Shown here piece after piece: positions 1 through 64,000 of a stretch of DNA of 64,000 nt. Position numbers and translations under genes: made by a program. The stretch covers positions 930,001 to 994,000 of the forward strand of contig NZ_CP021138.1 of the NCBI RefSeq assembly GCF_002162035.1. Direction: 5' to 3'. A model generated the notes under the pieces. The model ran no database searches. It saw only the letters and a list, made by a program, of their open reading frames with translations, and had not been told where the DNA came from. The first letter of the stretch is position 1. Every line of letters starts with the position of its first letter. This DNA comes from Sulfuriferula sp. AH1. GTDB taxonomy: Bacteria; Pseudomonadota; Gammaproteobacteria; Burkholderiales; Sulfuriferulaceae.

Positions 1-2427
1 AATGTCCAGACCCAGCAAATCACTTTCGAAATCCGTGGCATTGGCACGGCCATGGAGCAAATCGATTCTGCCTTGCCATGCCGCACTGCCGGTGACGAAT
101 CTGGCTACGCCATTGTCAAGGTAAGGGCTCAAACCGGCAGCATTGAGGCGGCCTTGCAGATTGATGCGGGTAATGCCGTCGGCCATGCTTTGCGTCGACA
201 GGCTGGCCGGGCCGCCGAGCAGACGCAGCGTAATGCCCTGGGCATTGATCCCCTTGTGCGTGAAGTTCAGTTTGCCGCGCACCGCATCGAGCTGCGGCAG
301 CGGTTTGGCGGGGACAATGGTATTGCCAATGAAGGCGAGGGTGCCCGCCAACGTGGTGTCCTGGATATGGCGTAACGGCAACGCGAAATCGAGATTGAGC
401 CTGGCGTCGCCGGTGGCGGTCGCGCCGGCGGTAAGGTTGTCGATCCTGACGGCGATCGGGCTGTTGTTGGTAAAGCGGATAAAATCGGCCAGCGTGCCGG
501 TGGCTTCGCCGCTGACGTTAAGCGTTTCGTCTGTTGCAAACAGGTCGGGAACCACTGCGCTGATGCGGCGCAGATCCGCACCATAAAGTTTTGCGCTGTC
601 GGAAGTGATCGCCATGCGGGTTCCGGTAAAGCGCAAATCGGCGTTGATGTGGTCGATTGCCGGGTATTCGGGTGCCGGTTGCAGTACGCCATCGGCAATT
701 TTGACATTGACTTCCAGAAAGCCGTTTTTATCGTTGTGGAACGGATATTTCGCCAGATCGCCTTTCAAGCGGAACTGCACATTCGTCACTTTGCCATCGA
801 GCACGTTGGTGCGTACCCAGTCATAGGCGGGCTGCTTCACAGCCAGCGGCAAATAGCGATAGGCGGCTTTGCCATTGCCGCGCCAGATGGCGCCGGTCAG
901 GTCGATCACGCCGGGATGTCCGGCCTGCCAGCGGTATTCGCCGAATAAATTGCCGGCGACATCGGCGTTGGCAAAAGAACCCTCAGTGAGTTGAAAACGG
1001 TAATCGCTGGCTTGTTTTTGCCATTTGAGCTGGGTGGTCAGCGTGTCAAATACGACATCCGGGTCGAACAGGATGCTGGGCAGGTGCAATCCGACGTGCT
1101 GGCTGTTAAGTGCCAGATTGCCGCCTTGGGTATTGGCGTTGATTTGTCCGCTCAACCCGCTAAATCCGGGCGCCGTATTGCTGCCAGACAGGCCAAGCTG
1201 GCGGAATTGCCCTTGAATCCGGTAATCCGACGGATGCAACAGGTCGCCTTGCCAGTGGGCGCTGAACTGCTTGAGGCGTCCGCTGGGACGATGCTGATTT
1301 AGCGCATCGCGTTGAGCTGCGGATAGCGGGATGTAGGCAGCCAGCCGTGCCACGGATTGCAACCATAGGTCATTGATGCTGAGATCGCCGACAGCGGCAG
1401 TGCTGGCATTGGCGGGAGCGTAGCGCAGGTAAAAATCGAATGGCGTGACGTATAGAAAATCGCTGGTGCGCAGGCTGACCTGGCGCAAATCCAGCGATTG
1501 CGCTGAACCCAGACGTTTCCATTTTACCTTGCCGGTCAGATCGAGCAGATTCAGGCGCGGCAACTCGGCAGCGAATTGCAGCGAGAGCTGATGCAGGGTT
1601 GTGTTGGCGGTAATGGCGATAATCTGTTTCCGGGCGATCTGCAGTTGCAGGTCGAGATTGCCGAAGCCGCGGGTAATGCCCAGCGGAAGCGTAATCCAGG
1701 GCCGCCATTGCGCCAGATCGGTACGTTCTACGTGCAGATTCAGTGAGCCGCGCCAATCAATGAGCTGGCTGAGGCTGCTGCCGCGGAATTCGCCGCGCAA
1801 ATCCAGCGGGTTGGCGACCAGCGGCGGTGGAATGGCCGTAATCCGGAATTGATGCCTGCTGCCGCGGTTGGTGAGGTTGATGTTCACTTCGCGCGCCACC
1901 AATAACGGTGCCTGCCGCTGGTCGTCCTGCCACGACATGGTGGCATGATTGATCTGGATCTGACGCTGTTTTAACAGCCAGTCGGTGAATTCGCTGTTAT
2001 TTTGTTTCTGGTTGACTGCGATCCCGGCGACATAAAGCGTGCCATCCTGAGTGCGGTGTACGCTTAGCACCAGATCGTCGACAGTCAGGTTCGCCAAGCG
2101 TAATTCGCCATGAAGCAGGCTGGTCCACGACAGCATGGTGTGCACGTCTGTCAGCAGCAAGGCCGGACGGTTGTCCTTGTCGTACACGCGCAACTGCTGG
2201 ATACGCAGTCGCGGGTGCCATCCCTGCCAGTCCGCCGTTAGCTGGCCGAGCGTGACTTTCTGTCCGGCGGACTGGCTGATCGACGCGGCAATATCGTTGC
2301 GCCACTGATCAAGGTTGGGCAAGATCCACAGCCGTAGCGCCAGCACCAGCGCCACCAGGGCGATGGCGACGGGCATGAGGAAGTAGAAAATACCGCGACG
2401 AAGCCAGCGGCGGCTAAAAGCCAGCAT
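1..2427 (-). CDS. YhdP/AsmA-like family protein (DUF3971), 3' end outside window
   Basis: The minus strand is open from an ATG at 2427 to the window edge (809 codons, no stop), so the gene runs off the left end. The product starts with a short basic segment and one membrane anchor (about residues 12-35, GIFYFLMPVAIALVALV), followed by a long, low-complexity beta-rich periplasmic region. The early part (TADWQGWHPRLRIQQLRVYD) is typical of the YhdP/DUF3971 family, very large AsmA-like proteins of about 1250-1300 aa thought to bridge inner and outer membrane and move phospholipid. The start lies one base after the acsA stop (TAATATG), so it is probably translated from the same transcript. Family assignment is by recognition; specific function is inferred. 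Confidence 0.8.
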   Translation of the reverse strand, partial: MLAFSRRWLRRGIFYFLMPVAIALVALVLALRLWILPNLDQWRNDIAASISQSAGQKVTLGQLTADWQGWHPRLRIQQLRVYDKDNRPALLLTDVHTMLSWTSLLHGELRLANLTVDDLVLSVHRTQDGTLYVAGIAVNQKQNNSEFTDWLLKQRQIQINHATMSWQDDQRQAPLLVAREVNINLTNRGSRHQFRITAIPPPLVANPLDLRGEFRGSSLSQLIDWRGSLNLHVERTDLAQWRPWITLPLGITRGFGNLDLQLQIARKQIIAITANTTLHQLSLQFAAELPRLNLLDLTGKVKWKRLGSAQSLDLRQVSLRTSDFLYVTPFDFYLRYAPANASTAAVGDLSINDLWLQSVARLAAYIPLSAAQRDALNQHRPSGRLKQFSAHWQGDLLHPSDYRIQGQFRQLGLSGSNTAPGFSGLSGQINANTQGGNLALNSQHVGLHLPSILFDPDVVFDTLTTQLKWQKQASDYRFQLTEGSFANADVAGNLFGEYRWQAGHPGVIDLTGAIWRGNGKAAYRYLPLAVKQPAYDWVRTNVLDGKVTNVQFRLKGDLAKYPFHNDKNGFLEVNVKIADGVLQPAPEYPAIDHINADLRFTGTRMAITSDSAKLYGADLRRISAVVPDLFATDETLNVSGEATGTLADFIRFTNNSPIAVRIDNLTAGATATGDARLNLDFALPLRHIQDTTLAGTLAFIGNTIVPAKPLPQLDAVRGKLNFTHKGINAQGITLRLLGGPASLSTQSMADGITRINLQGRLNAAGLSPYLDNGVARFVTGSAAWQGRIDLLHGRANATDFESDLLGLDI

Positions 2428-2428
2428 A

Positions 2429-4396
<1,968 letters not shown>

Positions 4397-4502
4397 TACA
4401 AACTCCGTGGTGGGTGTTTAGGGCGGGCCCTTGATGTTAAGTTGCTATTTTAATCCAAATTGAGGTAGAGAGCTTGGCGCTGATGAGGCTGGCTGAAATT
4501 AA

Positions 4503-4536
4503 AAAATCCTCTGGCCGGAGGAGGCCAGAGGATTTT
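4503..4536 (-). terminator. Rho-independent terminator of the symporter operon
   Basis: A perfect 14-bp inverted repeat (AAAATCCTCTGGCC, six-base loop, GGCCAGAGGATTTT) lies 22 bases beyond the symporter stop codon. Read on the minus strand it ends in a run of six T, the classical intrinsic terminator layout. Confidence 0.9.
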
Positions 4537-4558
4537 CAGGTTGGTGCAGAATCAGGGA

Positions 4559-6586
4559 TTAAGCTGCGTGTATGCCGGTATTCTGGCGTACATACAATTC
4601 TTCCCACATGGCCTCAGCACGCGGATCGCGATACAGCAAGGAACCCAGTATCACCATCAGGAAACCCAGCGGAATCGAAATAAGACCGGGGTTCTTGAGC
4701 AGGAAGAACGGCTTCTCCAGGCCCATGATGCTGGTAGTCTGGCCGGCATACTGTTTCAAGTCGTCCTGCGCCTTGCTGATGTCTTTCGTCAGCTTGCCGA
4801 TCTCCTTGTTGGTTTTGGCGATCGCGTCAGCATCGGTCAGCGTCGGCAGTTGCGCATTGAGCGCGGCCAGCTTTTCCAGCGCTCCCGGTTTGGCCGGGCT
4901 GGCCGGAGTCGCCGGTTTGGCCGCCTCGGCCTTGGCGCAGACTGCAAACAGTTCGCATATCAAGCCTTCGCCCGGTTTGGCCGCTACAGCAGGTTTGGCT
5001 TCAACGGCAGGTTCGCCTTGCAATACCTTGTTGGCAGCCTTGACGACTTCCTTGGGGTAGGTCATGTTGGGCGAGACCATCACCAGCACGATTGCGGCAA
5101 TCGCGCCTGACAGCATCCCCAGTACTACGCCGCCGGTATTGCAGCGTTTCCAGTACAGCGTAAGGAATACCGCAGGCAGGTTGCTGGAAGCAGCCACCGC
5201 AAAGGCCATGCCGACCAGATGAGCGACGTTCTGCCCTTTGGCCATGATGCCGATGACGATGGCGGCGACGCCAACGATCAGGGTGGAGATGCGAGCTGCC
5301 TTGATCTGCTCTTCCTGAGTAGCATGGTTGCCGCGAATCACACCGACGTAGATGTCATGCGCCATTGCCGAAGCGGATGCCAGCACCAGACCGGCGACAA
5401 CCGCGACGATGGTGGCGAAAGCCACTGCGGCGACGAAGGCGAGGAAGAAGTTGCCCAGGATGGAATGCGCTCCACCGCCCAGATATTGGGCCAGGATAGG
5501 TGCAGCCATGTTGCCGCCCTTGTCGAGCGCGATGATATTGGCCGGGCCGACCAGGGTAGCGGCACCCAGTCCGAGGAACAGGGTGATCACATAAAAGCCG
5601 CCGATGATCGCCATCGCCCACACCACGGATTTACGCGCTTCCTGAGCGTTTGGTACGGTGAAAAAGCGCATCAGGATGTGCGGCAGGCCTGCGGTACCCA
5701 GCACCAGCGCCATGCCCAGCGAGATCTGGTCGATCGGATTTTTCAGGAACAGGCCGGGTTCAAGGAAACGCTGGCCCAATTCTTCCGGGGTCATGCTGGT
5801 TGCTGCATTGCCCAGCAGTTTCGCTACCTGTTTCTGCACGCCTTCGTTATGCACGACGCCGTCGAGGAAACCTGGCAGCGAGAAACCGTAAGGCGCCCAC
5901 ACCAGTACCACCAGTACCAGCGAAGCCACGACCAGCAGTATGGCCTTGACGATCTGCACCCAGGTGGTCGCCACCATGCCGCCGAACACCACGTAGGCCA
6001 GCATCAGTATGCCAACGCCGATCACCGAAATCTCGTAATCGATGCCGATCAGGGTCTTGATCAGCACGCCGCCGCCTACCATCTGCGCGGTCAGGTAAAA
6101 AATCGATACGGTGATGGTGGAGATGGCAGAGATGGCCTTGGTTTTTTTCGGGTCGTTACGGAAAGCCAGGATATCGCCCAGCGTGAATTTGCCGATGTTG
6201 CGACAGGGTTCGGCGATGACCAGCAGCACCGTGATGTACGCCACGAGGAAACCGACCGAGTACATGAAGCCGTCATAGCCATACAGGGAGATCAGGCCTG
6301 CGATACCCAGGAACGAAGCGGCAGACAGATAATCGCCAGCGATCGCCCAGCCGTTCTGCGCCCCGGAAATGCTGCGCCCGGCAGCATAGAATTCGGCGGT
6401 TGTATGTGTCCTTTTTGCGGCCCAGTAGGTGATCGCCATGGTCAGCGCGATGATCGCGCCGAATACAGCCAGGGTGAGGAATTTGTATTCATTGGCGACG
6501 GCGCCTTCGCCTGCCCAGCTCATCGAGCTAAGGCCGGCGAGCAACGGGAATGCCGGCCACGCTCGTTTTGTGTTGGTAATATGCAT
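4559..6586 (-). CDS. Sodium:solute symporter large subunit, VC_2705 type (ActP-like acetate permease)
   Basis: Polytopic inner-membrane protein of about 675 aa with the SSS fold (for example AIAGDYLSAASFLGIAGLI). I place the start at MHITNTKRAW (6586) because GGAG lies nine bases upstream; an in-frame start at 6616 would overlap the small subunit. This subfamily normally follows a DUF4212 subunit, as here. Together with the nearby acsA, acetate or another short carboxylate is the likely substrate; this is inference. Between the last two membrane segments there is an Ala/Pro/Lys-rich stretch and a predicted coiled coil of about 100 residues, with two Cys (ICELFAVCA). Confidence 0.88.
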   Translation of the reverse strand: MHITNTKRAWPAFPLLAGLSSMSWAGEGAVANEYKFLTLAVFGAIIALTMAITYWAAKRTHTTAEFYAAGRSISGAQNGWAIAGDYLSAASFLGIAGLISLYGYDGFMYSVGFLVAYITVLLVIAEPCRNIGKFTLGDILAFRNDPKKTKAISAISTITVSIFYLTAQMVGGGVLIKTLIGIDYEISVIGVGILMLAYVVFGGMVATTWVQIVKAILLVVASLVLVVLVWAPYGFSLPGFLDGVVHNEGVQKQVAKLLGNAATSMTPEELGQRFLEPGLFLKNPIDQISLGMALVLGTAGLPHILMRFFTVPNAQEARKSVVWAMAIIGGFYVITLFLGLGAATLVGPANIIALDKGGNMAAPILAQYLGGGAHSILGNFFLAFVAAVAFATIVAVVAGLVLASASAMAHDIYVGVIRGNHATQEEQIKAARISTLIVGVAAIVIGIMAKGQNVAHLVGMAFAVAASSNLPAVFLTLYWKRCNTGGVVLGMLSGAIAAIVLVMVSPNMTYPKEVVKAANKVLQGEPAVEAKPAVAAKPGEGLICELFAVCAKAEAAKPATPASPAKPGALEKLAALNAQLPTLTDADAIAKTNKEIGKLTKDISKAQDDLKQYAGQTTSIMGLEKPFFLLKNPGLISIPLGFLMVILGSLLYRDPRAEAMWEELYVRQNTGIHAA

Positions 6587-6590
6587 GGTA

Positions 6591-6911
6591 TCAGGCTCCA
6601 ATTTTGTGTGCGTCATTCATGATTTCCTGCGCCATGCTGTCGAATACGGCATTGGCACGGCGTGAATAAATCAGGGCGATGAACCATGCCACGATGAATT
6701 CGGAGAGCGCGAATAGAAGTCCGATATTGACCGGCCCCCATACTTTGATATTGAAAATCTCGGGGAAATACGCGGCGCCAACCGGTAGCAGGAAATAGTA
6801 AATGATCGAAAAAACCATCAATCCCCAAAGAAACATCATTTTTTTGCGATGCAGGGCCTGGAAACGCGGATCTGCATCGATCGCTTGCCAGTTCATGTTG
6901 TGCGTGGTCAT
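6591..6911 (-). CDS. DUF4212 small subunit of sodium:solute symporter
   Basis: The 106-aa protein has two predicted membrane helices (MFLWGLMVFSIIYYFLLPVG and VNIGLLFALSEFIVAWFIAL), and the length and sequence match the DUF4212 family that accompanies VC_2705-type symporters. GGAG precedes its ATG by five bases. Its stop is four bases before the large-subunit start, so the two are translationally close and probably form one transporter. It may stabilise or gate the large subunit; its biochemical role is not established. Confidence 0.9.
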   Translation of the reverse strand: MTTHNMNWQAIDADPRFQALHRKKMMFLWGLMVFSIIYYFLLPVGAAYFPEIFNIKVWGPVNIGLLFALSEFIVAWFIALIYSRRANAVFDSMAQEIMNDAHKIGA

Positions 6912-7014
6912 ATAGGCTCCAATTGGTATGGTTGCATGTTGTTAAGTGCTGGTTTGAATGAAAGCTGAAACGGCTGCATTGGTATCGTTATGGTGAAACG
7001 AACTTGTGGCTGTG

Positions 7015-7032
7015 CTCAAGTTATGTCTTGAG
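7015..7032. promoter_or_regulatory. Inverted repeat between the symporter operon and glnE
   Basis: CTCAAG, six bases, CTTGAG is a perfect dyad in the 184-base divergent region between the symporter operon and glnE. It could be a regulator binding site or a short hairpin in either leader. No regulator can be named from the sequence. Confidence 0.3.
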
Positions 7033-7095
7033 TTTGATTGTTTCAATTAACCCGGTGGAGTCAAGGTGAGTGATTCTAGTGAATAATACGGTTTT

Positions 7096-9798
7096 GTGTC
7101 AAACACGGAAGTGATGCCCATGAGTGCAATGGATTTAGTGACAACGGCCAGTCAACATTCCCGTTACTTGAGTCGGCTGATTGCCGCCGATGACGGCTTT
7201 GGCCCGGCACTGGCAGCGCATCTGGAGGTGCCGTGGGATGCGAGCTCGATGCAGGCGCAACTGGACAGGTTGCAGATCGCCGACGCCGCAGCGTTGCAAG
7301 CCACCTTGCGCAAATTGCGCCAGGCGGTGATGGCGCAGATCATTGTGCGTGATCTGGGCGGTCTGGCGGATTTGTACGAGGTGATGCGCATGTGTACCGA
7401 TCTGGCGCAAGTGGCGGTGCGCTATGCCTTGCGTTACCACACGGCCTGGCTGGCTGAGGACCACGGCATGCCGCTCAATGCAGATGGCACGCCCATGGAG
7501 CTGGCAGTGGTGGGGATGGGCAAGCTCGGCGGCGGCGAGCTGAATGTTTCATCGGATATCGATCTGGTGTATCTGTATGCCGCCGAAGGGGAAACCGCAG
7601 GGAACAAGCCGATTTCCCATCATCAGTTCTTTGTGTCGCTGGCGAAGAAGATAGGGCTGGCGATCTCCGAGATTACCGCTGACGGCTTCGTATTCCGGGT
7701 GGATACGCGCTTGCGGCCGTGGGGCGATTCGGGGCCATTGGCGATGAGTTATACGGCATTCGAGGATTATCTGGTAATCCACGGCCGCGAATGGGAACGT
7801 TATGCCTGGATCAAGGGACGCACGTTGACCGGCAGCCGGCTCGACGAATTGAATGCCATCGTTCGTCCGTTCGTATTCCGCAAATATCTGGATTTCAATG
7901 CGCTGGCCGCGATGCGCGAACTGCACGCGCAGATCCGTCGCGAAGTGATCCGTCGCGATCGCATCGACAATATCAAGCTCGGACCGGGCGGCATCCGTGA
8001 AATCGAATTCATCGCACAGGTGTTCCAGCTGATACGCGGCGGTCAGATACCGGCATTACAGACGCGCGCAACCCTGGCGATACTGCCGATGCTGGCTGCG
8101 CGCGGCTCGCTGCCGGAACAGGCCGTCACCGAATTGCGCGAGGCTTATTGTTTTCTGCGCAATCTGGAACACCGTCTGCAATATCTCGATGACGCACAAA
8201 CCCAGATGTTGCCGACCCGGGAAGAAGACCGCATGCGTATCGCAAAGAGCATGGGTTTTGCAGATTACATCGCGTTTTTACTGGTTTTGAACGAGCACCG
8301 CGCCCATGTCTCCAGGCATTTCGATCAGGTGTTTGCCGCGCCGGCCGATAGTGCCGGTCATCCGTTGAGCGCGCTGTGGCTGGGCGTGATTGACGAGGAA
8401 GAAGCCAGGCTGCAACTGGCAAAATTGGAATTTGACGATCCCGAAGCGGTTTACCAGCGCTTGCGGCAGATACGCCAGAGCAGCCGCTACGTGGGTTTGC
8501 CTGCCAGTAACCGGGTGCGGCTGGATACGCTGGTGCCGCAGCTGATCGAAGTGGCGGCGAGCATGCCGCCGCGCGACAGCACGCTGGCGCGCATCATGGA
8601 TCTGCTGGAAACGGTATCACAGCGGGCATCGTATCTGGCATTGCTGGTGGAGTATCCGGCGGCTTTGCAGCAGCTTGCCAAGATCTGTGCTGCCAGCCCG
8701 TGGGCAGCGCAATACATGACGCGCAACCCGATGCTGTTGGACGAATTGCTGGATACCCGCGTGCTTTATACCCCGCCTGACTGGACGACATTACGGGCTG
8801 AGCTGGCGACGCAAATACAGTCGCTGGAAGGCGATACCGAGCGGCAAATGGATGCCATGCGCCATTTTCGCCAGCGCGTGACCTTTCACCTGCTCGCGCA
8901 GGACCTTGCCGGCATACTGCCGCTGGAAAAACTGTCGGATTATCTGTCCGATCTGGCTGCGCTGATACTGGAAGCGACGCTGCCGCTGGCTTGGGCGGGC
9001 GTGCGCAATCACCATTGCGAAATCCCGCATTTTGCCATTATCGGTTATGGCAAGCTGGGCGGACGCGAGCTGGGCTACGCCTCGGATCTGGATATGGTGT
9101 TCCTGTATCAGGATGATGCGCCCGATGCCGCAGAAAACTATGCACGCCTGGCGCAGCGCATCAATACCTGGTTGTCCAGTACCACCGGGGCGGGCGTGTT
9201 GTACGAGACCGATTTGCGTCTGCGGCCGGATGGCGCATCGGGTTTGCTGGTAAGCAGTATCAAGGCGTTCAGCGACTATCAGCGCCATCACGCCTGGACC
9301 TGGGAGCATCAGGCGCTTACTCGTGCGCGCTTTGTGGCAGGCGATGTGGCGGTGGGTGCGTTATTCGAGCCGATTCGCCGCGATATTCTGACCCAGCCGC
9401 GCGATCTCGCCCAATTGCGTGCAGCTGTGCTGATGATGCGGCAAAAAATGCACGACGGGCATCCGAATCACAGCAAGCTGTTCGATATCAAACACGACGC
9501 CGGCGGCATTATCGACGTGGAATTCATCGTGCAATACCTGATACTCGCATACAGTTCGGCACACAGTGAACTGACTGTGAACGCAGGCAATCTGGCCTTG
9601 CTCACGGTGGCCGCAGAGCTGGGGCTGATTGCAGGCGATTCGGCCGAAGCGGTGCGTGACGCGTATCGTCAATTCCGCCAGTTGCTGCACAGCCTGCGCT
9701 TGCAGGGTGCAGATGCCGCCCGGGTCGATATGGCGACGATAGCGGCGCACGTGGATGCGGTTAAAACGCTGTGGACGCAGGTTTTTGGTTCAAAATAA
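7096..9798 (+). CDS. glnE: Bifunctional glutamine synthetase adenylyltransferase/adenylyl-removing enzyme
   Basis: GlnE adds AMP to, and removes it from, glutamine synthetase in response to the nitrogen state signalled by PII. The 900-aa length is close to the usual 920-950. Two nucleotidyltransferase cores are visible: GMGKLGGGELNVSSDIDLVY near residue 139 (deadenylylation half) and GYGKLGGRELGYASDLDMVF near residue 649 (adenylylation half). Both keep the Asp-x-Asp metal ligands. The frame opens at a GTG (7096); ATGs at 7114 and 7120 are in frame, and the second has GGAA about 12 bases upstream, so the true start may be slightly later. Confidence 0.96.
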   Translation: MSNTEVMPMSAMDLVTTASQHSRYLSRLIAADDGFGPALAAHLEVPWDASSMQAQLDRLQIADAAALQATLRKLRQAVMAQIIVRDLGGLADLYEVMRMCTDLAQVAVRYALRYHTAWLAEDHGMPLNADGTPMELAVVGMGKLGGGELNVSSDIDLVYLYAAEGETAGNKPISHHQFFVSLAKKIGLAISEITADGFVFRVDTRLRPWGDSGPLAMSYTAFEDYLVIHGREWERYAWIKGRTLTGSRLDELNAIVRPFVFRKYLDFNALAAMRELHAQIRREVIRRDRIDNIKLGPGGIREIEFIAQVFQLIRGGQIPALQTRATLAILPMLAARGSLPEQAVTELREAYCFLRNLEHRLQYLDDAQTQMLPTREEDRMRIAKSMGFADYIAFLLVLNEHRAHVSRHFDQVFAAPADSAGHPLSALWLGVIDEEEARLQLAKLEFDDPEAVYQRLRQIRQSSRYVGLPASNRVRLDTLVPQLIEVAASMPPRDSTLARIMDLLETVSQRASYLALLVEYPAALQQLAKICAASPWAAQYMTRNPMLLDELLDTRVLYTPPDWTTLRAELATQIQSLEGDTERQMDAMRHFRQRVTFHLLAQDLAGILPLEKLSDYLSDLAALILEATLPLAWAGVRNHHCEIPHFAIIGYGKLGGRELGYASDLDMVFLYQDDAPDAAENYARLAQRINTWLSSTTGAGVLYETDLRLRPDGASGLLVSSIKAFSDYQRHHAWTWEHQALTRARFVAGDVAVGALFEPIRRDILTQPRDLAQLRAAVLMMRQKMHDGHPNHSKLFDIKHDAGGIIDVEFIVQYLILAYSSAHSELTVNAGNLALLTVAAELGLIAGDSAEAVRDAYRQFRQLLHSLRLQGADAARVDMATIAAHVDAVKTLWTQVFGSK

Positions 9799-9844
9799 GT
9801 TACAATTTCACATTCACTTAATTTCAAGCTTTGGAGTAAATGCA

Positions 9845-10765
9845 ATGTCAATGGCTGACCGCGATGGTTTTATCTGGTACGACGGCAAAATGGTGCCCTG
9901 GCGCGACGCCACCACCCACGTTTTGACCCACACCTTGCATTACGGCATGGGTGTATTCGAAGGCGTGCGCGCGTACAGGACCGACAAGGGCACGGCGATT
10001 TTCCGCCTGAAAGAGCACACCGACCGTTTGTTCCGTTCCGCCCATATCCTGGGCATGAAAATGCCGTATGACAAAGCCACCATCACCGCCGCGCAGCTGG
10101 CTGCCGTGCGCGACAACAATCTCGAATCCGCCTATTTGCGCCCGATGGCGTTCTACGGCGCCGAAGCGATGGGTATCTCGGCCAAGACCTTGTCGACCCA
10201 CGTCATCGTGGCGGCATGGACATGGGGCGCTTACATGGGGGCGGAAGCACTGGAGCGCGGCATCCGCGTGAAGACTTCCTCGTTTGCCCGCCATCATGTC
10301 AATATCACCATGTGCAAGGCCAAAGCCAACGGCAATTACATGAACTCCATCCTCGCACATCAGGAAGCAGCGCAGGACGGCTATCAGGAAGCCCTGCTGC
10401 TGGATGTGGACGGTTTCGTGGCCGAAGGTTCCGGCGAGAACGTGTTCATCGTGCGCAACGGCAAGCTGTACACCCCGGATCTGACCAGCGCGCTGGAAGG
10501 CATTACCCGTGACACCATCGTGCAGCTGGCCGGCGAAATCGGGCTGGAGGTGATCGAGAAACGCATCACCCGCGACGAAGTATATAGCGCAGACGAAGCC
10601 TTCTTCACCGGCACTGCTGCTGAAGTGACGCCTATCCGCGAGCTGGATAACCGCGCGATCGGCAACGGCGAACGCGGTCCGGTGACCAGCCGGCTGCAGA
10701 AGATGTATTTCGATTGCGTACATGGCCGCGATCCCAAACATACCGACTGGTTAAGTTATATTTAA
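9845..10765 (+). CDS. ilvE: Branched-chain amino acid aminotransferase
   Basis: PLP-dependent class IV aminotransferase, 306 aa, that transfers the amino group between glutamate and the 2-oxo acids of Leu, Ile and Val. The N-terminal HTLHYGMGVFEGVRAY is characteristic. The PLP lysine lies in the AKANGNYMNS segment near residue 160, and EGSGENVF and the GT.AEVTPIREL segment are family signatures. I place the start at MSMADRDG, after TTTGGAG. The frame extends upstream into the glnE end, but that part has no similarity. It is 46 bases downstream of glnE and seven bases upstream of the zinc-finger gene. Confidence 0.96.
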   Translation: MSMADRDGFIWYDGKMVPWRDATTHVLTHTLHYGMGVFEGVRAYRTDKGTAIFRLKEHTDRLFRSAHILGMKMPYDKATITAAQLAAVRDNNLESAYLRPMAFYGAEAMGISAKTLSTHVIVAAWTWGAYMGAEALERGIRVKTSSFARHHVNITMCKAKANGNYMNSILAHQEAAQDGYQEALLLDVDGFVAEGSGENVFIVRNGKLYTPDLTSALEGITRDTIVQLAGEIGLEVIEKRITRDEVYSADEAFFTGTAAEVTPIRELDNRAIGNGERGPVTSRLQKMYFDCVHGRDPKHTDWLSYI

Positions 10766-10772
10766 GGAATAG

Positions 10773-11018
10773 ATGATGTCCCAGACACCGCATGAACATG
10801 ACGTGCCGCTAAAGAGTCAGGCGCTGTACGATAACACCGAGCGCTATGTCGAAATCACTGCCAAGGATTTGCCCCTGCAGTGCCCGACACCGGACATGAT
10901 CGCGTGGAATTCCCATCCGCGCGTATTTCTGGACGTGGAAAAGACCGGCGAAGCGATGTGCCCGTATTGCGGCACGACTTTCCGGCTCAAGGGCGGCCCG
11001 GTAAAGCACGGTCATTGA
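10773..11018 (+). CDS. Zinc-finger domain-containing protein (zf-CHCC)
   Basis: The 81-aa protein has the C-terminal CPYCGTTFRL motif, with an upstream Cys and a C-terminal His completing a likely Zn site. It resembles the short CHCC zinc-finger proteins related to the mitochondrial complex I subunit NDUFS6. It starts seven bases after ilvE with AAGGA ahead of the ATG, so it is co-transcribed. The exact role in bacteria is unknown. Confidence 0.85.
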   Translation: MMSQTPHEHDVPLKSQALYDNTERYVEITAKDLPLQCPTPDMIAWNSHPRVFLDVEKTGEAMCPYCGTTFRLKGGPVKHGH

Positions 11019-11089
11019 TAATCGAAAGATTGAACATCTCATGTCAATGGCACTCCAATAAGCATGACGCTTAATTCGAGGAGGTTGAC

Positions 11090-11839
11090 ATGATTTTCCG
11101 ACAGTTATTTGAGCCGATATCCAGCACATATACCTATCTGTTGGGCTGTGAAACAACCGGGCAGGCAGTGCTGGTCGATACGGTACTGCCCACCTGGCAG
11201 CGCGACCTGGCCGAGATCAATGCGCTGGGGCTGAAGCTGGCTTACACCATCGATACCCATATTCACGCCGATCATATCAGTGCCGCGCGCAAGCTGAAAC
11301 AGGAGACCGGCAGCCGCATCGCGCACCCTGCGCTGGACCGGCTTCCTTGTGCCGATGAAGCTTTGGAAGACGGCAGACCTTTTACCTTCGGCGGCGTGAC
11401 CATCATGCCGCTGCATACTCCTGGCCACACCGATAATCATTTCGCTTATGTGGTTGACCGCCATGTATTGACCGGCGACGCGTTGCTGATAGACGGCTGC
11501 GGCCGTACCGATTTCCAGAATGGCGATGCCCCGACGCTGTACCGCAGCGTGCATCACAAGCTGTTTACCTTGCCGGATGATACGCTGGTGTATCCCGCCC
11601 ACGATTATCAGGGGCGGCATGTTTCCAGCATCGCGCAGGAGAAAACCCGTAACCCGCGTCTGGGCGGCGACAAGCCGTTGGCCGAATTCGTCGAAATCAT
11701 GGCCAATCTCAATCTGGCCTATCCCAAATTCATCGATTATGCGGTGCCTGGTAACCGCCTATGCGGCGAATGCCCGCCGGGCGTCCCCGATACGCTGCAA
11801 CAGTATTGTGAGCAGATCGCCGAAAGTCATCAAGGCTGA
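11090..11839 (+). CDS. MBL-fold hydrolase, persulfide dioxygenase (ETHE1)-like
   Basis: The 249-aa protein has the metallo-beta-lactamase metal motif THIHADH near residue 55, a second His in HTPGHTDNH, the bridging Asp in LTGDALLIDGCGR and a last His in VYPAHDYQGR. The GRTDFQNGDAPTLY and EKTRNPRL segments are typical of ETHE1/persulfide dioxygenases, which oxidise glutathione persulfide to sulfite using a mononuclear Fe(II). A strong GAGGAGG site precedes the ATG. A role in sulfide or persulfide detoxification is inferred from the family; glyoxalase II is the main alternative but lacks the GRTDFQ block. Confidence 0.85.
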   Translation: MIFRQLFEPISSTYTYLLGCETTGQAVLVDTVLPTWQRDLAEINALGLKLAYTIDTHIHADHISAARKLKQETGSRIAHPALDRLPCADEALEDGRPFTFGGVTIMPLHTPGHTDNHFAYVVDRHVLTGDALLIDGCGRTDFQNGDAPTLYRSVHHKLFTLPDDTLVYPAHDYQGRHVSSIAQEKTRNPRLGGDKPLAEFVEIMANLNLAYPKFIDYAVPGNRLCGECPPGVPDTLQQYCEQIAESHQG

Positions 11840-11901
11840 CGCGGTCAGGTACAGCTTGGTTATTGAATTCAGTGCGTGCGAAAAACTGCGTAAAATCGGA
11901 A

Positions 11902-12666
11902 TCAGACGGTAGATGCAGGATTGAAATAACCGAGTTTTGCCGATAATTGAGCGCCAGCCTGTTGCAGTTCGGTCACCCACTCATCTTTGCGGCGGTCACG
12001 CGGGGCTGAGATGGATAGCCCGGCAACGGCTTTGCCGTTGGCATCGCGGATCAGTACGCCTATGCAGCCTACCCCCAGCTCAGCTTCTTCATCATCAAAC
12101 GCATAAGCTTGGGCTCGCAGCGATTGGGCGGTGGCGCACAGGATTTTGGGGTCGGTAATGGTATTGGGGGTGTAAGCGGGCAGCTGCGTTCTCTGTGCAT
12201 ACTCGAGGCAGGCGCTTGCACTGCTTTCGCCCAGCATCAATTTACCGACAGCGGTGACATGCAGCGGTGCACGGCTGCCGATGATCTGTTCCACTCGCAT
12301 CATGCGGTTGGAGGTCACGCGTTCGATATAAATCACTTCGTCGTTTTCACGCAAGGTCAAATTGACTGTTTCGCCAGTTCGATCACGCAATGCCGTCATG
12401 ATGGGCAGCGCAATCTGGCGCAGGTCGATTTGCTGCTCGACTTGCGCGGCATAGCGCATCAGGCCGCTGCCGAGCTGGTAGGCGCCGTTGCTGTCGCGCG
12501 CCACCCAATCGTGATGTTGCAGCGAGGCCAGGATGCGGAAGGCCGTGGAGCTATGCAGGCCGGTGTCGGCAGCCAGTATTTTGAGGCTGGCATGGCCGTG
12601 CTGGGCCAGGCTTTCCAGCAGCGTGACCATGCGGTCGATGACTTGGATGGAGGATTCTGTATTCAT
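11902..12666 (-). CDS. IclR-family transcriptional regulator
   Basis: From the ATG at 12666 (MNTESSIQVIDRM) the product is 254 aa, the family's usual size. The frame is open further upstream, but the extra 37 residues look unlike protein and would overlap the operator region. An N-terminal winged helix-turn-helix (about residues 10-65) is followed by an IclR effector domain with the VGCIGVLIRD and GLSISAPRDR segments. It is divergent from the phosphoketolase-like/glcDEF operon, and two dyads lie in the shared promoter region. It therefore probably controls that operon in response to a small organic acid such as glyoxylate; the ligand is inferred. Confidence 0.9.
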   Translation of the reverse strand: MNTESSIQVIDRMVTLLESLAQHGHASLKILAADTGLHSSTAFRILASLQHHDWVARDSNGAYQLGSGLMRYAAQVEQQIDLRQIALPIMTALRDRTGETVNLTLRENDEVIYIERVTSNRMMRVEQIIGSRAPLHVTAVGKLMLGESSASACLEYAQRTQLPAYTPNTITDPKILCATAQSLRAQAYAFDDEEAELGVGCIGVLIRDANGKAVAGLSISAPRDRRKDEWVTELQQAGAQLSAKLGYFNPASTV

Positions 12667-12682
12667 GAAATTATCATACATC

Positions 12683-12699
12683 ATTTCACATCGTGAAAT
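12683..12699. promoter_or_regulatory. Candidate IclR operator: perfect 7-bp dyad
   Basis: ATTTCAC-ATC-GTGAAAT is a perfect inverted repeat 17 bases upstream of the IclR start codon and about 95 bases upstream of the divergent operon. Its position and symmetry fit an autoregulatory IclR operator. Confidence 0.55.
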
Positions 12700-12706
12700 C
12701 AATTCT

Positions 12707-12720
12707 GTATTGCGAAATAC
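12707..12720. promoter_or_regulatory. Second dyad in the IclR divergent promoter
   Basis: GTATT-GCGA-AATAC is an inverted repeat centred about 23 bases from the first dyad, roughly two helical turns. Both contain a GCGAAAT or GTGAAAT element, which suggests two binding positions for the same regulator. Confidence 0.4.
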
Positions 12721-12794
12721 CGAGTAATTTGGTAAGGTAATTCCATCGCGCTGCATTTGGGCCGCCATCCATTTCAATTCAGGAGCAATACATC

Positions 12795-14987
12795 ATGAAC
12801 ACACCCGCATTTTGTCAGGGCATCCATCACTACGGCGACAAGTGGCCGGATTTTGACGCCAAGGCAGCTCAGGCGATAATCGCCGAAGGCAAGAGCGCGA
12901 TTGCCGACGCCAACGACGACAAGGCCGCCTACCAGACCTTGCTGGGCGCCGATGCGCTGCGTTATCTGACGCTGCAGGTGACCGGCTCCAAGGGTTCCGG
13001 CCACCCTGGCGGGTTTGCCTCCAGCGCCGAGGCGCACGCTTCCCTGATTATGCTCGGCCACACCAATATCGTCACCGAAGTCGGCCACCATGCGCCGGGT
13101 TTCTATTCCTCCATGTTCCTCGATTCCTCGCTGGAAGAAATGGGCATCCACACCATGGACGACATGATGGCGCGTTTCCGTGAAAAGCACGGCCTGCTGG
13201 GCCACCTGTCCGGCGCCATCCCCGGTCTGCTGGCCCCGGCCGGTCCGCTCGGCCAGGGCCAGCACTTTGCCATGGCCGGCGCGCTGCTGCACCCCGGCAA
13301 GCTGTTCCCGGTCACCATCGGCGACGGCGGCATGGGCGAACCCTACGTGCTCAACAGCATGATGCACTTCAACACCGCTTACCCGAACGTCACCAACTTC
13401 CTGCCGGTGCTGGTATGGAACGGCTACTCGCAGGAACACCACTCCATGGTGTCGCGCATGAGCAACGACGAGATGATCGCCTACTGGAAAGGTCACGGCT
13501 TCAAGAAGGTGGTACTGGTCGATGCCAAGGAGTTCGACGATAGCAACCAGAGTGCCGCCTACGTCGACAGCACGTATTTCTCCCACGGCCAGCGCCTGGC
13601 GTTTGCCAAGGCGGTGCTGCAGGGCACGGACAAGGCAGCCCGTTCCGCATTGGGCGGCACGCTGACGGTGTTCATCATCAAGCAGCTCAAGGGTGCCGGC
13701 GTGCACACGGTGGGTGCCAAGTCGCACAACCTGTATCCCAAGGACACGCTCGACCAGCCGCATATCATCGAAGGCCTGAAGCGCCGCGCGCTGCCGCCAG
13801 AAGCCTGGCAGATCGTGCGCGACAACTTCTCGCGTGCCGGCGGCGGTCCCGCTGTCAAAACCGTGGTAACCGAGACCGAGCTGGCTATCGTACCGATGCC
13901 GAAGCTGGCGATGGACGAATTCAAGCTGGCCGACAAGGCCGTGCCGGCTACTGCCATGGGCGCGCTGGTGGCGCAGATGGGCAAGGCAGATCCGCGTTTC
14001 GTGGTGACCAATGCTGACGGCAACGAAGCCTCGGCGATGAAGAACATCAACGATGCGCTGAAAATCCGCCATCCGACCGCTGACCCGCTGTACAACCAGG
14101 AACCCAACGGTCAGGTCTACGAGCCGCTGAACGAGGACGCCTGCGCCGGTCTGGCAGCCGGTTTGGCGCTGTTCGGCTCGCGTTCGCTGTGGCTGTCGTA
14201 CGAATCGTTCGCCATCAATGGCTGGCCGATCATCCAGACGGTCACTCAGGCCATGGCCGAATTGCGCCGCAAGACGCCGTCGGTCGTGTGCATGTTCACC
14301 GCCGGCGCGCTGGAACAGGGCCGCAACGGCTGGACCCATCAGCGTCCTGAAATCGAGAACTTCTTTGCCGCCATGATGCGTAACGGCAACGTGTTCCCGC
14401 TGTTCCCGTGCGACGCCAACTCGATCCAGACTGCCTATGAATACGCCACCGACAGCATCAACAAGGGCATGGTCATTATCGCCTCCAAGAGTCCGCTGCC
14501 GGTGTACATGAGTCTGGCTGAATCCAGAAAAGCGGTTGAGCAGGGCGCGGCGACGATTTACCAGAGCGCAGGCGGCGACAAGGGCACGGTGGTGTTCGCT
14601 GTTACCGGCGACATGGTGCTGCTGCCGGTGTTTGGCGCCAAGGACAAGCTGGAAGCGGACGGCTACAGTGTACGTATCGTTACCGTGGTGAATCCACGCG
14701 CACTGTACCGCCCGACCGACGTGGCCTGGAATACCGTATCGCAGCCGGATAACGCGTTCATGGACGACGATCATTTCAATGCGCTGTTCGACGGCGAGGC
14801 GCTGATCGCCGTGACCGGCGGCCCGAGCGCACCGCTGGAGCCGGTACTGTTGCGCACGCGTGCGCCGAAACGTGATACCTTCTGCTGGAAACGCGGCGAA
14901 ACCACCGCCTCGGCAGACGAGATCATGGAATTTAACGGCATCACCGCCGACGCCATGTCTGCCCGTGCCAAAACCTTAATGAAATAA
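12795..14987 (+). CDS. Divergent phosphoketolase/transketolase-like TPP enzyme
   Basis: The 730-aa protein belongs to the TPP-dependent transketolase superfamily. SGHPGGF lies near residue 65, PAGPLGQG near 150, and the TPP/Mg motif GDGGMGEP near residue 175 continues to the Asn of VLVWNGYS. The C-terminal half (GWTHQRPEIENF, PCDANSIQTAYEY, VIIASKSPLPVYM) aligns by eye with phosphoketolases. It is shorter than classical phosphoketolase (about 790 aa), and the canonical IHEGGELG histidine region is replaced by LAPAGPLGQG. Some genomes carry such proteins under the name xylulose-5-phosphate 3-epimerase, which is not supported by this fold. AGGAG precedes the ATG. It is first in an operon with a sugar-acid kinase and glycolate oxidase. 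Substrates are unknown. Confidence 0.8.
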   Translation: MNTPAFCQGIHHYGDKWPDFDAKAAQAIIAEGKSAIADANDDKAAYQTLLGADALRYLTLQVTGSKGSGHPGGFASSAEAHASLIMLGHTNIVTEVGHHAPGFYSSMFLDSSLEEMGIHTMDDMMARFREKHGLLGHLSGAIPGLLAPAGPLGQGQHFAMAGALLHPGKLFPVTIGDGGMGEPYVLNSMMHFNTAYPNVTNFLPVLVWNGYSQEHHSMVSRMSNDEMIAYWKGHGFKKVVLVDAKEFDDSNQSAAYVDSTYFSHGQRLAFAKAVLQGTDKAARSALGGTLTVFIIKQLKGAGVHTVGAKSHNLYPKDTLDQPHIIEGLKRRALPPEAWQIVRDNFSRAGGGPAVKTVVTETELAIVPMPKLAMDEFKLADKAVPATAMGALVAQMGKADPRFVVTNADGNEASAMKNINDALKIRHPTADPLYNQEPNGQVYEPLNEDACAGLAAGLALFGSRSLWLSYESFAINGWPIIQTVTQAMAELRRKTPSVVCMFTAGALEQGRNGWTHQRPEIENFFAAMMRNGNVFPLFPCDANSIQTAYEYATDSINKGMVIIASKSPLPVYMSLAESRKAVEQGAATIYQSAGGDKGTVVFAVTGDMVLLPVFGAKDKLEADGYSVRIVTVVNPRALYRPTDVAWNTVSQPDNAFMDDDHFNALFDGEALIAVTGGPSAPLEPVLLRTRAPKRDTFCWKRGETTASADEIMEFNGITADAMSARAKTLMK

Positions 14988-14991
14988 GCAT

Positions 14992-16320
14992 ATGGGCCAG
15001 CAAACCAAAATCATCGTCCTGGATGACGACCCGACCGGGTCGCAGACGGTACACGGCTGCCTGCTGCTGACGCGCTGGGACGTGCCAACCCTGGTCGGTG
15101 CGTTGCAGGACGCATCGCCGCTGTTCTTCGTGCTGACCAACACGCGCGGCATGTCGGCCGAACGGGCCGAAGCGGTTACCCGCGAGGTGTGCGCCAATGT
15201 GCGCATCGCACTGGAACAGGAAGGCACGGCCGGTCGCAGCATCAACCCGATTCTGGTGAGCCGGTCCGACTCGACCCTGCGCGGCCATTACCCGGTGGAG
15301 ACGGATGTCATTGCGGAAGAACTGGGCCCGTTCGACGCGCATTTCCTGGTGCCGGCCTTTTTTGAGGGCGGCCGTGTCACGCGCGGCAGCATCCATTATC
15401 TGATGGTCAACGGCGAACCGGTGCCGGTGCACGAGACCGAGTTCGCTCGCGATTCCGTATTCGGCTACCGCCATAGTCATCTGCCCGATTACGTGGCGGA
15501 CAAGACCCGTGGCCGCATTGCCGCTGAGCAGGTCGAGCGCTTTACTCTGGCTGACGTGCGCGGCGATGTGTCGGCACGTTTGCTGGCGTTGCACGGTAAT
15601 GTCTGCGGCGTAGTGGACGCGGAGCAGCAGTCCGATCTGGACCGCTTTGCCGTGCAGATCCAGACTGCGGCGGCGACCGGCAAGCGCTTCCTATTTCGCA
15701 GCGCGGCCAGCCTGCTGACTTCGCTGGCGCAGCTCGGTCCGCAGCCGGTGGCACCGCAACAGATGGCTGCCTATGTGCGCGGCAGGCGTGCCGGTGCGGT
15801 CATTGTCGGTTCGCACGTGAAGAAAACCACCGCGCAACTGGCCGAGCTGCTCAAGCAGCCGGACGTCATGGGGCTGGAAGTGGATGTCGAACGCATCGGC
15901 TCCGATCGCGCCGCACTGCTGGAAGAAGTCCGCCAGGCCGCCGAGACGGCCCATACACGCGGCGAGACGCCGGTGGTCTATACCAGCCGGATGGAGAAAA
16001 CCTTTGCCGATCAGGCCACCCGTCTGGCCTTCGGTGAGCAGGTGTCGGCGTTTTTGATGGACGTGGTGCGCAACCTGCCGCTGAGCATCGGTTTCCTCAT
16101 CAGCAAGGGCGGCATCACCTCCAACGACGTGCTGAGCGATGGCCTGGCATTGCGTACATCGCGCGTGCTCGGGCAGATTCTGGCCGGCTGTTCGGTGGTG
16201 CGCTGCCCGGCCGATCACCCGCGTTATCCGGATCTGCCGGTGGTGATATTCCCCGGCAACGTCGGCGACGACAACGCGCTGGCCACTGTTTACAATCGTC
16301 TGCGCGGGAACGCTGCCTGA
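14992..16320 (+). CDS. Four-carbon acid sugar kinase (DUF1537 family)
   Basis: The 442-aa protein has the two-domain architecture of DUF1537 kinases. The N-terminal domain shows DDDPTGSQTVHG and SRSDSTLRGHYP; the C-terminal nucleotide-binding domain shows SKGGITSNDVL and FPGNVGDD. Known members phosphorylate D-threonate, D-erythronate or 3-oxotetronate at the 4-hydroxyl, leading to DHAP after oxidation and/or decarboxylation. It begins four bases after the TPP enzyme and its stop overlaps the glcD start by one base, so expression is coupled. No partner dehydrogenase (PdxA2/LtnD) or decarboxylase (OtnC) is adjacent, which makes the substrate unclear. Confidence 0.88.
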   Translation: MGQQTKIIVLDDDPTGSQTVHGCLLLTRWDVPTLVGALQDASPLFFVLTNTRGMSAERAEAVTREVCANVRIALEQEGTAGRSINPILVSRSDSTLRGHYPVETDVIAEELGPFDAHFLVPAFFEGGRVTRGSIHYLMVNGEPVPVHETEFARDSVFGYRHSHLPDYVADKTRGRIAAEQVERFTLADVRGDVSARLLALHGNVCGVVDAEQQSDLDRFAVQIQTAAATGKRFLFRSAASLLTSLAQLGPQPVAPQQMAAYVRGRRAGAVIVGSHVKKTTAQLAELLKQPDVMGLEVDVERIGSDRAALLEEVRQAAETAHTRGETPVVYTSRMEKTFADQATRLAFGEQVSAFLMDVVRNLPLSIGFLISKGGITSNDVLSDGLALRTSRVLGQILAGCSVVRCPADHPRYPDLPVVIFPGNVGDDNALATVYNRLRGNAA

Positions 16321-17813
16321 TGTCGGCACACAGCTGCGAGCACGATCACACGCCAGCGATCGGCAAAGCCGAGCTGGTGGCGCAGCTGTTACAGCTGCTG
16401 CCGGCCGACTGCGTGCTGCACGTGGAAGAAGACCTGCGCCCGTACGAATGCGACGGCTTGTCCGCCTACCGGCAGCTGCCGTGGGTGACCGTGCTGCCGC
16501 AGACGGTGGAACAGGTGCAGGCGGTCATGCGCCTGTGCCATCAATATCAGCTGCCGGTGGTGGCGCGCGGTGCCGGCACCGGGCTGTCCGGCGGGGCGTT
16601 GCCGCACCCTAATGGTGTTTTACTTAGTCTGGCCAAGCTCAAATCGATTCTGTCGCTCGATACCCTGGCGCGCACCGCGCGGGTACAACCGGGCGTGCGC
16701 AACCTGGCGATTTCCCAAGCGGCCGCACCGTTCGGTCTGTATTACGCGCCGGACCCGTCGTCGCAGATCGCCTGCACCATCGGCGGCAATGTCGCGGAGA
16801 ACTCCGGCGGCGTGCACTGCCTGAAATACGGCCTGACCGTGCACAACATCCTGCAGATCAAACTGGTGACGGTGGAGGGCGAGCTGCTGGTCATCGGCAG
16901 CGAGGCGCTTGACAGCGCCGGTTACGACCTGCTGGCGCTGCTGACCGGTTCGGAAGGCATGCTCGGCGTGATCGTGGAAGTCATCGTGCGCTTGCTGCCG
17001 GTACCGGAAAAGGCGCAGGTGATGCTGGCGGCGTTCGACGACGTGGAAAAGGCCGGTGCTGCGGTGGGCGCCATCATTGCCGCCGGAGTTATTCCTGCCG
17101 GGCTGGAGATGATGGACAAGCTGTCCATCAGCGCGGCGGAAGATTTCGCCCATGCCGGCTACCCGCGTGACGCCGAAGCCATACTGCTGTGCGAGCTGGA
17201 CGGCACGCGCGAGGAAGTGGCCGAACAGGTGGCGCAGGTGCAGAGCATTTTGAATAATATCGGCGCCACCGAGGTAAGGCTGGCGCGCGACGAGCAGGAA
17301 CACGCCCTGTTGTGGAAGGGGCGCAAGTCCGCTTTCCCTGCGGTCGGCCGCCTGTCGCCCGACTACTATTGCATGGACGGGACCATCCCGCGCCGCCACT
17401 TGCCCCTGGTGCTGCGCCGCATCGGCGAGCTGTCGCAACAATATGGCCTGGTGGTGGCGAACGTGTTTCATGCCGGTGACGGCAACCTGCATCCGCTGAT
17501 TCTGTACGATGCCAACAAGCCCGGTGAACTGGCGCAGGTTGAGGAATTCGGGGGCAAGATTCTCGAGCTCTGCGTCGAAGTCGGCGGCAGCATCACCGGC
17601 GAGCATGGCGTGGGTATGGAAAAGATCAATCAGATGTGCGTGCAGTACGACAGCGCCGAGCTGACGCAATTTCACGCCATCAAGCATGTGTTCGACCCGC
17701 TTGAGCTGCTCAATCCGGGCAAGGCTGTGCCGACCCTGCACCGCTGCGCCGAATTCGGCGCCATGCACGTGCACGGCGGCCAGCTGCCTTTCCCCGAACT
17801 GGAGCGTTTCTGA
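16320..17813 (+). CDS. glcD: Glycolate oxidase, FAD-binding subunit GlcD
   Basis: The 497-aa FAD-linked oxidase (E. coli GlcD is 499 aa) has the PCMH FAD-binding signature VVARGAGTGLSGGALP near residue 80 and the C-terminal VANVFHAGDGNLHP and GSITGEHGVGMEK motifs. With GlcE and GlcF it oxidises glycolate (and often D-lactate) to the 2-oxo acid at the membrane, passing electrons to quinone. Start and stop overlap the neighbours as TGATG, so translation is coupled along the operon. Confidence 0.95.
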   Translation: MSAHSCEHDHTPAIGKAELVAQLLQLLPADCVLHVEEDLRPYECDGLSAYRQLPWVTVLPQTVEQVQAVMRLCHQYQLPVVARGAGTGLSGGALPHPNGVLLSLAKLKSILSLDTLARTARVQPGVRNLAISQAAAPFGLYYAPDPSSQIACTIGGNVAENSGGVHCLKYGLTVHNILQIKLVTVEGELLVIGSEALDSAGYDLLALLTGSEGMLGVIVEVIVRLLPVPEKAQVMLAAFDDVEKAGAAVGAIIAAGVIPAGLEMMDKLSISAAEDFAHAGYPRDAEAILLCELDGTREEVAEQVAQVQSILNNIGATEVRLARDEQEHALLWKGRKSAFPAVGRLSPDYYCMDGTIPRRHLPLVLRRIGELSQQYGLVVANVFHAGDGNLHPLILYDANKPGELAQVEEFGGKILELCVEVGGSITGEHGVGMEKINQMCVQYDSAELTQFHAIKHVFDPLELLNPGKAVPTLHRCAEFGAMHVHGGQLPFPELERF

Positions 17814-18877
17814 TGCCGCCAGCCGATCTTACCGCTACGCTGAAGCAGCAGGTGCAGGCTGCCTATGCCTGCACCACGCCGCTGCAGATTGTCGGCGGCA
17901 ACAGCAAGGCCTTTTACGGCCGGACGACACGCGGCACCGTGCTCGACGTGTCCGGCCACGGCGGCATCATCAGCTACGAACCGACTGAATTGGTAATAAC
18001 CGCCCGCGCCGGCACGCCGCTGGATGACATCGAAGCGGCGCTGGCCGAGCAGGGCCAGATGCTGCCGTTCGAACCGCCACACTGGGGACCGGCGGCTACG
18101 CTGGGTGGCACCGTGGCCTGCAACCTGTCCGGCCCGCGCCGTCCCTATGCGGGTTCCGCGCGCGATTTCGTGCTGGGCTGCCACATGCTCAACGGCAAGG
18201 GCGAGCTGCTGCATTTCGGCGGCGAAGTGATGAAAAACGTCGCCGGTTATGATGCCGCCCGGTTGATGGCCGGGGCGCTGGGCACGCTCGGCGTGCTGCT
18301 GGATATCAGTCTGAAAGTATTGCCCGCGCCGCAGCAGGAGCTAACCCTAGTGCAGCCGTGCACGCTGGCCGAGGCGCTCATGCGCATGAATCGGCTGGCC
18401 GGCCAGCCGATACCGCTGTCCGCGTCTGCCTGGATCGACGGCCAGCTGTATCTGCGTTTTTCCGGCGCAGCCACTGCCGTTGCCGCGGTCAAGGCACGCG
18501 AGCCGAGCGAGGTGCTGGCGGATGCGGCAAACTTCTGGCGCGGTTTACGCGAGTTGCATACGCCATTTTTCGTCGATGCCGGCAAACTGTGGCGTATTGC
18601 GCTGCCACCAACAGCCGCGCAGCCCGACTTGCCGGGAGACTGGCTGGTCGAGTGGGGCGGGGCGCAGCGCTGGCTCAAGAGCAACGCAGACGTCGAGCAG
18701 GTGCGCGCCCGCGTGCTCGCATCAGGCGGACACGCCACGCTGGTGCATGGTGCCAGCGCCAGCAAAGCGGTGTTCCAGCCGCTGCCGCCCGTGCTGTGGC
18801 AATTGCATCAACGTTTAAAACAGGCATTCGACCCGGCAGGCATCCTCAACCCCGGTCGCATGTACGAAGGATTGTGA
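17813..18877 (+). CDS. glcE: Glycolate oxidase subunit GlcE
   Basis: The 354-aa FAD-binding protein is a shorter relative of GlcD, as expected for GlcE (about 350 aa). Visible features are PLQIVGGNSKAFYGR, LPFEPPHWGPAATLGGTVACNLSGP and the C-terminal AFDPAGILNPGRMY. It starts in a one-base overlap with glcD and ends one base before glcF. Its flavin role in the complex is less defined than that of GlcD. Confidence 0.94.
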   Translation: MPPADLTATLKQQVQAAYACTTPLQIVGGNSKAFYGRTTRGTVLDVSGHGGIISYEPTELVITARAGTPLDDIEAALAEQGQMLPFEPPHWGPAATLGGTVACNLSGPRRPYAGSARDFVLGCHMLNGKGELLHFGGEVMKNVAGYDAARLMAGALGTLGVLLDISLKVLPAPQQELTLVQPCTLAEALMRMNRLAGQPIPLSASAWIDGQLYLRFSGAATAVAAVKAREPSEVLADAANFWRGLRELHTPFFVDAGKLWRIALPPTAAQPDLPGDWLVEWGGAQRWLKSNADVEQVRARVLASGGHATLVHGASASKAVFQPLPPVLWQLHQRLKQAFDPAGILNPGRMYEGL

Positions 18878-18878
18878 A

Positions 18879-20096
18879 ATGCAGACATCATTGAGCGATG
18901 CATTCAAGAACACTGCCGCCGGCCAGGAAGCCGATGCCATCCTGCGTTCCTGCGTGCATTGCGGCTTCTGTACCGCGACCTGCCCGACCTATCAGATCAA
19001 GGGTGACGAGCTGGATGGCCCGCGCGGGCGCATATACCTGATCAAGCAGGTGCTGGAAGGCCAGCCCGCCACGGCAAAAACCCAGACCCATCTGGATCGC
19101 TGCCTGACCTGCCGTTCGTGCGAATCGACCTGCCCGTCCGGCGTGCAGTACGGCCATCTGGTCGATATCGGCCGCGCGGTGGTGGAGCAGCAGGTGGGAC
19201 GAAGCTGGCGCGAAAAGCTGCTGCGCCGCACTTTGCGGGCAGTGATTTCGCATCGGCATCGCTTTGCAGCGCTGCTCAAACTGGGGCGATTGTTTCGTCC
19301 GCTGCTGCCTGCTGCATTGCAACACCACATTCCGCAAGCGCAATCTGCCGGGGCTTGGCCAGCTGCACGTCATGCGCGGAAAATGCTGGTGTTGCAAGGC
19401 TGTGCGCAGCCTGCTACTACGCCGCTCACCAATGCCAGCGCTGCGCGGGTGCTGGACAAGCTGGGCGTGAGCTTGCTGGAAATAAGCAGCGCCGGCTGCT
19501 GCGGCGCGTTGAGTCATCATTTGAATGCACAGCAGGAAGCGCAGGATTTTGCGCGGCGCAATATCGATGCCTGGTGGCCGCATATCATGGCGGGAGCAGA
19601 AGCCATCGTCATGACTGCCAGCGGTTGTGGCGTGATGGTCAAGGATTACGCCCACTTGTTGCGTCATGCCCCGGATTATGCAGACAAGGCGCAGCAGGTG
19701 TCGGCAATGACGCGTGACCTGATCGAAGTCCTGTTGCGGGAGGATCTGTCTGTATTGCCATTGCAGCCGTCAGGCGCAGTGGCAGTCCATGCTCCGTGTA
19801 CGCTGCAACATGGACAGAAATTAAGCGGCACCCTGGAGCAGCTGTTACGCCGTGCCGGATTTGAGCTAACTGCTGTTCCCGATGCGCATCTTTGCTGTGG
19901 TTCAGCCGGCACCTATTCCATCTTGCAGCCTGATTTGTCCCAGCAGCTGCTGCAGCAAAAACTGACTGCGCTGACCAGCGGCAAACCAACACAGATAGTC
20001 ACCGCAAATGTGGGCTGTCAGTTGCATCTGGCGAGCAAGTCACCGCTGCCTGTGCGTCACTGGATCGAGTTGTTCGATAGGCCTGCTCATTTGTAG
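18879..20096 (+). CDS. glcF: Glycolate oxidase iron-sulfur subunit GlcF
   Basis: The 405-aa protein carries two [4Fe-4S] motifs (CVHCGFCTATCP at residues 24-35 and CLTCRSCESTCP near residue 74) and two cysteine-rich CCG domains (SAGCCGALSHH and HLCCGSAGTYS), the usual heterodisulfide-reductase-like arrangement of GlcF. It carries electrons from the flavin subunits to the quinone pool. It is the last gene of the operon. No malate synthase or glyoxylate carboligase gene follows, so the fate of glyoxylate is not explained by the classical glc operon. Confidence 0.95.
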   Translation: MQTSLSDAFKNTAAGQEADAILRSCVHCGFCTATCPTYQIKGDELDGPRGRIYLIKQVLEGQPATAKTQTHLDRCLTCRSCESTCPSGVQYGHLVDIGRAVVEQQVGRSWREKLLRRTLRAVISHRHRFAALLKLGRLFRPLLPAALQHHIPQAQSAGAWPAARHARKMLVLQGCAQPATTPLTNASAARVLDKLGVSLLEISSAGCCGALSHHLNAQQEAQDFARRNIDAWWPHIMAGAEAIVMTASGCGVMVKDYAHLLRHAPDYADKAQQVSAMTRDLIEVLLREDLSVLPLQPSGAVAVHAPCTLQHGQKLSGTLEQLLRRAGFELTAVPDAHLCCGSAGTYSILQPDLSQQLLQQKLTALTSGKPTQIVTANVGCQLHLASKSPLPVRHWIELFDRPAHL

Positions 20097-20176
20097 TATT
20101 GCTGTTGTTACAATGCGGATGACCGACCCGGACGAAGCGATGCAGGAAGGATTTTGAGGATATGAAGCCACCCGCG

Positions 20177-20216
20177 CCGGGCGTGATAGTTTAAATCAGC
20201 GGCCCGGGTTTGTTTT
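20177..20216 (+). terminator. Possible terminator after glcF
   Basis: CCGGGC (20177-20182) pairs with GCCCGG (20202-20207) around a 19-base loop and is followed by TTTGTTTT. The loop is long and the stem short, so this is only a plausible intrinsic terminator for the glc operon, 80 bases past the glcF stop. Confidence 0.35.
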
Positions 20217-20234
20217 GACAGGGAGTCGGTCAGC

Positions 20235-20501
20235 TCAATTCTTGCCTTGGATATCATCCCGTTTCTGCAGGTATTCTTCGCGGCTGATATCACCGCGGGC
20301 ATAGGCGTTGTTGAGTATGTCGAGGGTGGAGGGTGCCTCCGTTCCGGTTTCGCGGTTACGGTCGCTGCCCGCTTTGGAAAACAGGTATTTTAGTAACGCA
20401 AAGGCCAGCAGCAGTGGAATTCCCCAGATCAGGATCATCCACAAGCCGCCTAGCAACATGCCGCCTCCGAACATCCAGCTGTGGTCGTATGGACCGTACA
20501 T
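20235..20501 (-). CDS. SHOCT domain membrane protein
   Basis: The 88-aa protein has one hydrophobic segment (MLLGGLWMILIWGIPLLLAFAL) and the C-terminal SHOCT motif (STLDILNNAYARGDISREEYLQKRDD). GGAG lies eight bases upstream of the start. Small SHOCT membrane proteins are widespread and often sit next to metal or envelope stress genes; no precise function is known. A DUF302 gene lies directly upstream on the same strand, 25 bases away, suggesting a two-gene unit. Confidence 0.85.
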   Translation of the reverse strand: MYGPYDHSWMFGGGMLLGGLWMILIWGIPLLLAFALLKYLFSKAGSDRNRETGTEAPSTLDILNNAYARGDISREEYLQKRDDIQGKN

Positions 20502-20526
20502 GACATCTCCTTTTGATGATTGGTAT

Positions 20527-20916
20527 TCAGCTTGCCAGACTATCCCGCACCCGTTCCAGGCGTCCTTTCACTTCCTGAGCCAGTTCGGTGATGTCGGGAC
20601 GGTTGACCAGTTGCAATACCGCAGCAGGGTCCATGAACGCAACAGTGATCTTGCCGTTGGTCTCTTCGCGCACCACCACGTTGCAGGGTAGCAGTAGGCC
20701 GATATCAGGGTCGGCCTCAATGGCCTTATGAGCCAGCGGCGGATTGCAGGCGCCGAGGATGCGGTAGGGACGACCTTCAATGTTGAGTTTGGCTTTCATG
20801 GTGGCTTGTACATCAATATCGGTGAGCACACCGAAACCTTCTTTTTTCAGGGCCTCAGTGACTTTGTCTACGGCAGCGGCGAAAGGAGGGTTTATTGAAA
20901 TGGAAAATCCGTACAT
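20527..20916 (-). CDS. DUF302 family protein
   Basis: The 129-aa cytoplasmic protein, with no signal peptide, matches the DUF302 family: [23 protein letters not shown], then [27 protein letters not shown] and a closing helix. The Cys in GACNP and in LPCNV are typical of the family. The family function is unestablished; links to thiol or metal stress have been suggested from context only. It is probably co-transcribed with the downstream SHOCT gene. Confidence 0.88.
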
Positions 20917-21114
20917 AGGGCTGGTCCTTTTCTGAATAATGAATAGTCTAAACCAAGTATAGTATTAAAATTGGTATAAATGTTATTTGAATCACGGGTT
21001 CCCTGCTATAGTTGATTCGAAGCTTTCGGGAGAGCGCAAGCAGGCTTATTGGATTCAAGCGGGATTGCATCATGGTTTGATGGATGGATTATCCTGAGGC
21101 AAAACAGGGGAAAT

Positions 21115-22032
21115 ATGAATATCCGCAGTTGGTTTGCCTTGGCAGGGTTGCTATGCGTGATCTGCGTACCTGCCGCTGAGGCGCAGCAAGGCATGGCGGT
21201 AGTTGCCGGCACGATGGTCGGTTCGCGGTTTGCCTACGCGGTGCGGCCCGGCGATTCACTTACCCTTATCGGTGCACGTTTCGGCATCGCGCCGACGGTG
21301 CTGGCCCGGATTAACGGTATAAAGTACAGCGCTCTGATTTATCCCGATCAGGTTTTGCAGATCGACAACCGCCATATCGTTCCGGAACAGCTGGATAATG
21401 GAATCCTGATCAATTTGCCGCAGCGTATGCTGTATTATTTTCAGACAGGCCATTTGCTGGCGGATTTTCCTGTGGGGCTGGGGCGTCCGGATTGGCCTAC
21501 GCCGGAAGGTCGTTTTCGGATAATCGATCTGCAGGAAAACAAGACCTGGTATGTTCCCAAATCGATCCAGGAAGAGATGCAGCGCGAAAGCGAGGTGGTG
21601 AAAACCGAAGTGCCGCCGGGGCCGGATAATCCGCTGGGAAAATACTGGATAGGTCTCACATTGCCGGGTATCGGCATACACGGCACCATTGCGCCGGCCA
21701 GTATTTATCATTTTCAGAGTCATGGCTGCGTCCGCCTTAATCCCGATGATATTGAAGTGTTGTTTCAACTGGTATCCAGAGGTCAGACCGGCAGGGTTAT
21801 TTATGCCCCGGTGTTGCTGGCGCGATTGGAGGATGGCCGGTTTTTTCTGGAAGTGAATCCTGATATTTATAAGCTGTGGGCCGATCCGCTGGACAGTATC
21901 GCGAACGCGGCGCAGCAGCATGGATGGCAGGACATGCTAGACTGGGATAAAGTGCAAGCAGTCGTTCGCCAGCAAGACGGATTGGCTCACGAAGTCGGGT
22001 TGCCTACGACTGACTTCAAGGCTGTTGATTAA
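21115..22032 (+). CDS. L,D-transpeptidase with LysM domain (YkuD family)
   Basis: I start the gene at MNIRSW (21115), after AGGGG, which gives a clean signal peptide (residues 1-23, cleavage after AEA). A LysM repeat follows (YAVRPGDSLTLIGARFGIAP), then the YkuD catalytic domain with the His of GIGIHGTIAP and the nucleophile Cys in SHGCVRLNPDD near residue 202. The enzyme makes 3-3 cross-links in peptidoglycan or anchors proteins to it in the periplasm. Length is 305 aa. It precedes an OsmC gene by 14 bases, a possible small envelope/stress operon. Confidence 0.93.
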   Translation: MNIRSWFALAGLLCVICVPAAEAQQGMAVVAGTMVGSRFAYAVRPGDSLTLIGARFGIAPTVLARINGIKYSALIYPDQVLQIDNRHIVPEQLDNGILINLPQRMLYYFQTGHLLADFPVGLGRPDWPTPEGRFRIIDLQENKTWYVPKSIQEEMQRESEVVKTEVPPGPDNPLGKYWIGLTLPGIGIHGTIAPASIYHFQSHGCVRLNPDDIEVLFQLVSRGQTGRVIYAPVLLARLEDGRFFLEVNPDIYKLWADPLDSIANAAQQHGWQDMLDWDKVQAVVRQQDGLAHEVGLPTTDFKAVD

Positions 22033-22046
22033 CGCAGGGGGCCATC

Positions 22047-22490
22047 ATGAAAAGTTTGCCTCATCAATATCAAGCAAGCGCGATTGCAGAACCAGAAGGC
22101 GAAGTCAGTCTGGTAAGCGAGGGGGTGGATGCCCTTGCTTCGGCAGCGCCGATTGAATTTGGCGGGCCGGGGGATCGCTGGTCGCCGGAAACCTTGCTGG
22201 CTGCCGCGATTGCGGATTGTTTTATCCTTACTTTTCGTGCTGTTGCCTCAGCCATGAAGCTGACCTGGATTACTTTGTACTGCAATGTCGAGGGTACGCT
22301 GGATCGTGAACAGGGTGTAACCAGATTTACCGAGTTCAGGGTGACGGCGCGGCTGCATGTCCTGCCTGATACCGACGAGGCCAGAGCGGTCATCTTGCTG
22401 CAAAAGGCAAAGGACGGCTGTTTCATTGCGAATTCGCTCTCTGCCAGAATCGATTTTGAAATGGCAATTACGGTAGAGCCTGCGACGTGA
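22047..22490 (+). CDS. OsmC-family protein
   Basis: The 147-aa protein has the OsmC/Ohr fold signatures: GGPGDRWSPETLLAAAIADCF carries the first Cys, and DGCFIANSLSA carries the second, eight to ten residues from the usual CxxAxSl pattern. OsmC proteins reduce organic peroxides through the two Cys. The spacing resembles OsmC-like rather than classical Ohr proteins, so peroxidase activity is likely but not certain. Confidence 0.88.
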   Translation: MKSLPHQYQASAIAEPEGEVSLVSEGVDALASAAPIEFGGPGDRWSPETLLAAAIADCFILTFRAVASAMKLTWITLYCNVEGTLDREQGVTRFTEFRVTARLHVLPDTDEARAVILLQKAKDGCFIANSLSARIDFEMAITVEPAT

Positions 22491-22540
22491 ACCCTGGTGC
22501 AGCGCCAGGATGAACCCAGAGTTGGAAAGGTCTGACTGAT

Positions 22541-23104
22541 ATGGACTTCAAGCCATCGGGAAAGCGGACATGTCTTTATACCACAGCCCAGCTGGATGCC
22601 GTACTCGATAGCATGGCATGGCAAGCAGCCGGGCTGCTGACCGGGAAACAGCGCATCATGGTGGCCGGTATCCTGCGCCGCGGGGCGCCATTGGCAGCCA
22701 TGCTGCACGGCAGATTGCGCAGCCAGTTCAAACTGGACGCTATTTCCCTGATGAATTTGCAGATAAAGCGTTATGCCGATGATTTGACGCTGCTGCATCC
22801 ACAAACCCTGCTCACTGAAAATCCCGAACACGTGATGCTCGATTTGTCAGATACTGCTGTGCTGCTGGTCGATGACGTGATGTATCGCGGCCACTCGATG
22901 CTGCGCGCCGTGGAATATCTGGCGAACAAACAGCCTGCTGAAATTCGTACCGTTGTGCTGGTTGACCGCGGCGTGGTCAAGTTGCCGGTACGTACCGATA
23001 TTGTGGGTGTGAGACTGGATGTCGCGCCGCCGGATATCATCGAATGCAATGTTCCGCCGTATGAAACGGAATTCAGGATAGACCTGCTGCAACCTGCTGC
23101 ATGA
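22541..23104 (+). CDS. Phosphoribosyltransferase (PyrR-like)
   Basis: The 187-aa type I phosphoribosyltransferase has the PRPP-binding motif AVLLVDDVMYRGHSM near residue 106 and the N-terminal ILRRGAPLAAML. Size and motif match PyrR-type proteins (bifunctional uracil phosphoribosyltransferase and pyr regulator), but no pyr genes are near, so it could be another purine or pyrimidine salvage enzyme. AAAGG lies about ten bases before the start. It sits alone between OsmC and the exported DsrE-like gene. Confidence 0.8.
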   Translation: MDFKPSGKRTCLYTTAQLDAVLDSMAWQAAGLLTGKQRIMVAGILRRGAPLAAMLHGRLRSQFKLDAISLMNLQIKRYADDLTLLHPQTLLTENPEHVMLDLSDTAVLLVDDVMYRGHSMLRAVEYLANKQPAEIRTVVLVDRGVVKLPVRTDIVGVRLDVAPPDIIECNVPPYETEFRIDLLQPAA

Positions 23105-23288
23105 TTGTTTTCTCTGAATATCCTTGGCATATGCGCCAGTTTAATCTGTTGATAAGGGAATATTTTCGGTGAAACTCCGTCATCTATTATGATGGGTGCA
23201 TGTGCTGGCCGTAATGCCGGAACAAGGTTCAACCGCATTAAATTAATTCCTGGGTGTAATTTTTTATTGATGAGACGGAGACGATGTA

Positions 23289-23750
23289 ATGACACATAAG
23301 AAAAATGTATTAAACAGTTTATTGGCGGCTGCATTGTTCGCGGTAGCAAGTGTTTCGGCGACAGCCTATGCCGCGGATGCCGGCGGCGCGGCACAGGTAC
23401 AAAAAGCCAAAATGAAAGTGGTTTTCCAGGTGAGCGATGCCGATCCGCAAAAATGGAATCTGACCCTCAATAACATAAAAAACTTCCAGGATGCTGTAGG
23501 CAAGGGTAATAGCGAACTTGAAGTCGTGGCTTACGGGCCAGGGGTCAACATGCTCAAGTTCGAGTCGCCTGTTGGTTCGAGAGTCAAAGAGGCTATTGAA
23601 TCGGGTGTCAAGGTCGTGGCTTGCGAAAATACGCTGCATGCAATGAAGCTGACCCATGATGATATGTTGCCCGAGATCGGTTATGTGCCCGGCGGCGTGA
23701 TTGAGCTGGCCAAGAGACAGATGGAGGGTTACGCATACATCCGTCCTTAA
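23289..23750 (+). CDS. Exported DsrE/DsrF-like family protein
   Basis: The 153-aa protein has a clear signal peptide (residues 1-29, ending ATAYAAD) and a DsrE-like alpha/beta domain (KVVFQVSDADPQKWNLTLNN, LEVVAYGPGVNML, GVKVVACENTLHAMK). The single conserved Cys in VACENT is at the position used for sulfur binding in cytoplasmic DsrE proteins. A periplasmic sulfur-carrier role is possible but inferred. GGAGACGATGTA precedes the ATG. Confidence 0.85.
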   Translation: MTHKKNVLNSLLAAALFAVASVSATAYAADAGGAAQVQKAKMKVVFQVSDADPQKWNLTLNNIKNFQDAVGKGNSELEVVAYGPGVNMLKFESPVGSRVKEAIESGVKVVACENTLHAMKLTHDDMLPEIGYVPGGVIELAKRQMEGYAYIRP

Positions 23751-23832
23751 GTGCGGGCTTATTATCGCTTTAAATTTCTAGCCTGACCGGTCGCTGATCT
23801 GATCAGTGGCTGGTGACATCGCCTCAAATATG

Positions 23833-23860
23833 ACTGTTCATCCCCGAGGATGAACAGTCT
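23833..23860 (+). terminator. Hairpin after the DsrE-like gene
   Basis: A perfect 12-bp stem (GACTGTTCATCC / GGATGAACAGTC) with a CCGA tetraloop lies 83 bases after the DsrE-like stop. The tail (TATCTTCCCT) is only moderately T-rich, so it is a strong hairpin and a fair terminator candidate. Confidence 0.6.
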
Positions 23861-24026
23861 ATCTTCCCTCTGCCATTGTCCGGGTTGAGTCACTTCAACT
23901 TCCGTTGCCAACTTCTCCGTTTATTGCGCAACTTCAAATTGTGCACTATCGTCTATACTTGCTGTAACGCAATTAATAATTAACTAAAACCCAGGACTGG
24001 TTACAGATCCGTGCGAGGAGGCAATC

Positions 24027-24134
24027 GTGTCAGTAAATCAATCAATAGATTTCTTCCGATTAATATCCTTGTACCCCCACGTATTCATGGCTGTTTATGG
24101 TAAAGACCCGCACTGCAATGCGGGGAGTTTATAG
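24027..24134 (+). CDS. Putative 35-aa leader peptide upstream of the sensor-kinase cluster
   Basis: A GTG start is preceded by GAGGAGG at ideal spacing (five bases between AGGAGG and GTG). The frame runs 35 codons to TAG. The peptide (starting MSVNQSIDFFRLISLYPHVF) has no recognisable domain. A short hairpin (CCCGCA-CTGCAA-TGCGGG, 24107-24124) overlaps its last codons, and a larger predicted stem follows. The strong ribosome site suggests real translation; a role as an attenuation leader is inference. It lies in the 517-base gap 23751-24267, which otherwise holds only the hairpin and RNA stem listed separately. Confidence 0.4.
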   Translation: MSVNQSIDFFRLISLYPHVFMAVYGKDPHCNAGSL

Positions 24135-24149
24135 TGCCGTGAAAATTTT

Positions 24150-24236
24150 CCGATAATGGCATGATGCGCTTGCTCGTTGGGGGACAGGGCAGGAAATCTG
24201 GACGGACTCTCGCGCAGCCGGGAATGCCGTTATCGG
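24150..24236 (+). ncRNA. Predicted structured 5' leader of the first sensor kinase
   Basis: CCGATAATGGC (24150-24160) pairs with GCCGTTATCGG (24226-24236): an 11-bp long-range stem with one G-U pair, closing a 65-base region. Inside it, TGCGC near 24166 can pair with GCGCA near 24212, giving a nested stem. The element ends about 21 bases before the GGGAGG site of the kinase gene. It contains ACAGGGCA and GAAA segments reminiscent of c-di-GMP-I riboswitches, but the GCAAAGCC core is absent, so I do not assign it to a known class. Confidence 0.4.
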
Positions 24237-24267
24237 TAAGCTTAATCCTGCCAGCGGGAGGCATACA

Positions 24268-26934
24268 GTGAGTTCGATGTCTGTATTTCAGGATATGGCC
24301 ATACGCCGCAAGCTGATGGTCATCGTCATTTTGTCGGCAGGCGTCGCCTTGTTGTTTACTGCTGTCGTTTCCATCATTCAGCAGTGGATCGTATATCGCA
24401 ACGAACTGATTAATAACGTCAATAGTCAGGCAAGCATTATCTCGATAAACAGCACAACTGCTATTCTGTCCCGCGATAGGACTGCGGTGAATGCTACCTT
24501 AAGTGCACTGCATGCGATTGATTACATTGATTTTGCAGTCATTCAGGATAAATCCGGCAAGATTTTTGCTCTGTATTTGCATGCGCGCAGAGCGCCCACG
24601 CCATTGCATATTCTCCTGGAAGGAGATCACCACGCATTCAACATGACTCATGTCGATCTGTATCGTCCGATTGTTTTCAAGGGTGAGACAATCGGCAGGA
24701 TGCATGTGCAAGCCAGTCTGCTGCCGGTATATGAGCAACTGCTCAGAAATCTGCTGATCACGCTGATCACGATAATCGGTGGTTTAAGTGCGGCATTGGC
24801 GTTGATCACCAGAATAAGCCCGGGCATCCTTGGCCCTCTGGACAGCCTGGTCGAATTGATGCGTACCGTTTCCCGGGACAAAAATTACGCATTGCGTTCG
24901 GATTTGCGTAACAAGGACGAAGTGGGTGTGCTGGCCGGTGCTTTCAATAACATGCTGGAGCAGATTCAGTCCCGGGATAATGCACTGGAACAGCATCGAG
25001 CCTTGCTGGAACATGAGGTGGCACAGCGTACTGTCAGCCTGACCGAAGCGCAGCGCATCGCCCATATAGGCAACTGGGAATGGGATGTTATTGAGGACAA
25101 ATTGTCGTGGTCAGATGAAATCTACCATATATTCGGCCTCACGCCACAGCAGTTCGGCGCCGATTATGTAGCCTTCATGCAAGCCGTGCATCCTGAAGAT
25201 CGACAGCATGTCGAGCAGCAGGTGCATACAGCACTGCAACAGATGCGTCCGTACAGTTTCGATCATCGCATTTTACGTCCTGACGGCTCTGTGCGTTATG
25301 TGCGCGAGCGCGGGGAAGTTTATTGCGGCGCAGATGGCCGGCCTGATAAGGTGTTGGGAACGGTTCATGACATTACCGACAGCTGGCTGACGGAAACAGC
25401 GCTTGCCGCAAACGAAAAGCGGTTCCGTGATCTGGTGGAGCAGAGCAGCGACTGGATATGGGAAACCGATATCCAGGGGATTTACACCTATGTCAGCCCG
25501 CAGTGCAAGGCCATTCTGGGATATGGGCCCGAAGAAATAATCGGCAAATCGCCGTTTGAATTCATGCCACAGGAAGAAGCGGAGCATATCTCCATAATGC
25601 TTCAGGAAACTATTCAGGCACAACAGCCATTTTTGCATCTGGAGAGTATTCATCTGCACAAGGATGGTCATCTTGTCGTGCTGGAAACAAATGGTGTACC
25701 CATTTTTGACCAGAATGGGGAGTTTGGCGGTTATCGGGGTATGGATCGGGATATCTCCGAGCGCAAGCAAGCGGAAGATGCCTTGCGCAAGCAGAAGGAG
25801 TTGATTACACACATTATCGAAGCCATTCCTCATTTTGTATTCTGGAAAGATCGTGATTCCAACTATCTGGGCTGCAATGCGAATTTTGCCAAGGTAGCAG
25901 GCCTGGACTCACCTGAAAAAATCGTAGGGAAGAACGATTTTGACTTGCCCTGGAACAGGGATGAAGCGGAGTTCTATCGCAAGGTGGACAGCGAAGTCAT
26001 GGCCTCCGGAGAGGCGCGGCTGAATATCGAGGAGACCCAGGTTCAGGCCGACAAAAGCAAGGTGTATGTGCTTACCAGCAAGATACCGCTGCGCGATGCG
26101 CAAGGCACGGTAGTCGGGATTCTGGGGATGTATTCGGATATCACCGAGCGTAAACGGATCGAAGACGAGATCCGCAAGCTGAATGAGGAACTGGAGATCA
26201 AGGTTGAGGAGCGCACCCGGCAGCTGCTGGAGACGCAGGAAGCGCTGGTACGCAAGGAGAAACTGGCGGTGCTGGGCCAGGTGGCCGGCAGTGTCGGCCA
26301 TGAACTGCGTAACCCGCTCGGGGTGATGAATAATGCCGTTTATTTTCTGCAGGCGGTATTGACCGATGCGGATGAAACGGTCAAGGAATACCTGGGCATC
26401 ATCAAGAATGAAATTGCGGTGGCTGACCGCATTGTCGGCGATTTGCTGGATTCGGTGCGTACCAAACCGCCTCAGCCGCAGATGATAGGAGTAGGGAATC
26501 TGATCGGGCAGGTATTGAACAAGTGCGATATACCCGCCACGGTCACTGTCAATCAGGATGTCCCGGATACGCTGCCATCGTTGCTGGTAGATCCGGTGCA
26601 GATAGGGCAGGTATTCCGTAATCTGATCAGTAACGGCGTTGAAGCAATGCCTGAAGGCGGTACGCTGACGATCCGGGCCAGTGCCGATCCGGTGGCCCAG
26701 ACCATTACCGTCAGCGTAAAGGATACCGGTATCGGCATGACCCATGAGCATCTGTCCAGATTATTTCAGCCATTGTTTACTACCAAGGCCAAAGGCATCG
26801 GCTTGGGGCTGGTCGTGGTAAAGAACCTGACGCAGGCCAATGGCGGCAAGGTCGAAGTGGCGAGCGAGTCCGGCCAGGGAACGACGTTTACGATCACGTT
26901 GCCTAGCGCCGCCTTGCCGGTAAGCGCAGGATGA
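24268..26934 (+). CDS. CHASE8-HAMP-PAS(x3) hybrid-type membrane histidine kinase
   Basis: The 888-aa sensor kinase starts at GTG 24268, after GGGAGG. The N-terminus (IRRKLMVIVILSAG) resembles CHASE8 sensors. Two membrane segments (about residues 14-37 and 157-180) flank a periplasmic domain, then HAMP (about 185-235). Three PAS domains follow: GNWEWDVIEDKLSWSDEIY, SSDWIWETDIQGIYTYVSP and IPHFVFWKDRDSNYLG. HisKA has phospho-accepting His678 in SVGHELRNPLGVM, and the HATPase has intact N, G1, F and G2 boxes. There is no receiver domain. It heads a cluster of three kinases with nearly identical catalytic halves, followed by c-di-GMP response regulators. Confidence 0.93.
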   Translation: MSSMSVFQDMAIRRKLMVIVILSAGVALLFTAVVSIIQQWIVYRNELINNVNSQASIISINSTTAILSRDRTAVNATLSALHAIDYIDFAVIQDKSGKIFALYLHARRAPTPLHILLEGDHHAFNMTHVDLYRPIVFKGETIGRMHVQASLLPVYEQLLRNLLITLITIIGGLSAALALITRISPGILGPLDSLVELMRTVSRDKNYALRSDLRNKDEVGVLAGAFNNMLEQIQSRDNALEQHRALLEHEVAQRTVSLTEAQRIAHIGNWEWDVIEDKLSWSDEIYHIFGLTPQQFGADYVAFMQAVHPEDRQHVEQQVHTALQQMRPYSFDHRILRPDGSVRYVRERGEVYCGADGRPDKVLGTVHDITDSWLTETALAANEKRFRDLVEQSSDWIWETDIQGIYTYVSPQCKAILGYGPEEIIGKSPFEFMPQEEAEHISIMLQETIQAQQPFLHLESIHLHKDGHLVVLETNGVPIFDQNGEFGGYRGMDRDISERKQAEDALRKQKELITHIIEAIPHFVFWKDRDSNYLGCNANFAKVAGLDSPEKIVGKNDFDLPWNRDEAEFYRKVDSEVMASGEARLNIEETQVQADKSKVYVLTSKIPLRDAQGTVVGILGMYSDITERKRIEDEIRKLNEELEIKVEERTRQLLETQEALVRKEKLAVLGQVAGSVGHELRNPLGVMNNAVYFLQAVLTDADETVKEYLGIIKNEIAVADRIVGDLLDSVRTKPPQPQMIGVGNLIGQVLNKCDIPATVTVNQDVPDTLPSLLVDPVQIGQVFRNLISNGVEAMPEGGTLTIRASADPVAQTITVSVKDTGIGMTHEHLSRLFQPLFTTKAKGIGLGLVVVKNLTQANGGKVEVASESGQGTTFTITLPSAALPVSAG

Positions 26935-26980
26935 AAATCATGGGCTATCCGGTTAGTCAATGCATCGGGTGGATTGCAGC

Positions 26981-28789
26981 ATGAAATTCGCCACCAAAAT
27001 CGGATTAAGCGCAGCGGCGATCTCCCTGATCGTGGGGCCATTGCTCGGTGCAGCCGTGTTTCTGGAAGCGCGTTCGCTATTGCAGGAACACATCGTGCGC
27101 GAGCAAATGCAGACTGCTACCAGTGTCATGCGCGAAATCGATATTGCCATGTACCGGGCTTATATGGATATCAGCATGATTGCGGCAGATGAGTTGTTGC
27201 AGGAAGCGGTGGAGTCTACGCAAATTCGGGCTTCGGCGAAGGCGAAACTGGCGAAAGAGCTGGAAGAGCGGGAGCGTTTGACCGGGCCGTGGCGAGCCAT
27301 GATGGTGTTCGATCAGAAAGGCCGTGCACTGTTCGGCCCCAAACCCTTGGGCAAGACGCAACAGATTTCAGATTATCCGCTGAACAAGATCGGTTTCGAT
27401 CATGCCCTGCAAGGTCAGATTTATTACTCGGGACAAGTTATTTGTCCGCGCACCCATCAGCCATTCGTTATTTTTGCAGCGCCTGTTTATGCCAGAGGCA
27501 ATCCGCATAAAGTGATTGGGGTGGTAATTGCCCAATATCTGTGGACATCGGTCCAGCAGATACTCGATCACGCGGCTTCCGCGGCCAGGATATATCTGCT
27601 TAACCATGAAGGCGGCGTGATAGGCAGGCGCAGCGGTGATCAGTCTTCGCTGCAGCGAATGCCGCTGCTGGGAGCGGCTGCCATAAAAAATGGTATGGCC
27701 AGCTATGGCATTATTGCCAGTCCTGCCCATGGCGAGGGAGATGCGCTGGCAGTGGAAATGCGGCAAAGCGGTTTGCAGGATTATCGTGGCAGCGGCTGGA
27801 TTTTGATGATGGAACAGCCGCTTGATGTCGCGTTTGCCCCCATTTCTGAAATGGCGCGAAATACAGCGCTGTTAGTGTTCGTCATATTGCTGTTGCAAGC
27901 CATATTGCTGGCTACTCTGGGCCGGTTCTTTCTGCGGCCGCTATCCAATCTGCTCAAGGGTGTGAAGCGGGTGTCCAGCGGGGATTTCAATGAGAGACTG
28001 GCAGTGTACGGCAAAGACGAGCTCAGCGAATTTGCCAATAACTTCAATATCATGACCGATCAGCTGCAGCTGAGAACACAGCAGTTGCTGGAGGCGCAGG
28101 ATCAACTGGTGCACAAGGAAAAGCTGGCGATGCTGGGGCAGCTGGCCGAGAACGTCGGTAATGAACTGCGTAATCCCCTCGGCGTGATGAGCAATGCCGT
28201 TTACTACCTGCAGGCTGTGCAGCCTGATGCAGATGGCATTACCAAAGAATATCTGGACATCATCAGGAACGAGATCGCGGGAGCCGAGCGTATCGTAGCC
28301 GGTCTGCTGGATGCAGTGCGTACCAACCCCCCGCATCTCGCGACCGTGAGTGTGCGGGAGCTGGTAAGCCAGACCTTGAGCCGGTGCGTCATACCCGTTA
28401 CGGTCAACGTCAGGCAAAATCTGCCGGAGGCATTGCCTCCTGTCTCGGCAGACCCGCTGCAAATGCAACAGGCGCTGCGCAACCTGGTCTGCAACAGTAT
28501 CGAAGCCATGCCGGAAGGCGGCATGCTGGAAATCCAGGCGGTTGCAAATGCAGCCGACAACACTGTCGCCATCAGTGTGCGCGATAGCGGCGTCGGTATC
28601 GCTCCGGAGCATCTTGCCAAGCTGTTCCAGCCCATGTTTACCACCAAATCGCGTGGCATCGGCTTGGGGCTGGTGGTGGTGAAAAACCTGATGCAGGCCA
28701 ATAATGGCAAGGTGGAAGTGCAAAGCGAGGTGGGCAAGGGGGCGACATTCACCCTTACATTGCCCGCAGCGCTCCAGCAGCCTGAATAG
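26981..28789 (+). CDS. Membrane sensor kinase lacking the phospho-accepting His
   Basis: The 602-aa protein starts at MKFATKIGLS (26981); an in-frame ATG at 26960 is possible but has no ribosome site. A first membrane helix (about residues 8-28), a roughly 260-residue dCache-like periplasmic domain, a second helix (TALLVFVILLLQAILLATLG) and HAMP are followed by the kinase region. The H-box reads NVGNELRNPLGVM: the codon at 28160-28162 is AAT (Asn394), where both sister kinases have His. The ATPase boxes (LRNLVCNSIEAMPEGG, DSGVGIAPEH, GIGLGLVVV) are intact. It probably cannot autophosphorylate on His, and may act through heterodimers with its neighbours. Confidence 0.9.
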   Translation: MKFATKIGLSAAAISLIVGPLLGAAVFLEARSLLQEHIVREQMQTATSVMREIDIAMYRAYMDISMIAADELLQEAVESTQIRASAKAKLAKELEERERLTGPWRAMMVFDQKGRALFGPKPLGKTQQISDYPLNKIGFDHALQGQIYYSGQVICPRTHQPFVIFAAPVYARGNPHKVIGVVIAQYLWTSVQQILDHAASAARIYLLNHEGGVIGRRSGDQSSLQRMPLLGAAAIKNGMASYGIIASPAHGEGDALAVEMRQSGLQDYRGSGWILMMEQPLDVAFAPISEMARNTALLVFVILLLQAILLATLGRFFLRPLSNLLKGVKRVSSGDFNERLAVYGKDELSEFANNFNIMTDQLQLRTQQLLEAQDQLVHKEKLAMLGQLAENVGNELRNPLGVMSNAVYYLQAVQPDADGITKEYLDIIRNEIAGAERIVAGLLDAVRTNPPHLATVSVRELVSQTLSRCVIPVTVNVRQNLPEALPPVSADPLQMQQALRNLVCNSIEAMPEGGMLEIQAVANAADNTVAISVRDSGVGIAPEHLAKLFQPMFTTKSRGIGLGLVVVKNLMQANNGKVEVQSEVGKGATFTLTLPAALQQPE

Positions 28790-28888
28790 ACGATTTGCTG
28801 AATCGCCAGCGGGTTTTCATTTGAAGGGGGGCGTGCATGGATACAATTGCTGGCAATATTGGCGGATATGCAGATATGAGAGGTAGCC

Positions 28889-29803
28889 ATGACCGATGAT
28901 ATTCGAGTTGAATTGCAGCTAAAAATCACTCAGCTGGAACGATATAACAAGCTGCTGGGCGACGGTTTGCGCCAGCCGGAAAAGCAACGAGCGTTGTATG
29001 ACCAGATGGCGCAGGAACTCAAGTCCGTCAAATCGCTGCTGATCCTGCAAGACCGGCAGCTTGAAGCGAAATTGCAGGCGCATACACAGGAACTGCTGGC
29101 CGCGCAGGAAGAACTGGTGCGCAAGGAAAAACTCGCCCTGCTGGGACAGGTGGCAGACAACGTGGGTCACGAGCTGCGCAATCCGCTGGGGGTGATAAAT
29201 AATGCGGTGTATTTCCTGCAGGCAGTGCTGACGGACGCAGATGAAACGACCAAAGAATATCTGGGTATCATCAAGAGCGAGACGGAAGAGGCGGAACGCA
29301 TCGTGTCCGATTTGCTGGATGCCGTCCGCACCAAGGCACCGCGAACCGAAACGGTTCATGTGGCGGAATTGATCGGACAGACTTTGCGCAGATGTCAGAT
29401 TCCGGCTGCGGTCAGCGTCAAACTGGATGTCCCGGACGCCTTGCCTGCCATCCAGGTCGATCCCGTGCAGATGCAACAGGTGTTGTGGAACCTGATTACC
29501 AATGGAGTCGAGGCCATGCCGCAGGGCGGTACGCTGGAGATAGCGGCCAGTGCGGATGAGCCGACGCACAGCGTACGTATCAGTATCAAGGATAGTGGTA
29601 TGGGCATCGCGCCGGCGCAGCAAACCAGGCTGTTTCAGCCTTTGTTTACCACCAAGGCGCGACGGGTCGGGTTAGGGTTGGTGGTAGTGAAGAACCTCAC
29701 GCAGGCTAATGGCGGCAATGTCGAGGTATGGAGCGAACCGGGTAAAGGCGCTGTATTTACTGTCGTCTTGCCAGGCAGTGAAGCGATTGCCGGCACGGTA
29801 TGA
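28889..29803 (+). CDS. Soluble histidine kinase
   Basis: The 304-aa cytoplasmic kinase has no membrane segment. An N-terminal coiled coil (residues 1-80) leads into HisKA with His94 (NVGHELRNPLGVI) and a complete HATPase domain (NLITNGVEAMPQGG, DSGMGIAP, VGLGLVVVKNL). From the H-box on it is very similar to the two upstream kinases, indicating tandem duplication with loss or exchange of sensor domains. With no sensor of its own, it could pair with the His-less membrane kinase upstream; that pairing is inference. A ribosome site AGAGGTAGCC precedes the ATG. Confidence 0.92.
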   Translation: MTDDIRVELQLKITQLERYNKLLGDGLRQPEKQRALYDQMAQELKSVKSLLILQDRQLEAKLQAHTQELLAAQEELVRKEKLALLGQVADNVGHELRNPLGVINNAVYFLQAVLTDADETTKEYLGIIKSETEEAERIVSDLLDAVRTKAPRTETVHVAELIGQTLRRCQIPAAVSVKLDVPDALPAIQVDPVQMQQVLWNLITNGVEAMPQGGTLEIAASADEPTHSVRISIKDSGMGIAPAQQTRLFQPLFTTKARRVGLGLVVVKNLTQANGGNVEVWSEPGKGAVFTVVLPGSEAIAGTV

Positions 29804-29855
29804 AAAATGCTTCCTGCTTGAATTAAAGCAACAATAAAATAAACTGGAGATAATC

Positions 29856-30599
29856 ATGAAAATCCTGGTAGTGGATGATGACCGGCGTATCGTGAAAACC
29901 ACCTGCGACATCCTGAAAATCAAGGGTCATGAGGCGATTGCAGCCTATACCGGCGAAGAAGGCGTGGAGATGGTTAAAACCGAAGCGCCGGATTGCGTGC
30001 TGATGGACATCAGGATGCCCGGCATCAGCGGGGTTGAGGCGCTGCGTCAAATGAAGGCGATCTCCCCTGCGCTGCCAGTCGTGCTGGTCAGTGCTTACAC
30101 GACGGGCGAGGTGGCGGACGAAGCCAAGCATGCCGGGGCTTACGCGGTTCTCTCCAAGCCGCTTAATTTCCAGATGGTATTGTCTTTCCTGTCGCTGTTG
30201 CACAAGGAAGAAAACATTCTGGTGGTGGATGACGACCCCGGTTTTGGCAAGACATTGAAAGACATACTGATACTGCGCGGTTATCAGGTGGAAACGGAAA
30301 CCGAGCCGGAAAAGGTGCTGGATCATCTCACTAATAACTATAAGCTGGTAATCGTACTGGACCTCAAGCTGGGTGACGTGAACGGTGTGGAAGTGCTGAA
30401 GCGGATTCAGGCCAAATACCCGAACAAGCCGGTCGTGATGATGACCGGCTATCGCCAGGAAATGGGTGCCTCCATTGAGAAGGCCAGCCAGATCGGCGCC
30501 TATACGGTGCTGTACAAGCCTTTTGAAACAGATGCCTTGCTTCAGTTGATCGAGGAAATCCGGATCAAAAAACTGCAGAATTCGTTGGTTTCGACCTAG
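29856..30599 (+). CDS. Tandem receiver-domain response regulator (REC-REC)
   Basis: The 247-aa protein is two receiver domains and nothing else. REC1 has VDDD, the phospho-Asp in VLMDIRMPGISG, Ser in VLVSAYT and Lys in LSKPL. REC2 has VVDDDPG, Asp in IVLDLKLGDVNG, Thr in MMTGYR and Lys in LYKPF. With no output domain, it likely acts as a phosphorelay shuttle, phosphate sink or protein-binding switch between the kinases and the downstream GGDEF and HD-GYP proteins. GGAGATAATC precedes the ATG. Confidence 0.93.
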   Translation: MKILVVDDDRRIVKTTCDILKIKGHEAIAAYTGEEGVEMVKTEAPDCVLMDIRMPGISGVEALRQMKAISPALPVVLVSAYTTGEVADEAKHAGAYAVLSKPLNFQMVLSFLSLLHKEENILVVDDDPGFGKTLKDILILRGYQVETETEPEKVLDHLTNNYKLVIVLDLKLGDVNGVEVLKRIQAKYPNKPVVMMTGYRQEMGASIEKASQIGAYTVLYKPFETDALLQLIEEIRIKKLQNSLVST

Positions 30600-30620
30600 C
30601 GGCTAAAAATCGGGTGCCTC

Positions 30621-31847
30621 ATGATGAAGAAAAATGTAAAAATTCTGGTGGTGGACGATGATCCGAATCTGCGGAAGACGCTTGCAGACATTCTGAAAAT
30701 CAAGGGTTATGAGGTGATTATTGCCGGTAATGGCGCAGAAGCCGTTGCTGCTATTGAGCGTGAAGCAATCAGTCTGGCATTGATCGATCTTATATTACCC
30801 GACATGAACGGCCTGGAGGTGATGGAACGCATCAAGACGACTGCACCATTGGCCGAAGCGATCATCCTGACCGGGCATGCCTCCATGGAAACCGCTATCG
30901 AGGCCACCAGAAAGGGCGCGTTTTCCTATCTGCTCAAGCCTTACCAGATGGATGATCTGCTGCTGAGTATCCGGCATGGCGTGGATCACCAGCAGGCACA
31001 GGAGGAAATATTGCGCTTGGCCTCCTTTCCCCGGTTGCATCCCAGCCCTGTCATCGAACTTGATCCCGCCGGTGAGATTACCTATATCAATCCCGCTGCC
31101 GCAAAAGTGTTCCCCGACCTCAGTGTGACGGGATTGTCGCATCCGTTAATCAGCGGACTGGCCGCGCAAATCGTAGCCTTGCGCGAGAACAGGCGGCAGT
31201 GCGAGATCGTGCATGAGGTCGAGCTTGGTGAAGCGGTTTATGAGCTGCATGTTTCGTTCGTGCAGGAAGTCGGGCTAATCCGCATCTATGCCCTGGATAT
31301 CACTCAGCGCAAGCGCGATGAAAAGGCCATTCATATTCTTGCGACTACTGACAGCCTCACGGGCATTGCCAATCGCAGGGAATTTACCGCGATCCTGGTC
31401 AGTGAAGTGGCGCGGGCAAAGCGCTACAGCACGCCATTGGCACTGGTCATGTATGACATCGATTACTTCAAGCGGGTGAACGACAGTTTCGGTCACGATG
31501 TCGGCGATTTTGTGCTGCAGGCGCTTACCCGTCTGGTGAAACAGAATATCCGGTCGGTCGACGTCGTTGCGCGTTGGGGCGGTGAGGAATTCATGATACT
31601 GATGCCGCAGGCCGATCGGCCAGCCGCCCTTGCCGCGGCCGAAAAATTGCGGCTGGCTATCGCCGATTACCGGTTCGACGAGGTCGAGCATCTGACCGTC
31701 AGTTTCGGTGTCGTCATTTTCGATCCTGAAGATGATTTGAATTCGCTGCTCAAACGTGTCGATGACGCGCTTTATCTGGCAAAGCAGAATGGCCGGAATC
31801 GCGTCGAGGCATTGCAGCGCGAAACGGTCGTTAATCCGGCATCATGA
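30621..31847 (+). CDS. Response regulator REC-PAS-GGDEF, diguanylate cyclase
   Basis: The 408-aa protein has a receiver domain (residues 5-120; Asp in LIDLILPDMNG, Thr in ILTGHAS, Lys in LLKPY), a small PAS-like domain (about 135-235) and a GGDEF domain from about residue 240. The catalytic motif is GGEEF and the inhibitory I-site RSVD lies five residues upstream, so it should make c-di-GMP with product feedback. Its 3' end overlaps the next gene by ATGA, coupling cyclase and phosphodiesterase translation. Confidence 0.94.
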   Translation: MMKKNVKILVVDDDPNLRKTLADILKIKGYEVIIAGNGAEAVAAIEREAISLALIDLILPDMNGLEVMERIKTTAPLAEAIILTGHASMETAIEATRKGAFSYLLKPYQMDDLLLSIRHGVDHQQAQEEILRLASFPRLHPSPVIELDPAGEITYINPAAAKVFPDLSVTGLSHPLISGLAAQIVALRENRRQCEIVHEVELGEAVYELHVSFVQEVGLIRIYALDITQRKRDEKAIHILATTDSLTGIANRREFTAILVSEVARAKRYSTPLALVMYDIDYFKRVNDSFGHDVGDFVLQALTRLVKQNIRSVDVVARWGGEEFMILMPQADRPAALAAAEKLRLAIADYRFDEVEHLTVSFGVVIFDPEDDLNSLLKRVDDALYLAKQNGRNRVEALQRETVVNPAS

Positions 31848-33664
31848 AGACGGTGCCCAAACTGCTGGTGGTCGATGATGACCCGAATCTGCGCAAGACC
31901 CTCGCCGATATTCTGCGGGTGAAGGGATATGAAGTGCTGCTTGCCGCAGATGGTGCGGAAGGTATCACGCAAGCGCAGCAAGCGTTCATCAGTGTGGCGC
32001 TCATCGATCTGAAACTGCCTGACATGTCCGGGATCACGGTGATGTCACAGATCAAAGCCGGCTCGCCGCTCACCGAGGCCATTATCCTGACCGGCCATGC
32101 CGCGATGGAATCGGCTATCGAGGCAACCAATCAGGGGGCGTTTTCCTATTTGCTGAAGCCTTACAAGATTGACGATCTGTTGCAACACATACGACATGCT
32201 GTCGAACGTCAGCAGGGCCGGCAGGAGATACTGCGGCTGGCGTCCTTTCCCCGGATGAACCCCAATCCGCTAATCGAACTGGATGCCGCCGGCACGCTAA
32301 CCTATCTCAATCCGGCAGCGGAGAAGCGGTTTCCGGATCTGCTCGCGCTGGGCATGGCGCATCCGGTCCTGGCAGGGTTGGCAGACATCGTCAGCGTGTT
32401 CCCGCAAACGGAACAGCCGGAAGTGATGCATGAGGTCAGAATCGGCAGCGCTACTTATGAACAGTATGTTTATTATGTGCCGGAAAGCGATGTCTTCCGG
32501 ATTACCACACTCGACATCAGCGAGCGCAAAACCAGCGAATTCAAAGTCAAAAAGCTGAATGCGATGCTGCTGATTCTGCGAGATATCAATGAATACCTGC
32601 TTGCGCCCGATAGCGAAACCGCGCTTTTCCAGTTTGTCTGCGATACATTGAAGCGGCTCGAAGACATCGTGGCGGTGCTGATTGCCGCCAAAAACAAGAA
32701 ATTCAAGCCGTTGCCCGTAGCCTGGGCGGGAATTGGCGAGGCCGATTTCGCTGTCTTGCAGGCACGTTGCGACGATCCTGTACAAAGTTGCGGACTGTTT
32801 GCCAATGCCGTTGAAGGCAAGCGGCCGATTGTCATCGAGGATGCACAAACGGATGCGCTGCTTGCCGACTGGCAGCCGATAGTGCGGCAATGGGGTATCC
32901 GCTCTGCTGCTGCGATTCCGCTCCTCGCAGACCAGGAAATCATCGGCACGCTGCTGGTGTTTTCGGCACAGCACGGGACATTTGATGAGGAAATCGTCCG
33001 CTTTCTGGGCGAGGTGGCCAGCGATGTTGCGATCGGCGTGCATTCCTTGCGTTTGGGGCACAAGCTCAATGCCACGCTTGGCAATCTGAAAAAGTCGCTG
33101 GATAGTACGGTTGAAGCCATTTCCAGTATCGTGGAATTGCGCGATCCTTATACGGCGGGCCATGAAAGTCGCGTCGCACAGCTTGCCTGCGCCATCGGCA
33201 AGGAAATGGGGCTGCCCGAACGCAAGCTGGAAGGGCTGCACGTCATCGGCCATCTGCACGATCTTGGCAAAGTTGCGATCCCGGCGGAAATCCTCACCAA
33301 GCCGGCCAAGCTGACTTATCTGGAATACGAAATGATCAAGACGCATTCGCAGGCGGGCTATGACATCCTCAAGAATCTGGATTTCCCCTGGCCGGTCGCC
33401 CAGGCTGTATTGCAGCACCACGAACGGCTCGACGGCTCGGGCTACCCGCAGGGACTGAAAGATGAAGATATCATCCTCGAAGCCAGAATACTGATGGTGG
33501 CCGATGTCGTTGAGGCGATGTCGGGTTACCGCCCTTATCGTCCGGCATTGGGAATGGAAGCGGCGCTGCATGAAATCGATGTCCACAAGGGTACGCTGTT
33601 CGATGCACAAGTAGTTGAAGCCTGCATACGGCTGTTTACCGAACAAAGGTTCGAGTTCGCGTGA
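31844..33664 (+). CDS. Response regulator REC-PAS-GAF-HD-GYP, c-di-GMP phosphodiesterase
   Basis: The 606-aa protein opens with a receiver domain very similar to that of the preceding cyclase (Asp in LIDLKLPDMSG, Thr in ILTGHA, Lys in LLKPYK). A PAS-like domain and a GAF domain (about residues 235-400, LLILRDINEYLLAPDSETAL) follow, then HD-GYP from about residue 430. The metal and hallmark motifs are HESRVAQLA, GHLHDLGKV and HHERLDGSGYP. It should hydrolyse c-di-GMP to pGpG or GMP. It shares its REC-PAS half with the cyclase, so the pair probably arose by duplication and gives opposite outputs from one input. Confidence 0.94.
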   Translation: MKTVPKLLVVDDDPNLRKTLADILRVKGYEVLLAADGAEGITQAQQAFISVALIDLKLPDMSGITVMSQIKAGSPLTEAIILTGHAAMESAIEATNQGAFSYLLKPYKIDDLLQHIRHAVERQQGRQEILRLASFPRMNPNPLIELDAAGTLTYLNPAAEKRFPDLLALGMAHPVLAGLADIVSVFPQTEQPEVMHEVRIGSATYEQYVYYVPESDVFRITTLDISERKTSEFKVKKLNAMLLILRDINEYLLAPDSETALFQFVCDTLKRLEDIVAVLIAAKNKKFKPLPVAWAGIGEADFAVLQARCDDPVQSCGLFANAVEGKRPIVIEDAQTDALLADWQPIVRQWGIRSAAAIPLLADQEIIGTLLVFSAQHGTFDEEIVRFLGEVASDVAIGVHSLRLGHKLNATLGNLKKSLDSTVEAISSIVELRDPYTAGHESRVAQLACAIGKEMGLPERKLEGLHVIGHLHDLGKVAIPAEILTKPAKLTYLEYEMIKTHSQAGYDILKNLDFPWPVAQAVLQHHERLDGSGYPQGLKDEDIILEARILMVADVVEAMSGYRPYRPALGMEAALHEIDVHKGTLFDAQVVEACIRLFTEQRFEFA

Positions 33665-35406
33665 GCATGGCTGTCCGTTATTGCCTGTTGGTTATCATTG
33701 CGCTGTTCAGCGTTACGGCGCGCTCAACAGAGCGTCCCGATGCCCCCGAAGCAGCGACCGGCTTGCAGCAGCGCCAGGCGGTCGTGGCCAGGCATGCCAT
33801 GGTGGTGGCAGCCAACCCGTTGGCGGTCGCGGCGGGGGTGGACATGCTGCGCCGCGGCGGCAGTGCGGTGGATGCGGCGATTGCGGTGCAGATGGTGCTG
33901 GCGCTGGTTGAGCCGCAGTCTTCCGGTGTCGGCGGCGGTGCTTTTCTGCTGTATTACCGCCACGGCGATAAACGGGTACTGGCTTACGATGGGCGCGAGA
34001 CCGCGCCAGCCGCGGCGACAGCGGACATGTTTCTGGATGAAGACGGCTTGCCGCTCAGCTTTTACCGCGCAGTGATCGGCGGAAAATCGATAGGGGTGCC
34101 CGGCACTTTGCGCATGCTTGAGCTGGCGCATGTGCAGCAGGGCAGGCTGCCCTGGCGTACGCTGTTCGCCCCGGTGATCAGGCTCGCTGAACGCGGCTTT
34201 GTCGTCTCGCCGCGCCTGCATGCGCTGGTGGCGCGTGACAAATATCTGCCATTGCAGCCCGCTGCGCGAGCGTATTTCTATCATGCAGACGGTTCGCCTG
34301 TCGCCGCAGGTGAACGCTTGGTTAATCCGCAGCTGGCCGCGGTATTGCGTCAGGTTGCGCAACGCGGCGCCAAGGCGTTCTATACCGGGAAGATCGCCCG
34401 CGACATCGTGGCGACGGTGCATGCGCATCCGACCAATCCGGGCAGAATGAGCATCGCCGATCTGGCCGTTTACCGGGCCAAAGTGCGCGTACCGGTGTGC
34501 GGTGATTATCGGGCATACACGGTATGCGGCATGCCACCGCCGAGTTCGGGCGGCGTCACGCTGTTGCAGATATTGGGCATATTGCAGGCGTATGACGTGG
34601 CAGCTTTGCAGCCGGAAAGCGTGGCGGCGGTGCATCTCATCAGCGAGGCGGAGCGCCTGGCCTATGCCGATCGCAGTGTGTACCTGGCAGATGCCGATTT
34701 CGTCCAGGTGCCGGTCGCCGGCTTGCTCGATAAAACCTATTTGCGCCAGCGTGCCGGGCTGATCGATCTGCAATATGGCATGGGTACGGCGGAGCCTGGT
34801 ACGCCACCTGGGGTCAATGCCGCCGATCAGGGTGCGGATAATGCGTTGGATCTGCCTTCCACCAGCCATATTTCCATAGTGGATCGCTGGGGCAATGCGG
34901 TGGCCATGACCTCGTCGATCGAGGACGCGTTCGGTAGCCGGCACATGGTGGACGGCTTTTTGCTCAATAACGAACTGACCGATTTTTCCTTTTCCCTGGA
35001 GCTGGACGGCAAGCTCGTGGCGAACCGCGTACAGCCCGGCAAGCGCCCGCGCAGTGCGATGGCACCCACGCTGGTCCTTGACCGGCGCCACCGGCTGGTC
35101 GGCGTGATCGGTTCACCGGGCGGCAGCGCGATTATCAACTACGTGGTCAAAACGCTGATAGGCGTGCTTGACTGGCATCTGGACATGCAGCAGGCCGTCG
35201 CGCTGCCCAATTTTGGCAGTCGCAACGGTCCCACCGAGCTGGAACAGGGCACCCCGCTGGCAGCCTTGCAGCCGGCATTGCAATCCATGGGGCATCAGAT
35301 CAAAATCGGCGAAGCCAACAGTGGCCTGCATGGCATCATGCGCGTACCGGCAGGCTGGATGGGCGGTGTCGACCCGCGACGTGAAGGCATGGCAGCCGGA
35401 TATTGA
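33661..35406 (+). CDS. ggt: Gamma-glutamyltransferase
   Basis: The 581-aa protein is a GGT of normal length. The start GTG overlaps the HD-GYP stop as GTGA; an ATG at 33667 is an alternative. A signal peptide (about residues 1-22) directs it to the periplasm. The precursor self-cleaves before the catalytic Thr401 in the segment PSTSHISIVD to give a two-chain enzyme that hydrolyses or transfers the gamma-glutamyl group of glutathione. GVGGGAFLLYY, PPPSSGGVTLLQ and PGGSAIINYV are family signatures. The 3' end is present again in decayed form at 42.8 kb. Confidence 0.95.
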   Translation: MSMAVRYCLLVIIALFSVTARSTERPDAPEAATGLQQRQAVVARHAMVVAANPLAVAAGVDMLRRGGSAVDAAIAVQMVLALVEPQSSGVGGGAFLLYYRHGDKRVLAYDGRETAPAAATADMFLDEDGLPLSFYRAVIGGKSIGVPGTLRMLELAHVQQGRLPWRTLFAPVIRLAERGFVVSPRLHALVARDKYLPLQPAARAYFYHADGSPVAAGERLVNPQLAAVLRQVAQRGAKAFYTGKIARDIVATVHAHPTNPGRMSIADLAVYRAKVRVPVCGDYRAYTVCGMPPPSSGGVTLLQILGILQAYDVAALQPESVAAVHLISEAERLAYADRSVYLADADFVQVPVAGLLDKTYLRQRAGLIDLQYGMGTAEPGTPPGVNAADQGADNALDLPSTSHISIVDRWGNAVAMTSSIEDAFGSRHMVDGFLLNNELTDFSFSLELDGKLVANRVQPGKRPRSAMAPTLVLDRRHRLVGVIGSPGGSAIINYVVKTLIGVLDWHLDMQQAVALPNFGSRNGPTELEQGTPLAALQPALQSMGHQIKIGEANSGLHGIMRVPAGWMGGVDPRREGMAAGY

Positions 35407-35422
35407 AATCGGGAGACGAACA
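35203..35422 (+). repeat. Left copy of ggt 3'-end direct repeat
   Basis: The last part of ggt and 16 bases past its stop recur in the same orientation at 42781-42936. In the best block (about 35330-35422) I count about 16 differences in 96 bases. The copy at 42.8 kb lacks roughly 60 internal bases and is frameshifted. The two copies bracket the copper-resistance genes. Confidence 0.8.
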
Positions 35423-35426
35423 GAGT

Positions 35427-36017
35427 TTAATCGTCAGCATGCATATGTCCGCTGTGAGTATGGCCGTCTGATGTGGGCAGGCTATTGTCGTCCATCGGAC
35501 CCATATCTTCGTCCGGCGGTGCTTTGGCGACAATCTCCTTGTATTGCTCAGCCGTCATACCCGGCAGTTTCTGCAGGAAAGCCACCATACTCCAGATCGT
35601 TGCATCGTCGTGGCTCATTCCCCAGGCCGGCATTGCGCTCATTTTGAGGCCATGCTTGATGACCCAGAATGCCTCGCGCGGATCTACGCTCACCTTGCTC
35701 AGATCAGGCGGCTGAGGATACAGCCCGGGACGCAGTTCGGAATCCTGCATTCCCGGCGCCAGATGACAACTGGTGCACATCGCGGCGTACTGACCGGCGC
35801 CTTTCAATATCAGTTGGGGGTCATTGAGATTGGCGGGTACGGAAAGGGTTGATGCGTGTTGTTCGATAGCCCGTTCGCGAGTGGTCTCCATGACCGCGTA
35901 GGTGAGTTTCCAGTGCGGGTTGTCGGCGCCAGGGTTGTATATGCCAGACCATACGAATGCACCAGCGCCCAGTGCGAGTGCCAGCAAGGTCGCCAGTACG
36001 ATTTTTGCGGTGTTCAT
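35427..36017 (-). CDS. Monohaem c-type cytochrome with His/Met/Asp-rich tail
   Basis: From MNTAKIVLA (36017, with AAGGG upstream) the product is 196 aa, with an N-terminal signal/anchor helix, one haem motif CTSCH near residue 80 and an axial-ligand Met candidate in MSAMPAWGMS. The C-terminal tail (about 28 residues) is rich in Asp, Met and His (GHTHSGHMHADD), which suggests metal binding. It is the last gene of a minus-strand copper cluster behind copA-copB, and cytochromes of this type recur in such clusters. The electron partner is unknown. Confidence 0.85.
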   Translation of the reverse strand: MNTAKIVLATLLALALGAGAFVWSGIYNPGADNPHWKLTYAVMETTRERAIEQHASTLSVPANLNDPQLILKGAGQYAAMCTSCHLAPGMQDSELRPGLYPQPPDLSKVSVDPREAFWVIKHGLKMSAMPAWGMSHDDATIWSMVAFLQKLPGMTAEQYKEIVAKAPPDEDMGPMDDNSLPTSDGHTHSGHMHADD

Positions 36018-36073
36018 GATTACCCTTTTCAGCATGAGAGAGGAATGAAATGCATTTATTCACGAGCAAAGCA

Positions 36074-37027
36074 TCAGAACCAGATACGCACACCCGCAAC
36101 CAATTGCACATCATGTGCCGGATCGCCATTGGTTCGCGCAATGTCTGCGGTTTTTCCGTATTTTTGCACATAATTGACACCGATGTAGGGTGCTAATTCA
36201 CGGCGGATTTCGTAACGCAAGCGCAAGCCCAATGATGTATCGGACAGTCCTGCGCCAATGCCGCGATCCACGTCATCCTTGCTGTACAGATTGGCGTCGA
36301 TTTCCGGTGTCAGGATCAGCCGCTGCGTCAACAACAGGTCATAGGCGGTTTTCAGCCGCATCGCGGCGCGCCCTGCCGGCCCCGCATACGCGGTTGCTTC
36401 GACATCAAATCTGTAAGGAGCCAGCCCCTGTATGCCCAAGGCGGCCCAGTCGCGGGAGGGGCCGGCGCCGAAGTCATGGCGCACGCCCGTCACGACATCC
36501 CAATATGCCGCATAAGTATGGCCCCACAACAATTCAGCATCAGCATCCTGGGTTTTGCCATGAGCCCGTTGACCTTCGCTGCGTATCCAGAGCTTGTCAA
36601 GGTCGTGACCGAGACGAAAGCGTCCATCCCATACCATGCTGTCGGTCTGGTCGCCATGGACATATTCCAGCTTGTCGAGCAGGAATTTGGCGATGAGCGG
36701 ATCATCCTCCATATGCATGCTATCCATGTCTATACCCAAAGCGTGGTATGACTTGCCTGCCGAGCCATCGCTGCTTGGCAGGCTGCCTACCGGTGGGGCG
36801 GGTTGCGCAGGGGGGTGCTGCTTGCTGGTGGTAGTAGTGGTTTCCATACCCGGCATGTCGCCCATTTTTTTCATGGAATCCGCATCCATGTTTTTCATGT
36901 CCGAGTCGGAACCGGATGTGGACATCTCATGCCCGGACATAGGCATCGGGTCCTGGGCAAAGACAGCCTCGCTCAGCGGGAACAGCGTGCAGAGCAATAT
37001 CTGCGCTAGCGGCTTGAGGTTTTTCAT
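36074..37027 (-). CDS. copB: Outer-membrane copper resistance protein CopB
   Basis: I start at MKNLKPLAQ (37027), which follows GGAG and gives a signal peptide ending EAVFAQ. The mature protein has a Met/His/Asp-rich N-terminal region (MPMSGHEMS, MKNMDADSMKKMGDMPGM) and a beta-barrel C-terminal domain typical of CopB/PcoB (LLDKLEYVHGD, ELLWGHTYAAYWDVVTGVRHDFG, terminal GVRIWF). It is 317 aa. It sits 30 bases downstream of copA in the classical copAB order and likely binds or exports copper at the outer membrane. Confidence 0.93.
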   Translation of the reverse strand: MKNLKPLAQILLCTLFPLSEAVFAQDPMPMSGHEMSTSGSDSDMKNMDADSMKKMGDMPGMETTTTTSKQHPPAQPAPPVGSLPSSDGSAGKSYHALGIDMDSMHMEDDPLIAKFLLDKLEYVHGDQTDSMVWDGRFRLGHDLDKLWIRSEGQRAHGKTQDADAELLWGHTYAAYWDVVTGVRHDFGAGPSRDWAALGIQGLAPYRFDVEATAYAGPAGRAAMRLKTAYDLLLTQRLILTPEIDANLYSKDDVDRGIGAGLSDTSLGLRLRYEIRRELAPYIGVNYVQKYGKTADIARTNGDPAHDVQLVAGVRIWF

Positions 37028-37057
37028 TGCAATGATCTCCGTTACTTCATACACAGA

Positions 37058-38905
37058 TTAAGCGACTACCACGGTGCGGAACATGCCGCCTTCCATGTGG
37101 TAGAGCATGTGGCAGTGATAAGCCCAGTTGCCGCGCGCATCGGCACTGACCCGATAGCTGACGCGGTGTCCGGGCGCTACGCTGATGGTGTGCTTGCGCA
37201 CCTGAAAATTCCCGTCGGGGGACTCAAGCTCGCTCCACATGCCGTGCAGATGTATCGGGTGATGCATCATGGTGTCGTTTATCAGGATGATGCGCAAACG
37301 TTCGCCATAATGAAACAATATCGGCTCGGCTTGGGAGTAGGGCACTCCGTTGAAAGACCACATATAACGGTCCATATTGCCAGTCAAATGCAACTCTATT
37401 TCGCGTGTCGGATTGCGTGGATCCAGTGCGCCGCCCACTGTATGCAGATCGGCATAGGTCAGTACCCGTCGTCCGTTATTACGCAGACCCACGCCGGGAT
37501 CATCCAGCCGTGTTGATACCTGATCCGCACGCGTGGAATTGGATGGGCCATATTCGGTGGCAGCATGGTGTTTTACTGGTACATCGCCACCTGCAGATGC
37601 CATATCTTTTGCATCTGACTTGGCAGAACCCGACATATCCATTCCAGGCATGTCCATTCCTGCATGCATATCCATGCCTTTCATGCTGCTTGATCCAGCC
37701 ATATCCATCCCTGGCATGTCCTGCATGCTGCCATTAGCATCCATGCCCGGCATATCGCCCATGGCCATGCCCATATCCGACATGCCCAGCATGGGCACAG
37801 GGTCGAGTTTGGGAACCTCGGCACGCATCCCGATACGCGGTGCCAGGGTAGCAAGCGCGTAGCCGGAACGATCCAGTGCCTGGGAAAAAACTGTGTACGC
37901 ACGGTCTTCAGTCGGCTCAACGATCACGTCGTAAGTCTCGGCCACGCCTATGCGGAATTCATCGACGTTGACCGGATGCACATATTGGCCGTCGGCCGCG
38001 ACCACGGTCATCTTCAAGCCGGGGATGCGCACATCGAAATAGGTCATCGACGAGCCGTTGATAAAGCGCAGACGGATTTTCTCGCCGGGCTTGAACAGGC
38101 CGGTCCAGTTCCCCGCCGGGGTTATGCCATTGGTGAGAAAGGTATAGGTGGCTCCGCTTACATCGGACAGGTCACGCGGGCTCATGCGCATTTTGTCCCA
38201 GGCTGCGCGCGTGGACAGGGCGCTGGCCCAACCTTCTTTCTTCGCATCCTCGACCAGATCACCGACCGTGGGTCGAACATAATTATAGTAATCGTTCATC
38301 TGCTTGAGATGCTTGAACACCTGTTCCGGATCTTCGTCTGTCCAGTCGGACAGCATCACGACATAATCGCGATCATGAGTGAAGGGTGCCGGTTCGCGCG
38401 GTTCAATGACAATGGGGCCATACAGCCCGGTCTGCTCCTGAAAGCCGGAGTGGCTGTGATACCAGTAAGTGCCGGACTGGCGCACATCGAACTGGTACAC
38501 ATAGGTCTCCCCTGGTGCGATGCCCTTAAAACTGAGGCCGGGTACGCCATCCATCGGGGCAGGCAGCAGGATGCCGTGCCAGTGTATGGAACCCGGTACC
38601 GACATGCGATTGGTTACCCGCAAGGTGATGCGGTCGCCTTCGCGCCAGCGCAGCAGCGGGGCGGGCACTTGGCCGTTTACGGTAGTCGCCATGCGGGGGG
38701 TGCCGGTGAAATTTACCGCAGATTCAACGAGATCAAGCGTAAAGTCGGTTCCGCTGAGTACGGCGGGTTGACCAGGGCTGGTTGAAGCCCAGGCGGGATT
38801 TTGCCACAGGCTGGTGCCTATCAAGGCGCCCCCTGCAACAAGCCCTTCTACAAAGCGGCGGCGAGACGGGTTCGCCGGCAGGTTTTTGAGAGTCGTTTTT
38901 TTCAT
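37058..38905 (-). CDS. copA: Periplasmic multicopper oxidase CopA
   Basis: From MKKTTLKN (38905) the protein is 615 aa with a Tat signal (SRRRFVEGLVAGG). Three cupredoxin domains carry the copper ligands: IHWHG and WYHSHSGFQ in the first, HPIHLHGM and HCHMLYHMEGGM in the last, with the HCH Cys of the type 1 site. Between domains 2 and 3 (about residues 370-430) lies a Met-rich insert with repeated GMDM, MPGMDM and DMPGM units, the usual CopA/PcoA methionine segment for Cu(I). The enzyme oxidises Cu(I) and binds copper in the periplasm. It is the first gene of a copA-copB-cytochrome unit. Confidence 0.95.
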   Translation of the reverse strand: MKKTTLKNLPANPSRRRFVEGLVAGGALIGTSLWQNPAWASTSPGQPAVLSGTDFTLDLVESAVNFTGTPRMATTVNGQVPAPLLRWREGDRITLRVTNRMSVPGSIHWHGILLPAPMDGVPGLSFKGIAPGETYVYQFDVRQSGTYWYHSHSGFQEQTGLYGPIVIEPREPAPFTHDRDYVVMLSDWTDEDPEQVFKHLKQMNDYYNYVRPTVGDLVEDAKKEGWASALSTRAAWDKMRMSPRDLSDVSGATYTFLTNGITPAGNWTGLFKPGEKIRLRFINGSSMTYFDVRIPGLKMTVVAADGQYVHPVNVDEFRIGVAETYDVIVEPTEDRAYTVFSQALDRSGYALATLAPRIGMRAEVPKLDPVPMLGMSDMGMAMGDMPGMDANGSMQDMPGMDMAGSSSMKGMDMHAGMDMPGMDMSGSAKSDAKDMASAGGDVPVKHHAATEYGPSNSTRADQVSTRLDDPGVGLRNNGRRVLTYADLHTVGGALDPRNPTREIELHLTGNMDRYMWSFNGVPYSQAEPILFHYGERLRIILINDTMMHHPIHLHGMWSELESPDGNFQVRKHTISVAPGHRVSYRVSADARGNWAYHCHMLYHMEGGMFRTVVVA

Positions 38906-39259
38906 AAAAAATCCTTGGACATTCAATGAATGAATCAGCGTTAATTTTTTCCGCATCGGCGGCAAAGATTGCAGAACTGTGCAGCATGTCGTTTGCGGTC
39001 AATTCCCGGACTGTCGCCTCAACTGAGCTGGCCTGATTCGTTATATTCAAAAACGTTACGAGTTTCCGGCCGAGTGTGCATGGAACAAGTATAGACTTTT
39101 CCAGCTCACGTGCCGGGTTCTATTTTTGTACAACGATGCTTTTCCACAAATTGGCTAATCCCGCTATCATGGCTTGAGCGGATGCAATGGCTGTCCAGTT
39201 CGGTCGGTATCTATTCCTTCACGGAAAACAAGGTATTACCGTGAAGGTGGCAAGGCAAG
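38906..39259. other. Intergenic region upstream of copA
   Basis: This 354-base stretch holds the copA promoter region and the downstream end of the Met-rich gene. The only clear structure is a perfect 9-bp inverted repeat, CCTTCACGG (39216-39224) with CCGTGAAGG (39239-39247), 13 bases past the Met-rich gene stop. It has no T-run, so it is a hairpin rather than a proven terminator. I see no gene here. Confidence 0.6.
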
Positions 39260-39553
39260 TTACTGTTTATTATCTTTCGGCATTCCGGCTCCAGGATTCA
39301 TGGAATGTTGACTCTGATCGTTCATCTGCTTTTGCATGGCAGGGGCGCTCATGTTTCCCTGTCGAGGCATGTTTTTCATGGAATCGGCCCCCATGTCCAT
39401 GTTCATGCCTTTATTCATGTCTTTATCCATATTCATATTCATCTTATCCGAGTCATGGTTGGTTTTACCCATATCCGGCTGTTGCGCATAGACTGGTGCG
39501 GCAACAACGATGAGGCCTGCCAGCAGTACGCCGTAAACTTTATTCAATTTCAT
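39260..39553 (-). CDS. Small exported Met-rich protein
   Basis: The 97-aa product starts at MKLNKVYGVL (39553), with AAGGAAAAATC upstream. A signal peptide (residues 1-24, PVYAQQ) is followed by a low-complexity region with Met, Asp, Asn and Lys (KMNMNMDKDMNKGMNMDM), a typical soft-metal-binding composition. The same frame is open far upstream, but that part is the antisense of the response regulator. It is divergent from the CusR/CusS-type pair across a 14-bp palindrome, so copper or silver control is likely. There is no named family. Confidence 0.85.
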   Translation of the reverse strand: MKLNKVYGVLLAGLIVVAAPVYAQQPDMGKTNHDSDKMNMNMDKDMNKGMNMDMGADSMKNMPRQGNMSAPAMQKQMNDQSQHSMNPGAGMPKDNKQ

Positions 39554-39740
39554 GATTTTTCCTTTTTTCAGTGTGTATGATTCGCAAAATACAGTCCGGC
39601 GGCAACTTGCCAACGGAATGCTGGTGGTACCTTCCGATAATGCCAGTACGACGACGGCTTTTATGAAGACGAACCGTTTTAATCGCGTAACTGTGAAAAC
39701 AGCATGCGCCATGAATGGCGACAAAGTGCTGACGCGATAA

Positions 39741-39754
39741 TTACAAATTTGTAA
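39741..39754. promoter_or_regulatory. Perfect palindrome, candidate CusR/CopR-type operator
   Basis: TTACAAATTTGTAA is a perfect 14-base palindrome, 39 bases upstream of the response regulator start and in the divergent promoter shared with the Met-rich gene. It resembles the TGACAA..TTGTCA boxes of CusR/CopR-type regulators, so it is a likely autoregulatory site. Confidence 0.55.
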
Positions 39755-39793
39755 CCTTTCCCTACGGGCTTGCAAAAGGGCGATAATATCGTC

Positions 39794-40471
39794 ATGAAAA
39801 TACTGATTGTCGAAGACGAGCCGAAAACGGGTACTTATCTGAAGCAGGGTCTCACCGAGGCCGGTTTTATTACTGATCTGGCGGTCACTGGAACCGATGG
39901 CCAGTATCTGGCGCTGACTGAGTCGTTTGATTTGATCATTCTCGATGTCATGCTTCCTGGTATTAACGGCTGGGAGGTGTTGCGTGCGCTCCGGACAGCA
40001 GGCAGGAGTATGCCAGTGCTGTTCCTCACCGCGCGCGACCAGGTGGATGACCGGGTCAAAGGACTGGAGCTTGGCGCCGATGATTATTTGGTGAAGCCGT
40101 TTGCATTTTCCGAATTGCTGGCACGGGTGCGGACATTGCTGCGTCGAGGGAAGGCGGTTGAGCCGGATATTCTGGAGATAGCCGATCTTGAGGTTAATCT
40201 CGTTCGCCGCCGTGCCAGCCGGAGTGGGCAGCGCATTGACTTGACGGCCAAGGAGTTCGTGCTGCTGACGCTGTTCCTTCAGCGTCAGGGTGAAGTGTTG
40301 TCGCGCACGTTGATCGCTTCCCAGGTATGGGATATGAATTTCGACAGCGACACCAATGTGGTGGAGGTCGCCATCCGTCGCCTGCGAGCGAAGATTGACG
40401 ATCATTTCGAGCCCAAGCTCATCCATACTGTACGGGGCATGGGATATGTCATGGAGTTGCGAAACAGCTGA
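39794..40471 (+). CDS. Heavy-metal response regulator, CusR/CopR type (OmpR family)
   Basis: The 225-aa regulator starts at [13 protein letters not shown]. The receiver domain has the phospho-Asp in [13 protein letters not shown], Thr in FLTARD and Lys in YLVKPFAF. The C-terminal winged helix ends with [33 protein letters not shown], as in CusR, CopR and SilR. Its stop overlaps the sensor gene start (TGATG). It probably activates copA, the Met-rich genes and itself under copper or silver stress. Confidence 0.93.
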
Positions 40472-41865
40472 TGTTAAGCCGCTCGATCACCTTTCGTCTG
40501 GCATTGCTGTTTGCCCTTGCCACCATGCTCTTGCTGGCGGGAATAGGCTATTTTATGAACCGCTCCGTCGAGTCGCACCTGGCTGACATGGATTGGGGGG
40601 AAATCCACGGTAAATGGGAATTGACCCGGAATTTGATCGAAGAGGTCCATACACCAGCCGATCTGGCCGCTTTTCCCCAATTGCTGGAGGGGGCGCTAGT
40701 CGGTCATCCAGAGTTATTTGTTGTTGTCAGGGACCAAACCGGGCAACGCTTGTTTGCCACTTCCGGTTTTTCTTTTCCACAGCAGTTTGCGGCAGCGGAT
40801 ACCGACGCTCCCCCATCATATTCTACTATGATAACCTGGCATTACGGCGAGCACATGTTCCGTGGCATCAAGGCTTCGATTGCCTCCGGTCTGGATGGGC
40901 ACCCCCGTTTTAGCGTCGATATTGCTCTGGAAACCGACGAGCACCGACACTTTCTCGACCATTTCCATAGCCTGCTGGTGACTGCTTTGGTGTTCGGCAT
41001 GACTACCGCTGCCGCGCTTGGCTGGTTCATCGCCAAACGCGGGCTTTTGCCGGTAAGGGATATGGCCGCAGTAGCGCGCAATATCTCTGTCAGTCATCTG
41101 GGTGAACGTTTGCGTCCCGAAAGTGTGCCACTGGAATTGCGCGATTTGGCGATTGCATTCAATGGAATGCTGTCGCGACTGGAAGATTCATTTCACCGGC
41201 TGACAGATTTTTCATCAGACATCGCACACGAATTGCGTACCCCCATCAATAATCTCATGATCCAGTCGCAAGTGGCGCTGTCCCAAGCCAGAAACATCGA
41301 GCAATACCAGGAGGTCATTGCATCCAATCTGGAGGAATTTGACCGTCTGGCCAGAATGATTGCTGACATGTTATTCCTGGCTAAAGCAGACAACGGACTG
41401 ATGGTGGCGGGACGGGAAAGAGTTGATCTTGGAACAGAAATCGAGCGCCTTGCCGAATTTTTCGGTCCTTTTGCCGAAGATAAAGGTGTAACTGTCGTAA
41501 CTACAGGGACAGGGAGCGTAACGGGAGACCGGATTATGTTACAGCGGGCTCTCGCTAATTTGCTGTCCAATGCGATTACTCATACCTCTCCCGGCGGAAA
41601 AGTTCATATTCGCTTAATTAAAGAGACAGCGTTGTTGCAACGGATTGAGGTTGAAAATCATGGCAAGGCAATTCCTGCCGGGCAACTGGAACGGATTTTC
41701 GATCGTTTCTACCGGCTTGACCCTGCTCGAGGCGCCGCGCTGGATGGAGCAGGATTGGGCCTTGCTATCACCAAATCGATCGTCGAAGCGCACAAGGGCT
41801 GCATTGGAGTTTCTTCAGACAACAATTCAACGATTTTCACGATTACACTGCCGGTGGCATCGTGA
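40471..41865 (+). CDS. Heavy-metal sensor histidine kinase, CusS/CopS type
   Basis: The 464-aa kinase has the architecture of CusS: a membrane helix (residues 7-28), a periplasmic sensor domain (about 30-160), a second helix (LLVTALVFGMTTAAALGWFI), HAMP, HisKA with SDIAHELRTPINNLM and the HATPase (NLLSNAITHTSPGG, GAGLGLAITKSIV). It is co-translated with the upstream regulator. The periplasmic domain should sense Cu(I) or Ag(I). Confidence 0.93.
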   Translation: MLSRSITFRLALLFALATMLLLAGIGYFMNRSVESHLADMDWGEIHGKWELTRNLIEEVHTPADLAAFPQLLEGALVGHPELFVVVRDQTGQRLFATSGFSFPQQFAAADTDAPPSYSTMITWHYGEHMFRGIKASIASGLDGHPRFSVDIALETDEHRHFLDHFHSLLVTALVFGMTTAAALGWFIAKRGLLPVRDMAAVARNISVSHLGERLRPESVPLELRDLAIAFNGMLSRLEDSFHRLTDFSSDIAHELRTPINNLMIQSQVALSQARNIEQYQEVIASNLEEFDRLARMIADMLFLAKADNGLMVAGRERVDLGTEIERLAEFFGPFAEDKGVTVVTTGTGSVTGDRIMLQRALANLLSNAITHTSPGGKVHIRLIKETALLQRIEVENHGKAIPAGQLERIFDRFYRLDPARGAALDGAGLGLAITKSIVEAHKGCIGVSSDNNSTIFTITLPVAS

Positions 41866-42142
41866 TCAACGATTTCAAAGGTTGCAGACTAAATTCGTGA
41901 CCTGCAAATTATACGAATATGTAATATTCACGTCATTCCTTGGTTAACGCACGTAGCGCAGGATAGCCGAGATACAGGTTAGTTATGCCGTTATGGACCC
42001 CTTTGGGTAGTGCTATGCATTTTTTGTCCTACAATGAAAGGCGAGCTGTCAGGAAAATCCAAATGGAAATTACCATAATACAACTCGAAAGTATCAAATA
42101 TGCCTGTAGTCCCGTTGCCATTTAACTTAACAGGAGAAACAA

Positions 42143-42637
42143 ATGAAACTCAAAACTGCATTTTTGTCTCTGGCGCTTGCTAGCGCTTGCGCATTGTCGA
42201 TGCCTGTACTGGCGGATGATAGCCATCATCCCGATCAAAAGGCGGTTGTGACTTCCGAAAAACCCATCATTCAGAAAATGCAGGCTAACACCAGGAAGAT
42301 GCAATCGCAGCTGGAGAAGCTGGCGGTCACGAAGGATCCGAAGGAACGGCAGCGGTTGTTGATGGAGCACATGATGACCATGCAGGAAAACATGGCCATG
42401 GACAAAAACATGATGGGAATGGATTGCCCCATGATGAAAGGTGGCATGGGCATGATGGGATCCCAGGGCGGCGGAATGGGCATGATGAGCGGCAATCAGG
42501 CTGGTATGGGTACCCAGGGGGCGGCATCTGACGCGATGATGAATCGCATGCAGATGATGGAAAAACGTATGGACATGATGCAGCAAGAGCTGGAGAAGAT
42601 GCCCAAATCGCAAATGCCAGCGACAACAGATAAGTAG
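42143..42637 (+). CDS. Exported Met-rich copper-island protein
   Basis: The 164-aa protein has a signal peptide (residues 1-24, SMPVLADD) followed by a coiled-coil segment (IQKMQANTRKMQSQLEKL) and a Met/Gly-rich region (MGMDCPMMKGGMGMMGSQGG) with one Cys. It ends in a second Met-rich helix (MQMMEKRMDMMQQELEKM). AGGAGAAACAA precedes the ATG. The composition fits a periplasmic Cu(I)/Ag(I)-binding protein, but I know no named family. It follows the sensor kinase by 277 bases in which no other gene is visible. Confidence 0.85.
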   Translation: MKLKTAFLSLALASACALSMPVLADDSHHPDQKAVVTSEKPIIQKMQANTRKMQSQLEKLAVTKDPKERQRLLMEHMMTMQENMAMDKNMMGMDCPMMKGGMGMMGSQGGGMGMMSGNQAGMGTQGAASDAMMNRMQMMEKRMDMMQQELEKMPKSQMPATTDK

Positions 42638-42780
42638 TAATCTGTTATGGCAGCGGTTGGGGGCGAACGTGGCCTGTACCTGACCCATGTACTCCGAAGT
42701 ACAACAGCAGAAACCAGGTAGCTGCCACAAAATATGGTATGGAGTTGGAGTTCGAGACGGCGCGCGTCGTTCGTGGCGAT

Positions 42781-42936
42781 GTGCCGATTTTGGCAGCCGC
42801 AACGATCCCGCCGGGCTGGGACAGCTCCCCCCGTGCTGGTAGCTGCATCGCATCATGCGCATACAGCAGGCTGGATGGGCGGCATTGATCCGCGGCGCGG
42901 AGGCATGGCAGCTGGTATTGAAATCGGGGGGCAAAC
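42781..42936 (+). pseudogene. Decayed duplicate of the ggt 3' end (right repeat copy)
   Basis: Translated in its own frame, this stretch still reads AGWMGGIDPRRGGMAAG, matching the last residues of ggt (AGWMGGVDPRREGMAAGY). Upstream, TTTTGGCAG.CGCAACG.TCCC also matches. It lacks about 60 bases of ggt sequence and has two single-base deletions, so it is non-coding. The similarity continues past the ggt stop codon to 42936. Confidence 0.85.
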
Positions 42937-43128
42937 ATGAGATTAAGCGTAATGGCTGTGCTAATGTTGCTGAGTGTCCAGAGCTGGGCCGCGCCGGCGC
43001 CCTGGTACCAATGGCGTAGCAAATTGGACGGCGAACTGATCTGCCGGCAGGTGTCGCCCGGGCCGGGATGGGAAAAGGCCATAGGGCCATTTCAGGACCC
43101 GCATTGCAAGCATCTGGTGCGTCGTTAG
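42937..43128 (+). CDS. Small exported protein of unknown function
   Basis: The 63-aa product has a signal peptide (residues 1-18, VQSWAA) and a short mature part (APWYQWRSKLDGELICRQ) with two Cys (ELICRQ and DPHCKH), possibly a disulfide. GGGGGG lies five bases before the ATG. It immediately follows the ggt remnant, so in the ancestral layout it probably lay directly downstream of a complete ggt; that is inference. Confidence 0.75.
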   Translation: MRLSVMAVLMLLSVQSWAAPAPWYQWRSKLDGELICRQVSPGPGWEKAIGPFQDPHCKHLVRR

Positions 43129-43209
43129 TTCCGTTAGATGTTCATTTCGCTCCATATGGTTAGGACAGCATCAGGTTTTGGCCGGATTCAGCGTGGGTAA
43201 ACCCCGGCA

Positions 43210-43806
43210 ATTCGCTGGAATCACAAATGTATTTACCGCATATACCATGAGTTGGAACTGAATCTGCGCATCAAGCCAAGGCGGCGCCTGGTTCGCGAGA
43301 AGCCGCAGGCGCTCGCTGTGCCCACACAAATCAATGAAGTATGGTCGATGGATTTCATGCATGACCAGCTGGCTGATGGACGTTGCATCAGGTTGTTCAA
43401 TGTCATTGATGACTTTAATCGTGAAGGCTTGTGTATCGAGGTTGATTTCTCGCTACCATCAGAGCGGGTGATCCGCTCATTGGAGCAAATCATCGAATGG
43501 CGTGGCGCACCAAAAGCCATTCGATGCGATAACGGCCCGGAATACATCAGTGCCGCCACCCAGGCATGGGCTGAAAGGCGCGGCATCAGGATGGGTTTCA
43601 TTCAGCCGGGCAATCCGCAACAAAATGAATACGTTGAGCGCTATAACCGTACCGTTCGCCATGATTGGCTGGCACCTACTTGCTGGATTCAATTGATGAA
43701 GTGCAGAACTTTGCCACAAACTGGTTATGGACTTACAATCACGAGCGAACCGACATGGACATTGGCAGCATCACACCAACACAGAAGCTGGCTTTGGTCG
43801 CTTAAG
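43210..43806 (+). mobile_element. Decayed IS3-family orfB (transposase) fragment
   Basis: The reading begins mid-protein ([20 protein letters not shown]), with no upstream orfA or N-terminus. It continues through the DDE core ([40 protein letters not shown]). Near 43675 a one-base shift breaks the frame: the expected end ([16 protein letters not shown], then [12 protein letters not shown] and stop) continues in the next frame to about 43806. The element is 5'-truncated, frameshifted and without visible inverted ends, so it is inactive. Confidence 0.88.
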
Positions 43807-43876
43807 CTCTACTTTTAGATATCATTTAAAAATGGGGGGATTACCCAAGCGCAGCATTTCGGAGAGGCAGCAAATT

Positions 43877-44869
43877 ATGGTGGATACGGATTTACAGTCG
43901 CATGTGCTTTCGCCCAAGTTGAATTTAAAACTTGCACCGGAAATGCGGGCGGATGAGGCTGTACGTGTCATTATGCGGCGTCTGCTGGAGATGATGAATA
44001 CCAATGAAGCAGGTGTGTCTGCGGGAAAAGATATTGAGTGCCTGCATAACTTCCGCATTGCAGTGCGGCGTAACCGTTCTTTGCTTGGACAAGTTCACGG
44101 TATTATCCCACAGCATGAATGGCAGCGATTCACGCGAGGATTCGCATGGCTGGGCGTGATCACCCGCTCAGCGCGAGATATTGATGTTTACCTGCTAAGT
44201 TTTGAAGATTATACAAAAGGCCTCGGGGCAGTAGCTGCCAAAGCGCTTGATCCCTTGCGTGAGTTCATTCTGCATCAACAGCAACAAGCTCATCAACAAT
44301 TAGTCGATAGTCTGAAGTCGGCACGTTATTCACAGCTGATGGCGGTTTGGGCTACGTTTCTTGCTTCACCGTTATCCTCCCGTAGCAGGCTGCCTAATGC
44401 CAAGCTGCCTGTGCTTGATCTGGCAAATCAGCGCATTTGGCGCATGCTGCGCCGCGTCATCAGGCAAGGTACCGAGATCGATGCAGACAGCCCGCCGCAA
44501 GCACTGCATGAGTTGCGCAAATCCTGCAAGAAGCTGCGTTATCTGATCGAGTTTTTCCAAAGCTTTTATCCTGCAGACAGAGTCAGGAAAGCGATCAAGG
44601 CGCTGAAGTCGCTGCAGGATATGCTCGGTGAATATCAGGACTTGCAGGTGCAGCAGGAGATGCTGAAAAATTTTGTCCCGCAGATGGCTGTGCTTGCGTC
44701 AGAGAAGCCGTGCACGCTGGCAGCAGTAGACAGAATGATGCGCAAACTGGCGAAGCGTCAGCTTAAAGTGCGCAAAATGTTCAAACAGCGGTTTGCCAGG
44801 TTTATCGAAGAAAAACATCAGAAGGTGTTCCGGCAGTTGTTCAAGTCGGGAAAGGCGATTGGGCCATGA
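43877..44869 (+). CDS. CHAD domain-containing protein
   Basis: From MVDTDLQSHV (43877) the protein is 330 aa. CHAD domains are alpha-helical bundles with conserved His and basic residues that bind polyphosphate. Here the two halves show LHNFRIAVRRNRSLL and LHELRKSCKKLRYLIEFF, each with the CHAD His-x2-5-Arg pattern. There is no CYTH domain. The open frame extends upstream into the IS remnant, but that sequence reads as IS3 in another frame, so the true N-terminus is uncertain. Confidence 0.85.
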   Translation: MVDTDLQSHVLSPKLNLKLAPEMRADEAVRVIMRRLLEMMNTNEAGVSAGKDIECLHNFRIAVRRNRSLLGQVHGIIPQHEWQRFTRGFAWLGVITRSARDIDVYLLSFEDYTKGLGAVAAKALDPLREFILHQQQQAHQQLVDSLKSARYSQLMAVWATFLASPLSSRSRLPNAKLPVLDLANQRIWRMLRRVIRQGTEIDADSPPQALHELRKSCKKLRYLIEFFQSFYPADRVRKAIKALKSLQDMLGEYQDLQVQQEMLKNFVPQMAVLASEKPCTLAAVDRMMRKLAKRQLKVRKMFKQRFARFIEEKHQKVFRQLFKSGKAIGP

Positions 44870-45052
44870 AATGGTTTTCGCAGGGTATTGCCTAAAATCA
44901 ATAAATAATTCGAAGGCACGAAAATAAATCAAAGGAGCGAGCGGGGTCTCAATCGCATTCCTGGTATTTAAATTTTGCGTGTCTTTCGTGATTTTCATGG
45001 ACAGAATGTTTTTTGAATTGAATGACGATCAAAATGAACGGAGGATAAGCGC

Positions 45053-45685
45053 ATGTTCCGCAATCGTGATGACGCAGCAAAAAAACTGGCCGACAGTCTG
45101 GCCCAATTCAAGGGTACACACCCGCTGGTGCTGGCGATTCCCCGTGGTGCAGTGCCGATGGCCAAAATCATTGCTGATCGGCTGGGTGGCGATTTCGATG
45201 TGGTGCTGGTGCGCAAGCTCCGTACGCCATCCAATCCGGAATTTGCGATAGGTTCGATCGATGAGAGCGGCTGGAGCTACATTGCGGATTATGCGGCATC
45301 GGTGGGCGGTACGCCTGAGTACATCGAGTCGGAAAAGCAGACGCAACTGGAAACCATACGCAGGCGCCGCGCCCAATATACTCCGATACGCCCGCCCATC
45401 GATCCCAGCGGTCGCATCGTGATCGTGATCGACGACGGGCTGGCGACTGGCTCCACCATGATTTCTGCGTTGCATGGTCTGCGTGCCAGACATCCGGCAA
45501 AACTGATTTGCGCGGTGCCGGTATCGCCCGAGGACACCTTGATCAAGGTGCGGCAATATGCCGATGAAGTTATCTGTCTGGAAGTGCCCGAATACTTTCA
45601 GGCGGTCGGGCAGTTCTACGCGGATTTCCCGCAGGTGGAGGACGAGGAAGTGATCACGATTCTGCAGGATAGTGCCGAAGTTTAG
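45053..45685 (+). CDS. Phosphoribosyltransferase family protein
   Basis: The 210-aa protein has a type I PRTase fold: VLAIPRGAVPMAKIIADRLG near the N-terminus, VVLVRKLRTPSNPEFAIGSI, and the PRPP loop VIVIDDGLATGSTM near residue 123. GGAGG precedes the start. In other bacteria (for example mycobacteria) similar PRTases are fused to an alpha/beta hydrolase like the one encoded just downstream on the opposite strand, so the two may work together. The substrate is unknown. Confidence 0.88.
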   Translation: MFRNRDDAAKKLADSLAQFKGTHPLVLAIPRGAVPMAKIIADRLGGDFDVVLVRKLRTPSNPEFAIGSIDESGWSYIADYAASVGGTPEYIESEKQTQLETIRRRRAQYTPIRPPIDPSGRIVIVIDDGLATGSTMISALHGLRARHPAKLICAVPVSPEDTLIKVRQYADEVICLEVPEYFQAVGQFYADFPQVEDEEVITILQDSAEV

Positions 45686-45831
45686 TCCGTTTTGATGCGC
45701 ACGCCAGGATTTCCACCTTGCCCCTATGGCAGGTTTTGGCAAGATTGCGGGCGACGAAAATGGTATCTTGGCGTGTCTGCATGTGATGTCGCATCCGCTG
45801 GTATGGCGATAGCGAAATACCGCAATGCTGC

Positions 45832-46485
45832 TCAGTCAGCTTTCAAATAGCGTTTGAACCAGGCTGTTGCCCGATGGGCGACTTGCTCCAGCGCGCCTGG
45901 TTCTTCAAACAAATGGGTTGCACCGGGAATGATCGAGAGTTCTTTGGGGCAGCTCATGACATCATGGGATGCCTGATTAAGATCGATGACCAGATCATCA
46001 AAGCCGCCGACCAGCAACAGGGTGGGGGCGCGTACCTTGCGCAGCATGGCGGCACCGGCAAGATCGGGGCGCCCGCCGCGCGATACCACAGCGGCAATCT
46101 TGTGGGTAGATTGCGCGGCGGCCTGCAGCGCAGCGGCGGCGCCGGTGCTGGCGCCAAAATACCCTATGGGCAAATTTCGCGTGGATTGCTGCTGACTTAT
46201 CCAGTCGGTGGCGTCCAGCAGGCGTCGGGTGAGCAGCGGGATGTCGAACCGGGTTTCATAGACCATGTCTTCCTCAGGGGTCAGCAAATCCATCAACAGT
46301 GTGCCGATGCCCGCTTCGCGCAGCACGCTGGCGACATAGTTATTGCGCGGGCTATGACGACTGCTGCCGCTGCCGTGGGCGAACAGCACGATGCCCGGAG
46401 CGTTCTCAGGCAATTCCAGCATGCCTTCAATATGGACATGATCGCTGGGAATGCTGACCAGTTGCGCCAGTTCGGTAGTCATCAT
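45832..46485 (-). CDS. Alpha/beta hydrolase (dienelactone hydrolase-like)
   Basis: The 217-aa protein has an alpha/beta hydrolase fold with oxyanion segment FAHGSGSSRHSPRN, nucleophile Ser in GYFGASTGAAA near residue 112, an Asp in GGFDDLVID and a His in GATHLFEEPG: a complete catalytic triad. GGAGACTC precedes the ATG. It is convergent with the PRTase gene (147 bases apart) and not overlapping the radical SAM gene upstream. The substrate is unknown. Confidence 0.88.
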   Translation of the reverse strand: MMTTELAQLVSIPSDHVHIEGMLELPENAPGIVLFAHGSGSSRHSPRNNYVASVLREAGIGTLLMDLLTPEEDMVYETRFDIPLLTRRLLDATDWISQQQSTRNLPIGYFGASTGAAAALQAAAQSTHKIAAVVSRGGRPDLAGAAMLRKVRAPTLLLVGGFDDLVIDLNQASHDVMSCPKELSIIPGATHLFEEPGALEQVAHRATAWFKRYLKAD

Positions 46486-46533
46486 GAGTCTCCATTGGTT
46501 TTGCTGGTTGCCATCAACCAGGCCTGTCAGAAA

Positions 46534-47622
46534 TTACGCCCGCACCCGGCTGATCGCTATCGGAATGCGTTGCCGGCCGAAATGGCCCGGTTTGGCGTCA
46601 AACCGCCCTGCGATCAGGCTGTTGCAATGCGGGCAGTGACCATCAGGCGTCAGACGGTATTCGTTGATCTGGTACCAGTCGCGCACGATGAGCGGCGCAT
46701 GGCAATCGGGGCAAAAGGTGGTGTCGCCCTCGATGTGATGCACGTTGCCGGTATAGACGTAATGCAGCCCGGCACGCAGCGCGATGTCGCGCGCCCGTAT
46801 CAGCGTGGATGAAGGCGTCTGCGGAATATCCGGCATTTTGTAATCGGGATGGAACGCAGAAAAATGCAACGGTACATCCGGCCCCAGCTGCTGCATGATC
46901 CACTGGCACATCGCGGTGATTTCCGCATCGGAATCGTTCTTGCCGGGAATGAGCAGGGTGGTGATCTCGAACCAGACATCGGTTTCGTGCTTGAGGTAAA
47001 CCAGCGTATCCAGCACAGGTTGCAGCTGCGAGCCGGTGAGCTTGAAATAGAAGTCTTCGGTAAACGCCTTGAGATCGACATTGGCGGCATCGATCTTGCT
47101 GTAGAAATCGCGGCGCGCTGTATCATGCATGTAGCCGGCAGTCACCGCGACGGTCTTGATGCCGCGGGCATGGCAGGCATCGGCGGTATCCATCGCATAT
47201 TCGGCGAAGATCACGGGGTCGTTGTAGGTGAACGCCACGCTCTTGCAGCCGCTCTGTTCCGCAGCGATGGCGATGGTCTCCGGCGCGGCCTGATCCATCA
47301 GTTTGTCCATGTCCCTGGATTTGCTGATGTCCCAGTTCTGGCAGAACTTGCACGCCAGATTGCAGCCTGCGGTGCCGAACGACAGCACGCTGCTGCCGGG
47401 GTAGAAGTGATTGAGCGGTTTCTTTTCGATCGGGTCGATACAGAAACCGGATGAGCGCCCGTAGGTAGTGAGCACGATCTGGTTGCCCTCGCGCATGCGC
47501 ACGAAGCAGGCGCCGCGCTGGCCTTCGTGCAGCTTGCAGTCGCGCGGGCACAGGTCGCACTGGATGCGGCCATCGTCCAGTGCATGCCAGTATTTTCCGG
47601 GGTGATGCTGCGTTGCATTCAT
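46534..47622 (-). CDS. amrS: AmmeMemoRadiSam system radical SAM enzyme
   Basis: I start at MNATQHHPG (47622), where ATGA overlaps the AMMECR1 stop. The 362-aa protein has the radical SAM cluster motif CNLACKFCQNW (Cx3Cx2C) near residue 97. An N-terminal Cys set (CDLCPRDCKLHEGQRGAC) and a C-terminal zinc-ribbon-like set (CPDCHAPL, CPHCNS) are also visible. It resembles pyruvate formate-lyase activating enzymes but belongs to the AmrS family, encoded with AMMECR1 and Memo proteins. The reaction is not established. Confidence 0.93.
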   Translation of the reverse strand: MNATQHHPGKYWHALDDGRIQCDLCPRDCKLHEGQRGACFVRMREGNQIVLTTYGRSSGFCIDPIEKKPLNHFYPGSSVLSFGTAGCNLACKFCQNWDISKSRDMDKLMDQAAPETIAIAAEQSGCKSVAFTYNDPVIFAEYAMDTADACHARGIKTVAVTAGYMHDTARRDFYSKIDAANVDLKAFTEDFYFKLTGSQLQPVLDTLVYLKHETDVWFEITTLLIPGKNDSDAEITAMCQWIMQQLGPDVPLHFSAFHPDYKMPDIPQTPSSTLIRARDIALRAGLHYVYTGNVHHIEGDTTFCPDCHAPLIVRDWYQINEYRLTPDGHCPHCNSLIAGRFDAKPGHFGRQRIPIAISRVRA

Positions 47623-48185
47623 TCGGATAAGCTCTCCAGATCGCTTTCTTTCCACTTGTTCACGGTATATCGGTATAGTCTGACGCTTTCATCCCAGAAG
47701 CGCGGATGGAGTCCGGCTTTGTGCTTCAGGTGCGCCATGAATTCGACCGGGTCGGGTAGCTGTTCCCATACCTGCGGCAAAAAGGTGCTGCGGTAGCGGC
47801 CGTATTCGAACACGATGCCGTCGATTTGCGGCCGCAGCTGTTCCAGCGCATCCTGTTCGCTGGCAAACACCATGTCCTGCATCATCGATAACAGTGATAC
47901 CTCTACTTCAGTATAGTCCAGCTCGGCTTTTGTCAAAGGTGCAAATCGCGGATCGTGAAATGCAGCCGCCAGCGCGTTGGCCCTGACGTCGGCCAGCAGT
48001 GAGCGATGCGCTTCCAGTGTGCCGATGCAGCCGCGCAGCTGCTCGTGTTGGGTGAGGGTGACGAAGCATGCCCGGTGTTCCTGCAGCCAGCTGCTATTCT
48101 CATTGGCCGGATAGGTTTTCCCCAGTTTTTGCGAGATGGCCGCGCGCGCGATCGGCAGTAAGATCTGGCCGTGGTTAGTGGGCAT
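47619..48185 (-). CDS. amrA: AmmeMemoRadiSam system protein A (AMMECR1 domain)
   Basis: The 188-aa AMMECR1-domain protein has the signature LRGCIGTLEAHRSLLADVRANA and the DPRFAPLTKAEL segment. Conserved TEVEVSLLS and LPQVWEQLPDPVEFM segments follow. Its start overlaps the Memo gene end by 11 bases and its stop overlaps amrS, so the three genes are translationally coupled. AMMECR1 is conserved to humans, but its biochemical role is unclear. Confidence 0.94.
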   Translation of the reverse strand: MPTNHGQILLPIARAAISQKLGKTYPANENSSWLQEHRACFVTLTQHEQLRGCIGTLEAHRSLLADVRANALAAAFHDPRFAPLTKAELDYTEVEVSLLSMMQDMVFASEQDALEQLRPQIDGIVFEYGRYRSTFLPQVWEQLPDPVEFMAHLKHKAGLHPRFWDESVRLYRYTVNKWKESDLESLSE

Positions 48186-48984
48186 GAGCAGGTTCCTCCA
48201 TGAAAGCGAACGAGGCGTAACCGACCACGCGTTCCTTGTCGCCGGCGGTGTCGCCCGAGTTGCGTAAATCCAGCAGCAACGGTTGCAGATGGTGGCGCCG
48301 GGCGGCCAGCAGCATGCCGTTGATGGGCGTGCCGCCGCAGGCTTGCTCGTGAGACAGCGGGCCGCGCAATTCCAGGATGCGTTGAGCCGTTTCCCGATCC
48401 ACGGTCTGGGCTGAAGCGTAGGGCAGGAAATGTGACAGGTCGGAGCTGATGACGATCAGGGTTTCCGGGCCGCCCCACAGCGCATCCAGTACTTCGGCGA
48501 TCTCCTCCGGCGTGGCATCGCCTACGGCTAGCGGAATCAGGCTAAAATTATTCAATAATGCCTGCAGGAAGGGCAGTTGTACTTCCAGCGAGTGTTCCCA
48601 TGCATGGGCGGCGGCACTGGTAACGATCTGTGGCATCGTGCCCAGCAACTCGACAGCCGCCTGGTCGATGGAAATGTTGCCGAGGGGAGTCGCAAAGCCA
48701 TCGACGCCGGGCAGGGCCAGTCCGCGTACCGGTACGCGATGGACCGGGCCGAGCAGTACCACGCGCGTGATCTGGTCGCGGCCTGCGGCAAGGCTGGCAT
48801 AGGCAGCGGCGGCAATGGCGCCGGAATAGACATAGCCGGCGTGAGGCACGATGACGGCCTTGGGCAATTTGCCGAGAGGGGCGGGGTGGGCTGCCGCCAG
48901 CAAGGCGGTCACATCGCGGGCGAGCGTGCTCGATACGCCGGGATAGAAAGTGCCAGCGACGGCGGGTTGACGAATTTGGTGCAT
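48175..48984 (-). CDS. amrB: AmmeMemoRadiSam system protein B (Memo family)
   Basis: The 269-aa Memo-fold protein resembles class III nonhaem iron dioxygenases. Putative metal ligands are His in IVPHAGYVYSG, His in HAWEHSLEVQLPF and Asp/His in ISSDLSHFLPYAS, and Cys in SHEQACGGTPINGML is conserved. GGAGACTTCCACC precedes the ATG. It is the first gene of the three-gene operon. The enzymatic activity is unknown. Confidence 0.94.
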   Translation of the reverse strand: MHQIRQPAVAGTFYPGVSSTLARDVTALLAAAHPAPLGKLPKAVIVPHAGYVYSGAIAAAAYASLAAGRDQITRVVLLGPVHRVPVRGLALPGVDGFATPLGNISIDQAAVELLGTMPQIVTSAAAHAWEHSLEVQLPFLQALLNNFSLIPLAVGDATPEEIAEVLDALWGGPETLIVISSDLSHFLPYASAQTVDRETAQRILELRGPLSHEQACGGTPINGMLLAARRHHLQPLLLDLRNSGDTAGDKERVVGYASFAFMEEPAHAH

Positions 48985-49062
48985 GGTGGAAGTCTCCAGA
49001 GAGGAAGGGTTTATGCTATTAAAATTAGGGTGTTACGCTGGAATTCAAGTGCCGTCATCAAT

Positions 49063-49629
49063 ATGATGGCCACGCCTGGGAATGCGGATACCGCTGGCCG
49101 CAATACAGCGCGCGTATTTTTTGCGCTATGGCCCGATCCGGATATGCGCACGGCACTCGCCGGGATGGGCAAACATATGCATGCACAATGCGGGGGGCGG
49201 CGTACACGCGCCGAGTCTATCCACATTACGCTGGCGTTTGTGGGAGAGGTGGGGATTGAGCGCATTGCCGAATTACAGGCATTAGCTGCGCAGTTGCAGT
49301 GCGCTGCATTCAATTTCGAGCTGGCGCGCACCGGCTGGTGGCGGCATAACCATATCGCCTGGGTGGCGCCGGAAACGGTCCCGCAGGGGTTGATTGATCT
49401 GGCGAGCGCATTGCAGTCGCGGTTAAAGGGTGCAGGTTTCAAAGTCGATGAGCGAGCATATTTGCCGCATGTGACCTTGCTCAGGAAAGCTGATTGCCCT
49501 TGGGCGCAGGCAGCGATGAAGCCATTACGCTGGACGGCACGGAATTTCGTACTGGTGAAATCGGTAACGGGTGAGAATGGATCGGCCTATGAGATCATAG
49601 GCCGATGGCCTTTGGTGTCAGCCTTATAG
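49063..49629 (+). CDS. thpR: RNA 2',3'-cyclic phosphodiesterase
   Basis: The 188-aa protein belongs to the 2H phosphoesterase superfamily: two His-x-Thr motifs, SIHITLAFVG near residue 50 and YLPHVTLLRK near residue 145. The family converts RNA 2',3'-cyclic phosphate ends to 2'-phosphates and was first named 2'-5' RNA ligase. The frame is open far upstream, but only this part is protein-like. ATG 49063 and 49066 are both possible and neither has a good ribosome site. Its end overlaps the convergent host-attachment gene by six bases. Confidence 0.9.
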   Translation: MMATPGNADTAGRNTARVFFALWPDPDMRTALAGMGKHMHAQCGGRRTRAESIHITLAFVGEVGIERIAELQALAAQLQCAAFNFELARTGWWRHNHIAWVAPETVPQGLIDLASALQSRLKGAGFKVDERAYLPHVTLLRKADCPWAQAAMKPLRWTARNFVLVKSVTGENGSAYEIIGRWPLVSAL

Positions 49630-50064
49630 ATAAATGCAGTGCGACAATCGCCCGGTTAGTTCTTGTGGAGCGAACCGGGTGTAATCTTTTTCGATGGTGT
49701 CGGTAATCAGATTGCGTACATGGGTGTTGAACTGGTTATTGAGCAGCCCGATGAATGGTGCGGAGGCCACCAGAATCACGCGATCAAAAATATTGCTGGT
49801 GCGACCATGTTCCAGTACCTGTGCCAGTTCCTGAGCGAATTTTCCAGCTTCATTCTGTTTGGGTTGCGAGGCGGCAACGAAAGCGCCATGACCATTGCCC
49901 TGACTCTTGTTATGGCCGGGACGATCTGACACCAGTTCCGCGCTTTTCTCTCGGCTTTCCGGGTGGTTGAATTCCTTGATGAGCTGCAAACCCTTTTTGA
50001 TACCGTGGTTTGCATATAAACGAGCAAAACTGGCATTGGCGATTAAAATCCAGGTTGTGGCCAT
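49624..50064 (-). CDS. Host attachment family protein, copy 1
   Basis: The 146-aa protein matches the host-attachment (PF10116) family: MATTWILIANASFARLYANHG at the N-terminus, DRPGHNKSQGNGHGAF in the middle and DTIEKDYTRFAPQEL at the end. GGAGAAATA precedes the ATG. The family fold resembles a release-factor-like domain; its name comes from plant-associated bacteria and no reaction is known. A paralogue lies just upstream on the same strand. Confidence 0.92.
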   Translation of the reverse strand: MATTWILIANASFARLYANHGIKKGLQLIKEFNHPESREKSAELVSDRPGHNKSQGNGHGAFVAASQPKQNEAGKFAQELAQVLEHGRTSNIFDRVILVASAPFIGLLNNQFNTHVRNLITDTIEKDYTRFAPQELTGRLSHCIYL

Positions 50065-50242
50065 TATTTCTCCAAGATAGCAAGTTGAAGGAAAGCTACT
50101 GGCAAAGACGCGACTGAAGATGGATCTTCACTTTTGAATTTGCCGGATAGCCTGCGGAAACACGACAGTTTTGGTCATCGTGTCGATTTCGGGAATGGGG
50201 TCGATAAAACAGCTACGCGTAAATCAACCGCTCTTCCCAAAT

Positions 50243-50683
50243 TCATACATACAGAATATTTTCGAGGTGACTGGCCAATTCGCGCTCGGTAAGATACGTG
50301 TAATCCTTTTCGATGGTGTCAGTGGCCAGTGCCCGTACATGTGCGGGCAGCTGATTATTCAATTTGCCCATGAAAGGGTCTGAGGCCATTATGATGAGCC
50401 GTGTATAGCGGTTGCTGGTACGGCCTGTTTCCAATTCGCTTGCCAGTTCCGCGGCGAACTTGTCTTCTTCATGCTGCTTGGGGTCAGTAGGCTGGGAAAA
50501 GGCGCCATGCGCTCCGCTGCCGGTCTGATAATGCCCGGGGCGGTCTGATGTTCTTTCCAGGGCTTTCTCGCGGCTTTCGACATGCTGAAATGTCTTAACC
50601 AGTTCCAGGCCTTTATGAGGCCCGTGGTTTACGTATAAATTTGCTTTGCTTGCATTCGCAACCAGTACCCAGGTGGTAGCCAT
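50243..50683 (-). CDS. Host attachment family protein, copy 2
   Basis: This is a paralogue of the downstream gene, the same length (146 aa) and clearly similar throughout (MATTWVLVANASKANLYVNHG, TSDRPGHYQTGSGAHGAF, DTIEKDYTYLTERELASH). The pair, 178 bases apart, looks like an old tandem duplication. No function beyond the family description can be given. Confidence 0.92.
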   Translation of the reverse strand: MATTWVLVANASKANLYVNHGPHKGLELVKTFQHVESREKALERTSDRPGHYQTGSGAHGAFSQPTDPKQHEEDKFAAELASELETGRTSNRYTRLIIMASDPFMGKLNNQLPAHVRALATDTIEKDYTYLTERELASHLENILYV

Positions 50684-50931
50684 TTCCTCGTCACTCCCTC
50701 ATTCATGTCTATTTTAAGACTAGCAAGTTTCCGGGGTTTTTCAAGGTTGGTTGACCAACTGGAACGGCACGGCTTCAAGCCGTATCATTAACTGATCAAT
50801 TGGATGCGTATCCGCAAAGTGGCGGCAGTAATATGCCTGTATCCGATAAGTTACGTTGTTAGGCCAGCCCCGTGTCATGGACGCTTTTCACACAGAATAA
50901 CTGCGCAGTTATCCGCCAGCATATTTCACAC

Positions 50932-53225
50932 TTACGCATTGACCTGCGCCAGGCATACCCGGTCGCGCCCACTGTGCTTGGCCTCGTACATGGCGGTATC
51001 GGCGGCGCGAATCAGATCCTCGGCCGTCGTGCCGTGTTCCGGGAACACGGCAACCCCCATGGAGATGCTCACCGGACCAAGTGGCCGCCCCTGCCGGTTG
51101 ACCTGCAATTGGTGTACGGCCGTTCGCAATTCCTCGGCGCGCTGGTGGGCGGTTTCGAGAGGTGTATCAGGCAGCAGCAGAACGAATTCCTCGCCGCCGT
51201 AGCGGCAGGCGACGTCGCTGGCGCGCATGTGGCTGAGCAGCAACCGGGCCAAACTCTGCAGCACTGCGTCACCGGCCTCGTGTCCGAAGGTGTCGTTGAA
51301 GCGTTTGAAGTGATCGATATCCAGCATTATGACCGCGAGCGGCAACTGCTTGCGGGCAACACGCGACAGATCGCGCTGCATCGTTTCTTCCAGATAACGG
51401 CGGTTGTATAGTCCGCTCAGGGGGTCGCGGATCGATTGCTGCCGAATCGCATCACGCAGTCTGAGATTGGCGAATACCATGGCCAGATGTTTGGCAAGCA
51501 TGGCGGCAAGCGCTTGGTCGGCAGCCGGAATCGCATCATCCCTTGTCTGTTCATCAAGTGCCGGGAACTCCAGGTAGAGTGTGCCCAGCGTATCGCTTTG
51601 GGCCATCATCGGTATACAGAGGTAGGGGCGTAGCTCCGCATCCGTATTTTCCAAGTGCGGGCAGTCAGCCCTGTATGCGGATCGACGACGCAGTGCAGTT
51701 GGCCGCGCCGCAGCGCCCAGCATTCCTGGACCGCGAACATCGGCGCTGTGGCCACTGGATCGCCCCATGTTGCGACTGCTTCCAGGTGGTTGCGCGATGC
51801 CTCCAGTAAATAGAGATGTCCCGCCGCAAGGGGGAATAGTTGTTGTCCGAACTTGGGGACAGTCTTATAGGCTTCTTCGAGCGTGAGGCAGGAAAGCAGG
51901 GTATCGCCCATTTCCCTGAGCAGGGAGATTCCCCGGTTGCTCTGCTCGAGTCCGGCATTGGCGTCACGCAGCTGCGCGGTGCGTTCGGCGATACGGTGTT
52001 CCAGTTCGGCGTTGATCTTGTTGATCGCTGCTTCGGCCTGTTCGCGCTGGCGTATCTCGCTGTGCAAGGCCTGGTTCGTCGCGGCCAGTTCCGTGGTCCG
52101 CTGCTCGCGTGCATGGGCCGCTTCCTGCAGCGCGTCAGCCATGTCGTTCAGGGCGTTGGCCAGCGTACCGAATTCGTCGCGGCCACTGCGCTGCATGCGG
52201 CTTTGCAAATCGCCCAGTGCCACCCGCTTGGCGAAATCCACGCATTCCTGTATCGGTTTGGTGATACCGCGTGTCACCAGCCATGTCGCGAACAGGACGA
52301 ACAGAATCGCGCCCAGGGTGGTGCCGATCACGATGCGCTCGGCCATATGCAATGTTTCACGGGCGCTGCCGCGTTTCGCTTCGTCTATGGCTGTTGCCTC
52401 CATGCTCAGCTTTTGCAGCAGCGGCATGAACGTTCGCACCGCAGCGAAATATTCATGTTTTTTGTCGTCGATCTGGTGTTTGATCTGCACGTATTTCAGG
52501 AACAGGGGCTGATATTCATCGGCGAGTGCGCGCAGTTCGTTCTTTCGATTGTCGGGCAGCGCGGAATGCGCCAGGTCGGTCTTGAACCCGGTCATGGCCT
52601 CTTCAAGCCGCCGTACATCCACCTCCAGCCCGCGCATTATGAAGTCCTTCTCTGCACGGCGCATGATTAGCAGATCGAGCATGAGCCGCCCCTGCCGTGA
52701 GGCCTTGAGCAGTTTCTCCATCTCGTGCGCCCGGTCGCGGAATTGCCCTTCCAGGCCGGTATCGACGAAACCCAGTTGACCATATAGGTCCACCATGTCG
52801 AGGAAGGATGATTCGTAGCGGTTGATGGACTGCTCAATGGCCAGCGTTTGCTGTACCATGCCCGTTCTGGTCATGAAACGGCGCATTTCTGCCAGATTCT
52901 CGCGCACATCGGCCAGATCGGTGCGCAACAGGGTCACGTAGCGTGATCTGGCTTCGTCAAAACCGAATTCCCGGTAGAACAGCAGAAAATTTTTCTCGTG
53001 GCGGCGTGCATCGAACATCGACGCGTCGCTGCGCAGACTCAATGTCGCGATCCGTGCATCGATGTCGAGCATGTGGTCGGACACGGCCAGCATCCGGTTC
53101 TGGCTCAGCACGGCAATGATGCCGACCAGCAGCATCAGGCTGGATACGGCAATGGAACCGCCCATCAGCATGGTGTGCAGACTGAGCCGGCTTATCCGGT
53201 GGATTATTCGTTGAGGCATGTCCAT
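50932..53225 (-). pseudogene. Membrane diguanylate cyclase (HAMP-GAF-GGDEF) interrupted by a frameshift
   Basis: Read on the minus strand, the first part (51606-53225, 539 aa) has a membrane helix (about residues 20-42), a long helical periplasmic sensor, a second helix (IGTTLGAILFVLFATWLV), HAMP, a coiled coil and the start of a GAF domain (LTLEEAYKTVPKFG). The second frame (50932-51768) completes the GAF (CPHLENTDAELRPYLCIPMM) and has GGDEF with RYGGEEF and I-site RASD. One extra G in a GGG run near 51665 would restore a single protein of about 764 aa. The break is either a real mutation or a sequencing error. It follows the PstS-like gene by five bases. Confidence 0.85.
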
Positions 53226-53230
53226 GGGGG

Positions 53231-54094
53231 TCAGTCTTCGTAAGGAACAAAGTTATTTTCCTCGATGAGGTCGGTGACCTGCGGAGACAGGGAGAACGCG
53301 ATGAATGCACGCGCCAGCCCTTTGGGCAGGTCTTTCGTCACCAGGGAAAGCGGGCGTGACAGGGGATAGTTGCCATTGCGCACAGTCTTGCTGGAAGCTG
53401 CCACGCCGTTCAGTGCCAGCAGTTTGATGTTCATGCCAGTCTGCGACATGCGTTCCGCTTCGCCGAGGGAAACGAAGGTGATGGCATCGGGATTGCCGGC
53501 GACTGCATCGATGGTTGGCTGGTTGTCGCCTATGGTTATTGCTGCCCGGATATCGCCGTACGCAAACTTGAAGTAGCGGGTGAACAGTTCCACCTCGCTA
53601 TGTCCCCGTTCGCGGTTGATGACCACGATAGGCGCATCGCGGCCGCTCAATGCCTTCCAGTTGCCGATCCTGCCGGTGAAAATGTCGGCAACCTGCCGAT
53701 CGGTGAGCGTGGTTAACGGATTGTCCTTGTTGACAATGATGCCTACGCCGTCGCGCGCCATCAGGAAGCCATCCAGATCGCTTTCCCTGTCCGTCAGTGC
53801 CTGCGATGCCATGCCGATGTCTGCCTTGCCCGCGCGGGCATCGTTGATACCGCGGCTGGAGCCGCCTGTCAGTACCCGGATTTGTACGTTCGGATGGAGT
53901 GCCCGGAAGCGCTCGCCTATCGCCTGCATGAGCGGTGCCATGGTACTCGATCCGGTCAGCGTGAGCTTGCCGGCGAGATGGACGGAGAGCGGGTTGTCAA
54001 GATGCTTTTCCGCTTGGGCATCCTGTCTGGAACAGGCCAGCAGCATGGTGCAGAGAGCAAGTATAATGGCTGGTTTCCAATAGTTCTTATACAT
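53231..54094 (-). CDS. PstS-like phosphate-binding lipoprotein
   Basis: From MYKNYWKP (54094, with a strong GGGAGG upstream) the product is 287 aa with a lipobox (LCTMLLAC). It is a PBP-like protein: LTLTGSSTMAPLMQAIGERF and VLTGGSSRGINDARAGKADIGMASQ match the PstS phosphate-binding loop (TGSST, GSSRG). There is no pstCAB nearby, and a diguanylate cyclase is encoded five bases downstream. It may therefore be a periplasmic ligand sensor subunit rather than a transporter component; that is inference. Confidence 0.88.
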   Translation of the reverse strand: MYKNYWKPAIILALCTMLLACSRQDAQAEKHLDNPLSVHLAGKLTLTGSSTMAPLMQAIGERFRALHPNVQIRVLTGGSSRGINDARAGKADIGMASQALTDRESDLDGFLMARDGVGIIVNKDNPLTTLTDRQVADIFTGRIGNWKALSGRDAPIVVINRERGHSEVELFTRYFKFAYGDIRAAITIGDNQPTIDAVAGNPDAITFVSLGEAERMSQTGMNIKLLALNGVAASSKTVRNGNYPLSRPLSLVTKDLPKGLARAFIAFSLSPQVTDLIEENNFVPYED

Positions 54095-54437
54095 GTTGCC
54101 TCCCATGATGTTTTGGCAGAGCTGGCCTAACACCAATTGCGCCGATTCGAACTTGATATGCAATGTCTGATAATTTGCAGAGTATCTGATTGTGGTATCG
54201 GTTAGCAATCAATAATTAATCGATTCTTTTCTGACTAAATACACCACCAGATACGCTCCTTGAACCAGCCTCGGCTTTCCCGGTTCAAAATTTGACAGCT
54301 CGGCGGTTCGCAGGCGGTGTGGAGGACTCTGACTCATGTAATATCAGTATTCTGTAAACCGCCTGGCTTAAGCGCATCGGATCAGGGTTGGCCGCAGCCG
54401 ATTGGCGTCCCCGTTTAATCATTCAGCGGAACGAAAT
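54095..54437. other. Divergent intergenic region, PstS-like gene and GNAT gene
   Basis: This 343-base region holds the two divergent promoters. A perfect 7-bp inverted repeat, TTGAACC (54260-54266) with GGTTCAA (54282-54288), sits in the middle and could be an operator or hairpin. No gene is visible. Confidence 0.5.
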
Positions 54438-54917
54438 ATGAGCACATATGCAATCCACAAAGCCACCTCCGTCGATGCCGCGGCCATTGCCAGCATGGTG
54501 CAGCAGTTGCTGGAAGAAATCATGGCGGTCACGGGGGGCGCGCATTTCCATGTCGACCTGCCTGCTATCGTTGAACGTTGCGAACGGTTCATTGCCGAAG
54601 GCATTTATACGGTGCTGATTGCCGTGGAAGACACCGGCAATGCGGCGGCCGGCTTCATCAGTCTGACAGAGACCCATAGCCTCTACGCCGAAGGGGCATT
54701 CGGAATCATTCCCGAGCTTTATGTGCAGCCTGCGTTTCGTTCCGGCGGTGCCGGCCAGCTTTTGCTCGACGCGGCCAAGGCATACGGACGCAGCCGCGGC
54801 TGGCAGCGGCTGGAGGTGACGACGCCGCCATTGCCTGCGTTTGACCGTACGCTGGGCTTTTATCAGGCCAACGGTTTTGATGTCGCCGGTGGCCGCAAAA
54901 TGAAGGTGTTGCTCTAA
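54438..54917 (+). CDS. GNAT-family N-acetyltransferase
   Basis: The 159-aa protein starts at MSTYAIHKATSVDAAA, after CGGAA. It has the GNAT fold: IIPELYVQPAFRSGGAGQLLLDAAKAYG is the acetyl-CoA pyrophosphate-binding motif A (R/Q-x-x-G-x-G/A), and FYQANGFDVAGGRKM is the usual C-terminal motif. The substrate is not predictable. It is monocistronic or the first of a short run of small genes. Confidence 0.9.
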   Translation: MSTYAIHKATSVDAAAIASMVQQLLEEIMAVTGGAHFHVDLPAIVERCERFIAEGIYTVLIAVEDTGNAAAGFISLTETHSLYAEGAFGIIPELYVQPAFRSGGAGQLLLDAAKAYGRSRGWQRLEVTTPPLPAFDRTLGFYQANGFDVAGGRKMKVLL

Positions 54918-55024
54918 TTCCGGCCTACAGACTGGCTTTTCGAGGCGGGGTGTTTAACTGGTTTACCCTTGTTTTCCGTTTAACGTACAATCAGTATTCG
55001 CCAGTTTATAAAAATGAGGTTCCA

Positions 55025-55369
55025 ATGGACAACACCTTGCTGACCGATAACGAGAAATCCGCCAAAAGCCTGACGACGATCATTTATGCCTTGTATGCCG
55101 CTTCGTTCCTGTTCGGCATCACGGCGATCGCGGCGATCATGATGAATTACATCAAACGCGACGATGTGGCCGGGACGTTTCTGGAAAGCCATTTCCGCTG
55201 GCAGATACGTACTTTCTGGTTCGGCCTGCTGTGGGGCGTGATCGGCGGCATCACTACGCTGATCCTGGTCGGCTGGCTGATATTGTTCGCCAATACCCTG
55301 TGGCTCATTTACCGCATTATCAAGGGCTGGCTGAATCTGAATGACAACAAATCCATGTATATGGCTTAA
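55025..55369 (+). CDS. DUF4870-like membrane protein
   Basis: The 114-aa protein starts at MDNTLLTDNE (GAGG upstream). It has three predicted helices: LTTIIYALYAASFLFGITAIAAIMM, TFWFGLLWGVIGGITTLILVGW and LILFANTLWLIYRIIKGW. The FLESHFRWQIRTFW segment is typical of DUF4870 and related small membrane proteins. The function is unknown. It precedes the PNPOx-like gene by 11 bases. Confidence 0.82.
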   Translation: MDNTLLTDNEKSAKSLTTIIYALYAASFLFGITAIAAIMMNYIKRDDVAGTFLESHFRWQIRTFWFGLLWGVIGGITTLILVGWLILFANTLWLIYRIIKGWLNLNDNKSMYMA

Positions 55370-55380
55370 CGAGGCGGAAT

Positions 55381-55932
55381 ATGGGACAAAGATATACCGA
55401 AATCTCCGAAAAGCTGGCGCAGTTCATCGCTGAGCAGAAGATATTTTTTGTAGGGACCGCGACTGACGACAGCAGCGTCAACGTGTCGCCCAAGGGAATG
55501 GATTCGTTGCGTGTCATCGACCAGAATCGTGTGGTCTGGCTCAATGTCACCGGCAGCGGCAACGAAACCGCTGCGCATGTGCAGATAAATCCGCGCATGA
55601 CGCTGATGTTCTGCGATTTTGATGGCGCGCCGATGATATTGCGCTTGTATGGCAAGGCGAAAGTGATTCACCAGAAAGATGTCGAATGGGATGCGTTGTT
55701 TGCGCTGTTCGATCCGCTTCCCGGCGCTCGCCAGATTTTCGATCTGTCGGTAGAGCTGGTGCAGACCTCGTGCGGGATGGGCGTGCCTTATTTCAACTAC
55801 GTCGGCGAACGCGAACAGTTGACCAACTGGGCGTTAAAGAAAGGTCCTGCAGGTTTGATGCAATATTGGAAAGACAAGAATCAGACCAGTCTGGACGGGA
55901 TTCCTACGGATATCGTTGCGAAGAATATCTGA
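55381..55932 (+). CDS. Pyridoxamine 5'-phosphate oxidase family protein
   Basis: The 183-aa protein has a split-barrel FMN-binding fold: FVGTATDDSSVNVSPKGMDS near the N-terminus, VVWLNVTGSGNETAAHVQINPRMTLMF in the middle and ILRLYGKAKVIHQKD later. GAGGCGGAAT precedes the ATG. Such proteins are often flavin- or F420-dependent oxidoreductases or haem-binding proteins rather than true PdxH; the reaction is unknown. Confidence 0.88.
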   Translation: MGQRYTEISEKLAQFIAEQKIFFVGTATDDSSVNVSPKGMDSLRVIDQNRVVWLNVTGSGNETAAHVQINPRMTLMFCDFDGAPMILRLYGKAKVIHQKDVEWDALFALFDPLPGARQIFDLSVELVQTSCGMGVPYFNYVGEREQLTNWALKKGPAGLMQYWKDKNQTSLDGIPTDIVAKNI

Positions 55933-55982
55933 TATCGGATATTCCCCGTGTTTCACGGCCTCCCTCTGATGCCGAAGTTTTC

Positions 55983-56951
55983 CTAGACGACTTCGGCAGG
56001 CGCCAGCCGGCACATTACATCATGGTCGCCCAGCTCGATCTGGAAAGTGGCGTGACCGATATGGAAACGATGGGCCAATTCATCGGCGATGCTGTCAAGA
56101 AATGCATCGCCGGGATGGCCTTCGGGCGTGACGAGGTGGACGGTAAGCGCGTTTTCGGTGGTGCTCATGCCCCAGATATGCAGGTCGTGTACCTCGCGCA
56201 CTTGCGGCAGGCCGAGCAGGTAAGCCTGGATTTTGGCAGGATCTACGGCGTCGGGCACGGCGTGCAGTGCCAGCTTCAACGATTGCTTGAACAGGCCCCA
56301 GGTGCCGATAAAGATGACGGCGGCAATCAGCAGACTGATGGCCGGGTCCAGCCACAGCCAGCCGGTCAGCATCATGCCCACGCCTGCCAGCGCTACACCG
56401 ACCGATACAGCCGCATCGGCTACCATGTGTACAAATGCGCCGCGCAGGTTGAGGTCGTCCTTGTGACCTTTCATCAGCATGAGTGCGGTGATGGTGTTGA
56501 CGACCACGCCCGCCAGGGCGACCCAGATCATGACAGGTTCATTTACCGCCATCGGCTCGCTAAAGCGCCGGATGGCTTCCCAGGATATGCCGCCTACCGC
56601 GATGAGCAGCAGCATGGCGTTAGCCAGCGCGGCCAGTATGGTGGTGCTGCGCAGGCCGTAGCTAAAGCGCAGCGAAGGCAGACGCCGTGCCAGTATCATG
56701 GACCCCCACGCTGCCAGCAGACCGATCACATCGCTGAAATTGTGTCCGGCATCTGCCAGCAGCGATAGCGAATCGGCATAAATGCCGAATCCGATTTCGA
56801 TGACGACAAAGGCCATGTTCAGGCTGACGCCTACCGCAAATGCGCGGCTGGTCGTATCGACATTGCTGTGATCATGATGGTGATGATGGGCATGACCGTG
56901 ATCATGGTGGCCGTGGTCATGATGCTCATGGTGGTCGTGCTGTGCGTTCAT
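55983..56951 (-). CDS. Cation diffusion facilitator (CzcD-like) metal efflux protein
   Basis: The 322-aa CDF protein has a His/Asp-rich N-terminus (HDHHEHHDHGHHDHGHAHH), six membrane helices, the zinc-site motifs ADAGHNFSDV (helix 2) and HMVADAAVS (helix 5), and a cytoplasmic C-terminal domain (EVHDLHIWGMSTTENALTVHL). It exports Zn, Co, Cd or similar ions in exchange for protons. It is the last gene of the ArsR-led operon. Its final codons lie within a perfect 8-bp hairpin (GCCGAAGT / ACTTCGGC, 55971-55997). Confidence 0.93.
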   Translation of the reverse strand: MNAQHDHHEHHDHGHHDHGHAHHHHHDHSNVDTTSRAFAVGVSLNMAFVVIEIGFGIYADSLSLLADAGHNFSDVIGLLAAWGSMILARRLPSLRFSYGLRSTTILAALANAMLLLIAVGGISWEAIRRFSEPMAVNEPVMIWVALAGVVVNTITALMLMKGHKDDLNLRGAFVHMVADAAVSVGVALAGVGMMLTGWLWLDPAISLLIAAVIFIGTWGLFKQSLKLALHAVPDAVDPAKIQAYLLGLPQVREVHDLHIWGMSTTENALTVHLVTPEGHPGDAFLDSIADELAHRFHIGHATFQIELGDHDVMCRLAPAEVV

Positions 56952-56974
56952 CAGGGTATTTCCGGTTATAAATA

Positions 56975-57208
56975 TCAGGTTAGCCAGCTATCGATCTTCT
57001 TGCGATCGGGTACGCCGCCGGCATGCACTACGATGCCGTCGATCACTACACCGGGCGTGGACATCACGCCATAACCCAGAATATCGGCAATGGCCTCGAC
57101 CTTTTCCAGCAGTATCGCAATGCCTTTTTCCCTGGCGGCCTCTTCGATGAGCCGGGTTGTCGTTTTGCAGTTGGTGCAACCGGTGCCGAGTACTTTGATG
57201 TTTTTCAT
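56975..57208 (-). CDS. Small thioredoxin-like redox protein
   Basis: The 77-aa thioredoxin-fold protein has redox motif CTNC (GTGCTNCKTT near residue 11) and the cis-Pro in STPGVVIDG. Size and motif match the small redox-active disulfide proteins of the TIGR00412 family. AAGGAATTGTC precedes the ATG. In arsenic/metal operons it may supply electrons to a reductase or handle Cys-bound metal; that is inference. Confidence 0.9.
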   Translation of the reverse strand: MKNIKVLGTGCTNCKTTTRLIEEAAREKGIAILLEKVEAIADILGYGVMSTPGVVIDGIVVHAGGVPDRKKIDSWLT

Positions 57209-57287
57209 GACAATTCCTTTCGGTGACTGTAAACGGCGAGTCGGCTTCGTGTCGGCTCGCCGATCTTGAGCGTGCTTTTTTACTGCC

Positions 57288-57602
57288 CTAGCAGCAGGAT
57301 TTGCCGCTGGGGGTAGGGGTGCAGCATGCTTCAGCTACCGGAATGTTAAGTGGCTTTGCCAGTACAGGCGCAGCCGACATTTTAGCTGAAAATGCTGCAT
57401 CAAAACTGACATCGAACTTTTGTCCGGCTTCATCGCGGATATGACGAGCGATTTCTACCACCAGATCGATTTGCTCCCCGGTAATGCCGAATTGCTTGAG
57501 TTTGTCGATCTGGCACAGGCCTTGTCCGGGGTGATTGGCGGCAATATTCGCTGCCAGTGATACCAGAGACACGATTGAGGGATGCAGAATTGCGTGAGCC
57601 AT
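57288..57602 (-). CDS. Unknown protein with CC...CC C-terminal tail
   Basis: The 104-aa product shows no domain I recognise. After a Ser/Ala-rich N-terminus, the middle part (IDKLKQFGITGEQIDLVVEIARHIRDEAGQKFD) is a helical segment. The tail ends with CCTPTPSGKSCC, two Cys pairs separated by eight residues, which looks like a metalloid-binding site. AAGGAG lies six bases before the ATG. It sits in an ArsR-led operon, so As(III) or soft-metal binding is a reasonable guess. Confidence 0.8.
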   Translation of the reverse strand: MAHAILHPSIVSLVSLAANIAANHPGQGLCQIDKLKQFGITGEQIDLVVEIARHIRDEAGQKFDVSFDAAFSAKMSAAPVLAKPLNIPVAEACCTPTPSGKSCC

Positions 57603-57617
57603 TTCGCTCTCCTTTCC

Positions 57618-57833
57618 TTATTTGCTGCAGCAAGCGGCTTTTTTGCCATTGCCGAACAGTACGCCTGCTGGGCAGAAGCCGGTAAAGGTAGCCTGGAATG
57701 CCATGATGCTGGCGAAACCGGCTATCCATAAGAAACTGGGATGTAACAGATTGAACTGGCCGGAAAAATGGGTTGCTGCCAGCGAGACCAATACCATGAC
57801 CGACATCATGCGCGTCATTTTGTTGCCTTTCAT
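57618..57833 (-). CDS. DUF2892 (YgaP-like) small membrane protein
   Basis: The 71-aa protein has two hydrophobic stretches (SVMVLVSLAATHF and FLWIAGFASIMAFQATFTGFCP) and the TGFCP motif common in DUF2892 proteins, then a CC tail (KKAACCSK). AGGAG lies seven bases before the ATG. DUF2892 proteins resemble the membrane part of rhodanese YgaP and are frequent in metal-stress clusters. Confidence 0.85.
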   Translation of the reverse strand: MKGNKMTRMMSVMVLVSLAATHFSGQFNLLHPSFLWIAGFASIMAFQATFTGFCPAGVLFGNGKKAACCSK

Positions 57834-57859
57834 TGTGATACTCCTATCATTGGTTCAAA

Positions 57860-58918
57860 TTAAAGCACTGCATTAAATACATAGCCAACGAACAATATGC
57901 CCGCAGACACGACGCCGACAAAAGTTGCGATCAACCTGGGTTTGAGTACCTTGCGTAGTATGATCATTTCGGGAAATGACAGCGCGGTGACACTCATCAT
58001 GAAGGCCAATACCGTACCCAATGCCGCACCTTTGCCGAGCAAGGCCTGCACTACCGGAATAATGCCTGCCGCATTGGAATACATGGGTACGCCGATCAAT
58101 ACTGCTGCGGGCACAGACCACCAGGCGCCCTTGCCCATGATACCTGCCATGAAGTTTTGCGGTACATAGCCGTGGATACCGGCACCGACCGCGACGCCCA
58201 GAACGATGTAGGGCCACACCTTGCCGACGATTTCCTTGAGGTGGCGGATGCCTGCTTCAAAACGCTCAGGCCAGGTTTGTTTCCGGTCGAGATTGGCGAT
58301 GACCGCGCCGCCTTTGGCCTGAATGGCCTGCACCCAGTCTTCCAGATGCTTTTCCATGCCGAGCTTGCCGATAACCAATCCGGCGACGATCGCAACAGCC
58401 AGCCCCAGGCCCAGATACAGCAGCGCGATTTTCCAGCCGAACAAGCCGAACAGCAGACCCAGCGCGACTTCATTCACCATGGGTGCGGAGATCAGGAAGG
58501 AGAAGGTCACCCCCAGCGGTACCCCCGCCTGCAGGAAGCCGATAAACAGCGGCACCGCCGAGCACGAGCAAAAGGGCGTGACGATGCCCAGACTGGCGGC
58601 CATGACATTGCCGATACCCAGCCGGCGCCCGGATAACAGTTGCCGGGTACGCTCGGGGGCCACGAAAGTCTGGATCACGCCCATCGCGAATACGATGAGT
58701 GCGAGCAGCATCAATACCTTGGGCGTTTCGAACACGAAGAAGTTGAGCGCTTGTCCGAGATGCGTGTCTGCGGCAATTCCGGTCAGACTCATGCCGTAAT
58801 CGGCAAGGTTCTGCAGCTGGCTGTAAAGCGCTATCCATACTGCCAGTCCGAGCGCAACCGCCGCCAGCCATTTGACGGTATTGATGCCTTCGGGTGAACG
58901 CTGTTGCATTATCTCCAC
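57860..58918 (-). CDS. ArsP/DUF318-type metal or organoarsenical permease
   Basis: The 352-aa protein has about eight membrane helices and the hallmark TPFCSCSAVPLFIGF motif of the PF03773 family, whose members (ArsP, SO_0444 type) export trivalent organoarsenicals or metal ions. I keep the GTG at 58918: AGGAG lies seven bases upstream. A conserved PMYSNAAGIIPVV segment lies in the second half. It lies 27 bases downstream of arsR. Inorganic As(III), Cu or Zn cannot be excluded as substrates. Confidence 0.9.
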   Translation of the reverse strand: MEIMQQRSPEGINTVKWLAAVALGLAVWIALYSQLQNLADYGMSLTGIAADTHLGQALNFFVFETPKVLMLLALIVFAMGVIQTFVAPERTRQLLSGRRLGIGNVMAASLGIVTPFCSCSAVPLFIGFLQAGVPLGVTFSFLISAPMVNEVALGLLFGLFGWKIALLYLGLGLAVAIVAGLVIGKLGMEKHLEDWVQAIQAKGGAVIANLDRKQTWPERFEAGIRHLKEIVGKVWPYIVLGVAVGAGIHGYVPQNFMAGIMGKGAWWSVPAAVLIGVPMYSNAAGIIPVVQALLGKGAALGTVLAFMMSVTALSFPEMIILRKVLKPRLIATFVGVVSAGILFVGYVFNAVL

Positions 58919-58945
58919 GTCACTGCTCCTGAGCTGCCGTTGGCT

Positions 58946-59272
58946 TCAAGCTGCGCAACAGGCGTTGTTTGTATCACTGCCGCAAGCCGAGGCTTCCAGC
59001 GCCATCGCGGTTGCCATTTGCGCTAATGTTACCTGCGTCCAGTCTGGCAGTGCCGGGTTGATGCGGTAATGCACCCATGTGCCCGAGCGCCGTGTGCTTA
59101 CCAGCTCCGCTTCGCGTAATATCGCCAGGTGGCGCGATACCTTCGGTTGCGACATGTCCAGCGTGGCATACAGCTCGCAGACACAGGATTCGCCGTGCTG
59201 CAGCAAATGCGTCAGCAACTGGCGGCGAGTGGTGTCGGCGAGGACGGTAAATAACGTGCTGGAATCCATCAT
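58946..59272 (-). CDS. arsR: ArsR/SmtB-family metalloregulator
   Basis: The 108-aa winged-helix repressor has the family signature LADTTRRQLLTHLL and a Cys pair in SCVCELYATLDMSQPKVSRHL, close to the ELCVCDL As(III)-sensing motif of ArsR. Further Cys at the C-terminus (ACGSDTNNACCAA) may add metal binding. No ribosome site is visible before the two start codons, so translation may be leaderless. It heads the six-gene operon and faces arsC; loss of DNA binding on As(III) would derepress both. Confidence 0.93.
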   Translation of the reverse strand: MMDSSTLFTVLADTTRRQLLTHLLQHGESCVCELYATLDMSQPKVSRHLAILREAELVSTRRSGTWVHYRINPALPDWTQVTLAQMATAMALEASACGSDTNNACCAA

Positions 59273-59304
59273 GCGTTTAATATATATGTATTAGTAAATA
59301 TATG

Positions 59305-59320
59305 TCAATACGTATATTGA
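59305..59320. promoter_or_regulatory. Candidate ArsR operator
   Basis: TCAATA-CGTA-TATTGA is a perfect 6-bp dyad 33 bases upstream of the arsR start, in a very AT-rich stretch between arsR and arsC. ArsR-family sites are AT-rich dyads of this kind in the promoter region. Confidence 0.5.
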
Positions 59321-59376
59321 AAAATGGACGAACTATGGTTACCATTCAGCTCCCCGATATATTCTCTGAGAACACC

Positions 59377-59793
59377 ATGTCCGACATAACGATCTATCAT
59401 AATTCCGCCTGCGGCACTTCGCGCAATGTGCTCGCCATCATCCGCAATACCGGCGTCGAACCGGAAATCATCGAATATCTGCAAACGCCGCCCAGTCGCG
59501 ACAAGTTGGTGGAGCTGATTGCGGCAATGGGGACGCCGGTACGCGAACTGCTGAGGCGCAAAGGCACGCCGTACGATGAGCTGGATCTGGACAACGGCAA
59601 GTGGAGCGATGACGAGCTGATCGATTTCATGATGGCGTATCCCATCCTGATCAACCGGCCTGTCGTGGTCACGCCGCTCGGCACCCGGCTGTGCCGGCCT
59701 TCGGAAACCGTGCTGGAAATCCTGCCCTTGCCGCAACTGGGGCCGATCGCCAAGGAAGACGGCGAGGTGATCGTGGCCAGGACGGATGTCTGA
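59377..59793 (+). CDS. arsC: Arsenate reductase, glutaredoxin-dependent ArsC
   Basis: The 138-aa protein starts at MSDITIYHNSACGTSRN; the frame is open 25 codons further upstream, but that part crosses the operator region. The catalytic Cys lies in NSACGTSRNVL near residue 12. Arg residues of the ArsC fold are present in LINRPVVVTPLGTRLCRP. The enzyme reduces arsenate to arsenite using glutathione and glutaredoxin. It is divergent from arsR, giving one regulatory unit. YffB/Spx relatives are possible but lack this RPVV block. Confidence 0.92.
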   Translation: MSDITIYHNSACGTSRNVLAIIRNTGVEPEIIEYLQTPPSRDKLVELIAAMGTPVRELLRRKGTPYDELDLDNGKWSDDELIDFMMAYPILINRPVVVTPLGTRLCRPSETVLEILPLPQLGPIAKEDGEVIVARTDV

Positions 59794-59955
59794 GCGTGAG
59801 CGGGTCGTTGCTGCGGATTGCACATAAAACTTGCAGCCGAAGTTGCGTAAAACGTTTGTGTCCGATTAGCGTCAGGAAAAATGGATAACATGGGTAGTGC
59901 CGCAATGTTACGGCAAACTAAACGCCACTGTTGTGCGGCGTATTGAGCAAGGAGT

Positions 59956-60072
59956 ATGGTGGTGATAAAAATCAGCAAGTCGGCTCGTCGAGTTCTGTTC
60001 GTGATCAGTATGGTTTTGCTCGGTGCTGCCGTGGTAGTTGTGCTCGGCATGATGCTTCTTGGCCACGCATAG
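59956..60072 (+). CDS. Putative 38-aa single-span membrane protein
   Basis: AAGGAG directly precedes ATG, GTG, GTG in one frame; GTG at 59959 or 59962 has the better spacing. The peptide has a basic start (KISKSARR) and one hydrophobic helix (VLFVISMVLLGAAVVVVLGM) and ends at TAG 60070-60072. The composition looks real, but the function is unknown. Confidence 0.5.
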   Translation: MVVIKISKSARRVLFVISMVLLGAAVVVVLGMMLLGHA

Positions 60073-60140
60073 CCCTGGATTGTTAAACCGAATCACGTGG
60101 CATGTAACCCTGCAAATCATCTGCCGAAGCACTGGCCGTT

Positions 60141-61082
60141 TTACATCAGGCAATAATTGAGCGGTTGCAGCTGCTGGAGCTCGTGTTCGTCGCCTACCGC
60201 TTCGCGCAAGTTGATTTCTATCGAGCGACAGATCGCTTCCAGCGCCAGATCGTTTGGGGAGGTGCCGAACGGCTCCTCGATTTCGTCGCCCAGCGCGTCC
60301 AGTCCGAAAAACGTATAAGCGACGATGCCGACGACGAAAGGCGTCATGAAACCTATCGTATCCACCAGTCCGAAAGGCAGCAGGAAACAGTACAGATAAG
60401 CGGTACGGTGCAGCATCAGGGTATAGGAGAACGGAATAGGCGTGCTTTTGATGCGCTCGCAGGCGGCGGCAGCGGAAGTCATGGCGGACATGGTGGCATC
60501 AAGGGACGTCGCCAGGCAGCTGTCGAGGCGCTGTTCATTCATGCACAGACGCAGGTCGTTGCCCATCTGGCGCATCAGATAATCGGGAAGGTTGCTGGTC
60601 TGGTCGAGGTGCTGCCATTCCTGTTGTGTGAGCAAGGGCTGGAGCTCGGTACGGGCATCGGTATTTCGCAGCTGATGACGCAACGCGTGCGAGAAGGCGA
60701 TGGCGCGGTAGATCATCCTGACACGTATGTCCTTGAATCCGGTGGTAGCCTTGAGCGGTTCGGCGTGCTCGATCAGGCTCAGGCACTGGCGTGCGAAATT
60801 GCGGCTGAGCAATACGATTTCGCCCCACAGTTTGCGGCCTTCCCAGTAGCGGTCATAGGCTGCATTGTTGCGGAAACCGAGGAAGATGGCCAACGGCAGG
60901 CCGATGAGGGTGAACGGGATGGCAGTCAGCGTGATTTTCAACCGGAACAGATCGCCGTGATTCAGCGTGACCAGGGTAGCCACCACGATGTTGATTACCA
61001 GTACTTTCCATATCTGTTTCAGAATCGAACCGCGTAACACTAAGAACAATTGTATCCCTGAGGGCCTGCCGCGAACTATCAT
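60141..61082 (-). CDS. Bestrophin-like family protein (UPF0187)
   Basis: The 313-aa membrane protein has four predicted helices and the FRNNAAYDRYWEGRKLWGEI segment typical of bacterial bestrophin homologues (YneE type). The C-terminal part has YTFFGLDALGDEIEEPFG, the second bestrophin signature. These form pentameric ion channels, selective for cations in the bacterial structures studied. AAGG lies seven bases before the ATG. Confidence 0.92.
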   Translation of the reverse strand: MIVRGRPSGIQLFLVLRGSILKQIWKVLVINIVVATLVTLNHGDLFRLKITLTAIPFTLIGLPLAIFLGFRNNAAYDRYWEGRKLWGEIVLLSRNFARQCLSLIEHAEPLKATTGFKDIRVRMIYRAIAFSHALRHQLRNTDARTELQPLLTQQEWQHLDQTSNLPDYLMRQMGNDLRLCMNEQRLDSCLATSLDATMSAMTSAAAACERIKSTPIPFSYTLMLHRTAYLYCFLLPFGLVDTIGFMTPFVVGIVAYTFFGLDALGDEIEEPFGTSPNDLALEAICRSIEINLREAVGDEHELQQLQPLNYCLM

Positions 61083-61151
61083 AAAATAACCTTTTGCCGG
61101 TGTAGTGGAGTTGCTGGAATGGTGTGAGAGGGAATTGGCTGTTTGCGCATG

Positions 61152-62459
61152 TTATTTTTTGCGGGCTTTCCGATCCAGCGCCTGCAGGTGTTCCAGTTTT
61201 TCTGCGATCCTGCTTTCCAGACCGCGTGGCACCGGCTGATACCAGCCCGGCTCCGCCATGTCGTCCGGCAGGTAGGTCTCGCCGGCGGCGTAGGCTTCCG
61301 GTTCATCATGCGCATAGCGGTAGGCGTGGCCGTAACCCAGTTCTTTCATCAGTTTGGTAGGCGCATTACGCAGATGCACCGGCACTGTGCTGGATTTGTC
61401 CCTTTTCACAAAGGCCATGGCCTGATTGAATGCGTTATAGCCGGCATTGCTTTTGGCGGCTACTGCCAGATAAATCACTGCCTGCCCTAGTGCCAGCTCA
61501 CCCTCGGGCGAGCCCAGGCGCTCGTAGGTGGTTGCGGCATCGTTAGCCAGCTGCATGGCGCGCGGATCGGCCAGACCGATATCTTCCCAGGCCATGCGGA
61601 TGATGCGCCGCGACAGGTATTTGGGATCGGCGCCGCCATCCAGCATGCGGCATAGCCAGTACAGCGCAGCATCGGGATTGGAGCCGCGCACCGATTTATG
61701 CAATGCGGAAATCTGGTCGTAGAACTGGTCGCCGCCTTTGTCAAAACGCCGCGAGTTGAGTGTCAGCGCCTGTTCGATGAACGCGGCGTCAATGTGGCTG
61801 ATGCCGCTGGTCTGGGCGGCGGTCTGGGTCTGTTCGATCAGGTTGAGCAGGCGTCGTGCGTCTCCATCGGCATAACCGATCAGGGTATCGATGGCGGCTT
61901 CGGACAAATCCAGTGCTATGGCGCTGGCAGCGCGTACGACCAGCTGGCGCAGCTCGTGCGCGCTGAGCGCTTGCAGCACGTACACCTGGGCGCGCGACAG
62001 CAGCGCAGAGTTGACTTCGAAACTGGGATTCTCGGTGGTGGCGCCGATCAGGGTGACCAGGCCGGATTCGACGAACGGCAGCAGCGCATCCTGCTGCGCC
62101 TTGTTGAAGCGGTGGATTTCGTCGACGAACAGCAAGGTGTGGCGGCCGTGTTGCTGCAGCGTTTGTTCGGCCTGCTCCATCGCGGCGCGGATATCCTTGA
62201 CTCCGGCAAATACCGCCGACAGCGCGATGAAGGTGCAGTCGAAAGCATCGGCGGTGAGGCGCGCCAGCGTGGTTTTGCCGACACCGGGCGGCCCCCACAG
62301 GATCATCGAATGCGGCTTGCCCGAGGCGAAGGCCAGGCGCAGCGGTTTGCCCTCGCCGAGCAGGTGGCTTTGGCCGATGACCTCGTCGATGCCGCGCGGC
62401 CGTAGGCGCTCGGCTAGCGGCGCATGGTCTGGAATTCTATGAAATAAATCGTCGCTCAC
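61152..62459 (-). CDS. rarA: Replication-associated recombination protein A
   Basis: The 435-aa clamp-loader-like AAA+ ATPase has Walker A GPPGVGKTTLARLTA near residue 57 and Walker B LLFVDEIHRFNKAQQD near residue 110. Sensor 1 is in IGATTENPSFE, and the C-terminal MgsA domain follows. The start is GTG and overlaps the lolA stop (GTGA). RarA acts at stalled replication forks. The order ftsK-lolA-rarA is common in this class of bacteria. Confidence 0.96.
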   Translation of the reverse strand: MSDDLFHRIPDHAPLAERLRPRGIDEVIGQSHLLGEGKPLRLAFASGKPHSMILWGPPGVGKTTLARLTADAFDCTFIALSAVFAGVKDIRAAMEQAEQTLQQHGRHTLLFVDEIHRFNKAQQDALLPFVESGLVTLIGATTENPSFEVNSALLSRAQVYVLQALSAHELRQLVVRAASAIALDLSEAAIDTLIGYADGDARRLLNLIEQTQTAAQTSGISHIDAAFIEQALTLNSRRFDKGGDQFYDQISALHKSVRGSNPDAALYWLCRMLDGGADPKYLSRRIIRMAWEDIGLADPRAMQLANDAATTYERLGSPEGELALGQAVIYLAVAAKSNAGYNAFNQAMAFVKRDKSSTVPVHLRNAPTKLMKELGYGHAYRYAHDEPEAYAAGETYLPDDMAEPGWYQPVPRGLESRIAEKLEHLQALDRKARKK

Positions 62460-63073
62460 TTGCTGTCTGATATCACATCGACCCCGGGTGGCGGGGTGAA
62501 CTTGAAGGTGCTGGCAGGCAGTTTTGGATTGCGCTCCAGATGGCTGAGCTTGAGTACGGTGGTGAGGCCGAAATTGTCGCGTATCTTCATTTCCGCCAGT
62601 GTGCGCTGGTTAAATCCCATCAGTATCTGATTGAAGCTGCCGTCCTTGTCCTTCGGCGTGGCGCTGAGCCAGGTCAGACCGTCATGCGTGCCGGCATCGG
62701 CCAGCACATAGAATTTTTCAATCTCGTTGTTGCCTGCGAGCAGCGCCGCGGGGCTGCTGCCGAGCGCCTGATCCAGCTGCTTGATGGTGACTTGCTCGAG
62801 GTCGACATCGTACAGGTAGATTTTGCTGCCATCGCCGACGATGAGCTGTTCAAACGGTTTTTGGTAGGCCCAGCGGAATTTGCCCGGGCGCGAGAATGCC
62901 ATGGTGCCGCTGGTTTGCTGTTTGGTCGTGCCGTTCTTGTCGAGTACGGTCTGACTGAAGTCGGCCTTTGCGGTTCGGGTATCGGCGATGAAGGCTTTGA
63001 GAGCGTCAATACCATTGGCGCCGGCACTGGCAGTATAAAACAAGAGGGCGGCAAGCAGACTGAGTTTTTTCAT
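62456..63073 (-). CDS. lolA: Outer-membrane lipoprotein carrier protein LolA
   Basis: The 205-aa protein has a signal peptide (residues 1-19, ASAGAN) and the LolA fold: FSQTVLDKNGTTKQQTSGTMAFSRPGKFRWAYQKPFEQLIVGDG is a characteristic block. It carries lipoproteins from LolCDE to LolB across the periplasm. It lies 14 bases downstream of ftsK and overlaps rarA by four bases. The ribosome site before it is weak. Confidence 0.95.
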   Translation of the reverse strand: MKKLSLLAALLFYTASAGANGIDALKAFIADTRTAKADFSQTVLDKNGTTKQQTSGTMAFSRPGKFRWAYQKPFEQLIVGDGSKIYLYDVDLEQVTIKQLDQALGSSPAALLAGNNEIEKFYVLADAGTHDGLTWLSATPKDKDGSFNQILMGFNQRTLAEMKIRDNFGLTTVLKLSHLERNPKLPASTFKFTPPPGVDVISDSK

Positions 63074-63087
63074 AAATGGATACCGGT

Positions 63088-64000
63088 TTATTCGCGATGT
63101 TGACCAATGACTTCCCGATTGCCGTTGCTTTGCATCGGGCTGACGAGCCCGGCGCTTTCCATGGCTTCGATCAGGCGTGCAGCCCGGTTGTAGCCAATGC
63201 GCAGATGGCGTTGTACGGCGGAAATGGAGGGACGGCGGGTGCGCAGTACCAGCGCAACGGCTTCGTCGTAGAGTGGATCAGATTCGGCATCGCCGCCACC
63301 GCTTTCGCCTGCGGCTTCGTTGTCTTCCGGCGTGTCGAGGATGCCTTCGATGTAATTGGGTTCGCCCATCTGCTTGAGATAATCGACCACTTTGTGCACT
63401 TCGTGATCGGCGACGAACGCGCCGTGTACGCGCTGCGGATAGCCGGTGCCGGGCGGCAGATAGAGCATGTCGCCCTGGCCGAGCAGGGCTTCCGCGCCCA
63501 TTTGATCGAGAATGGTGCGCGAATCGATTTTGCTGGAGACCTGGAACGCGACGCGGGTCGGCACATTGGCCTTGATCAGGCCGGTAATGACGTCCACTGA
63601 CGGACGCTGGGTGGCGAGAATGAGGTGCACGCCTGCAGCACGTGCTTTTTGTGCCAGCCGGGCGATCAGCTGTTCCACCGATTTGCCGACCACCATCATC
63701 AGATCGGCCAGTTCGTCGATCACCACCACGATCAGCGGCAGATCGTCGAGCGGCTCAGGGTTGTCCGGGGTGATGCTGAACGGATGGGTAAGGGGCTTGC
63801 CGGCTTTTCTAGCTTCGGCGAGTTTCTGGTTGTAGCCCGCCAGATTGCGCACGCCGAGTGCGGACATCAGCTTGTAGCGGCGTTCCATCTCGGCCACGCA
63901 CCAGTTGAGCGCGGCGGCGGCCTGGCGCATGTCGGTGACCACGGGCGCGAGCAGGTGCGGGATGCCGTCGTAAATCGACAGCTCCAGCATTTTCGGATCG
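63088..64000 (-). CDS. ftsK: DNA translocase FtsK, C-terminal part
   Basis: Only the C-terminal 304 residues lie in the window; the gene continues past the right edge (reading DPKMLELS at the border). Visible are Walker [16 protein letters not shown], the [30 protein letters not shown] segment and the C-terminal gamma domain ([22 protein letters not shown]) that reads KOPS sites. FtsK pumps DNA at the septum and activates XerCD at dif. Walker A lies outside the window. Confidence 0.96.

Follow-up and report, generated by a model that had tools for sequence, protein, structure and literature searches.

We identified a compact operon in a 64-kb window (the whole stretch of DNA analysed, from genome G000; L and G numbers mark named loci and compared genomes) that encodes a TPP-dependent enzyme, a DUF1537 kinase and the glycolate dehydrogenase GlcDEF beside an IclR-family regulator (Table 1). 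Judged from sequence, this module probably recycles glycolate by an enzyme route that is not yet described. We place at roughly 0.5 the probability that it is an operon for phosphoglycolate salvage in Calvin-cycle bacteria, controlled by IclR, that works via 3-oxotetronate to DHAP. The sequence-only reading of this DNA had proposed that route, in which a ketol unit is transferred to glyoxylate and the product is phosphorylated by the kinase and decarboxylated to DHAP; it is the best fit. The proposed pathway gains from links to RuBisCO and glycolate oxidation and loses from a kinase that lies outside the curated OtnK family.

Table 1. Features of the glycolate module in the window.
Feature	Position	Strand	Remarks
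IclR-family regulator	11902..12666	-	Divergent from the TPP gene; start at about 12666 is a chosen codon, frame open to 12777
Operator-like palindrome TTTCACATCGTGAAA (consensus TTTCAYANTRTGAAA)	12684..12698		Sole site with at most two mismatches in the 64-kb window
TPP-dependent ketolase-like enzyme, 730 aa	12795..14987	+	Own family between transketolase and phosphoketolase, by sequence
DUF1537 acid-sugar kinase (SBD_N + NBD_C)	14992..16320	+	Pfam domains
GlcD, glycolate dehydrogenase FAD subunit	16320..17813	+	Just under NCBIfam cut-off; 69% identical to E. coli GlcD
GlcE, glycolate dehydrogenase FAD-binding subunit	17813..18877	+	Over NCBIfam cut-off
GlcF, glycolate dehydrogenase Fe-S subunit	18879..20096	+	Over NCBIfam cut-off

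Open frames and family profiles uphold the earlier gene order (divergent IclR, then TPP, DUF1537, GlcD, GlcE and GlcF) and its tight coupling. The TPP and DUF1537 genes are separated by 4 bases and GlcE and GlcF by 1 base, and the DUF1537/GlcD and GlcD/GlcE junctions each overlap by 1 base. In a set of 80 named loci (the top 80 of 550 relatives), the kinase follows the TPP gene in 78, and the two misses are at contig ends. An Acidithiobacillus (L111) carries the module, and further loci bear the titles Gallionella, Sideroxydans, Nitrotoga, Thiobacillus and Mariprofundus. None of the six genes is missing from the Mariprofundus operon, and the TPP enzyme encoded there groups with that of Sulfuriferula. 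Because the same order is found again in distant named genomes, it reflects more than chance. Transporters adjoin the module in some loci. Pairwise identities correlate with those of the TPP enzyme for DUF1537 (r 0.72, 73 loci), IclR (0.62), GlcF (0.62) and GlcD (0.47); we set these aside as a sign of co-inheritance, since common ancestry alone can produce them.

GlcE (507.5 bits, cut-off 284) and GlcF (656.9 bits, cut-off 333) score above curated NCBIfam cut-offs, and GlcD falls narrowly under its two (857.5 of 897 bits and 551 of 567.9). G000 has no full-length GlcE match other than that of the operon. In our sample of 274 Gammaproteobacteria genomes, 21 have the TPP family, and a search that used the window protein as query, without a cut-off, found GlcE in 20 of them, which bears out the proposed link to glycolate oxidation. 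Ten of these GlcE genes lie within about 8 kb of the TPP gene; the other ten are far off or on another contig, a placement that is uncertain in fragmented assemblies. Among RuBisCO genomes, GlcE is present in 19/20 with the TPP family and 65/101 tested without it (p 0.007), a comparison in which the latter were searched with NF008439 and its cut-off and in which relatedness of the genomes makes p overstate independence.

The co-occurrence with RuBisCO raised by the sequence-only reading is found as well. The TPP family tracks RuBisCO, which is present in 20/21 TPP-positive and 108/253 TPP-negative genomes (E<1e-100; Fisher p 2e-6, overstated in that the genomes are related). In this count, 14 genomes whose RuBisCO-family matches are weaker than 1e-100 score as negative; counting them as positive (142 in total) gives 20/21 and 122/253 (p 1.4e-5). 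G000 itself has three RuBisCO (PF00016) matches, as phosphoglycolate salvage requires.

The TPP enzyme exceeds the Pfam cut-offs for XFP_N (44.7 bits, cut-off 23.7), XFP (48.2 bits, cut-off 22) and Transket_pyr. It reaches at best 112.9 of the 777 bits set for NCBIfam phosphoketolase, misses the NCBIfam transketolase cut-offs by far too, and is 23% identical to a separate phosphoketolase of G000 and 26% to TktA. Equivalents of TktA H26, H66, H100, H261, E411 and H473, which we take to be the transketolase/XFP catalytic apparatus, are present in 17/17 aligned sequences of the family. Among the matches listed from the 274 genomes, the family spans 61-81% identity, followed by a gap down to about 31%. 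By these sequence comparisons, the TPP enzyme forms a separate family. On plasmids, 42 records match it, all below 60%, and the 15 listed are at 22-30%.

The DUF1537 kinase scores as a general four-carbon acid sugar kinase (SBD_N 190.4 bits, cut-off 25; NBD_C 136.7 bits, cut-off 28.3). The earlier assignment to the OtnK type is not supported: the window kinase gives no match to OtnK (NCBIfam NF043035, cut-off 350) at E<=0.1 and lies outside that curated family. In a scan of 16 sequences, YgbK of E. coli plus 15 module kinases, the single OtnK match (1.6e-163) must be YgbK. The window kinase scores only 72.8 bits against DtnK (NCBIfam NF047819, cut-off 450). E. coli OtnK is more distant from it than are the kinases of Deinococcus, Rhodococcus and Arthrobacter. 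The window kinase is 34% identical to the Arthrobacter StoSoilB13 kinase, itself near LtnD-like and aldolase frames, which we infer from gene set and genus to belong to the three-step threonate pathway. Nine plasmid records match the kinase. In the seven regions inspected, the relative adjoins a class II aldolase in three (Deinococcus, Rhodococcus and Arthrobacter, the last with an LtnD-like frame), a garR-like gene in three (annotated as such in Ligilactobacillus and Priestia; in Niallia, a frame with 61% similarity) and pdxA in one (Rhizobium). A PDB search with the window kinase alone gave no match at E<=1, and one with alignment A2 is biased by the E. coli YgbK that A2 includes. The low DtnK score, the missing OtnK match and the lack of a decarboxylase in the window operon speak against the proposed route, as does the description of the route of the aldolase-paired relatives with 2-oxotetronate, not 3-oxotetronate.

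The regulator matches the IclR family profile, and its gene is present in 74/80 loci. Equivalents of E. coli IclR D212, C222, S239 and S241, presumably ketoacid-pocket residues, are conserved in 69/69 loci. Glyoxylate is not established as the effector: E. coli KdgR carries the same four residues, and the Gly-Ala pair of IclR/AllR is replaced in the module regulator. The palindrome in the window starts one base from the 12683 start given in the sequence-only reading. Of the 76 loci with enough upstream sequence, 73 have it near the TPP start; elsewhere, 1.14 Mb holds 15 matches (two perfect, in L034 and L072) compared with nine in a shuffle. The palindrome is an operator-like site common to module loci.

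The operon lacks malate synthase and glyoxylate carboligase (Gcl), as previously read, and this extends to the genome: malate synthase (PF01274) has no match in the whole of G000, and the best Gcl score is 335.4 bits (TIGR01504 cut-off 711.2), which argues against the malate cycle and the glycerate pathway there. Gcl exceeds its cut-off in 0/21 TPP-positive genomes and in 4/274 overall, too rarely in this sample to inform on complementarity either way. Neither Gcl nor Hyi has a match near the module in 85 loci, and these have no isocitrate lyase. Malate synthase adjoins the module in 6/81 loci: a GlcB-type enzyme in 5/80 (L046, L052, L054, L056 and L058) and, in L133 (G241), an AceB-type enzyme encoded immediately downstream of the kinase on the same strand. 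This adjacency makes glyoxylate very likely the module metabolite. The complementarity expected between malate synthase and the TPP enzyme is absent (4/20 TPP-positive and 21/108 TPP-negative RuBisCO genomes). Cells with an adjoining malate synthase have a second glyoxylate sink, which counts against the proposed route. GlcE is present in 47/80 tested RuBisCO genomes that lack the TPP enzyme, malate synthase and Gcl (80 of 87 such genomes; seven of lower completeness were left out), and other glyoxylate sinks therefore exist. A GarR/GlxR-like (tartronate-semialdehyde-type) reductase joins 8/80 loci and has no role in a 3-oxotetronate route, again against the proposal.

A class II aldolase follows the kinase in 5/80 loci. 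These aldolases are about 37-40% identical to the Rhodococcus and Deinococcus ones, no closer than class II aldolases generally, and the Rhodococcus aldolase retains the usual KVNVNTEL motif. OtnC has no match in G000 at E<=0.001 and weak matches (24-37%) in 18/23 TPP-positive genomes. A class II aldolase-Dabb fusion lies near the RuBisCO genes in G000 and adjoins IclR in L042 and G239. We rejected it as a module-specific decarboxylase: relatives of at least 44% identity occur in 6/21 TPP-positive and 21/59 TPP-negative genomes (three of the 21 partial; shorter G159 and G121 pieces uncounted), and it tracks RuBisCO, not the TPP enzyme.

RuBisCO oxygenation yields 2-phosphoglycolate, which a phosphatase converts to glycolate. 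Going by family membership, GlcDEF would oxidise glycolate to glyoxylate. Addition of a C2 unit to glyoxylate by a transketolase gives a C4 3-oxo acid, and the TPP enzyme would transfer a C2 ketol from Xu5P, F6P or S7P to glyoxylate, yielding 3-oxotetronate and an aldose phosphate. The kinase would then form 3-oxotetronate 4-phosphate, a beta-keto acid that may break down to DHAP and CO2. A class II aldolase-like enzyme could release the CO2 where one is encoded; otherwise, the step would fall to an enzyme elsewhere or be spontaneous. The predicted net reaction is glyoxylate + Xu5P + ATP -> GAP + DHAP + CO2 + ADP. In effect, the final steps of a threonate pathway (phosphorylation by the kinase, then decarboxylation to DHAP) would have acquired a new first part, which supplies their substrate from glyoxylate.

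The TPP enzyme might instead be an ordinary phosphoketolase or transketolase that makes acetyl phosphate, which could feed malate synthase where present, or rebalances Calvin-cycle sugars. Phosphoketolases are its best relatives by profile and PDB sequence, N511 and K565 are as in XFP in the alignment, and malate synthase, which needs acetyl-CoA, is nearby in six loci. However, the missed NCBIfam cut-offs, the low identities to the G000 phosphoketolase and TktA and the identity gap below the family argue against this, G000 has no malate synthase, and the pairing with the kinase in 78/80 loci is left unexplained. We consider it unlikely. Just as improbable is a glycerate-type salvage, in which the TPP enzyme would condense two glyoxylate to tartronate semialdehyde and CO2, a GarR-like reductase would make glycerate and DUF1537 would be a glycerate kinase. 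The reductase genes at eight loci are consistent with it (the L071 and L046 products, the two scanned, exceed the TIGR01505 cut-off), as are the garR-like neighbours on plasmids and the lack of Gcl and Hyi. But the TPP enzyme, with its ketose-handling residues, is a member of the transketolase/XFP family and not of the Gcl family; in the literature examined, DUF1537 kinases use C4 acids or 4-hydroxythreonine, not glycerate; GarR-superfamily dehydrogenases (LtnD) head tetronate pathways as well; and the aldolase of five loci would have no role.

Tetronate catabolism or damage repair would give every operon gene a use: GlcDEF would convert erythronate or threonate to 2-oxotetronate, the kinase would make 2-oxo-4-phosphotetronate and the TPP enzyme would decarboxylate it to triose phosphate. 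The similarity of the kinase branch to kinases of the three-step threonate route and the transporters at some loci fit this scheme. The glycolate-dehydrogenase scores of GlcE and GlcF, the resemblance of GlcD to its E. coli counterpart and the single full GlcE match in G000 do not, and the scheme predicts neither the RuBisCO link nor malate synthase beside the module. Those six malate synthase loci lowered our estimate for this scheme, which we consider highly improbable.

The proposed 3-oxotetronate route has a partial precedent, by analogy, in the published kinase/aldolase threonate route, which the three plasmid regions with a class II aldolase beside the kinase relative match. PMC12540250 describes a three-step L-threonate pathway to DHAP through LtnD, 2-OtnK and an F_bP_aldolase-type 2-OtnC (Guo et al., 2024). 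The module shares with this pathway and Arabidopsis LTD a DUF1537 kinase, a class II aldolase in the five loci and the proposed product DHAP. It differs in having a TPP enzyme in place of the dehydrogenase head, GlcDEF and a RuBisCO association; the window operon has no aldolase, and the known kinase is assigned 2-oxotetronate. The four-step LtnD-OtnI-OtnK-OtnC pathway (E. coli ygbJKLM) has the proposed intermediates, 3-oxotetronate and its 4-phosphate, but the window kinase is 24% identical to YgbK in alignment, with no BLAST match at 1e-3, and G000 lacks an OtnC match. Like the glycerate pathway and malate cycle of Cupriavidus (PMC7486775), the module starts with GlcDEF, is hosted by RuBisCO genomes and, in some relatives, adjoins malate synthase; it differs from them in that G000 has no malate synthase match and no Gcl score above the cut-off. 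Phosphoketolase XFP and transketolase share Pfam family and catalytic residues with the TPP enzyme, which differs as a separate 730-aa family encoded in a glycolate operon and below their NCBIfam cut-offs.

PMC7486775 names four phosphoglycolate salvage routes and reports that 63% of 1,890 non-cyanobacterial RuBisCO genomes and 0/9 Acidithiobacillales have malate synthase. No earlier description of the module is among the best literature matches, a scope that excludes bioRxiv and most subscription journals. It is slightly short of an even bet that the module represents a route beyond those four: a transketolase-like carboligase family with glyoxylate as ketol acceptor would convert one glyoxylate and one pentose phosphate of the Calvin cycle to CO2 and two triose phosphates, at the cost of one ATP and without reductant, across many lineages of CO2-fixing Proteobacteria.

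The module could explain how some CO2-fixing bacteria, iron and sulfur oxidisers among them, cope without known glycolate-recycling enzymes. It offers two candidate genes, for the TPP enzyme and the kinase, for phosphoglycolate disposal in chemolithoautotrophs. If the proposed route is true, a glyoxylate-accepting carboligase that needs no reductant or amino donor would be a new component for synthetic bypasses of photorespiration.

The sequence-only reading had described five coupled genes under IclR, and this layout is right: a divergent IclR gene faces a tightly packed cluster for a TPP-dependent ketolase-like protein (the TPP enzyme), a DUF1537 kinase and glycolate dehydrogenase subunits GlcD, GlcE and GlcF, in which neighbouring genes are never more than 4 bases apart and overlap by 1 base at two junctions. 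GlcE and GlcF score over the curated glycolate-dehydrogenase cut-offs and GlcD narrowly under; identities to the E. coli counterparts are 69% (GlcD), 52% (GlcE) and 57% (GlcF). The host genome (G000) is 2.9 Mb.

Coordinates of features in the window and in other loci or stretches carrying L-numbers
Stretch	Feature	Position	Strand
Window	IclR gene, facing the operon	11902 to ~12666	-
Window	TPP enzyme, DUF1537 kinase, GlcD, GlcE, GlcF, in this order	12795-20096	+
Window	Single copy of palindrome TTTCAYANTRTGAAA (≤2 mismatches)	12684	
L072	Perfect extra copy of the palindrome	8852	
L072	Weaker copy of the palindrome	9038	
L099	Two consecutive DUF1537 genes	11257-14354	
L133	AceB-type malate synthase	6013-7608	
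L059	MFS gene	6308-7501	
L129	Class II aldolase-Dabb fusion	7315-8490	
L130	Second aldolase-like frame	17596-18918	

Co-occurrence with RuBisCO, which the sequence-only reading had suggested as a check, was counted among 274 genomes of the class. RuBisCO (E<1e-100) is found in 20 of 21 genomes with the TPP enzyme vs 108 of 253 without it (p 2e-6; kinship among genomes weakens such p values), and the sole carrier without a match (G033) is 86% complete. GlcE also occurs in 20 of 21 carriers, the exception being G208 at 87% completeness. When the comparison is restricted to genomes with RuBisCO, it is present in 19 of 20 carriers vs 65 of 101 tested non-carriers.

We took the best 80 of 550 TPP enzyme relatives from a named-genome scan as module loci, many of them from MAGs. 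These 80 include Sulfuriferula, Gallionella, Sideroxydans, Nitrotoga, Thiobacillus, Thiogranum, Halothiobacillus, Acidithiobacillus and Mariprofundus. DUF1537 follows TPP in 78 of the 80, and the two remaining loci have a contig end at TPP or within 50 bases of it. IclR is present in 74 of the 80, separated from TPP by transporter genes in L092. Four of the six loci lacking it have fewer than 210 bases of contig upstream of TPP, and the others, L096 and L106, have 737 and 1288 bases. A Nitrotoga M5 locus (L099) carries two DUF1537 genes downstream of TPP. The module TPP enzyme occurs in 3 of 398 in a wider phylum sample. The window's TPP gene is 95% identical to that of L032 and lies close to Sulfuriferula in the tree. 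Mariprofundus TPP clusters with Sulfuriferula (SH-aLRT 99, quick tree method), and the Mariprofundus operon keeps the six genes in unchanged order, which together look like an intact unit moved between classes. A contig titled Campylobacterota (L096) also carries the module, its TPP grouping with gammaproteobacterial L079; this reflects a binning error or transfer.

Among 69 upstream stretches, taken from 68 loci plus the window, 49 contain the 8-mer TTGTGAAA; the commonest 8-mer in shuffled stretches occurs in 6. Allowing up to two mismatches, 73 of 76 loci have TTTCAYANTRTGAAA near the start of TPP; among the exceptions, L034 has a perfect copy slightly beyond the search cut, and L096 and L103 have none there. 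Elsewhere there are 15 such matches in 1.14 Mb vs 9 in shuffle. These counts establish a putative operator common to module loci. In L072, the two additional copies lie upstream of a TRAP transporter gene.

In the pathway proposed by the sequence-only reading, a transketolase-type TPP enzyme would add a C2 unit to glyoxylate to give HOCH2-CO-CHOH-COOH (3-oxotetronate), which kinase action and then decarboxylation, as in threonate routes, would convert to DHAP. Gene content, its conservation, the associations and the operator are observed; the reactions catalysed by the TPP enzyme, the kinase and the decarboxylase are all inferred. The route would explain the constant pairing of TPP with the kinase, the company of genes for glycolate oxidation, RuBisCO and in some cases malate synthase, and the occasional class II aldolase of DHAP type nearby.

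Kinase relatives and the known threonate route support phosphorylation followed by decarboxylation to DHAP. We inspected seven of nine plasmid records matching the window kinase. Deinococcus (42%) and Rhodococcus (38%) kinases adjoin a gene annotated as class II aldolase; the Arthrobacter StoSoilB13 kinase (34%) has LtnD-like and aldolase frames nearby; Ligilactobacillus, Priestia and Niallia relatives have a garR-like gene alongside, and a Rhizobium relative pdxA. PMC12540250 describes a bacterial three-step threonate route to DHAP from Arthrobacter, credited to Guo et al. 2024, comprising LtnD, a DUF1537 kinase and an F_bP_aldolase-type decarboxylase. It shares a DUF1537 kinase and the decarboxylation to DHAP with the proposed route and differs in that its aldolase-paired kinase is assigned 2-oxotetronate rather than 3-oxotetronate; these assignments are presumably not mutually exclusive of necessity, because both acids share an enediol. 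By sequence, the window kinase is closer to these plasmid and threonate-route-type kinases than to E. coli OtnK, for which BLAST gave no match at 1e-3. A scan of 16 sequences gave seven that also match a 3-oxo-isoapionate kinase profile, and the window kinase is not one of the seven.

Neighbouring genes were counted in 44 loci (among the best 80 of 550) with at least 5 kb beyond the kinase. At least two Glc genes lie downstream in 25 and anywhere in the locus in 27; the remaining 17 have a downstream Liv-type ABC transporter (8), TRAP transporter (2) or no labelled gene (7). GlcG matches (45–57% to E. coli) occur in 10 loci, and LutA-like genes, labelled by eye from scores under cut-off, in 11. 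Downstream of the kinase, a Sideroxydans contig (L059) carries an MFS gene whose score exceeds the oxalate/formate antiporter cut-off of TIGR04259. Five loci (L041, L046, L049, L052 and L104) have a class II aldolase after the kinase. These aldolases conserve the class II motifs HLDH, GTAHG and HGATG and have KIN[YF]FSGL in place of the usual N-x-D-T motif; sequence comparison revealed no special closeness to the Rhodococcus or Deinococcus aldolases. Outside the window, G000 encodes a class II aldolase-Dabb fusion (L129) after RuBisCO genes and frames resembling CbbQ and CbbO by eye. A search of 80 genomes gave relatives of at least 44% identity in 27, several of them close to RuBisCO matches. 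A second frame, near the other RuBisCO cluster (L130), has IEVED in place of HLDH and is thus probably not an active aldolase.

Comparison of E. coli proteins with 85 loci and stretches (the best 80 of 550 plus L131–L135) identified GlcB-type malate synthase in L046, L052, L054, L056 and L058. An AceB-type enzyme (58% to E. coli) in L133, from genome G241, is encoded immediately after the kinase on the same strand, its gene starting 173 bases downstream, giving 6 of 81 loci (the 80 plus L133). Isocitrate lyase, Gcl, Hyi and GlcA were found in 0 of the 85. Malate synthase beside the module without isocitrate lyase is hard to read as anything but glyoxylate disposal, and also shows that a second glyoxylate sink exists in some carriers.

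These malate synthase neighbours lower the odds that the operon serves tetronate catabolism or repair, which is very improbable. They slightly raise the odds of an ordinary phosphoketolase or transketolase, since malate synthase needs acetyl-CoA; this reading is nevertheless unlikely. Sequence comparison places the TPP enzyme in a family of its own, with relatives at 61–81% identity in 21 of the 274 genomes (G000 included) and, among the matches listed, next relatives at ~31% or less. In profile scans it weakly passes Pfam phosphoketolase cut-offs and falls far short of the NCBIfam ones for phosphoketolase and transketolase. G000 separately encodes a phosphoketolase, to which the TPP enzyme is 23% identical; identity to TktA is 26%. 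Equivalents of TktA H26, H66, H100, H261, E411 and H473, residues of the transketolase catalytic apparatus, are conserved in 17 of 17 aligned family sequences, and N511 and K565 align with the same residues in phosphoketolase.

A glycerate-type salvage route is similarly doubtful. It is kept alive by GarR/GlxR-like reductases near the module in 8 loci (both scanned ones are over TIGR01505); this recurrence and a window operon without a decarboxylase are the weakest points of the glyoxylate-to-DHAP route. That route is the best of the several readings, unproven and with a probability of about 0.5. The RuBisCO link, malate synthase neighbours, shared putative operator and kinase/aldolase precedent make the case stronger than it was from sequence alone.

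Genome-wide, Gcl is over cut-off in 0 of 21 carriers (G000 included), and malate synthase occurs in 4 of 21, with no match in a search of G000. Malate synthase is equally frequent among RuBisCO genomes with (4/20) and without (21/108) the TPP enzyme. Among 80 tested genomes that have RuBisCO but lack the TPP enzyme, malate synthase and Gcl alike, 47 still carry GlcE. These observations suggest that the module is one of several solutions for glyoxylate.
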